Source: Streptomyces graminilatus (GTDB taxonomy: Bacteria > Actinomycetota > Actinomycetes > Streptomycetales > Streptomycetaceae). From it: a stretch of DNA of 64,000 nucleotides. Of this stretch, positions 1 through 64,000 are shown one piece after another. The translations under genes and the position numbers were made by a program. The notes beneath the pieces are model-generated. The model worked only from the letters and a program-made list of their open reading frames with translations. It had not been told where the DNA came from and did not search any database. The stretch spans positions 1 to 64,000 of the forward strand of contig NZ_LIQQ01000164.1 of assembly GCF_001418565.1 (NCBI RefSeq). The letters are read 5' to 3'. The first letter of the stretch is position 1. Each line of letters starts with the position of its first letter.

Positions 1-143
1 GTCCCCCAGCCGGCCGCCGCCTCCCCCGGCCATCCGGGAGTGACGGCGAGAAACCCCCGGCCGGCGAAGTGCTCCGCCCATGGCTCCCAGGACAGCGTGC
101 GCAGCCAGGTGCCATGGATGAAGACGACGGGAGTGCGGTTCAC
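1..143 (-). CDS. alpha/beta hydrolase, N-terminal fragment (cut by window edge)
   Basis: Reading the minus strand from a GTG at 143 gives 47 residues beginning VNRTPVVFIHGTWL. The hydrophobic strand followed by HGTW is the oxyanion-hole motif near the N-terminus of alpha/beta hydrolases, and the following SWEPWAEHFAGRG and TPGWPGE segments also fit that fold. GGAGG lies about 8 bases upstream of the GTG, which supports this start. The nucleophile elbow and the rest of the gene lie beyond position 1, so substrate and exact family cannot be stated. It is divergent from the SsgA-like gene and is probably flanking genome rather than part of the polyketide cluster. Confidence 0.6.
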   Translation of the reverse strand, partial: MNRTPVVFIHGTWLRTLSWEPWAEHFAGRGFLAVTPGWPGEAAAGWG

Positions 144-422
144 GGGTGGCCCCTCCGAGCATGACGATCATCCGGCTCCGGCACGCCGACGACGGTCTCA
201 GCATGGTTCAGGCACAGGTCAGGGACGACAGTCGAATGACTTAATGTTCACAGCCGCGGCCTTCGTGGGGTCCGGGCACCCGGAGTGACCACCCCGACGC
301 CCCTTCTGGCGCTTGCCCGTCACAGTCGGCGGAGTTCACCGGTCACATGACTTAGGTACGACGCTCCCGCAGCGCCGAGGGTGAGCGGAGCCAGTTTTCG
401 CCACGGGGAGGACTCACCCGCC

Positions 423-884
423 ATGAGCAGCAACCAGCCCGCAGTACAGGCCCGGCCGGCGCCGCACGCCCGTCCTGAACTGATCCTGGACATCGAGCGC
501 GTGCTGGACGTCAAGGCCCGGCAGACCGTCAGGGCGGGGTTCCGGTTCGACCCGCGAGCTCCGCTGATCGTGTCCCTGGAGCTGGTCGTCAAGGACGGCC
601 CGCGTGTCCTGTGGCGGATCAGCCGGGACCTCCTCCACCAGGGGCTCCGTTCGGCGAGCGGCCTCGCCGACGTCCAGTTGTGGCCGGCGCGAGCCGAGGG
701 GCGGCCCACCGCGTGGCTTCAGCTCTCCTCCACAGACATGGCGGCCCTCTTCGAGCTGCCCGTGCCCCCGCTGGAGCAGTGGCTGGAGCACACCTACGAA
801 CTCGTCCTCGGCGGCCGCGAGTTCGCCGGGCTCGACTGGGACACTGCCACCGAGGATCTCCTCAAGGGCACAACGTCGGATTGA
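423..884 (+). CDS. SsgA-like sporulation/cell-division regulator (SALP family)
   Basis: A 153-residue acidic protein with the pattern of the actinomycete SsgA-like family: a short strand-rich domain with FRFDPRAPLIVSLEL near residues 40-55, VLWRISRDLLHQGL near 62-75, a GLADVQLWPA segment, and a C-terminal LEQWLEHTYELV helix. Family members are small proteins without enzymatic motifs that localise to division sites and control septation or peptidoglycan remodelling during sporulation. The ATG at 423 is preceded by GGGGAGGA about 10 bases upstream; an in-frame ATG at 381 has no such site. The gene is convergent with the next gene, six bases separating the two stops. It points to a sporulating actinomycete and probably sits outside the biosynthetic cluster. 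Confidence 0.72.
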   Translation: MSSNQPAVQARPAPHARPELILDIERVLDVKARQTVRAGFRFDPRAPLIVSLELVVKDGPRVLWRISRDLLHQGLRSASGLADVQLWPARAEGRPTAWLQLSSTDMAALFELPVPPLEQWLEHTYELVLGGREFAGLDWDTATEDLLKGTTSD

Positions 885-890
885 GGCTGT

Positions 891-1394
891 TCACGCCCGC
901 GCGACCCGCGCTCCCGTCGACTTCCGCACACGTGCCCCCCGCTCACTGGGCGTCGATACAGGCGCCGGGGCGTGGCCGCCGGGTGGCTGTTCGGTCGGGG
1001 AGGGCGGGGTACGGGCGTGGTCGCCCGCGTGGTCGAAGAAGCCGAAGCTCAGCTCGCGGCTCACCCGGCGGCCGGCGTCACCGAGCCTGAGGACCATCAA
1101 CTCATAAGCCAGCGGGTCCTGTTCATGGCTGCCGACCGTGCAGCGGTTGATGAGCCGACGTGTCATGGTGCGGACCATGGTGAGCAGTTCGTCGACGGGC
1201 CTGTCCTGCCGGGCCCAGGCTCGGCCCTCGGCGCGGACCCGGGCCGCGCTCTGCGCGCTCCACTCGCCCTGGCCGGACACGACCTCGGTCAGTGCGGAGA
1301 AGATCTCCGAGCTGACTCTGCCATGCAGTTCGTCGTTCTCGTCGACCACGAACAGCGGGTGTGGGTCGGATACTGCCCCCGGGTTTGTCGTCAT
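891..1394 (-). CDS. unidentified small protein with a helical regulator-like domain
   Basis: I do not recognise this 167-residue protein with certainty. Residues about 25-120 are predicted helical and include a VSGQGEWSAQSAARVRAEGRA stretch followed by VDELLTMVRTMTRRLINRC. This resembles the N-terminal sensory helical domain that precedes a PucR/CdaR-type helix-turn-helix in actinobacterial regulators (GxxWAxxGxxLxELL pattern). The expected DNA-binding half is absent. Instead the last 45 residues are a low-complexity tail rich in Pro, Ser and Arg, so this may be a truncated regulator or a stand-alone sensor domain. The ATG at 1394 has no clear ribosome binding site. It is divergent from the response regulator at 1588. 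Confidence 0.5.
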   Translation of the reverse strand: MTTNPGAVSDPHPLFVVDENDELHGRVSSEIFSALTEVVSGQGEWSAQSAARVRAEGRAWARQDRPVDELLTMVRTMTRRLINRCTVGSHEQDPLAYELMVLRLGDAGRRVSRELSFGFFDHAGDHARTPPSPTEQPPGGHAPAPVSTPSERGARVRKSTGARVARA

Positions 1395-1526
1395 GTCGGC
1401 ACATCAAAGCCGCCGAAGTTCAGAGGATCATCAAAGCCTGCTCAGAGAGCGATTCGAAGCCGAGGCCAAAGGGTCACCCCTGTGTCATCATGACCACGAT
1501 GGCATGTGATCCCCCTCTCTCTTCCC

Positions 1527-1542
1527 GACCGGACAGCCGGTC
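1527..1542. promoter_or_regulatory. inverted repeat upstream of the response regulator
   Basis: GACCGG-ACAG-CCGGTC is a perfect 6-bp inverted repeat with a 4-base centre, 46 bases before the response-regulator ATG in the 193-base divergent intergenic region. It could be an operator or a 5' hairpin. No good -35/-10 pair is visible around it, so the role is only suggested by position. Confidence 0.3.
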
Positions 1543-1587
1543 CCGACAGCGACAGGCCCGACGTCACGTCATGGTGCGGCACACAGG

Positions 1588-2313
1588 ATGAACAAGACCG
1601 ACACGGCCCCGAAGTCGACCGTGCTTGTCGTGGAGGACGAGGTCAGCATCGCCTCGATGCTCACCATGGCCCTGCAGTTCCTCGGCTTCGACGTGGTCAC
1701 CGCCTCCTGCGGCAAGGAGGCTCTCACCCGCGCCATGCAGCACTCCCCCGACGTGATCCTCCTCGATGTCGTCATGCCCGGCATGGACGGCTTCGAGGTG
1801 TGCCGACGGCTCCGGGAAGCCGGGGTCATCGCCCCCGTGCTGTTCGTGACCGCCCGGGACGCCGTGGCGGACAAGGTCCGCGGTCTGGAACTCGCCGACG
1901 ACTACGTCACCAAGCCGTTCGACCTCAACGAGGTGGTCGCCCGCATCCGGGCCGTGATGCGCCGCGGACGCGAGTTAATACCGGTCAACGACCGCAAATT
2001 ACGTGCCGGTTGGGTGGAACTGGACCGGGACACCCGCGAGGTGTGGCGGCACGGCCAGCCGGTGCAGCTGTCCTCCACGGAGTTCGCGCTGCTGAGCTAT
2101 CTGCTGGAGAACACCGACCAGGTGATCTCCAAGGCGCAGATGCTCGACAACGTCTGGGACTACGGCTTCCGCGGCGAATCGGGCATCGTCGAGACCTACA
2201 TCTACTATCTGCGCCGCAAGCTGGGTGACACCGAGCAGACCCTGATCCGCACCGTGCGCGGCGCGGGCTATCTGGTGCGTACGGCACCGCCGGCCCGCCT
2301 CAGGGAGGGCTGA
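1588..2313 (+). CDS. OmpR/PhoB-family response regulator
   Basis: A 241-residue two-domain regulator. The receiver domain (about 10-125) has the acidic pair E16/D17, phospho-acceptor D60 in VILLDVVMPG, a VTARD segment and the conserved Lys in YVTKPFD. A winged-helix domain (about 140-235) ends with the typical VRGAGYLVR. The receiver lacks one or two residues in the usual GADDYVTKPF loop (it reads ELADDYVTKPF). The inter-domain linker uses two TTA leucine codons (1975-1977, 1999-2001) and an ATA isoleucine, all rare in this genome type, so translation is likely to depend on the bldA tRNA. The cognate sensor kinase starts four bases after the stop, so the two are cotranscribed. Targets are unknown; the location beside the LAL genes suggests control of the cluster. 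Confidence 0.92.
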   Translation: MNKTDTAPKSTVLVVEDEVSIASMLTMALQFLGFDVVTASCGKEALTRAMQHSPDVILLDVVMPGMDGFEVCRRLREAGVIAPVLFVTARDAVADKVRGLELADDYVTKPFDLNEVVARIRAVMRRGRELIPVNDRKLRAGWVELDRDTREVWRHGQPVQLSSTEFALLSYLLENTDQVISKAQMLDNVWDYGFRGESGIVETYIYYLRRKLGDTEQTLIRTVRGAGYLVRTAPPARLREG

Positions 2314-2317
2314 GGGC

Positions 2318-3766
2318 ATGCCCACCGACGCGGGTGCCGCTCCACGCCGCCGCAGCGGGCACGGCTTCGGGCTCGGGCTCGGCCGGGCGCTCAAGTACCT
2401 GCCCCGCCGGATCTCGCGCGGCTTCCTCGTGGCCACCACGGTCAGCGTGCTGGCCACCGAGATCTACTGCGCGCTGACGCTGTCGTACCGGTTGCAGGAG
2501 CGCACCGACCAGCAGGTCTCCCGCAACCACGACCGCCGGATGGAGGCTCTGCGCGCGGGGCGGGGCCTGCTCCCGACAGCGGACGGTTGCGGGGCCGTAC
2601 TGCTCGACGAACGGGGCGGCCTGCGGAGTTGGGCCGGGGACTCGTCCATCACCCGGCAGCTCTCACTGCCGGTGGCGGAACTGCGTGCCTGGGCCGACGG
2701 CGGCGGTCCGAGAACGGTGACGGGCCGGCCGCTGCGGGTGAGAGTGGGGCGTCTGCCGGACGATTCCTACCTGGTGACCGCGCGGTCGACGGCCGCGGAC
2801 CGGATGGCTGTGCGCACCTTGGCCGGTGTCCAGGCCGTGATCACCCTGCCGTTGATCAGTCTGCTGGCGCTGGGCGCCTGGTGGAGCAGCCGGCGCGCCC
2901 TCGCTCCCCTGCGCGACCTGGCGCTCAGCGCCCGGAGCATCGCGGAGGGCAGCGAGGAGCCGACCGGCCGTGTCGCGGTGCCCACGCGGCCGGCGAGCGA
3001 GTTGCAATCCGCCGTTGAAACGTTCAACTATCTGCTGCGGCGCATCGAGGAGGGGTCCGCGCGGCGCCGGTCGTCGGCGCATGGTCTCGTCGACCTCGTC
3101 GGCGCCGCCAGTCATGAGCTGCGCACTCCCCTCACCACCATCACCGGGTACGCCCAACTCGCCCGGCTGGGAGCGCTGGAGGACCCCGGACGGCTGGAAC
3201 AGGCAATGGAGCACGTGCACCAGGAGACGCTGCGCATGGCGTCGCTGGTCGAGGACCTGCTGCTGCTGGCCCGGCTGAGCCAGGGCGGGGTGCTCGGACA
3301 ACACCCGGTGGATCTTGCCCAGTTGTGCATCCGCGCGGTGGAGGGGGCACAGTCCGACGGCTCGCGGCGCACCCTGCGCTGCGTGGTGGAGCGCCCCTGC
3401 CATCTGGTGGAGGGCGACCAGCAGCGGCTGGAGCAGACGGTCGGCAATCTGCTCTCCAACGTGTTGGCCCACACCCCCGAGGACACCTCCGGCGAGATAC
3501 GGCTCCGCCTCGTCGGCGACTGGCATGTCATCGATGTCATCGACGACGGGCCGGGCATCCCCGAGGCGCTGCGGGAGCGGGTCTTCGAGGCCTTCTTCCG
3601 CGGGGAACCCGGCACACCGCCGGGTTCGGAGGGCCGCCCGGAGCCAGGCCGCGGCCTGGGGCTGACCGTTGCCGCGGCGGTGGTGAGGACGCATCGGGGG
3701 AGGCTCAGGATCGAGCCGTCCGAGCGGGGCGCGTGGTTCCGTATCAGCCTTCCCGCACTCGAGTAG
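2318..3766 (+). CDS. membrane sensor histidine kinase
   Basis: A 482-residue kinase paired with the preceding response regulator. A first membrane segment lies around residues 32-54, followed by a short extracytoplasmic sensor region (about 55-165), a second membrane segment (about 168-190) and a HAMP-like linker (RRALAPLRDLALSARSIAEG). The HisKA motif SHELRTPL has phospho-acceptor H266, and the ATPase domain shows the N box (NLLSNVLAHT), DDGPGIP and GRGLGLTV. The ATG at 2318 lies four bases after the regulator stop, with GGGAGG overlapping the end of that gene, indicating translational coupling. The signal sensed cannot be deduced. Its catalytic half is strongly similar to that of the orphan kinase at 4116-5315. 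Confidence 0.92.
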   Translation: MPTDAGAAPRRRSGHGFGLGLGRALKYLPRRISRGFLVATTVSVLATEIYCALTLSYRLQERTDQQVSRNHDRRMEALRAGRGLLPTADGCGAVLLDERGGLRSWAGDSSITRQLSLPVAELRAWADGGGPRTVTGRPLRVRVGRLPDDSYLVTARSTAADRMAVRTLAGVQAVITLPLISLLALGAWWSSRRALAPLRDLALSARSIAEGSEEPTGRVAVPTRPASELQSAVETFNYLLRRIEEGSARRRSSAHGLVDLVGAASHELRTPLTTITGYAQLARLGALEDPGRLEQAMEHVHQETLRMASLVEDLLLLARLSQGGVLGQHPVDLAQLCIRAVEGAQSDGSRRTLRCVVERPCHLVEGDQQRLEQTVGNLLSNVLAHTPEDTSGEIRLRLVGDWHVIDVIDDGPGIPEALRERVFEAFFRGEPGTPPGSEGRPEPGRGLGLTVAAAVVRTHRGRLRIEPSERGAWFRISLPALE

Positions 3767-4115
3767 CGCTGTCGTGCGACCACCGCGCCACCGGTCCCGG
3801 TGAGCTGACAGTCAGTCAATTCGTCACGGACATTGCTCATGTCGAGCTGTGCGGGATCTCACGTCGCTTCAACCCGTCGTGTTCCGAGGGGACTTCGCCC
3901 TGGCCCACGGGGTTTCCTCCACCCTTGCCGCCCCTGCTCCGGCGCGGGGCGCTCACCGACAGCTTATTGACAGCTCATGGATCATCACGACCTCACTTGT
4001 CACAGACGCAACTTGGGTATCGTGACGCCGGTCAGCTCTCTTCTCGCATTCGCACACCGCGATTCCCGATCGGACGGTGAGGTTGTACCATCGGCGGACT
4101 CGTGGGCGTGCCGTC
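3767..4115. other. intergenic region between the two kinase genes, with palindromes
   Basis: No credible gene is seen in these 349 bases. The region holds ACCGG-TC-CCGGT (3790-3801) and CTGAC-A-GTCAG (3805-3815) just downstream of the first kinase stop, and a TTGACA hexamer at 3967-3972 for which I find no -10 partner at 16-18 bases. The second kinase is therefore probably transcribed from its own, unidentified, promoter. A GTG at 4077 is in frame with it and could be an alternative start. Confidence 0.4.
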
Positions 4116-5315
4116 ATGCCGGCTCCCCGTTCCTTGTGCACAGCGCGGCCCCGGCGCACAGGTATGGCGATCGGAGCCCTGTCCGCCGCTGTCGCCTTCC
4201 TCCTCCCTCTGCTCCCAGCGCCGAGCGACGCCTCGGCCCAACTCCCGCCCTCCCATCCGGGGGGCACGACGGTGCGCGCCGCCGGACCGGTGCGGCGGAC
4301 CGGGGCCGCGGTGGTGGTGGCGTTGCCGTCGACCGTTTCCGCGGAGCCCGACCGGCAGGCGGACCGATGGGCGGAGGCGGTACCGGCCTCCAGTGGCAGG
4401 CAGGGGGTCTCCGGCAGCGGGCAGGGCGGCGGGCGGGAGGTCTCCGGCATCCGCCGGACGGCGACGCGCCGAAGTGACATGGACGACCGGAATCTCCTGA
4501 CGCCGGCGTCGGCTGTGCGGGTCCCGGACGTCTGGATGAACGTCACGGTGATGCTGATCCTCCTGCTCCTGCTGGCGCTTCTGGGCCTGGGCGGCCAACT
4601 GCGACGGGAGCGCGACCTGCGCCGCAAGACCGAGCAGCGGCTCCTGGAGTTCCTCGCCACCGCGGGGCACGAACTGCGCACTCCGCTCACCGCGATCTCG
4701 GGATACGTGCAGCTGGCCCGGATGGGCGGGCTGAACGACCCCGAGAAGCACGACCTGGTCATGTCCCGGATGACGGACGAGACCCGCCGGATGTCGGCGC
4801 TTCTGGACGAGCTGGTGCTGCTCACCCGGCTCGGCCTCGGGCAACCGCTGCGCCGCGAGACGGTCAACCTGGCCCCGCTCTGCCGCGACGCGGTGGCCGA
4901 CGCCCGGGCCTGCGCCCCGCTGCATCCCATCCGGCTGACGATCCTGCCGGGCAACCACACGGTCACCGGTGACGCCGACCGCCTCTACCAGGCCGTCGCC
5001 AATCTGCTGGCCAATGTGCGGCATCACACACCCAAGGGCACATTCACCGCGCTGGGACTGGGCACGGAGGACGGTCACCGGGTCATCGAGGTCATCGACA
5101 ACGGTCCCGGCATTCCCGCGGAGTTACGCACGGCGGTCTTCGAACGCTTCGTCCGCGGTGAGCAGCCGGCCGAGCCCGGCCCGGACGACCAGGCGATGGG
5201 AGGGAGCGGCCTGGGACTCAGCGTCGTGGCGGCGATCGTCAGCGCGCATGGCGGCACCGTGACCCTCGAACCCGACGCACAGGGAGCCTGGTTCCGGATC
5301 CGGCTGCCGGCCTGA
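4116..5315 (+). CDS. orphan sensor histidine kinase with signal-peptide-like N-terminus
   Basis: About 399 residues from ATG 4116 (in-frame alternatives: GTG 4077, ATG 4164; none has a strong ribosome binding site). The N-terminus has Arg residues, then AIGALSAAVAFLLPLLP and an ASA site, like a signal peptide or membrane anchor. A Gly/Arg-rich extracytoplasmic stretch follows, then one membrane segment (VTVMLILLLLLALLGLGG). There is no HAMP domain. The HisKA motif is GHELRTPL with H185, and the ATPase domain has NLLANVRHH, DNGPGIP and GSGLGLSV. A TTA codon (5124-5126) lies in the ATPase domain. No response regulator accompanies it. Its sequence closeness to the kinase at 2318 suggests duplication and possible cross-talk with the same regulator. 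Confidence 0.85.
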   Translation: MPAPRSLCTARPRRTGMAIGALSAAVAFLLPLLPAPSDASAQLPPSHPGGTTVRAAGPVRRTGAAVVVALPSTVSAEPDRQADRWAEAVPASSGRQGVSGSGQGGGREVSGIRRTATRRSDMDDRNLLTPASAVRVPDVWMNVTVMLILLLLLALLGLGGQLRRERDLRRKTEQRLLEFLATAGHELRTPLTAISGYVQLARMGGLNDPEKHDLVMSRMTDETRRMSALLDELVLLTRLGLGQPLRRETVNLAPLCRDAVADARACAPLHPIRLTILPGNHTVTGDADRLYQAVANLLANVRHHTPKGTFTALGLGTEDGHRVIEVIDNGPGIPAELRTAVFERFVRGEQPAEPGPDDQAMGGSGLGLSVVAAIVSAHGGTVTLEPDAQGAWFRIRLPA

Positions 5316-5680
5316 GCCACAGCTCCCCGGTAATTGGCTCCGGAATTCACCATCTCGGGGCGGCGTGGATCCGCGACGTTCACACGCCCAAGAAAGTTGG
5401 AGGAATTCCCCAGAGTTTTGTTCCATCTATCTGAACCACAGGGCTTCTCTGTCCCAACTGTGCCGAATGACCCGCCAGTTGGTAGGAAACAGAAAAATTT
5501 CACATATGTAGATACCCCTTCACCACTCACCCGCATCGAAAGATCCATCAGCTATAATCCCGCCATTGTGTGTACTAGATCCGACCAAAACAGCGCGTTG
5601 ACAAATACTTAGAAGTACAGACCGCCGCGTCTTTCGACAGTCCCCGCTTCCCGTGCAGTACCGGTCCAAACACCGAGCAG
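5316..5680. promoter_or_regulatory. relatively AT-rich regulatory region upstream of the first LAL gene
   Basis: These 365 bases have no supported gene and are clearly less GC-rich than the surroundings, especially 5480-5620. They contain a perfect TATAAT (5553-5558) without a convincing -35, a TTGACA (5598-5603) without a matching -10, and the palindrome TACTT-AG-AAGTA (5606-5617) about 65 bases before the LAL start. The composition and palindrome suggest a promoter/operator region controlling the regulator genes; the exact start of transcription cannot be placed. Confidence 0.45.
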
Positions 5681-8557
5681 ATGTCCGTCCCCCACAGAAC
5701 ATTCGGTGACATCGTGAACCTCGCCCTGGCCGCTCCGGCCCATGCGTTCCCGACCGGGGCAGAGGCCCCGGCAGCACCACTCGAAGGCAGGGTGTCCGAG
5801 CTCTCGGCGCTGATCGACCGCATCCCCCGAAACGGCGCCGGACCCGCGTCGGCGGTACTGGTGACAGCCTCCGCCGGCATGGGACGCAGCGCCCTGCTGC
5901 GGGCCTTCTGCGGGACCGCCGCGTCCAGGGCGTCGGTGCTGCGCACCGGCCCGCTCGACGGCACGTGGTACGCGTCCGGCGGCGCCGAACGCTCCGGAGC
6001 ACGACTGCCGCCGCACGACGGCTCGTTGTCGGCGTTCCGGCTGCACCGGGCGGTGAGCGACCTCGCGCGCCACGGCCCGGTGGTCCTCGCCGTGGACGAC
6101 GCACACCTGTGTCGTCCGCACACCCTGCACGGCGTGGGCCATGTGCTGCGCAGATCCGCCGGGCTTCCCCTGCTGGCGGTCGTCACCATGCCCACGGTCG
6201 CGGCCGTAGAGGAGCCGCCCGCCGTCACCGCGCTGCTGGCCCAGCACGCCTGGACCACCGTGGAACTGGCACCGCTCGCCGCGCGCGATGTCGCCCGGGT
6301 CCTGGCCCGACGGCTGGGCGGGCTGCCCGAACCGGCCCTGCTGCACCGGTGCCTGGAGTACTCCAGGGGCGTTCCCGCCGCCGTCCATGCCTTCGCCGAC
6401 CGGCACGGGGCGACAGATGCCGACCTGCGCGGTGACATGTGTTCAGCGACCGGACGGGAGCCGGAACCGGCGCACGGCAGGCGGGCCGGGCCCGATTCAC
6501 TGCCCCGTTCGGCGTCGGCGGTACTGTCCGCGGTGGCCGCGCTGGGGTCCGCCGAACCGGAGTTGGTGAGCGAGCTCATCCAGTTGCCGCTGCCGACCGT
6601 ACGGCGTGTCCTGGACCGCCTCGCCGAACTGCGGGCGCTGCCCCCCGAAGGCTCGGGAGAGGGGTCCGGTGACGCCGCGCGTCCCTTGCCGCACGGCGTG
6701 CCGGCCGACGATCTCGTCCCTCTCCGTCCCCGCGCCGCCCGGCTGCTGGAGGACAGGGGCCGGCCGCCTGCCGAGGTCGCCGAGGTCCTGCTGCGCATCG
6801 GGCACGGGGCACAACCGTGGATGCTGGAAACGCTCTACAGCGCGGCCCTGGACACGGGTTCGGACGCCCGTGCCATGCGCTATCTCTCCCACGCGCTGGA
6901 CATCGGCGCCGGGCAGGACGCCCGCGTGGTACGGCGGATCCGCGCCCGGCTCGCGGAGATCCTGTCCACCACCGCGCCCGACCTCGCCCTCCCCCATCTG
7001 AGCGCGCTGCTCATGACGAGCGACGACGGCCACGAAGCCGCCGGCATCGCGTCGCGGTACGCCGACACCCTCATCGGACTCGGCCGTGGCGAGGAAGCGG
7101 CCCGGCTGCTCGCCCGCGTTCTGGACCACCCGGCCGGATCCACGACGACGCCCGTCGCCGAAAGGCACAGACCCGAACTGGAAGCCGCCCTGCTGCTGAG
7201 CGGAACGCTGGGACGGGACACTCTGCGCTGGGTCAGAGAGCGCTCTCAGACGGCCACCGCTCCCACCGACGACGCTCCGGGCCATCACCGGCTCCAACTG
7301 GCGCGGGCCGCCCTGGCCGTGCTCGGCGGCCGGCCCGCGAACGTACTCACCGAGGACTGCGCACGGGCGGCGGCGACACCGCCGGGCACCCCGCTGGCCG
7401 ACCTGACGCTGACCGCGTCCGCCCTCGTCGCACACTTCACCGACGACGACACCGGGGCGCTCGACGCCCTGGACCGGATCCTGTGCCGCCCCGCGCCCCA
7501 GGGCCCCGGCCCGGTCCGCGCCAAGGCACTGATGGTCCGCGCGCTGGTGCTGTCCGGCACGGGCGATCTGCCCGCCGCGGAAGACGACAGCCGTCAGGCC
7601 CTGGAAAACGAGCGGTTCGGCGAACTGGCGGCCGGCCCGGTCACCACGTCGGCACAAGCGCCGGGCCCCCGGCCGGAGGCGACCGCTCCCGCCGTCCTCT
7701 TCGCCTACGTACTGGCCCAGCGCGGCAGGGTGGCCGCCGCCGAGTCCATGCTCTCCCAGGTGGGCCGCGCCGATCTGGAACCACTGTTCTACGTCCACCC
7801 CCTGTACTGGTGGGCCCGGGCCGCGATCCGGCGCGCCCGTGGCGACGCACACGGCGCCCTGGTCGCGCTGCGCGCCGGTGGCCGCTGTCTGCCCCCGGGC
7901 GGTGCCGCGTCGCCGGTCGTGCTGCCGTGGTGGCTGGAGGCGGCCGACATCCTGACCGAACTGGGCCGGCCGGACGAGGCACGGCACATCGCCGCGCAGG
8001 GCGGCATGTCGGCCGACCGCTGGGGCACACCGCGCGGTGCCGGACTGGCTCTGCTGGCCCGCGGACTGGCCACCCCCGGAAGGGCGGGACACCGGCTTCT
8101 CGACGACGCGTGCGCCCAACTCGCCGAGTCACGCGCCCGGCCGCTCTGGGCGCGCGCCGAGTACGCCCTGGGCTCGGCCCTCCTCGACGCGGGCGACCCC
8201 AGAGGCGCCCGGACCCGGCTGCGGACCGCGCTGGACCTGATGACCGGGTGCGGTGCGGGGAACGCCGCCGAGGGGATCCGGCTCCGGCTCGCCCGGGCGG
8301 GCGGTCGGCCGCGCCGGCTCACCGGCCGCCCGGGCGACGCCCTGACGGAACGTGAACGCCGGGTCGCCGCACTGGCGATGGCGGGCCGCTCCAACCGGGA
8401 GATAGCCGGGAGCCTGTACATCACGCGGCGTACGGTCGAACTGCACCTGACCAACGCCTACCAGAAGCTCGGCGTGAGCGGCCGGGAAGAACTGGGAGGG
8501 GTGCTGCGCGCCTCGCACACGAAGCTCACGTCCCGACCGGGTGGTGAGGAACGCTGA
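5681..8557 (+). CDS. LAL-family LuxR transcriptional regulator (first of three)
   Basis: A 958-residue large ATP-binding regulator of the LuxR family. The N-terminal ATPase region has a P-loop-like ASAGMGRSALL (R69 where the classical motif has Lys) and a Walker B-like VVLAVDDAHL near residue 135. A long helical repeat region follows (about 350-860). The C-terminal LuxR helix-turn-helix (about 888-945) carries LTERERRVAALAMAGRSNRE and TRRTVELHL. Such proteins commonly act as pathway-specific activators of macrolide-type PKS clusters. The start has only a weak ribosome binding site. Its TGA overlaps the apparent CTG start of the next gene by four bases (CTGA, 8554-8557), implying coupled translation. 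Confidence 0.9.
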   Translation: MSVPHRTFGDIVNLALAAPAHAFPTGAEAPAAPLEGRVSELSALIDRIPRNGAGPASAVLVTASAGMGRSALLRAFCGTAASRASVLRTGPLDGTWYASGGAERSGARLPPHDGSLSAFRLHRAVSDLARHGPVVLAVDDAHLCRPHTLHGVGHVLRRSAGLPLLAVVTMPTVAAVEEPPAVTALLAQHAWTTVELAPLAARDVARVLARRLGGLPEPALLHRCLEYSRGVPAAVHAFADRHGATDADLRGDMCSATGREPEPAHGRRAGPDSLPRSASAVLSAVAALGSAEPELVSELIQLPLPTVRRVLDRLAELRALPPEGSGEGSGDAARPLPHGVPADDLVPLRPRAARLLEDRGRPPAEVAEVLLRIGHGAQPWMLETLYSAALDTGSDARAMRYLSHALDIGAGQDARVVRRIRARLAEILSTTAPDLALPHLSALLMTSDDGHEAAGIASRYADTLIGLGRGEEAARLLARVLDHPAGSTTTPVAERHRPELEAALLLSGTLGRDTLRWVRERSQTATAPTDDAPGHHRLQLARAALAVLGGRPANVLTEDCARAAATPPGTPLADLTLTASALVAHFTDDDTGALDALDRILCRPAPQGPGPVRAKALMVRALVLSGTGDLPAAEDDSRQALENERFGELAAGPVTTSAQAPGPRPEATAPAVLFAYVLAQRGRVAAAESMLSQVGRADLEPLFYVHPLYWWARAAIRRARGDAHGALVALRAGGRCLPPGGAASPVVLPWWLEAADILTELGRPDEARHIAAQGGMSADRWGTPRGAGLALLARGLATPGRAGHRLLDDACAQLAESRARPLWARAEYALGSALLDAGDPRGARTRLRTALDLMTGCGAGNAAEGIRLRLARAGGRPRRLTGRPGDALTERERRVAALAMAGRSNREIAGSLYITRRTVELHLTNAYQKLGVSGREELGGVLRASHTKLTSRPGGEER
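8545..8557 (+). promoter_or_regulatory. ribosome binding site and overlapping CTG start of the second LAL gene
   Basis: GAGGAACG-CTG-A: a GAGGA element is followed about four bases later by CTG, whose last two bases plus A form the stop of the upstream gene. There is no ATG, GTG or TTG in frame between the preceding in-frame stop and GTG 8677, yet the conserved LAL N-terminus (LYGRDTEQAALL) is encoded within that interval. Confidence 0.55.
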
Positions 8558-11169
8558 GTACCACTCCCCACGGCCGCCCGGCACTCTCCGGCCGGCTCCT
8601 GCGGGAGCGGGCCGCCCAGGGCGGTTCCGCTCCGCTGTACGGCCGGGACACCGAACAGGCCGCGCTGCTGCACCTGGTGGCCCGGCTCACCGCGGGCACG
8701 GCCGGCGCGGCGGTGATCCACGGTGCTCCGGGCATCGGCCGCAGTCTGCTGCTGCGCCGCGGGGTGGCCTACGCCCGCGCCTCCGGTGTCGAGGTGCTGA
8801 CCGCGCAGGGCTCGGCTCCCCAGGCCCGCTCTCCCTACGCGTTCGTACGGCAGTTGCGTCCGTCCCTGTCCTCACCGGGGGGCTCGGCACGGGCCGCGGG
8901 GCCGTCGCCCGGGGACGGCTCCGTGCAGGGGTGGGCCCGCGATCTGCTGTCCGGCACGGGGCGGCCGACGCTGCTCGCCCTGGACGATGTGCAGTGGGCG
9001 GACCCGGAGTCGGTGCAGGTCATCAGAACACTGCTGCGGCGCCTGTCCTCGGCGCCGCTCGCGGTGGTGCTGACCGTGACCGGCGCCCGAGGGGAGTTCC
9101 CCGACTCGTGCTCCGCGCTCGTCGACCAGGCCGCCGCGCTCCAGGACGGCCGGGGTCTCGTCCTGGAACTCCGTCCGTTGGACACCTCGGAGGTCCGCGC
9201 CCTGTGCACCACCGCGGGGCCGGCCGCCGCCGGGCCGACGGACGACGGCTGGGCGGAGACGGCCGAACTCAGCCACGGCAACCCCTGGATACTGCGGCGA
9301 GCCATGGACGAACTGCGCCGGGAGCCCGGCGAGGTGCCGGCCACCGGGCTCCCGGCCGCCCGTGGCCGCGCGATCACCGCGGCGCTGGCGGATCGGGCGG
9401 CCGAGTCGTCCCTGAGGCTGGCTCCGGAACCGCTCGCGCTGCTGCGCGGCCTCGCGGTGTGCCAGGGGCTGATCGCGGTGGACCAGGTCGCCACCCTGGT
9501 CGGCCTGCCCGAGACCGACCTACCGCGATCATTACGGGAACTGAGGGTTCATCACCTGATCGACAACGGCGATCCGCCTCGTCCGTGGACGACCCGCGCG
9601 GCATCGGTGCTGGTGGGTGTGGACAGCACCGAACGCAAACGGCTCTATGTGACGGCGGCCCGCTGGGCACACCGCTGCGGAGCCGACGAAACGGAACTGG
9701 CCGCGCTGCTGCTGGCCACGGTGCCGATGGGGGACCCCTGGGTGCCGTGGGTGCTGCGCCGCACCGCCCGCGCCCTGCGCACCGGCGGGCGGTATGCCGA
9801 GGCGGCCGAACTGCTGGAGCGGGCGCTGCGCGAACCGCTCGACACCACCGAGCGCGCCGCGGTGCTGCTGGAGGCGGCCGAGGTGTACGCGCTGACCGCG
9901 CCCGAAGCGGCGGACCGCAGGATCGCCGAGATACTCGAAGGCCCCGGCACATGTCCCGCGGTGCGCACCGCGGCAGTGGACCTGATGCTGGCCCGCTCGG
10001 AACCACAAGGCGGGCCCGGCACGATGGCGGGGTCCTACGGCCCCGGAGACACGGCGGGCGCGTACGGGCTCGGAGGCACGGCAGGCGCGTACGGGCTCGG
10101 AGGCACAGCGGGCGCCCATGGAATCGGAGGCACAGCGGGCGCCCATGGAATCGGAGGCACAGCGGGCGCCCATGGAATCGGGGGCACAGCGGGCGGCTAT
10201 GAGGTCGGGGGCACGCGGTCACCGCGGGGGGCGCGGGACACGGGTCCCGGTCGGCTCCGGTCCGGAGGCGACCACCCGGCGGCCCTCGCCGATGCCGCCT
10301 GGCTGCGGGCCGTGCGGGGCGACGACGCGGACGCCGTGACGGATCTGGCCCGGCGGGTCCTCGACGCGCCGCTGGAGGGAGCGCTGCACCCACGGCTCAC
10401 CGCCTGCCGCGTACTCGCGTTCGCCGACGCGCACACCGAGGCACTCCGTGCGCTGGACACCACGCTCGCCGAGGCGGCGGGACGGGGAAGTCCGTCACAG
10501 GTCGGGCTGGGCCTGATGCTGCGGGCCAATCTGAGCCTCAGGGCGGGCGACCCGGACACCGCCGCCCATGATCTCGCCGCCTGCGAGTCCGTCGTACCGC
10601 CCGCGGTGTGGCATCCCACCCGGCTCACCCTGCTGCGGGCGATGCAGATCCGGCTGCTGGTCGCGCAGGAACGTTACGACGAGGCCGGGCAGGTGGCCGG
10701 TGAAGCGCTGCCGCCCGGGGTCGAGTTGAGCGCCCCGTGGACCTATCTGCTCTACGCCCGCGCTCAGTTGTCGCTCTGTCAGGGACGACCCGGCCCGGCA
10801 CTGGGCGACGCCGAGGAGTGCGGCCGTCGCCTGGCCGCCATGGGGTGGGTCAATCCGGCGCTGCTGCCCTGGCGTTCGCTCGCGGCGGTGGCCCATCGGG
10901 CGTGCGGCGAAGGCCCGCGGTCGGCCGATCTGTTCGCCGAGGAGCTGCGGCTGGCCGAGCGCTGGGGCACGGACTCCGCACTCGGCTGGGCCGAGCTGCG
11001 CCGGGGCCTGTCCCTTCCGGGGCCCCACTCCACTCGGCCCGCCGAACGGGCGTTACGGCGGTTAGGCCCGAGGGCCCGCCGTTTCATACGGGCCGTCGTC
11101 GCCCGCGAGACGGCCGGACTGTCCGGCGGTTCCCGCACCGGGAACGGCCACCCGCCGGCCACGGCGTGA
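8554..11169 (+). CDS. LAL-type ATPase/helical-repeat protein lacking the LuxR DNA-binding domain
   Basis: About 871 residues from the apparent CTG start at 8554 (830 from GTG 8677). The upstream start is preferred because residues 28-40 (LYGRDTEQAALLH) match the start of the LAL ATPase module and would be lost from the GTG. The P-loop is GAPGIGRSLLL (R63 instead of Lys) and the Walker B-like LLALDDVQWADPES follows. Helical repeats run to the C-terminus, which ends in RRFIRAVVARETAG and a short tail; no LuxR helix-turn-helix is present. Six 27-bp repeats (10045-10206) add a Gly-Thr-Ala-rich insert. Three TTA codons (9532, 11053, 11062) make it a bldA candidate. Without its own DNA-binding domain it may act through the flanking LAL proteins, or be a decaying paralogue. 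Confidence 0.8.
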   Translation: MSTTPHGRPALSGRLLRERAAQGGSAPLYGRDTEQAALLHLVARLTAGTAGAAVIHGAPGIGRSLLLRRGVAYARASGVEVLTAQGSAPQARSPYAFVRQLRPSLSSPGGSARAAGPSPGDGSVQGWARDLLSGTGRPTLLALDDVQWADPESVQVIRTLLRRLSSAPLAVVLTVTGARGEFPDSCSALVDQAAALQDGRGLVLELRPLDTSEVRALCTTAGPAAAGPTDDGWAETAELSHGNPWILRRAMDELRREPGEVPATGLPAARGRAITAALADRAAESSLRLAPEPLALLRGLAVCQGLIAVDQVATLVGLPETDLPRSLRELRVHHLIDNGDPPRPWTTRAASVLVGVDSTERKRLYVTAARWAHRCGADETELAALLLATVPMGDPWVPWVLRRTARALRTGGRYAEAAELLERALREPLDTTERAAVLLEAAEVYALTAPEAADRRIAEILEGPGTCPAVRTAAVDLMLARSEPQGGPGTMAGSYGPGDTAGAYGLGGTAGAYGLGGTAGAHGIGGTAGAHGIGGTAGAHGIGGTAGGYEVGGTRSPRGARDTGPGRLRSGGDHPAALADAAWLRAVRGDDADAVTDLARRVLDAPLEGALHPRLTACRVLAFADAHTEALRALDTTLAEAAGRGSPSQVGLGLMLRANLSLRAGDPDTAAHDLAACESVVPPAVWHPTRLTLLRAMQIRLLVAQERYDEAGQVAGEALPPGVELSAPWTYLLYARAQLSLCQGRPGPALGDAEECGRRLAAMGWVNPALLPWRSLAAVAHRACGEGPRSADLFAEELRLAERWGTDSALGWAELRRGLSLPGPHSTRPAERALRRLGPRARRFIRAVVARETAGLSGGSRTGNGHPPATA
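10045..10206 (+). repeat. 27-bp tandem repeat, six units, inside the second LAL gene
   Basis: Six in-frame 27-bp units encode a nine-residue repeat of the type GGTAGAHGI / GGTAGAYGL. The middle three units are nearly identical at DNA level, indicating recent slippage expansion. The insert falls between helical repeats and would form a flexible Gly-rich loop. Confidence 0.92.
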
Positions 11170-11238
11170 CCTTGTCCCCCACGACGTCCCCACGTCCCCA
11201 TCCCCACCGTTCGACCGAATTGCAAGGAGGCCGTCGGC

Positions 11239-14100
11239 ATGTTGTTGGAGCGGCAGAACGAATTGTCAACGGCGGCGGAGGCCCTGCGGTTCGCCGCGCA
11301 GGGCAACGGGTCACTCGTCGTGATCAGCGGACCGCCGGGCATCGGCAGATCGGCCCTGCTCACGGAGATCGGCGAACTGGCCGACCGTTCACCCGCCGAC
11401 GCGGCGACGACTCGGCGCCCACTGGTGATGCGCGCCTACGCCGCTCCGGCCGAGCGCGGCTTCCCGTTCGGTGTGGCACGGCAACTGCTGGAGCCGGCGC
11501 TGAAGTCGGCCCCGGGCAGATGGACCTCGGGTCCCGCACGGCCCGCGCCGGCCTTCCTCACCGCGGACCCCGAGCCGCCCCAGCAGCACGGCGCGACGAC
11601 CGTACGCGCCCTGCTGGCTCTGGTGGAGAACATGAGCCACGACCGCACACCGGTGCTGCTCGTCGACGACCTGCACTGGGCGGACGCCGCATCACTGGAC
11701 TGGCTCGACCAGTTGGTCCAGCACGCGGCGCACTGGGGAGTCCTGGTCGCCGTGACCATGTGCGAGGGGGAGTCCGACGCGGCGCCCGCACCTGGCACGG
11801 CGATCGCCGCCGCCGCCGAGCACACGCTGCTGCCGGCACCGCTCGGCACCGCGGCGGTCCACGAACTGATACTGGAGCACCTGGGCCTGCCGGCCGATCC
11901 GCAGTTCACGAACGCCTGCCATGACGCGGCCCGCGGCAATCCGCTGTATCTGATGTCGCTGCTGCGGCAGTGCCAGGCGGACGGTGTCGCACCGGTGGCG
12001 GCCGACGCGCCCGCGGTCGCCACGCTGGTGCCTCCCGCACTGCGCCGACGGCTGCTGCTGTGTCTGCGCGAGCAGTCGCCGGCGGTGCTGGCGGTGGCCC
12101 GGGCGCTGATGGTGCTCGGGGACGACGCCGAACCCCAGGTGGTGGGCGAACTCGCCGGACTGGATCCGGTGGATCTGGACGACAGTCTGCGGCGGCTGCG
12201 CCGACTGGCGCTGCTGGGCCGGGACGACCCCCTGCGGCTGGCTCACCGGGCCGTGCACGAGGTGGTCGACGAGGCCACACCGCCGAGCGAACGCAACCGG
12301 CTGCATGTGCGGTCCGCCGCTCTGCTGCACTATCGGGGCTGTCCGCCGGAGCGGGTCGCCGGTCATCTGCTGGCGGCGACCGTCCCGTTGGACGACGGCG
12401 CGGTGGCGACGCTACGGCGGGCCGCCGAGGCGGCCGTGCTGCGGGGCGACCCCGAGGCCGCCGCCCGCTGTCTGCGCCGGGCGCTGCGGGACAGTGCGCC
12501 GTACAGCGAGGAACGAGCCGGTCTGCTGGTGGAACTGGCCACCGTGGAACGCAGTTTCGCCCCGTCGGTGGCCGTGCGCCATGTGACCCAGGCGTATCCA
12601 CTGCTGTCCGGGCCCGCCGTCCGGGCCGAGGCGCTGCTCGCGCTCACGCCGATGGCGCCCGGCGCCACACTGCTGTCGTCGGCCGACCTGGTGCGGCAGA
12701 CGGCACGGCAACTCGGGGACCCGCGGGAGCTGCCGCCCGCTCAGCGTCCGCAGGCGCTGCGCCTTCAGGCCCGACTGCACTACCTCAGCGAGAACGATCC
12801 CGCCGCGCTCGCCTCGGCCGTGGACCGGCTGGCCGGCTTGGGCGAGTCGCCGGAGGCCGGGCGCGGAGAGCAGCGGGAGCTGCTCGCCGCGCTGCTGCAC
12901 GCGGCGACGGTGACCGTCGGGGTGCGGGCCGACCGGGCGGGCGCGCTCGCCCGGCGCGTGATGGACCACGAGCCGGCCACCGCCGCGCATGTGCACACGC
13001 TGGTGCCGCTCGTGGTGCCGGTGGCGCTCGCCGCGGATTCGGTCGCGGGGCTGCTGCCCTGGCTGGACACGGCCCTGGCGGACGCGGTGCGCCGGGGCGG
13101 CCGACTGGAACAGTCGGTGATCCTCAGCGAACAGGCGCTGGTGCTGCTCGCGGAGGGCCTGCTCGACGCGGCACGGGAGCGTGCGGTGCGGGCCTGCTCG
13201 GTCGTCGGGCCGGACGAGATGAGCACGCTCTCGGCGATCGCCCTGGTCATGGTGGCACTGCGGACCCGGGAGCCGGAACTGGTCACTTCCCTGCCGGACC
13301 GGTTGCGGGCCTTCGAGGACAACTGCGAGCTGGCCGCGGTCCGCACCCTGGTCCGGGGTATGGAGGCGGAGCAGCGGCAGGAGCCCGCCGTCGCGCTGGA
13401 GCATTTCCTCGAATCCGGGTACGCGATGGAGCGGGCGGGATGGACCAATCCGGTGCTGGCCCCCTCGGCGTACTGGGCGGCACGGATGCTGCACCGGATG
13501 GGTGAGTCGGCCCGTGCCGAGGAGTTGTGCGAGCGGCATGTGGAGCGGGCGCGGCTCTGGGGTGCGCCCGCCGCGCTGGGCCGCGCGCTGGCGTTGCGGG
13601 CCACGGTGCGGGGCGGGTCGCCGGGGGTGCTGCGGGAGGCGGCCGCCGTCCTGGAGGAGTCCGCCGATCTGCGCACCCGTGCGTCCGTACTGGTACGCCT
13701 CGCGGAGGCGGTGGCAGCGCGTCACCCGGCCGAGGCGGAGGCCGCGCTGCGTACGGCGTACGAGCTGGCGGTGCGGTGCGGGGCGTCCCAAATCGCCGCC
13801 CGGGCCCAGGAGTTGCTGGGGCCGCGGACGGTGGGTGCGCCCGCTCGGACGCACCTGACGTCCGCGGAGGGGTTGGTGGCCCGGATGGCGGTGCGTGGCC
13901 TGACCAACCAGGCCATCGCCGACGCCCTCGGTGTCTCCAGGCGCGCGGTGGAGAAACATCTCACGAGCTGCTACCGCAAGATGTCGGCCTCCGGTCGCTC
14001 GGGACTCGCCGCCGCTCTTGAGGATGCGGGCCTCTTCGACTCGGCGGATGCCCCGGAGCCGCCGTCCGCCGGGGAGGAGCAGCCCCAGGGGGCGGCCTGA
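11239..14100 (+). CDS. LAL-family LuxR transcriptional regulator (third of three)
   Basis: A 953-residue LAL regulator. AAGGAGG at 11223-11229 fixes the ATG at 11239. P-loop SGPPGIGRSALL (R37 in place of Lys) and Walker B-like VLLVDDLHWADAAS (about 138-151) define the ATPase region. A helical repeat region follows, and a C-terminal LuxR domain (about 873-935) contains GLTNQAIADALGVSRRAVEK and a recognition helix. A Gly/Glu/Pro-rich tail ends the protein. It is separated from the preceding LAL gene by 69 bases and lies in the same orientation, so the three may form one regulatory operon. It is probably a pathway activator for the PKS genes; direct targets are not visible. Confidence 0.9.
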   Translation: MLLERQNELSTAAEALRFAAQGNGSLVVISGPPGIGRSALLTEIGELADRSPADAATTRRPLVMRAYAAPAERGFPFGVARQLLEPALKSAPGRWTSGPARPAPAFLTADPEPPQQHGATTVRALLALVENMSHDRTPVLLVDDLHWADAASLDWLDQLVQHAAHWGVLVAVTMCEGESDAAPAPGTAIAAAAEHTLLPAPLGTAAVHELILEHLGLPADPQFTNACHDAARGNPLYLMSLLRQCQADGVAPVAADAPAVATLVPPALRRRLLLCLREQSPAVLAVARALMVLGDDAEPQVVGELAGLDPVDLDDSLRRLRRLALLGRDDPLRLAHRAVHEVVDEATPPSERNRLHVRSAALLHYRGCPPERVAGHLLAATVPLDDGAVATLRRAAEAAVLRGDPEAAARCLRRALRDSAPYSEERAGLLVELATVERSFAPSVAVRHVTQAYPLLSGPAVRAEALLALTPMAPGATLLSSADLVRQTARQLGDPRELPPAQRPQALRLQARLHYLSENDPAALASAVDRLAGLGESPEAGRGEQRELLAALLHAATVTVGVRADRAGALARRVMDHEPATAAHVHTLVPLVVPVALAADSVAGLLPWLDTALADAVRRGGRLEQSVILSEQALVLLAEGLLDAARERAVRACSVVGPDEMSTLSAIALVMVALRTREPELVTSLPDRLRAFEDNCELAAVRTLVRGMEAEQRQEPAVALEHFLESGYAMERAGWTNPVLAPSAYWAARMLHRMGESARAEELCERHVERARLWGAPAALGRALALRATVRGGSPGVLREAAAVLEESADLRTRASVLVRLAEAVAARHPAEAEAALRTAYELAVRCGASQIAARAQELLGPRTVGAPARTHLTSAEGLVARMAVRGLTNQAIADALGVSRRAVEKHLTSCYRKMSASGRSGLAAALEDAGLFDSADAPEPPSAGEEQPQGAA

Positions 14101-14126
14101 GGAGAGTCCGGTGCCGTGGGGTGCGT

Positions 14127-14897
14127 TCAGGCGCCCTGCCCTGCGGTCTGTGCCGTGAAGTGCCCGTCGAGCACCTCGATGACGTCCGCGCCACGGCTGT
14201 TGAGGTAGAAGTGGCCGCCGGGGAAGACCCGCAGGTCGAACGCGGATGTGGTGTGCTTCTCCCAGTCCCTGGCCTCCCCGACCAGTGTCTTGGGGTCGCT
14301 GTCGCCGACCAGAGCGGTGACCGGGCAGGCCACGGTGGCGTCCGGCGGGCACCGGTAGGTCTCCACGGCCCGGTAGTCGCCGCGCAGCGCGGGCAGGATC
14401 ATCCGGATCAGTTCCTCGTCGTCAAGCAGCCGGTCGTCGGTGCCGCTCATCGACTTGACCTCGGCGATGATGCCGTCGTCGTCGCGCTGGTGGACGTTCT
14501 CGTCACGGTACCGCGAGGGGGCGCGGCGGCCGGAGGCGAACAGCCGCACCGGTCCCCCGCCGTCCCTCTCGAACCTGCGGGCCACCTCGAAGGCGACGAG
14601 CGCGCCCATGCTGTGGCCGAAGAAGGTGAGCGGACGGTCGTCCCAGCCGTGCAACGCCTCGTACACCTGGTCGGCGAGGGTGCCGATGTCGTCGACGAGG
14701 GCCTCGTTGCGCCGGTCCTGGCGGCCCGGGTACTGCACGGCGACGACGTCGACGCGCGGGCTGAGGGCGGCGGAGACCGGCAGGTAGTAGCTGGCCGAGC
14801 CGCCCGCGTGGGGGAAACAGATCAGGCGGTGGGCGGCGTCGGGAGCCGGGTGGAAACGGCGGCACCACAGGCCGTCGTCACGGGGGGAGACACTCAC
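14127..14897 (-). CDS. type II thioesterase
   Basis: A 256-residue alpha/beta hydrolase of the editing thioesterase family found beside PKS and NRPS genes. Visible features are CFPHAGGSASYY near 27-38, the nucleophile elbow GHSMG with S96, the PGRQDR segment, and the C-terminal GGHFYL with the catalytic His. The chosen GTG start at 14897 (VSVSPRDD) has GAGAGG about 13 bases upstream; the reading frame stays open further upstream but without family-like sequence. These enzymes remove misprimed acyl groups from carrier proteins. As no PKS module here has an integrated thioesterase, a role in product release is possible, but the family as a whole is mainly proof-reading. Confidence 0.9.
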   Translation of the reverse strand: MSVSPRDDGLWCRRFHPAPDAAHRLICFPHAGGSASYYLPVSAALSPRVDVVAVQYPGRQDRRNEALVDDIGTLADQVYEALHGWDDRPLTFFGHSMGALVAFEVARRFERDGGGPVRLFASGRRAPSRYRDENVHQRDDDGIIAEVKSMSGTDDRLLDDEELIRMILPALRGDYRAVETYRCPPDATVACPVTALVGDSDPKTLVGEARDWEKHTTSAFDLRVFPGGHFYLNSRGADVIEVLDGHFTAQTAGQGA

Positions 14898-15535
14898 GCT
14901 GCTCGCACTACCTCTCTGCGCATTCCAGTTGGTCCGGAGCGAAGATCTGCTCGTGTCACCACTATCGTCCACCCACGGTGCCGCTGCCCCGCCGCGGGCC
15001 GAAGTCTGGGCGATTCCCTGGTAGTTGGCGCGGCACACCGGTGAAGCGTTGTGCGGGCGGATGAGCCGGTGGCATAAAGCTGAGCGTCGGGCGCGTGACG
15101 AGACGGCCGGACCCGCAGCAAGGAGTTCGCATGCCCAGCAGCACGGATCCGCGGCCCGCGTACGGCGAGGCGGTGCGACGGTGACGCGTGCCGGGGGCGG
15201 CGGACTCTTCTCCTGCCCGCCGGAGTTGCCGACGGTGCTGGTGAACCACTTCCCGCTGGTGCGCGAGCCCACCCGGATCCCGCGGTACCCGCACGACCGG
15301 GACACACGACCGGCACCGCCGGTACCGGGCGGCCACCGTCGTCCACGGGCATCTGCACATCCCCCGCACCGTGAGTCGGCGGCACCCCGGTCGTTCCCGC
15401 AGCCGCAGTAAGAGGCCACAGCAGAAGCCACGTCAGGAGCCCCGGTTGAGGCCGCCGTTGGAGTGGCACAGGGGGTGGCACACCATGGTCCACGGAACTC
15501 GCCGTGGCCGACGTAGATCCGATGAGAGGCCAGCG
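14898..15535. other. divergent intergenic region with decayed gene sequence
   Basis: This 638-base gap separates the minus-strand thioesterase from the plus-strand dehydratase. Divergent promoters would be expected here but no convincing pair is seen. About 15205-15378 is a phosphoesterase remnant, listed separately. An AAGGAG at 15120-15125 precedes ATG 15131, but that frame stops after 17 codons. Confidence 0.4.
15205..15378 (+). pseudogene. remnant of a calcineurin-like metallophosphoesterase gene
   Basis: Two pieces of a familiar actinobacterial phosphoesterase C-terminal region remain in different frames. 15223-15276 reads LPTVLVNHFPLVREPTRI, and 15308-15370 reads DRHRRYRAATVVHGHLHIPRT, containing the metal-binding GHLH motif. 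In intact family members these segments are in one frame and separated by a longer stretch. The frame change and missing middle show that the gene is broken. The 5' half is not detectable. Confidence 0.6.
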
Positions 15536-17011
15536 ATGCCCCAGCTCAACGCGACCGGTCCGCAGACCGACACCGACGCTCTGCTCGCCGCGCGGCTGGC
15601 GGTCTCCGCGACCGCCACCGGCCAGGAGGTCATGTCCGACGTCGAGTTCTTCGACTGGCTGGACGAGCGCCGCCGCCGGCACGGTCAGGAGGTGCGGCGC
15701 ACCACGTTCGCCGAACTCTCCGGCTGGCACTTCGCCTCGGACACCGGCGACCTGGAGCACCGCAGCGGGCGTTTCTTCGCGGTGCGCGGGATGGGGGTGA
15801 GCAGCGACTTCGGACCGGTTCCGCAGTGGCGCCAGCCGATCATCCGGCAGCCGGAGATAGGCATACTGGGCATCGCGGTGCGCGAGATCAACGGTGTGCT
15901 GCACTGTCTGCTCCAGGCGAAGTCGGAGCCGGGCAATGTCAACGGGGTCCAGCTGTCCCCGACCGTGCAGGCGACCAAGAGCAACTACACGCGTGTGCAC
16001 GGCGGTTCGTCGGTGCCGTATCTGGACTGTTTCCGTGACCCCCAGGCCCGCGGCCATCGGGTACTGGCCGATGCGCTCCAGTCCGAGCAGGGTTCGTGGT
16101 TCTTCCGCAAACGCAACCGCAACATGATCGTCGAGGTCGGTGCCGAGGTGGAGGCGGGTGAGGACTTCTGCTGGCTGACGCTTCGCCAGGTCAACGCGCT
16201 GCTGCACTACGAGAACCTGATCAACATGGATGCCCGCACGGTGCTGTCCTGTCTGCCGGACTGGCGCCGCGGATCGAGGCCGGCCGTCGGCGTCCACTCC
16301 GACGTGGCGATCCGCAGCTGGATCACCACGCAGCAGAGCGAACGGGAGATCGCCGCGGCCCTGTTGCCGCTGCGCGAGGTGGAGGGGCACGGCTGGTACC
16401 TCGCCGAGGACCGCATCTTCCACGAGCAGGGGCTGTACTTCAGCATCGTGCCCGTCGACGTCGTCAACGACCGGCGTGAGGTGGCGTCCTGGTCGCAGCC
16501 GCTTCTCGAACCGCACGGCACGGGCGTGGTGGCGATGCTGATGGGCAACATCCACGGGGTACCGCACTGTCTGGTCCACGCCCGGGGCGAACCGGGTTCC
16601 GTGGACGTCGTCGAACTCGCCGCGACAGTGCAGTGCACCACGGAGAACTACGCCCATCTGCCCGCGGCGGGCCGCCCGCGTTTCCTCGACCTGGTGGAGA
16701 ACGCCCGCCCCGAGCAGATCCTGTTCGACACGGTGCTGTCGGAGGAGGGCGGCCGGTTCCTGCACGCGCAGACCCGGTACCTGATCATCGAGGCGGACGA
16801 CGATCTCCCGGATGAAGTCCCGTCCGACTACATGTGGGTGACGCTCAGTCAGCTCGGTGAGCTGCTCAAGTACAGCCACTATCTCAATGTGCAGGCGCGG
16901 ACGCTGGTCGCGGCCCTGCGCTCGGTCACGGAAACGGGGACCGGACTGCCGGTGCCCGTCGGGGCCGGAGTCCTTCGGGACGGGGAGGAGCGTCGTGCGG
17001 ATCATCGGTGA
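15536..17011 (+). CDS. NDP-hexose 2,3-dehydratase
   Basis: A 491-residue protein of the dTDP-4-keto-6-deoxyglucose 2,3-dehydratase family, the first committed step towards 2-deoxysugars: it removes water across C2-C3 of dTDP-4-keto-6-deoxyglucose to give the labile 3,4-diketo sugar. The sequence shows the family's internal duplication, with matching segments WRQPIIRQPEIGILGIAVRE and WSQPLLEPHGTGVVAMLMGN, each followed by GVLHCL/GVPHCL and a VQxTxxNY motif. ATG 15536 with GAGAGG upstream gives a normal family length; the open frame extends upstream through non-conserved Arg-rich sequence. It overlaps the 4-ketoreductase gene by 17 bases. A 3-ketoreductase is needed next but is not in the window. 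Confidence 0.93.
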   Translation: MPQLNATGPQTDTDALLAARLAVSATATGQEVMSDVEFFDWLDERRRRHGQEVRRTTFAELSGWHFASDTGDLEHRSGRFFAVRGMGVSSDFGPVPQWRQPIIRQPEIGILGIAVREINGVLHCLLQAKSEPGNVNGVQLSPTVQATKSNYTRVHGGSSVPYLDCFRDPQARGHRVLADALQSEQGSWFFRKRNRNMIVEVGAEVEAGEDFCWLTLRQVNALLHYENLINMDARTVLSCLPDWRRGSRPAVGVHSDVAIRSWITTQQSEREIAAALLPLREVEGHGWYLAEDRIFHEQGLYFSIVPVDVVNDRREVASWSQPLLEPHGTGVVAMLMGNIHGVPHCLVHARGEPGSVDVVELAATVQCTTENYAHLPAAGRPRFLDLVENARPEQILFDTVLSEEGGRFLHAQTRYLIIEADDDLPDEVPSDYMWVTLSQLGELLKYSHYLNVQARTLVAALRSVTETGTGLPVPVGAGVLRDGEERRADHR

Positions 17012-17768
17012 CGGCTTCCTGGGCCGGAATCTGGCCGCCGCGTTCGACGGCCGCTTCCCGGACGTGACGGCGATCGCCGCCGGAGTCTCCAGTACCTCCG
17101 CCGCGGCACCCGCCGAGTACGACCGCGAGGCCCAACTCGTCTACGAGGCACTGGAACAGTGCCGGCGGGAGGGGCGCCGACTGGTGTTCTTCTCCACGGC
17201 GTCGTTCTCCATGTACGGATTCCCGGACGGCGAGGCGGCCGAGACGGATCCGGTCCGGCCGCCGAACGTGTACGGCCGGCACAAGCTGGCGCTGGAGACG
17301 GTGGTGCGCTCCTCGGGTGCCGAGCACCTGATCCTGCGGCTGAGCCATGTGGTCGGCCCTCACCAGCGCCCGCACCAACTGCTGCCCACTCTCGTCCGGC
17401 ACGTCCTGGACGGGGAAGTGACGATCCATCAGGGCGCTTACCGCGATCTGCTGGATGTACGTGATCTGATCCACGCGATCGGCGGTCTCCTCGGCGACGG
17501 CGTCACGGGCGAAGTGGTGAACGTGGCCTCGGGTGTTCCGCTACCGGTGCAGGAGATCGTGGAGGCCATCGAGCGGCGGCTCGGTGTCACGGCCCGCCAC
17601 GTCCTGCGGCCGGGCGCCTCGGCGATCACCCGCGCGTCCGTCCAGCGGCTGCGCAAGCTGGTTCCCGACTTCCGTGCGGACACGACGGACCGGGACCATC
17701 TCGGGTCGCTGCTGGATGCCTGTCTCCCCTACTGCGCCGCGCTTTCACCGGACGCGGCGGCCGGGTGA
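16995..17768 (+). CDS. NDP-hexose 4-ketoreductase (SDR family)
   Basis: A 257-residue short-chain dehydrogenase/reductase starting at GTG 16995 (VRIIGDGFLGRNLA), preceded by GGGGAGGAG. The N-terminal GDGFLGRNL is the dinucleotide-binding motif. STASFSMYG and the catalytic Tyr/Lys pair in NVYGRHK follow, and then LRLSHVVGP and DLLDVRDL, all typical of deoxysugar 4-ketoreductases of the extended SDR/RmlD type. It is rather short for the family because the N-terminal domain is compact. It overlaps the dehydratase gene by 17 bases, so the two are translationally coupled and act on the same pathway, setting the C4 hydroxyl of the dideoxysugar. Confidence 0.85.
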   Translation: MRIIGDGFLGRNLAAAFDGRFPDVTAIAAGVSSTSAAAPAEYDREAQLVYEALEQCRREGRRLVFFSTASFSMYGFPDGEAAETDPVRPPNVYGRHKLALETVVRSSGAEHLILRLSHVVGPHQRPHQLLPTLVRHVLDGEVTIHQGAYRDLLDVRDLIHAIGGLLGDGVTGEVVNVASGVPLPVQEIVEAIERRLGVTARHVLRPGASAITRASVQRLRKLVPDFRADTTDRDHLGSLLDACLPYCAALSPDAAAG

Positions 17769-17853
17769 CAGCGTGTTCCGCCGTCTGCGGAAACCCCTAG
17801 ACATCCCCTTTCGGCGCCTCTTGGAGGCACCCCTTCCACCTAGCGTGGCCCGC

Positions 17854-18376
17854 ATGATCGAGCTTGCCGGAGTGACCAAGCGGTACGGCGAGAAGGTGGT
17901 GGTCGACGACCTCTCCTTCTCCGTCCGGCCTGGCTGTGTCACCGGCTTCCTGGGCCCCAACGGGGCTGGTAAGTCAACCACGATGCGGATGATGCTCGGC
18001 CTGGACCGGCCGACCGCGGGCCGGGTGCTCATCGACGGCAAGCCCTACGACCGGCTCCAGGAACCCCTCAGGTATGTCGGCGCGCTGCTGGACGCCAAGG
18101 CGATGCACGGCGGGCGCAGCGCGTACCAGAACCTGAGGTGTCTGGCGCTCAGCAACCGCATTCCGCTGTCGCGGGTGGACGAGGTGCTGGAGGAGGTCGG
18201 CCTGGGGTCGGTCGCCAGGAAGCGGCCGAACGGGTTCTCACTGGGCATGGGGCAGCGGCTCGGCATCGCCGCGGCACTGCTCGGGGACCCGGAGATCGTG
18301 ATGCTGGACGAGCCGGTCAACGGCCTCGACCCGGAGGGCATCCACTGGATCCGCTCGCTGATGCGTCGGCTCCGAG
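17854..18376 (+). pseudogene. ABC-2 exporter ATP-binding gene, 3' part deleted
   Basis: The ATG at 17854 begins a standard DrrA-like ATPase: Walker A GPNGAGKST near residue 37, signature SLGMGQRLGIA, and Walker B EIVMLDEPVNGLDPEG. After SLMRRL (about 18372) family similarity stops abruptly. The expected continuation with the switch His and the C-terminal third is missing, and the frame runs on through out-of-frame permease sequence. A TAGCGT -10-like element lies 8 bases before the ATG. The truncated product lacks the H-loop and is very unlikely to hydrolyse ATP productively. It probably once exported the cluster product or a related compound. Confidence 0.75.
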
Positions 18377-18778
18377 TGCAGCTCCGGCATGATCCGCAAT
18401 TCCCTCGCGGCGGTACCGAGGCGCGGCGTGCTCTATTTCGGCAAACTCACGGTGGCGGGCGTTGCCGCTCTGGCCGTCGGCATGGTCACCAGTTTCGCGA
18501 CCTTCTTTGCCGGTCAGGCTGTCCTCGGTTCGCACGGCACCACCATCGGCGCGCACAACGTGCTGCGTGCGACGCTCGGCGCCGGGCTCTATATGACGCT
18601 GATCGCGGTGTTCTCCATGGGAGTGGCCGGCATGCTGCGCAGTTCCATGCTGGCCATGGGTGTTCTCATGCCGTTCTTCTTCCTCGTCACCCAGATCCTG
18701 GCCTCGGTGCCCGGCGCCAAGGACGTGGCGGGCATCGTGCTCGGCGGGTATCTGGTGCTGCGCGGGCGGGACGCCTGA
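18377..18778 (+). pseudogene. ABC-2 exporter permease gene, 5' part and an internal piece deleted
   Basis: An open frame from ATG 18389 encodes MIRNSLAAVPRRGVLYFGK, followed by several membrane segments (LTVAGVAALAVGMVTSFATF; LYMTLIAVFSMGVAGM; GVLMPFFFLVTQILASVPG). This is the second half of a typical six-helix ABC-2 permease. The first half is gone, the ATPase sequence abutting directly at about 18376. A second gap lies between GAKDVAG and the final LGGYLVLRGRDA, where intact proteins have some 30 further residues before the last helix. Two deletions in one locus show that the exporter is dead. Confidence 0.7.
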
Positions 18779-18792
18779 GCGCGGCGGGGAAC

Positions 18793-18823
18793 GGGCGCCG
18801 TGCCCAGCGCCCAGTGGGCGCCC
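18793..18823. terminator. possible hairpin after the exporter remnant
   Basis: GGGCGCC (18793-18799) pairs with GGCGCCC (18817-18823) across a 17-base loop, 15 bases downstream of the permease remnant. No T-run follows. It may be a leftover terminator of the decayed operon. Confidence 0.3.
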
Positions 18824-18891
18824 AAATCCAGTAGACAGCGGGAATTCCGCCGTACGGACCGAGTAACAGTTCACGGATCAGGGAGCAATTC

Positions 18892-19668
18892 ATGACCGAC
18901 ATCAGGTCGATTCAGATCGCTGACGGACCTTCGTTCTTCGTGCCGCAGAAGGAAGGCGCGCTCTTCTCCGAAGTCGACTTCATCTACAACGAGATATTCG
19001 TCGAGCGCGCGTATCTCAAGCACGGAATCCAGCTTTCCGATTCCTCGCGGGTCGTGGACGCGGGCGCGAACGTGGGGCTGTTCTCCCTCTTCGTCAAGCA
19101 GGAGTTTCCCGGTGCGAAGATCCTGGCCTTCGAGCCGATCCCGGCGATCCACCGGGCTCTGCTGGAGAACCTCGACAGCCATGGAGCGAAGGACGTCGAG
19201 GTGCACCGCTCGGCCCTGGGCCGGCAGCACGAGGACGAGGTCCGCTTCACCTTCTACCCCTCCCTCCCCGGCAACTCCACCCGTTACCCCGAGGAGAAGA
19301 AGGTCGGCCAGGAGCTGACGGTGCAGCAGGTAGGCCAGGAGGCCCTGGACGGCATCATGTCCGGTGTCGAGGTGCGGGCCGAGGTGAACAGGCTCTCCGA
19401 CATGCTGCGCGCGTGGTCGCCCGAGGGCCCGATCGATCTGCTCAAGATCGATGTGGAGGGCGCGGAGCTGGAGGTCATGGAGGGCCTGGACGCCGCGGAC
19501 TGGCGGCGGGTGCGGCAGACCGTCATCGAGGTGCAGGACCTGGACGGCCGGCTGGACGCGGTGCGCGGCATCCTCGACGCGCAGGGTTTCACCGTGACGG
19601 TGGAGAACGCGGCGAACCTGCCGGAGGTCTTCCGCTACTCGATGGTGTACGCCAGGCGCGAGTCCTGA
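18892..19668 (+). CDS. FkbM-family SAM-dependent methyltransferase
   Basis: A 258-residue methyltransferase of the FkbM family, whose characterised members methylate hydroxyl groups in polyketide and sugar substrates. The SAM-binding motif VVDAGANVGLFSLF lies at about residues 46-59. Motif II FEPIPAIHRALLENL follows, and the family-typical acidic strand IDLLKIDVEGAELEVMEGL sits near 180-198. GGGAGC precedes the ATG at 18892. It is convergent with the KSIII-like gene, the two sharing a hairpin. The substrate cannot be read from sequence; a hydroxyl of the deoxysugar or of the polyketide chain is the likely target. Confidence 0.87.
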   Translation: MTDIRSIQIADGPSFFVPQKEGALFSEVDFIYNEIFVERAYLKHGIQLSDSSRVVDAGANVGLFSLFVKQEFPGAKILAFEPIPAIHRALLENLDSHGAKDVEVHRSALGRQHEDEVRFTFYPSLPGNSTRYPEEKKVGQELTVQQVGQEALDGIMSGVEVRAEVNRLSDMLRAWSPEGPIDLLKIDVEGAELEVMEGLDAADWRRVRQTVIEVQDLDGRLDAVRGILDAQGFTVTVENAANLPEVFRYSMVYARRES

Positions 19669-19682
19669 CATCTGAGCTCTTC

Positions 19683-19728
19683 GACGACGAGACCCGGTAC
19701 CGCGGATGCGGGGCCGGGTCTCGTCGTC
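19683..19728. terminator. bidirectional terminator between methyltransferase and KSIII-like genes
   Basis: GACGACGAGACCCGG (19683-19697) and CCGGGTCTCGTCGTC (19714-19728) form a perfect 15-bp stem with a 16-base loop, centred between the two convergent stops (19668 and 19752). No long T-run is present, as usual in Streptomyces. It would end both the methyltransferase transcript and the long minus-strand PKS operon. Confidence 0.85.
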
Positions 19729-19751
19729 TGTGCCCTTGGGCCTGTCGTGGG

Positions 19752-20813
19752 TCAGGGTGCCTGCCGCTCCTCGGCCCAGTCGGGCAGGTCGAGGATGGTC
19801 AGGACGGCCGAGGTGGAGACCCAGCCGGAGCCCGACGTCGACATCAGGATGTGGTCGCCCGGCTGCACCAGACCGTTGAGGACGAGGTGGTTGAGGGACA
19901 CCCCCATGTCACAGGCGCCCATGTGTCCGTACTCCTTGCCGAAGTCCCAGCTGCTGCGGGACATCGGCAGGCCGAGCGGCTGCATCTTCATCTGTTCGAT
20001 CATGCGCGCGTCGCTGTTCGCGGCCACCACCCACCGCAGGTCCGAGGCGTTCAGCCCGGCGTCCACCAACGACCGGTGGATGACGTCGAGTTCGAAGTCC
20101 CGCATCATCTCCATGCACTTGTCGAGCGGCATCACGTACTGGTTGAAGTACCCCAGCATCTCCATCATGTTCGACGCCTTGAGCCCCTTCCCCCGGAACG
20201 GCAGCAACGACTCCTCGCCCCGGTGCCACTGTTCCAGTTCGGGCAGCGTCCCCGAGTTCACCGCGCGCAGCTCCGCGAAGCCGCTGTCACCGCTGAGCAG
20301 GACGGCCGCGCCACCGTCGCTCGCGGTGAATCCCGTACCGAACCCCGTCCACCGGTTGATCAGCGGGCTGTTGAAGTTCTCCGCCGTCGTCACCAGCGCG
20401 GTCTCGGCCCCGGCCGCCCCGGTGATCTGTCCGACGGCGACCTCGATGCCGGCCAGCAGACCGTTGGAGTGGTGGCGGACGTCGGTGCTGGGCACTCCGC
20501 TCGCGCCCAGCTCGCGCAGCACGTAGGCGGGCGGGTAGAACCCCTCGGGGCCGTGCTGTACGGAGGTGCAGTGGACGTGGAAGTCGAGGTCCTCGATCTC
20601 GCTGCCGGAGCGGCGGAAAGCCTGCCGTGCGGCGTGTACGGCCATGTCCAGGGCGGGCAGGTCGTCGGGCGCGATGTAGGCGGCGGTGAGTCCGGTCCCG
20701 TGCTCGACGGAGTGCTCGTCGTAGAGTCCTTCCGCCACCGCCTGCTCGATGCTCACCCACTGGTCCGGGATGTACGCCCCGACCGTGTCGACGTAGACGC
20801 CATCGGTCTTCAT
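19752..20813 (-). CDS. ketosynthase-III-like protein with Ser in place of the active-site Cys; candidate acyltransferase
   Basis: 353 residues with the FabH/KSIII fold pattern. ATG 20813 has AAGGAGA 11 bases upstream. At the position of the usual catalytic Cys (AACSG in FabH) it reads HHSNG, with S116. The HQAN histidine of condensing enzymes is absent (VVAANSD). A His is present in EYGHMGACD (H297), where FabH has its GNTS Asn. This pattern departs from starter-condensing FabH. It recalls KSIII homologues that transfer acyl groups to oxygen, such as CerJ in cervimycin biosynthesis, and DpsC, in which Ser replaces Cys. It is the last gene of the PKS operon, 56 bases after PKS C, whose final module has no thioesterase, so acyl transfer from the last ACP is a plausible but unproven role. 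Confidence 0.8.
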   Translation of the reverse strand: MKTDGVYVDTVGAYIPDQWVSIEQAVAEGLYDEHSVEHGTGLTAAYIAPDDLPALDMAVHAARQAFRRSGSEIEDLDFHVHCTSVQHGPEGFYPPAYVLRELGASGVPSTDVRHHSNGLLAGIEVAVGQITGAAGAETALVTTAENFNSPLINRWTGFGTGFTASDGGAAVLLSGDSGFAELRAVNSGTLPELEQWHRGEESLLPFRGKGLKASNMMEMLGYFNQYVMPLDKCMEMMRDFELDVIHRSLVDAGLNASDLRWVVAANSDARMIEQMKMQPLGLPMSRSSWDFGKEYGHMGACDMGVSLNHLVLNGLVQPGDHILMSTSGSGWVSTSAVLTILDLPDWAEERQAP

Positions 20814-20869
20814 GTGTGCCTGCTCTCCTTGGATGTCGTGGAACTGCCGGGTAGCGGTGAGTGCGCCTC

Positions 20870-23800
20870 TCACCTGCGCAGGAGGTCGTCCTTGAGATGT
20901 GTCGCCAGCCGTCCGGGTGTGTCGACCTCGAACAGCAGCGCCGCGGGCAGCCTCAGGCCGGTGGTCTCGCGCAGTCGGTTGCGCAGGGCGAAGGCGGTGA
21001 GGGAGTTCAGACCGATGTCCCGGAAGGGGCGGGTGGTGTCGACGGCTTCGGGTGACGGGTAGTCCAGCACGGCCGCCACCTCCGTGCGCACGACGGCCAG
21101 CAGGACGGCCTCGCACTCGGCGTCGGCGAGACCTGCCAGGCGGCGCCGGAGGGTCCGCAGGGCTCCCGCCGCTCCCGGCCGGCCCGCGCGGCGCCGGGCC
21201 GGCGGTCCGGCCAGGCCCCGCAGCGGTGCGGGCAGGGTCTCGGCACCGGGCCGGGCGGTGAGGGCGCCGGTGTCCGGGCGGAGGACGACGGCGGTGGGCG
21301 CGTCCTGTTCGCACGCGGCGTCGAACAGGTCCAGTACCGCGGTCCGGGACAGTACGCCCGCTCCGGCCGGTACGTCGCCGGTCTCCCAGGGCCCCCACGC
21401 CACGGACTTCGTGGGCAGCCCCGTCGCGTGGCGGCGCCGGGCCAGGGCCTCCGTGAAGGCGTCCAGGGCGGCCTGGTCTCCGCGTCCCGTCGCGCCCAGT
21501 GTGCCGGCGGCGGACGACACGAAGACCAACGAGACGGCCGGCGCCGTGCCGGACCCGGTCAGCTCCACGAGGTTCAGGGCGGCCCGCGACTCCGCCGCCA
21601 GGATCTCCTCCGGTCCGTTCACCGATACGTCGTTCCCGGGCTTCTCACGCCCCACCTCCGCCACGTGCACGACGGTGGCCGGTGAGTTCCCGGCGGGCGG
21701 CGACTCCAGCAGTACGGCCAGTGCCGCACGGTCGGCGGGATCGCAGTCGGCGACGGTCACCTCGGCGCCCAGCGCGGTGAGTTCCCCTTCGAGTCCGGCC
21801 AGTTCACCGCCGCCCGCGGGCGCGGCCAGCAGCAGTCGGCGGACGCCCCGCCCGGCCACGAGGTGCCGGGCGATCTCCGCTCCGGCCGGGCGGGTGGCGC
21901 CGGTGACGAGGACGGTACCGGCGAGTTCGACCGGCGTTCCCGCCTTGCCCGTCTCGCCCGCCTCGCCCGCCGTGGCGGGCAGGGCGGCCAGTCGCGGTAC
22001 GTGTACGACGCCTCGGACGAGGGCGAGTTGGGGCTCCCCGGAGGCCAGCGCGGCCGGCAGGGCTCGCCAGGAGGGTCGCTTGCCGTCCAGGTCGGCCAGG
22101 ACGATCCGGCCCGGGTCGGCGGACTGCGCGCAACGGATCACGCCCCATACGGCGGCGGTGGCCGGGTCCGGCACGGAGGTGCCGTCGACGGCGGCGAGCG
22201 AGCCCTGGGTGAGGAAGACCAGACGGGCGTCGGCCAGGCGCTCTTCGGCGCGCCAGTCCGCGGCCAGCTCGGCGGTGGTGCGGACCGCGTGGGCACCGGT
22301 GATGTCCGCCGGTTCGGGCACCTGGCCGACCAGTACGGCCTCGGGTACGGCGAGACCGGAGTCCAGCGCCTTGCCGAGGTCGGCCAGGCTGTCGTACGCC
22401 TCCGCGTAGACGCCGCTCTTCATCAGGGCCGAGCGGGCGCCGAGCGGATCGGGGCCGACGATGGCCCAGCGGGGTTTCGCCGGGGGCTGCGCGCAGTCGG
22501 CCTGCGGCCAGTCGAGGCGGAACAACGGGCCGTGCTGGGCGATGCGGGCGCCGGCGAGCAGTACGGGGTCGACGGGGCCGAGCCGGACCGTGCCGATCGA
22601 CAGGACGGGCAGCCCGGTGTCGTCGGCCGCCTCCACGGTGACGGTGTCGGTGCCGGTCCGGGCCAGTCGTACCCGAAGCGCCTGGGCGCCGGTGGCGTAC
22701 AGCTCCACCTGGTGCCAGGAGTCGGGCAGGGACAGCGCGTCGGCGGGGGCGAGGGTGCGCAGGGCCGTGTCCAGCAGGACCGGGTGCAGGGCGTGGTGGG
22801 CGCCCTCCGCCCGGTGTTCCTCGGCCAGTTCGACCTCGGCGAACAGTTCGTCGCCGAGCCGCCACAGACCCGTGAGGTCCGCAGACCCGGCGCCGGTCGG
22901 GCCGTCGAGAGCGACCGGCTGGGACCCGGCGGGCGGCCAGAGTTCCAGGTCGAAGGAGGCCGCGCCGTCGCCGGACGTCAGCACCGCACGGGCGTGGCAG
23001 GTCCAGGGTGTGCCGGGCAGCGCACCGGCCGGACGGGAGTGGACGCTCATGGACCGCTCCCCCGACGGCCCGGGCTCACCGACCGTCACCCGCAGCCGGA
23101 GCTCGTCCCGCTCGGGCAGCACCAGCGGGGCCACCGTGGTCAGTTCCGCGACCCGGTCGCAGCCGACCCGGTCGCCGGCCTGGACGGCGAGTTCGACAAG
23201 GACCGTCCCGGGCACGACGACGGTGCCGGCCACCTTGTGGGCGGCACACCATGGCTGGGCCTCGCGCGAGAGGCTTCCGGTCAGCACCAGCCCGTTCCCC
23301 TCGGGCAGTTCGACCACCGTGTCCAGCAACCGGTACCCGTCGTGTTCCGGGCCGGCGGGCGTCACGGTGGGGCGCCGGCCCGCGTCCTGGAGCGAGCCGG
23401 GGGCGGTCATCCAGTAGTGGCGCCGGTGGAAGGCGTACGTGGGCAGCGGCACCCGGCGGGCCCCGGTGGGCGCGAACACGGCGTCCCAGTCGATCTCGAC
23501 GCCGCGGACGTGCAGTTCACCGAGGAGGACCGTCAGGTCGAGTCCCCCGGGGCCGACGAGCGGCAGCAGGTCGGCGTCCCCGTGCGGTCCGCCGCCGGTC
23601 CGTTCCGCGTCGTGGTCGGGCTCGCCTGCGGGCAGTTCCGCGCCGAGGACGACGATCGTGCGGTGCCCCGAGTCAAGCAGCGTCCGCAGTGCCTGCCCGG
23701 CGTGGACGGGCCGCTCCGCGAGGGCGGCGGCCCACCGTTCGGTGTCGTCACCGGCCGCCAGCCAGCCACCGGTCGCCGCCGAGCAGTACGGCACCTCGGC

Positions 23801-26800
23801 CGTGCCCGGACGCACCGCCGGAGGGCTGTCGTCCGTCCGCAGAGCGTGGTGCACCGCGAGCCGGGCACCGCTCTCCAGCGGAAGGATCCCGGCAGCACAG
23901 GCCGCCGCTATCTCCCCGTACGCCTGGCCGGTGATGGCCGCGGGCTCGATCCCGTACGAGCGCAGCAGCGCGGACAGCGCGACGGTCACCGCCCAGCCGA
24001 GCGGTCCGGCGATCTCCGGCCGCTGCTGCCAGTCCGGTACGGCACGCCCGGTCAGGACGTCGCCGGGCGTCCAGTCGACCAGTGCGGACAGGGCCCGCCC
24101 ACAGGCCGTGAGTGTCTCGGTGAACACCGGCACGGTGCCGACCAGGGGGGCGGTGCTCGCCGTCCACCGGGCGTCGGCCGGTGGGAAGGCAAGGGCGACG
24201 GGCGGCTCGGCGGCGCCACCGCGGACGGTGCCGCCGATGACGACGGCAGGCTCGCCGGTGTCGGTCTCCTCGCCGTTCGCGAGAGCCGCCAGGGTGCGCA
24301 GCGCCGTGTCGTGGTCGGGCACGGCGAGCACCGCGCGGTGCTCCAGGGCGGAGCGGGTGGTGGCCAGCGACAGGGCGAGGTCGCTGAGTCGCGGCGCGGG
24401 TTCGTCCGCCGGGTGTTCGGCGGTCAGGAAGGCGTGCAGCCTGGCCGCCTGTGCGCGCAGCGCCTCGGGTCCGGCGGCGGACAGCGGAAGGGGGAGGCGG
24501 CCGGACAGGAACGGGACGCCGGACGGGGTGGGACCGGCGGACGAGGTGTCGTCGGCGGTGTCCTCCTTGTCCGGGGACGGCTCCTCGATGATCACATGGG
24601 CGTTGGTGCCGCTGATGCCGAGCGACGAGACGCCCGCCCGGCGCGGTCGGTCGCCGCTCGGCCAGGGCACGTCGTCGCTCAGCAGCCGCACCGCGCCCGC
24701 GGACCAGTCGACGAGTGTGGACGGCCGCTCGGTGTGCGGGGTGCGGGGCAGGACGCCGTTGCGCATCGCCATGATCATTTTGATGATGCCGCCGACGCCC
24801 GAGGCCGCCTGGGTGTGCCCGGTGTTGGCCTTCATCGAGCCGAGCCACAGCGGTCGTTCACGGTTCTGCCCGTAGGTGGCGACCACGGCCTGCGCCTCGA
24901 TGGGGTCGCCGAGCGGGGTGCCGGTGCCATGGGCCTCGACGGCGTCCACATCGGCCGCGGTGAGTCCGGCGGATGCCAGCACCTGGCGGATCAGCCGCTG
25001 CTGGGCCGGGCCGCTGGGGGCGGTCAGTCCGTTCGAGGCGCCGTCCTGGTTGACACCGGTGCCGGAGATCCGGGCAAGGACGGTGTGGCCGCGGCGTCGT
25101 GCGTCGGAGAGGCGCTCGACGAGCAACAGGCCGACCCCCTCGGCCCAGTTGGTGCCGTCCGCGTCGGCCGAGAAGGGTTTGCAGCGGCCGTCGGGGGCGA
25201 GGGTGCGCTCCCGGCTGAAGGACACGAAGGGGTGCGGCTGCGACATGACCGCCACGCCGCCCGCCAGGGCCAGGTCGCACTCCCCGGCGCGCAGCGCCTG
25301 CACGGCCAGATGCAGGGCGACCAGGGAGGAGGAGCAGGCGGTGTCCACGGCCACCGAGGGGCCCTCCAGGCCGAAGGCGTACGAGATCCGGCCCGCCGCC
25401 ATGTTGCCCGAGGTGCCCAACTCCATGCCGGACGCGTAGTCCTGGTAGGTGATGCCGGCGAACACTCCGGTGCGGGTGCCCTTGAGGGACGCGGGGGCGA
25501 TCCCGGCCTGTTCGAACGCCTCCCAGGAGGTCTCCAGGAGCAGCCGCTGCTGGGGGTCCATGACCTGGGCCTCGAAGGGCGAGATGCCGAAGAGTTCGGC
25601 GTCGAACTCTCCGGAGCCGTGCAGGAATCCGGCCTCGCGGACGTAGGTGGTGCCGGGGCGTTCGGAGTCCGGGTCGTGCAGCGCTTCGAGGTCCCAGCCG
25701 CGGTCGGTGGGGAAGGGGCCCAGTCCTTCGGCGCCCGTGGCGACCAGCTGCCACAGAGCCTGAGGTGAGTCCACTCCGCCCGGGTAGCGGCAGCCCATGC
25801 CGACGATCACGATCGGGTCGTCGTCGCCCACGGCGGCGGTGCGGGCCGGGGCGTCGTCGTCGTTGTCGGTCTCGTCCCCGTCCAGGCCCAGTGCCGTGGT
25901 CAGGTGGCGGATCAGGGCGCCGGGGGTGGGGTGGTCGTAGACGAGGGTCGCGGACAGCCGCAGGCCGGTCTCCTCGGTGAGCCGGTTGCGCAGGCTGATG
26001 GCCGCGAGCGAGTCGACGCCGAGTTCCTTGAACGGCTTGCCGTGACTGACCGGTTCGGCGCTGTCGTAGCCGAGCACCGTGGCGACCTGGCCCGTGACCA
26101 GCTCGGCCACCGCCCGCTGTCGCCCGGTGCGGGACATGGCGGCGATCCGCTGGGCGAATCCGCCGCCCTGCCCCGGCCCCTCGGTGCCCGCTGTGGGGCG
26201 GACGGTTCCGCGCAGCAGTCCGCGGAGCAGTGCCGGAAGTTCGCCGGCCTCGGCCCGGGAGCGCAGGGCACCGGTGTCGAGGCGCAGCGCCGGCAGCAGT
26301 GCCCGGTCCGCGGTGACGCCGGCGTCGAGGAGCGCGAGACCGTGGTCGGCGGAGAGGGGGGCGGCGCCCTGTGCGGCCATGCGGTCCGTGTGGGACCGGT
26401 CGAGCGTGGCTGTCATACCGCCGAATCGCTCCCACGGCCCCCAGGCCAGCGAGGTCGCCGGCAGGCCCAGGGCACGGCGGTGCTGGGCGAGGGCGTCGAG
26501 GAAGGTGTTGGCGGCGGCGTAGTTGCCCTGTCCGGGGCTGCCGAACACACCCGCCACGGAGGAGAACAGCACGAAGGCGGTGAGTTTTTGATGCTGCGTC
26601 AGGTGATGCAGGTGAATGGCGGAAGTGACTTTGGCCTGGAGGACGGTGGCCAGACGTTCCGGGGTGAGCGAGGTGAGCAGGCCGTCGTCGAGCACACCGG
26701 CGGTGTGGACGACGGCGGTGACCGGGTGCTCGCCCGGCACCCCCGCGAGGACCTCGGCCAGGGCCGTGGGGTCGGCCACGTCGCAGGCCTCGATCGTCAC

Positions 26801-29800
26801 ATCGGCACCGAGCGCGGTGAGTTCGTCGCGCAGTTCGGCCGCGCCGGGGGCCGCGAGCCCGGACCGGCTGATCAGGAGCAGGCGCCGTACGCCGTGCCCG
26901 GTCACCAGATGCCGGGCGGTGAGGGCGCCCAGACCTCCGGTGCCGCCGGTGATCAGTACCGTGCCGTCGGGCCCGAACGCGGCGGCCGGCTCTTCGGCGG
27001 GACGCGACGCGCGGGACAGCCGCGGGGCCAGCAACACGCCCTCGCGTACGGCGAGTTGCGGTTCCCCGCACGCCGCGAACGCGGTGGGGACAAGGCCCGT
27101 CCGGTCGCGGTCGACGAGCAGGAAGCGCCCGGGGTTCTCCGTCTGGGCCGTGCGCACCAGACCCCAGACGGGGGCGTGCGCGAGATCGGGTACGGGTTCG
27201 TCGGGGGCCGCCGCCACGGCGTGCCGGGTGAGCACGGCCAGTCGGGCGGTGTCGAACCGTTCGTCGGCCAGCCACTCCTGAAGGGTGGTCAGCACGGCGG
27301 CGGTCGCCTCCTGGGCGGCGGCGGCGAGCGCCGGGCCGTCCGTGGGCTGTTCGGTGGTGCCGACGGGCAGCAGCACGGTCGTGGGAGGCGTGGCACCCGC
27401 GTCGAGGGCGGCCCGCAGCGCGGCCAGGTCGTCGTGGACGCTGACGGTGACGCCCTGCGCGGTGAGTCCGGCGGCCAGGTCCGCGGCGTCCGGACCGAGC
27501 ACCGCCCAGTCGCCACCGTCGTCGTGCCGGACGGGGATGTCGGGGCTGTCCACGGGGGCCCAGTCCAGCGCGAACAGGCCGTCGACCGGCCCGTCCACGG
27601 CGAGTTCGGCGACGGGGACCGGCGTCAGGGAGACGGAGTCCACGGCGGCCAGCGGTCGTCCCGAGGTGTCCGTCAGGGTGAGGGAGACCCGTTCCGTGCC
27701 GGCGCCGGTGACCCGCGTCCGGGCGGCCACCGCTCCGGTCGCGTGCACGGACACTCCCCGCCAGTCGAGCGGCACGGAGATCCGGCCCTCGCCCGCCTCG
27801 GGCGCGGCGAACAGCGCGGTCTGCACGGCGGCGTCGAGCAGCGCCGGATGGAGGCCGAAGGTCGCGGCGTCCGGTTCGCGGAGGTGCTCGGGGAGGGCGA
27901 GTTCGGCGAAGAGTTCGTCGCCGCGCCGCCACAGCGCGCGCACGCCCCGGAAGGCCGGGCCGTAGGAGTGGCCGCGCAGCGCCAGCACGTCGTACATGCC
28001 GTCCACGTCGACCGGTTCGGCCCGCTCGGGCGGCCAGACGCCGTCGTCCGCCGGATCCGCGGGACGGGCGGCGGTGGTCAGTGTGCCCTCGGCATGGCAG
28101 CGCCAGGGCTGATCGCTCTCGTCGTCCTCCGGCCGGGAGTGGACGGTCACCGTGCGCCGTCCGCTCTCGTCGGCGGCGCCGACCAGGAGCTGCATCCGTA
28201 TCGCGCCGCGCCGGGGCAGCCGCAGCGGCTCGCGCAGGGTCAGCTCGTCGAGCCCGGTGCAGCCGGCCTCGTCACCGGCGCGGACGGCCAGTTCGACGAG
28301 GGCGGACTCGGGCAGCAGCACGGTGCCCGCCGTGTCGCGGTCGGTGAGCCAGGGCAGGGTCTGGGCGGAGAGCCGGCCGGTGAGCAGGATGGTGCCCGCG
28401 TCGGCGAGTTCGACGGCGGCGCCGAGCAGCGGGTGCCGGGTGGCGCCGAGACCCACAGAGCCGACGCCGGACGCCGACGACGCGGGGGGCAGCAGCCAGG
28501 CACGGCGCCGCTGGAAGGCGTAGGTCGGCAGCGGTTCGGACGGCATGCGGGAGTCGGCACCGGTGAGAGCCGTGGTCCAGGTGACGGCCGCGCCGCGCGT
28601 GTACAGAGCGGCCAGTGCCGTCTCGAAGGCCCTCGTCCCCGGCTGATCCTTGAGCTGGGCGGGGACGCAGAGCACGGCGTCCCCGGGCGGCAGGCTCTGC
28701 GCGGCCAGCGCGGACAGGGTTCCGTCGGGGCCGATCTCCAGGCAGCGGGTCACACCGAGGCCGGTCAGGGCGCGGACGCCGTCGGCGAAACGGACGGCGT
28801 GCCGGACGTGCCGCACCCAGTAGTCGGGGTCGGTGAGGTCGGCGGGGTCGGCCACCTGGCCGGTGAGATCGGAGACGACGGTCATCCGCGGCGGGTGGAA
28901 CTCCAGCGACTCGGCGACCCGGCGGAAGTCGCGGAGCATCGGTTCCATCAGCGGCGAGTGGAAGGCGTGGCTGACCCGCAGCGCGGTGGTCCGGTGGCCC
29001 CGCTCCCGTGCCAGCCCGGCGATCTCCTCGACGTCGGCGGCCACTCCGGAGATCACGGTCGCGGCGGGCCCGTTGACGGCGGCGATCCCGACCCGGTCCG
29101 TACGGCCCTCCAGCAGGGGCAGCACCTCGGCCTCGGGAAGCTGGAGGGAGACCATGGCACCGCCCTCGGGGAGCGCCTGCATCAGCCGTCCGCGTGCCAC
29201 CACGAGCCGGCAGGCGTCGGCGAGGGACCACACACCCGCCACATGTGCGGCCGCCAGTTCGCCGACCGAGTGGCCGAGCAGGACATCGGGGCGTACGCCG
29301 AAGGACTCGGCGAGCCGGAACAGGGCCACTTCCAGGGCGAACAGCGCGGGCTGCGCGAACCCGGTACGGTTCAGCAGCTCGGCGTCCGCACCGAACACCA
29401 CGTCCTGGAGCGGGAGTTCGAGCGTGGCGTCCACCGTTGCGCACACCTCGTCGAAGGCATCCGCGAACACCTCGTAGGTGTCGTACAACTCCTTGCCCAT
29501 GCCCGGGCGTTGGGAGCCCTGGCCGGCGAAGAGGAAGGCGGTCCGGCCGGTGCCGGACGCGGAACCGGTGATCAGTCCGGGCGCGCTCTCCTCGGCGGCG
29601 AGCGCGTCGAGGCCGCGCAGCAGTTCCTCCTGGCCGGTGCCGAGCACCACGGCCCGCTCCTCGAACGGGGACCGGGTGGTGAGGAGGGCGGCGGCGGTGT
29701 GCGCCGGGTCCGTCGCGGGGCGGGTGCGGACGAAGTCGGCGAGCCGCTGGGCCTGTGCCCGCAGGGCGGCGGGGGTACGGCCGGTGACCAGCCACGGCAC

Positions 29801-31240
29801 CGCGGCGGACGGCAGACGCAGGGCCGGCGGGGCGGTTTCGGGGTCGGCGGCCGGTTCCGCGGGGGCCTCCTCCAGGATCACGTGCGCGTTGGTTCCGGAG
29901 ACGCCGTAGGCGGACACCCCCGCCCGGCGCGGCCGGTCCTCGGTCCGCGGCCAGTCGGTGTTCTCGTGCAGCAGTCTGACGGCGCCCGCCGACCAGTCCA
30001 CCTTCGATGTGGGCGTGTCCGAGTGCAGGGTGCGCGGCAGCATGCCGTGCCGCATCGCCAGCACCATCTTGATCACCCCGGCGACGCCGGCGGCGGACTG
30101 CGTGTGCCCGATGTTGGACTTCACGGACCCCAGCCACAGGGGCACTTCACGGTCCTGCCCGTAGGTGGCGATGACCGAGTGTGCCTCGATCGGGTCACCG
30201 AGCGAGGTTCCCGTGCCGTGCGCCTCCACGACGTCCACGTCCGCCGTCGTGAGGCCCGAGGCGGCCAGCGCCGCCCGGATCACCCGCTGCTGCGCGGGAC
30301 CGTTGGGCGCGGTGAGGCCGTTGCTCGCGCCGTCCTGGTTGACCGCGGTACCGCGCACCACGGCGAGCACCTGGTGCCCCTTCCGCCGGGCGTCCGACAG
30401 CCGCTCCACCACGAGCACACCGGCGCCCTCGCCCCACGCGGTGCCGTCGGCGCCGTCCCCGAACGCCTTGCAGCGGCTGTCCGGCGCGAGGCCGTGCTGC
30501 CGCGAGAACTCCGTGAACAGGATGGGCGTCGACAGCACCATCGCGCCCCCGGCCAGTGCGAGGTCGCACTCCCCGTCGCGCAGCGCGTCCACGGCGAGGT
30601 GCAGGGCGACGAGCGATGCCGAGCACGCCGTGTCCACCGTCAGGGACGGCCCTTCGAGGCCGAGCACGTACGACAGCCGGCCCGACAGCATCGACGCGGT
30701 GACCCCGGTGGTGAGATGGCCGTCGGTCTCCTCGGGCCGGCTGAACATCAGCGAGATGTAGTCCTGGCCGTTGGTTCCCATGAACACGCCGGTACGGCTG
30801 CCGCGCAGCCCACCCGGGTCGATGCCCGACCGCTCCAGCGCCTCCCAGGAGGTTTCCAGCAGCAGCCGCTGCTGGGGGTCCATGGCCTGGGCCTCACGGG
30901 GCGATATGTCGAAGAACGTCGAGTCGAACAGCGGGGCGTCGTGGACGAAGGCTCCCTGGCGGGCGTACGTGGTGCCGGGACCGCCCGCCGGGTCGAGGAT
31001 CCTGTCGAGGTCCCAGCCGCGGTCGGTGGGAAAGTCGACGAAGGCGTCGCGTCCCTCGGAGATCAGCCGCCAGAAGTCCTCGGGGGTGTCGGCCCCGCCG
31101 GGGAGGCGGCAGCCGAGGCCGACGATCGCGATGGGCTCCTGACGGCTGGTCTCGGCGTCATGGAGGCGCTTGCGGGTCTGACGGAGGTCAGCCGTCACCT
31201 TTTTCAGATAGTCCCGCAGCTTCTCGTCATTGCTCGCCAT
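20870..31240 (-). CDS. type I polyketide synthase C: modules 5 and 6, no thioesterase
   Basis: 3456 residues. An N-terminal docking helix (1-32, [14 protein letters not shown]) matches the C-terminal helix of PKS B. Module 5: KS (C206), AT (GHSVGE, S658, HAFHS: malonyl), DH, KR (GGTGGLG, LDD: B-type, active Tyr near 1574), ACP (S1744). DH5 reads [13 protein letters not shown] with R968 where the catalytic His belongs. Module 6: KS (C1969, HGTGT intact); AT reduced to GQAYGE (A2440 for Ser) with about 100 residues including the HAFHS region missing; DH with H2668 and HPVLLD kept but the YGPxF segment deleted; KR with GATRPAG, no LDD and Q3256 for Tyr; ACP (S3413, GLNSL). The chain ends LKDDLLRR without thioesterase, reductase or docking domain, marking it as the last PKS. 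GAGGAAG precedes the ATG. Confidence 0.95.
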
Positions 31241-31294
31241 GGTGTCCCACTTCCTCGTAAAGCCGTGAATGGTCTCCTTCTCCGGGTCGGCCGG

Positions 31295-42439
<11,145 letters not shown>

Positions 42440-42500
42440 TCGTTGCCGCTTCCTAGGAGGAACCCCGAGGGGGATCCGGAGACTTCGGGTCCTGGGCCCG

Positions 42501-42545
42501 GGCCCCGGCCCGCCCTGATGTCGTGTGCCGACGGGGGCCGGGGCC
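42501..42545 (-). terminator. GC-rich hairpin between PKS A and PKS B
   Basis: GGCCCCGGCC (42501-42510) pairs with GGCCGGGGCC (42536-42545), extended by one inner C-G pair, in the 141-base gap between the two PKS genes. No T-run follows on the minus strand. It could be a partial terminator or an RNA-processing/stabilising hairpin that tunes PKS B expression. Confidence 0.45.
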
Positions 42546-42580
42546 GGGATTCGATGGATTCGACAGCCCGGGTATCGGGG

Positions 42581-58903
<16,323 letters not shown>

Positions 58904-59029
58904 GGTGTTTTCGACTCCCGGAAAGGCTCAATTCCCGGCCACGCGTTCCGGCCGGATCCGACTGCCGCGCGACCTGAGAGACGACCGATGGTTTCCCTGC
59001 GATCGATGGTTGCGATGCCGTTCATACTG

Positions 59030-59064
59030 GCGGCTGTCCCAGGACGATTCCTGCGGACAGCCGC
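59030..59064 (-). terminator. inverted repeat between ferredoxin reductase and PKS A
   Basis: CGGCTGTCC (59031-59039) and GGACAGCCG (59055-59063) form a 9-bp stem, extended by one more pair. The loop itself contains AGGA-CGAT-TCCT. It lies 37 bases after the reductase stop in the 196-base gap before PKS A. It may be a terminator, or an operator if PKS A has its own promoter here; no T-run follows. Confidence 0.5.
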
Positions 59065-59099
59065 TGATCTAGGGAGACTTCTACTTTGTTCGGGCCTGG

Positions 59100-60329
59100 T
59101 CAGCGGCCGTCCGCGCGCGACCCCGTCAGCGGTGGTCCCACCGGCTCGCCCGTCCATACGGCGCCGCTCTCCACCAGGGGCCGCAGTTGCTGGGCGGCGC
59201 GGGGCAGGTTGACGGCGACGGCGCCGCGCACCCGGTCCCCGGCGCAGTGGACGGCGGTGAACTTCCGTTCCGCGGGGCTGCCTTCGACGACATGGCAGCG
59301 GTCGGTTCCCGCCACCTCCCCGAACACCTGGACCTTGAGGTCGTGTTGGTCGGTCCAGAAGTAGGGCAGTGGTGCGACGGGCCGGGCGCCGCTGCCGGCG
59401 AGGAGGTTGCGGGCGACGGCGATGGCCTGCTCGGTCGCCTGCGTACGGTGCTCGAACCGGCGGTGGTTCCCCGTGCGCGGGTCGGGCAGGCTCGCGACGT
59501 CACCAGCGGCCCAGACACCGGGGTTCGCCCGGCCCAGCGTGTCGCAGACGACACCGTCATCGACGCGGAGGCCGCTGCCCCGCAGCCACTCGGTGTTGGG
59601 CAGCGACCCGGTGGCGACGAGCACGACGTCCGCCGCCAGCAGGGTCCCGTCGGCCAGTCGTACGCCGGTGACGGCGCCGTCCGCGCTCTCCACCCCGGTC
59701 ACCCGGCCCTGTCTGACGCGCAGCCCGAGTTCACGGTGGACGGCGGCGATCAGTCCGGCCGCCTGCGGTCCGATCAGGCCGAGCAGCGGTATCGGTTCGG
59801 CGCTGACCAGGGTGACGTCGGCGCCCGAGGCTCGGGCGGCGACAGCCGCCTCGGTGCCGAGCAGACCGGCCCCTGCCACCACCAGTCGCGGCCCGCCCGC
59901 GAGCGCCTCGCGCAGGGCGAGGGCGTCGTCGAGGGTGCGCAGCGCATGGACGCCGGCCGGTCCGTCGTCCCCGGGAAGCCGCCGGGGCCGTACGCCGGTG
60001 GCGACGACGACCGCGTCGGCGGCCAGCCGGGTGCCGTCGGCGAGTTCGACCACGCGGGCCGAGCGGTCCAGCCGGGTCACGGAGACGCCCAGGCGTAACT
60101 CGATGCCGAGACGGTCGTAGACGTCGGGCCTGCGCAGCCGGATCCGGTCGGGGTCCCACTGGCCGGAGAGGATCTGCTTGGACAACGGGGGCCGGTCGTA
60201 CGGAAGATGGGGTTCGGCGCCGACGAGGGTGAGCCGACCGGCGTAGCCTTCACGCCTCAGGGTCTCGGCGGTGACCGACCCGGCGACTCCCGCGCCCACG
60301 ACGACGATCTCCTGCGGGCCTGTCGTCAA
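59100..60329 (-). CDS. FAD-dependent ferredoxin reductase (P450 electron-transfer partner)
   Basis: 409 residues from TTG 60329 (LTTGPQEIVVVGAG). The TTG overlaps the rmlB stop as TTGA, and GGAGGT lies six bases upstream, so it is preferred over the in-frame ATG at 60365 inside rmlB. The FAD motif GAGVAGS near residue 11, the NAD(P)H motif GAGLLGTEAA near 150 and the ATG/GDVA segments near the second FAD contact identify a rubredoxin/putidaredoxin-reductase-like flavoprotein. Such enzymes pass electrons from NAD(P)H to a ferredoxin and on to a cytochrome P450. The 3Fe-4S ferredoxin at 62469 is the obvious partner; no P450 gene lies in the window. Confidence 0.9.
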   Translation of the reverse strand: MTTGPQEIVVVGAGVAGSVTAETLRREGYAGRLTLVGAEPHLPYDRPPLSKQILSGQWDPDRIRLRRPDVYDRLGIELRLGVSVTRLDRSARVVELADGTRLAADAVVVATGVRPRRLPGDDGPAGVHALRTLDDALALREALAGGPRLVVAGAGLLGTEAAVAARASGADVTLVSAEPIPLLGLIGPQAAGLIAAVHRELGLRVRQGRVTGVESADGAVTGVRLADGTLLAADVVLVATGSLPNTEWLRGSGLRVDDGVVCDTLGRANPGVWAAGDVASLPDPRTGNHRRFEHRTQATEQAIAVARNLLAGSGARPVAPLPYFWTDQHDLKVQVFGEVAGTDRCHVVEGSPAERKFTAVHCAGDRVRGAVAVNLPRAAQQLRPLVESGAVWTGEPVGPPLTGSRADGR

Positions 60330-61357
60330 CGGGTCACCTCCGCGGTCGCTTTGAGCGGCTCCCACCAGCTCCGATTGGCGCGGTACCAGGCAACGGTCTC
60401 CGCGAGACCGGTCGTGAAGTCCTTGCGCGGCCGGTAGCCCAACTCGTCACGGATCTTCGCCCAGTCGACGCTGTAGCGACGGTCGTGGCCCTTGCGGTCC
60501 TGGACGTACTCGATGCGGTCGGGGCCGGCGTCGCAGGCGCCCAGGAGCAGCTCGGTCAGCTGACGGTTCGTCAATTCTGTGCCCCCGCCGATGTTGTACA
60601 CCTCGCCGGGGCGGCCGGAGGTACGGACCAGTTCGATGCCCCGCACATGGTCGTCGATGTGCAGCCAGTCCCGTACGTTGCCGCCGTCCCCGTACAGCGG
60701 TACCCGGCGGCCGTCGAGGAGGTTGGTGACGAACAGCGGGATCACCTTCTCCGGGTACTGGTGGTGACCGTAGTTGTTGGAGCAGCGGGTCACGCGCACG
60801 TCGAGTCCGTGGGTGCGGTGGTAGGCCAGGGCGAGCAGATCGGAGGACGCCTTGGACGCGGAGTAGGGGGAGTTGGGCAGCAGCGGGCAGTCCTCCGTCC
60901 AGGCTCCGGTGTCGATGGAGCCGTACACCTCGTCGGTGGAGACGTGCACGAAGGTACGGATGCCGTGGCGCAGCGCCCCGTCCAGCAGGGTCTGGGTGCC
61001 CAGGACGTTGGTGCGGACGAACTCGCCGGGGCTGAGGATCGAGCGGTCCACATGGGACTCGGCGGCGAAGTGCACCACCTCGTCATGGTCCGCCATGAGG
61101 TCGTCGACGAGTTCCTCGTCGCAGATGTCACCCTTGACGAAGGCGAACGCGGGATGATCACGGACCTCGTCCAGATTCGCCGGGTTGCCCGCGTAGGTGA
61201 GCTTGTCCAGGACGGTGACGGAGACATGGTCCGGCCTCGCGGAGCCGAGGAGGGTCCGTACGTGGTGGGAGCCGATGAAGCCGGCGCCGCCGGTGACGAG
61301 GATCCGGGTCGGGCCTTCAGGGGCGGGGCCGGTCGTCGCGGTAGTGCGGGTGGTCAT
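60326..61357 (-). CDS. rmlB: dTDP-glucose 4,6-dehydratase
   Basis: 343 residues, family-typical length. The Rossmann motif GGAGFIGSHHVRTLL is at residues 20-34; STDEVYGS holds the catalytic Thr-Asp-Glu, and YSASKASSD has the Tyr/Lys pair. It converts dTDP-glucose to dTDP-4-keto-6-deoxyglucose, the substrate of the 2,3-dehydratase at 15536. Its ATG overlaps the rmlA stop (ATGA, 61354-61357) and its stop overlaps the reductase start (TTGA), so the three genes are tightly coupled in one operon. This pathway-specific copy would feed the cluster's deoxysugar. Confidence 0.95.
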   Translation of the reverse strand: MTTRTTATTGPAPEGPTRILVTGGAGFIGSHHVRTLLGSARPDHVSVTVLDKLTYAGNPANLDEVRDHPAFAFVKGDICDEELVDDLMADHDEVVHFAAESHVDRSILSPGEFVRTNVLGTQTLLDGALRHGIRTFVHVSTDEVYGSIDTGAWTEDCPLLPNSPYSASKASSDLLALAYHRTHGLDVRVTRCSNNYGHHQYPEKVIPLFVTNLLDGRRVPLYGDGGNVRDWLHIDDHVRGIELVRTSGRPGEVYNIGGGTELTNRQLTELLLGACDAGPDRIEYVQDRKGHDRRYSVDWAKIRDELGYRPRKDFTTGLAETVAWYRANRSWWEPLKATAEVTR

Positions 61358-62421
61358 GACGAGATCTGCACCTGTCCGTGGTCACCGATCACAAGCCGGT
61401 GGGTGGCGGGCAGCCGGGGGGCCATCGAGACGCGTACATTGCGGCCGACGAGCGATCCCTCCACCCGGCGGATGCTGTCGAAGCCGGACTCCCGCAGGAT
61501 GATGGAGAACTCGATCTCGCTGTTGCGGATCTCGCAGTTCTCCGCGATGGACGTCGAGGGCCCGATGTAGGAGTCCTCGACGACGGTGCCGGGGCCTATG
61601 ATCGCGGGCCCGACGATACGGGAACGGCGGATGGTGGCCCCGGCCTCGATCCGTACCCGGCCGACGATCTCGCTGGCCTCGTCGACATCGCCGTCGACCC
61701 GGCGGTCGAGCAGGTCCAGCAGGCGGCGGTTGACGTCGAGGATGTCGGCGGCGTTGCCGGTGTCCTTCCAGTAGCCGGTGATGATCGTGGTGCGCACGTC
61801 CCGGTCCCGCTCCAGCAGCCACTGGACGGCGTCGGTGATCTCCAGTTCGCCGCGCGCCGACGGTTCGATAGCGCGTACCGCCTCGTGGATCGCCGGGCCG
61901 AAGAGGTACACGCCGACCAGTGCCAGATCGCTCCTGGGCTCGCGCGGTTTTTCCTCCAGCCGCAACAGCCGTCCCTGGTCGTCGAGTTCGGCCACCCCGA
62001 ACGCGGACGGGTCGGGCACCCGGGTGAGCAGGAGCTGGGCGTCCGGGCGTTCCTTGTGGAACTGGTCGACGGGGTCGTTGATGCCGCCGAAGACGAAGTT
62101 GTCCCCGAGGAACATCACGAAGTCGTCGTCACCGAGGAACTCCCGGGCGATGAGCACCGCGTGGGCCAGCCCGAGCGGGGCGTCCTGCCGGATGTAGGTG
62201 ATGTCGAGGCCGAACGCGGAGCCGTCGCCGACGGCTTGGCGGATCTCGTTCTCGGTGTCGCCCACCACGATCGCCACTTCGGTGATCCCGGCGTCGGCGA
62301 TGGCCTCAAGCCCGTAGAAGAGGATGGGCTTGTTGGCGACCGGCACCAACTGCTTCGCGGAGGTGTGGGTGATCGGCCGCAGCCGGGTCCCGGCACCTCC
62401 CGAGAGCACAAGAGCCTTCAC
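61354..62421 (-). CDS. rmlA: glucose-1-phosphate thymidylyltransferase
   Basis: 355 residues from GTG 62421, the long actinomycete type. The nucleotide-binding N-terminus is LSGGAGTRLRPITHTSAKQL, followed by FLGDNFVFGG, EEKPREPRSDLALVGVYLF and a C-terminal left-handed-helix region of hexapeptide character. It makes dTDP-glucose from glucose-1-phosphate and dTTP, the first step of deoxysugar supply. It sits 47 bases downstream of the ferredoxin gene in the same orientation. Confidence 0.95.
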   Translation of the reverse strand: MKALVLSGGAGTRLRPITHTSAKQLVPVANKPILFYGLEAIADAGITEVAIVVGDTENEIRQAVGDGSAFGLDITYIRQDAPLGLAHAVLIAREFLGDDDFVMFLGDNFVFGGINDPVDQFHKERPDAQLLLTRVPDPSAFGVAELDDQGRLLRLEEKPREPRSDLALVGVYLFGPAIHEAVRAIEPSARGELEITDAVQWLLERDRDVRTTIITGYWKDTGNAADILDVNRRLLDLLDRRVDGDVDEASEIVGRVRIEAGATIRRSRIVGPAIIGPGTVVEDSYIGPSTSIAENCEIRNSEIEFSIILRESGFDSIRRVEGSLVGRNVRVSMAPRLPATHRLVIGDHGQVQISS

Positions 62422-62468
62422 GGTTTCCGTTCCGCCTTACTGGTGTCTGTCGGTACGGGGACCGGTGG

Positions 62469-62663
62469 TCAGGTGAGGAGTTCGATGGCCCCGGAGGGAC
62501 AGATCAGCTGGGCCTCGCTCACCGCGTCGCGCAGCTCCTCCGACGGTTCGGCCTGGAGCAGTTCCACAAGGCCGTCGTCAACGTTCTGGTCGAAGACGGC
62601 GCCGGCGGCCAGCACACACTGACCGGCTCCTACGCAGCGGTCACGGTCCACATTGATCTTCAT
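62469..62663 (-). CDS. 3Fe-4S ferredoxin of the P450-partner type
   Basis: 64 residues with C10, C16 and C55 in the pattern CVGAGQC...CPSGA. The second position of the cluster loop is occupied by a non-Cys residue, so a 3Fe-4S rather than 4Fe-4S cluster is expected. This is the small ferredoxin class that donates electrons to Streptomyces cytochromes P450. AAGGAAC precedes the ATG. With the reductase at 59100 it forms a complete electron-transfer chain for a P450 encoded elsewhere, probably just beyond the window. Confidence 0.92.
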   Translation of the reverse strand: MKINVDRDRCVGAGQCVLAAGAVFDQNVDDGLVELLQAEPSEELRDAVSEAQLICPSGAIELLT

Positions 62664-62708
62664 GGCGTTCCTTCTTGGTTGCTGAATCGCGATGGTCGCG
62701 GGGGTTTG

Positions 62709-62738
62709 TCGAGGGACGTTTTCGAGGGACGTTGTCCC
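62709..62738. repeat. short direct and inverted repeats between glycosyltransferase and ferredoxin genes
   Basis: TCGAGGGACGTT occurs twice in tandem (62709-62720, 62722-62733), and GGGAC-GTT-GTCCC (62726-62738) is a small inverted repeat overlapping the second copy. The role is unknown; it lies in a 115-base gap within the minus-strand operon. Confidence 0.5.
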
Positions 62739-62778
62739 GTGACGTTGTCGAGCGGCGGCGCTGCCGGGGACGGGGAGT

Positions 62779-64000
62779 TCAGCGGGTCTGCGCCAGGCGT
62801 TCCAGGGTGGGTACGAGGCCCTGCGGGGTCGGCATCGCCTCGCAGTCGGAGCGCAGCCGACCGGCCGCCTCGGCGAACCCCGGCTCCGCGGTGAGCCGCC
62901 GGATGTGATCCCGAACGTTCTCGGCGGTGGCGTCCCGGTGGTGCAGATGGGCGCCCGCTCCCGCGCGCTGGAGGGCCCGGCCGCGCAGTTCGTGGTCGGA
63001 GACCAGGGTGGACAGCATCAACTGGGGCACACCGTGCGCCATGGCGGTGGCGAAACTTCCGTAGCCGCCGTGGTGGATGACGGCGGAGCAGCTCGGCAGC
63101 AGCGTGTTCAGCGCCACCGAGTCCACGGCGCGGGCGTTGTCGGGAACGGAACCGAGCTTCTCCCGCTGCGCGGGCAGCAGCGCGGCCACCACCTCCAGGT
63201 CCTCGTCGGCCAGCGCGTCGAGGATCTCCTGCACGGAGACGTAGTCGCCGCCGTAGCCCTCGGTGTTGGAGGCGCCGAGGCTGACGCACACCCGCGGCCG
63301 CTCGGGTTCCTTCCGAAGCCAGTCCCACACCACCGCGCGGCCGTTGTACGGGATGTGCCGCATCGCCAGTTCGGGCGACGCCGTCGGGACCGACAGGGCC
63401 GCGGGCAGGGTGCTGATGGTGGCCTGGCCGTGCAGCATCTCCTCGTCGCAGCCGAATCCGTAGGGTTCGGACTTCGCGGTCAGCCACTCGGTGAGCGGAT
63501 CGACCCGCTCGGACTCGGGCTGTTCCGCCATCAGTTCGAGATAGGTGCGCCGGGTACGGCCCCATACGTCGGCGCACCACATCAGGCGGACGTGCGCGGC
63601 ACCGCTTGCCCGGGCGGCGATGGCACCGGCGTACGCCAGCGGGTCGCGTACGACCAGATCGGGCCGCCAGCTCCGCGCGAAGGCCGCGAGGTCGTCGATC
63701 ATGGAGTCGTTGTAGACGGCGAACGCGTACGGCACGCTCAGCTCGTAGCGCTCCTTGAGCTCCGCCCAGTCGACGTCGTCGCGTTCGCAGCGGCTCCAGT
63801 TCGCGGTGCGGTAGTCCTGCGACTCCCGGAAGGCGCTCATGTCGCGGTGGATGCCGTGGTCACTGCCGACGGGGACGGCGGTTAGCCCGGCGCCGGTGAT
63901 GGTCTCCGTCGCCAACGGCTGGCTCGCCACCCGGACTTCGTGACCGGCCGCGGTGAGCGCCCACGCCAGGGGAGCCATCAAGAACACATGGGACTTCTCG
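62779..64000 (-). CDS. macrolide-type glycosyltransferase (5' end outside window)
   Basis: At least 407 residues of a GT1-family enzyme of the kind that attaches deoxysugars to macrolide aglycones. The first residues in the window (EKSHVFLMAPLAWALTAAGH) correspond to the second half of the first beta-alpha unit, so only a short N-terminus is missing; the ATG at 63987 is internal. The nucleotide-sugar-binding C-terminal half carries VCVSLGASN and the typical HHGGYGSFATAMAHGVPQL motif near residues 290-310. It would transfer the sugar made by RmlA, RmlB, the 2,3-dehydratase and the 4-ketoreductase onto the polyketide. Some members of this family need an auxiliary P450-like protein; none is visible here. 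Confidence 0.92.
   Translation of the reverse strand, partial: EKSHVFLMAPLAWALTAAGHEVRVASQPLATETITGAGLTAVPVGSDHGIHRDMSAFRESQDYRTANWSRCERDDVDWAELKERYELSVPYAFAVYNDSMIDDLAAFARSWRPDLVVRDPLAYAGAIAARASGAAHVRLMWCADVWGRTRRTYLELMAEQPESERVDPLTEWLTAKSEPYGFGCDEEMLHGQATISTLPAALSVPTASPELAMRHIPYNGRAVVWDWLRKEPERPRVCVSLGASNTEGYGGDYVSVQEILDALADEDLEVVAALLPAQREKLGSVPDNARAVDSVALNTLLPSCSAVIHHGGYGSFATAMAHGVPQLMLSTLVSDHELRGRALQRAGAGAHLHHRDATAENVRDHIRRLTAEPGFAEAAGRLRSDCEAMPTPQGLVPTLERLAQTR

Follow-up and report, generated by a model that had tools for sequence, protein, structure and literature searches.

A CTG codon overlapping the stop of LAL1 as the probable start of the ATPase gene LAL2 in Streptomyces graminilatus

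CTG start codons and stop–start overlaps in bacteria

CTG is a rare start codon in bacteria, as the earlier note on this DNA had stated: AUG-to-CUG switches have been counted at 2/61,358 and GUG-to-CUG switches at 1/5,080 (PMC5622118), and 20 of nearly 85,000 genes are annotated with CTG (cited in PMC11983097). A CTG start has been proposed for pop of E. coli (PMC7103648), and CTG was counted among the start codons in a study of Streptomyces small ORFs (PMC10654065). The CTG of the plasmid FIB rep gene is a proven start: N-terminal analysis showed it, and its change to CTC led to loss of function (PMC11983097). Like the CTG of LAL2, the Streptomyces graminilatus gene described here, it has a good ribosome-binding site and is common to related sequences, and the start is mostly misannotated to a downstream GTG, there 14 codons away (PMC11983097), in line with the earlier remark that annotation normally misses CTG starts. 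By contrast, the available text on FIB rep mentions no overlap with an upstream stop, and the CTG of LAL2 is deduced by comparison with relatives carrying ATG. In Rhodobacter capsulatus, a CTG with a Shine-Dalgarno sequence likewise starts a regulator protein, AerR, although this CTG, proven with fusions, is internal and yields a shorter second isoform, whereas that of LAL2 would be the main start (PMC6199135). The genQ gene of the gentamicin cluster is also an antibiotic-cluster gene whose published N-terminus was too short and for which an upstream CTG was considered; there, the CTG version was one of two longer versions cloned, and the available part of the report describes no overlap or conservation test (PMC4039129). 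In the comparative data on CUG, CTG also stands where relatives carry ATG or GTG, but those switches occurred among close genomes, while the CTG of LAL2 spans three species at about 60% identity (PMC5622118).

Overlaps of the ATGA type are the other close parallel. Termination-reinitiation at short overlaps has been demonstrated with reporters in Haloferax and E. coli (PMC6728339), and short-overlap pairs are reported to be enriched in subunits of complexes (PMC10666635). The LAL1–LAL2 pair resembles them in the four shared bases, in the Shine-Dalgarno sequence lying in the upstream gene and in encoding proteins able to form a complex; it differs in that the start is CTG and in that the coupling is deduced (PMC6728339, PMC10666635). 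Among the matches listed in the open-licence literature on bacterial and Streptomyces CTG starts and CTGA overlaps, no description of a conserved CTGA start was found. Since both CUG starts and ATGA coupling are known, the CTGA of LAL2 would be a variant rather than a new kind of start.

The LAL1–LAL2 junction

The window, a stretch of 64,000 nucleotides of S. graminilatus contig NZ_LIQQ01000164.1, contains three large regulator genes in tandem on the plus strand, LAL1, LAL2 and LAL3 (Table 1). The junction between the first two reads GGGTGGTGAGGAACG CTG AGT ACC. The four-base CTGA overlap, which the earlier note had pointed out, can be read directly from the window, and it places LAL2 in the -1 frame relative to LAL1, as in coupled pairs. 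The frame of LAL2 opens at 8548, with only GGA and ACG ahead of CTG, and the TGA closing it leaves no possibility of an in-frame start further upstream. The first in-frame ATG, GTG or TTG is thus, as claimed earlier, the GTG at 8677, 41 codons past the CTG, so that, as expected of a CUG-initiated gene, LAL2 has no canonical in-frame start able to encode its conserved N-terminus. The GAGGA noticed just upstream of the CTG lies at 8546-8550; a better complement of the 16S rRNA is GGTGA at 8543-8547, followed by GG. The duplex of the 22 bases upstream of the start with the 16S 3' tail was calculated at -11.8 kcal/mol, and this Shine-Dalgarno sequence lies inside LAL1, which is usual but not obligatory in termination-reinitiation pairs. 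No promoter or terminator pattern was found at 8300-8800, no Rfam family matched at gathering thresholds in 5500-11500, and mRNA folding around the LAL2 start gave no usable pattern.

Table 1. Features of the LAL1–LAL2 junction and its surroundings (positions in the window)
Feature	Position	Strand	Description
LAL1	5681..8557	+	ORF; large ATPase-type regulator with C-terminal LuxR (GerE) HTH
LAL1 tail codons			last sense codon CGC (Arg) and TGA, both overlapping the LAL2 start
Shine-Dalgarno-like GGTGAGG	8543..8549	+	within LAL1; duplex with 16S 3' tail -11.8 kcal/mol
Upstream TGA	8545..8547	+	in frame; closes the LAL2 frame upstream
Proposed LAL2 start codon CTG	8554..8556	+	from alignment with ortholog starts
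LAL1 stop TGA	8555..8557	+	shares CTGA with the LAL2 start
LAL2	8554..11169	+	AAA_16 ATPase, 871 codons, without recognised LuxR HTH
First part of AAA_16, PLYGRDTEQAALLHL	8632..8676	+	dropped with a start at GTG 8677
GTG	8677..8679	+	first start acceptable to standard annotation; rejected as main start
LAL3	11239..14100	+	third LAL regulator of the run, with HTH
LAL2 peptide from residues 2-41, AAQGGSAPLYGR			predicted; would indicate a start upstream of GTG 8677
LAL2 N-terminal peptide, STTPHGRPALSGR			predicted; Ser2 onwards after Met removal

LAL1 matches Pfam GerE (1.2e-14) and has a weak AAA_16 match of 23.0 bits, under the cut-off of 32.6. LAL1 and LAL3 carry the LuxR HTH in Pfam searches. 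The AAA_16 ATPase domain is found at the N-terminus of LAL2 in 10/10 orthologs; GerE is found in 0/10 at E 0.001 (one, L005, being cut off by a contig end), and LAL2 is therefore a LAL-like ATPase rather than a full LAL. By eye, the middle LALs of the distant clusters L009, L010, L012, L013, L014 and L020 have HTH-like ends, and that of L011 has none. The window also holds three very long minus-strand genes taken for polyketide synthases, a sugar dehydratase gene, other sugar genes and a glycosyltransferase gene; from these neighbours, LAL1-3 probably control an antibiotic-type cluster.

CTGA overlaps as such are common. A survey of 770,447 bases comprised the window (64 kb), contigs of the same genome (230 kb), a single-contig relative, G350 (418 kb), and the surroundings of the locus in three more relatives (58 kb); its 542 genes were called with a home-made gene finder, so that its numbers are approximate. 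Among 88 NTGA overlaps in this geometry, N was A in 37, G in 29, C in 18 and T in 4, from which it follows that chance CTGA is frequent. Another in-frame ATG, GTG or TTG occurs within -150 to +90 in 14/18 CTGA, 29/37 ATGA and 27/29 GTGA overlaps; since most ATGA and GTGA overlaps also have another start nearby, this filter alone does not mark non-starts. Mean pairing with the 16S tail was -9.4 for ATGA, -8.0 for GTGA and -5.9 kcal/mol for CTGA. The four CTGA overlaps without a normal start nearby are those of the window (-11.8), of L088, which is the L086 locus discussed below (-15.3), and two others with pairing of -2.0 and -3.6 kcal/mol. A second set, 692,915 bases of related loci, contained 29 ATGA, 23 GTGA, 1 TTGA and 18 CTGA; of the latter, a single one had no other start (L062, pairing -7.2). 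In neither set was the OK074 junction (L005) picked up, as its LAL2 extends past the contig end. Within the surveyed DNA, CTGA with a strong Shine-Dalgarno sequence and no alternative start occurs only at the LAL1–LAL2 locus.

Start codon and N-terminus of LAL2 among orthologs

A scan of relatives' genome contigs gave 265 matching stretches in 174 relatives, of which the best 80 were kept; in four overlapping genome draws, genomes with a match numbered 5/392, 3/395, 4/393 and 6/394, the S. graminilatus genome itself being counted in the first and last. Plasmid records gave no match at E 1e-40. Duplicates were counted once: L084 did not differ from L005 in the 1,000 bases compared, L132 and L133 are the same as L003 and L008 over 600 bases, and L135 has the same translated start and matched identity as L011. 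Two more distant loci, L011 and L136 (46% and 38% identity in the matched part), were left out; L011 has a GTG 18 nt past the LAL1 stop, and L136 has no NTGA at the compared place and in-frame ATGs at -126 and +30 of it. An eleventh close relative, L134, was kept outside the set as its upstream junction differs: it lacks an NTGA at the place compared, its probable start is a GTG 21 nt ahead of that column, and there is no LAL1 within 1.5 kb upstream, the sole LAL1 match there falling on LAL2 itself.

In the resulting 10 distinct close orthologs, the window included, NTGA stands at one alignment column, reading ATG in six (L003, L004, L006, L007, L008 and L087), GTG in one (L085) and CTG in three, namely the window, Actinobacteria bacterium OK074 (L005) and a genome consisting of a single contig of 10,989,391 bases (L086). 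The CTG thus aligns with canonical ortholog starts, as is typical of CUG genes, and Ser directly follows the start codon in 10/10. A full LAL1 ends in the NTGA in 9/10; the exception is L085, which lacks LAL1 and has only a short open stretch up to that point. The LAL2 proteins of the three CTG genomes are 58-62% identical to one another, and each of the three genes has a frame that opens 6 nt before the CTG, with no ATG, GTG or TTG until +111 to +123. The 16S tail pairs with the three CTG sites at -11.8, -12.2 and -15.3 kcal/mol, with the six ATG sites at -10.1 on average (range -6.5 to -16.7) and with the GTG site at -14.5 kcal/mol; the stronger Shine-Dalgarno sequences at CTG sites appear to be a trend in a few related sequences, and they were rejected as a compensation for CTG. 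The earlier proposal that the CTG is the true start, in the same geometry as ATGA and GTGA starts, agrees well with this column. Its proviso, that a sequencing error might hide a normal start, was very unlikely to apply, because CTGA recurs in two further genomes, one of them single-contig.

The reading from CTG also accounts for the protein. P27, L28, G30, R31, E34, A36 and L38, all before residue 42, which is encoded by GTG 8677, are invariant in 10/10 orthologs. From the CTG, Pfam AAA_16 is matched completely (positions 1-167, 67.2 bits); from GTG 8677 the match shrinks to 18-167 and 47.7 bits, so that 17 profile positions, the invariant GR..E residues among them, and 19.5 bits would be lost, although the match still passes the cut-off. 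The conserved LAL ATPase N-terminus is thus encoded ahead of the GTG, as had been claimed. Judged by eye, its GR..E stretch is similar to hhGRExE, an NB-ARC motif with a residue that contacts ADP in plant NRC1 (PMC6713354). In codons 14-41, differences at position 3 (0.28) exceed those at positions 1 and 2 (0.22, 0.19) over all pairs of the ten orthologs, and the three CTG genes give 0.38 vs 0.25 and 0.18; codons 2-13 are poorly conserved and have no coding pattern (0.38 vs 0.46, 0.32), and the first 30 codons score low for coding, at 1.9 (3.4 in ortholog L088). An AlphaFold model of residues 1-370 has a mean pLDDT of 50.5 with a predicted helix at 30-46, and the best PDB matches of this low-confidence model are AAA+/ORC proteins, with a plant NLR resistosome and Dark lower down; the model lends weak support to the CTG start. 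No solved structure was matched at E 0.01 in a profile search. On the ortholog starts ATG, GTG or CTG at one column, the invariant Ser2, the lack of another start and the complete AAA_16 match, it is very probable that LAL2 starts at CTG 8554.

Translation from GTG 8677, leaving the upstream stretch untranslated and LAL2 a shorter ATPase, is highly improbable. In its favour, standard annotation would accept no earlier codon, and in-frame ATGs occur in L005 and L086 too, at +120 and +111. Such a start would, however, discard the invariant residues and part of AAA_16, forfeit the overlap kept by ATG orthologs and, in the low-confidence model, enter the middle of the predicted helix. Another non-canonical start has very little probability: ACG 8551, CTG 8599 and CTG 8635 are all in frame, and the two inner CTGs would retain the GR..E residues, but L005 has GCG in place of the ACG, both inner CTGs look like normal Leu codons, with the invariant L28 encoded by CTG 8635, and orthologs put ATG or GTG at the overlap instead. 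About as improbable is -1 frameshifting at the LAL1 stop to join LAL1 with LAL2. The -1 frame of LAL2, open across the last 10 bases of LAL1, would allow it; against this, no slippery heptamer is seen by eye ahead of the stop, the CTG genomes differ there (GAA CGC TGA, GGG CGC TGA and GGA CGC TGA), and the site is a plain ATG in six orthologs. Least probable of all is loss of the start, with a decaying or silent LAL2 in the three CTG genomes: CUG initiates poorly (PMC4633059, PMC11497404) and LAL2 has no HTH, but ATG orthologs lack it as well, frames of 871 and 841 codons, and in L005 of 821 as far as the contig end, remain uninterrupted at about 40% amino-acid divergence, and the excess of third-position changes from codon 14 on speaks against decay.

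Likely coupled reinitiation and the history of the CTG

The start at CTG 8554 is likely used through coupled termination-reinitiation. Ribosomes finishing LAL1 would stop at UGA 8555-8557, where pairing of GGUGAGG with the 16S tail would hold the terminated ribosome, which would then reinitiate one base back at CUG with initiator tRNA. The LAL2 protein would begin with formyl-Met, not Leu, and removal of Met would probably expose Ser2. In E. coli, mutant initiator tRNAs that match the codon have made reinitiation at non-AUG codons possible; IF3 acts against non-canonical starts, and when the ribosome recycling factor is lost, ribosomes can reportedly use such codons after a stop (PMC2268962). 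These data make initiation at a CUG beside a stop plausible. On the other hand, mycobacterial CTG is described as a poor leaderless initiator and is not enriched (0.03%) at the leadered position with a Shine-Dalgarno sequence (PMC4633059), and E. coli CUG complexes are less stable than those of AUG, GUG and UUG (PMC11497404). In a reporter, CTG reportedly gave about 10 times less expression than TTG (Hecht et al., cited in PMC11983097), and the yield of LAL2 from its CTG may be modest or low. Because LAL2 lacks a DNA-binding domain and would be coupled to a partner that has one, the two may form a mixed oligomer, and the four-nucleotide coupling may keep the HTH-less LAL2 in ratio with LAL1 in such a complex.

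It is possible, though doubtful, that CUG has been kept on purpose as a start for reinitiation only, LAL2 being made only in proportion to LAL1. The codon would then be too weak for free ribosomes and usable just after termination at the overlapping UGA, and LAL2 output would be tuned by IF3 and ribosome recycling. The distribution of starts fits: where LAL1 stands beside LAL2 in the close group (n=9), the start is ATG in 6 and CTG in 3, and in L085 and L134, where no LAL1 was found upstream (1.5 kb examined in L134), it is GTG, or seemingly so. For FIB rep, the weak CTG has been argued to be under selection for low expression (PMC11983097).

The first base of NTG is also the wobble base of the last sense codon of LAL1, CGN (Arg) in 9/10 orthologs and GGA in 1/10, and at the wobble position of Arg CGN any base is acceptable to LAL1. 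Eight window genes use CGG 601, CGC 468, CGT 181 and CGA 66 times (of 1316), and yet the rare CGA, which gives ATG, stands in 5/9 junctions (binomial 3.4e-5, which overstates the case because the sequences are related). The base thus seems to answer to LAL2 initiation, and the site looks selected as a start codon. CGC, which gives CTG, stands in 3/9, about its neutral share, so that the wobble data give no sign of selection for C itself; the coincidence of three C would have a p of 0.045 if the sites were saturated, but the three CTG genomes still have the same wobble base at 58-59% of their aligned Arg CGN codons, and inheritance therefore explains the common C. The tree of LAL1–LAL3 supports the ATG/GTG group (99/99) and places the CTG genes beside one another, outside this group. 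The AU test does not reject a single CTG clade (p-AU 0.164), the fewest changes for all start states are three, and three independent CTG origins were set aside on these grounds. The simplest reading appears to be one old CTG, kept while LAL2 diverged to 58-62% identity, and CTG may be ancestral to the small group, the root of which rests on one long branch.

Annotation limited to ATG, GTG and TTG would trim LAL2 by 41 codons and hide its likely coupling to LAL1. CTG in three species and ATG in their relatives provide a natural test bed for whether termination-reinitiation relaxes the choice of start codon, and the case of LAL2 suggests that NTGA overlaps of GC-rich genomes may be worth screening for CTG.

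LAL2 domain content and internal repeat

According to Pfam, the LuxR HTH is found in none of the ten sequences formed by LAL2 and its nine close orthologs, one of which, from Actinobacteria bacterium OK074 (L005), is cut by the contig end, although LAL2 is flanked on both sides by LALs bearing this HTH. LAL2 also contains an in-frame 27-bp tandem repeat of 5.6 copies, the units of which encode a GGTAGAHGI-like peptide. The aligned region is missing from eight orthologs and differs in L085, the ortholog with a GTG start.

Positions of the features described
Feature	Sequence	Position	Strand
LAL2	window	8554-11169	+
27-bp repeat	window	10044-10195	
TTGA overlap	window	60329	-
CTGA overlap	Actinacidiphila cocklensis L062	6640	
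Lengthened LAL1 tail	OK074 L005	upstream of 4007	
Locus without LAL1	L089	7443-8454	

Other overlaps with possible unusual starts

Two genes in the window, epimerase/dehydratase-like and reductase-like, are joined by a TTGA overlap preceded by GGAGGTGA; its TTG is a possible start codon, and a GTG is present 36 nt upstream. The further CTGA overlap in A. cocklensis has no normal start in -150..+90, and its computed Shine-Dalgarno pairing is moderate (-7.2 kcal/mol).

Sequences upstream of the LAL2 start

In OK074, Gly/Ala/Pro-rich repeats lengthen the LAL1 tail immediately 5' of CTGA. L089 represents the same locus as L085 in a genome lacking LAL1 there, where the GTG of LAL2 is still overlapped by a short open stretch ending in GGEPR-stop, which may be a retained leader ORF.
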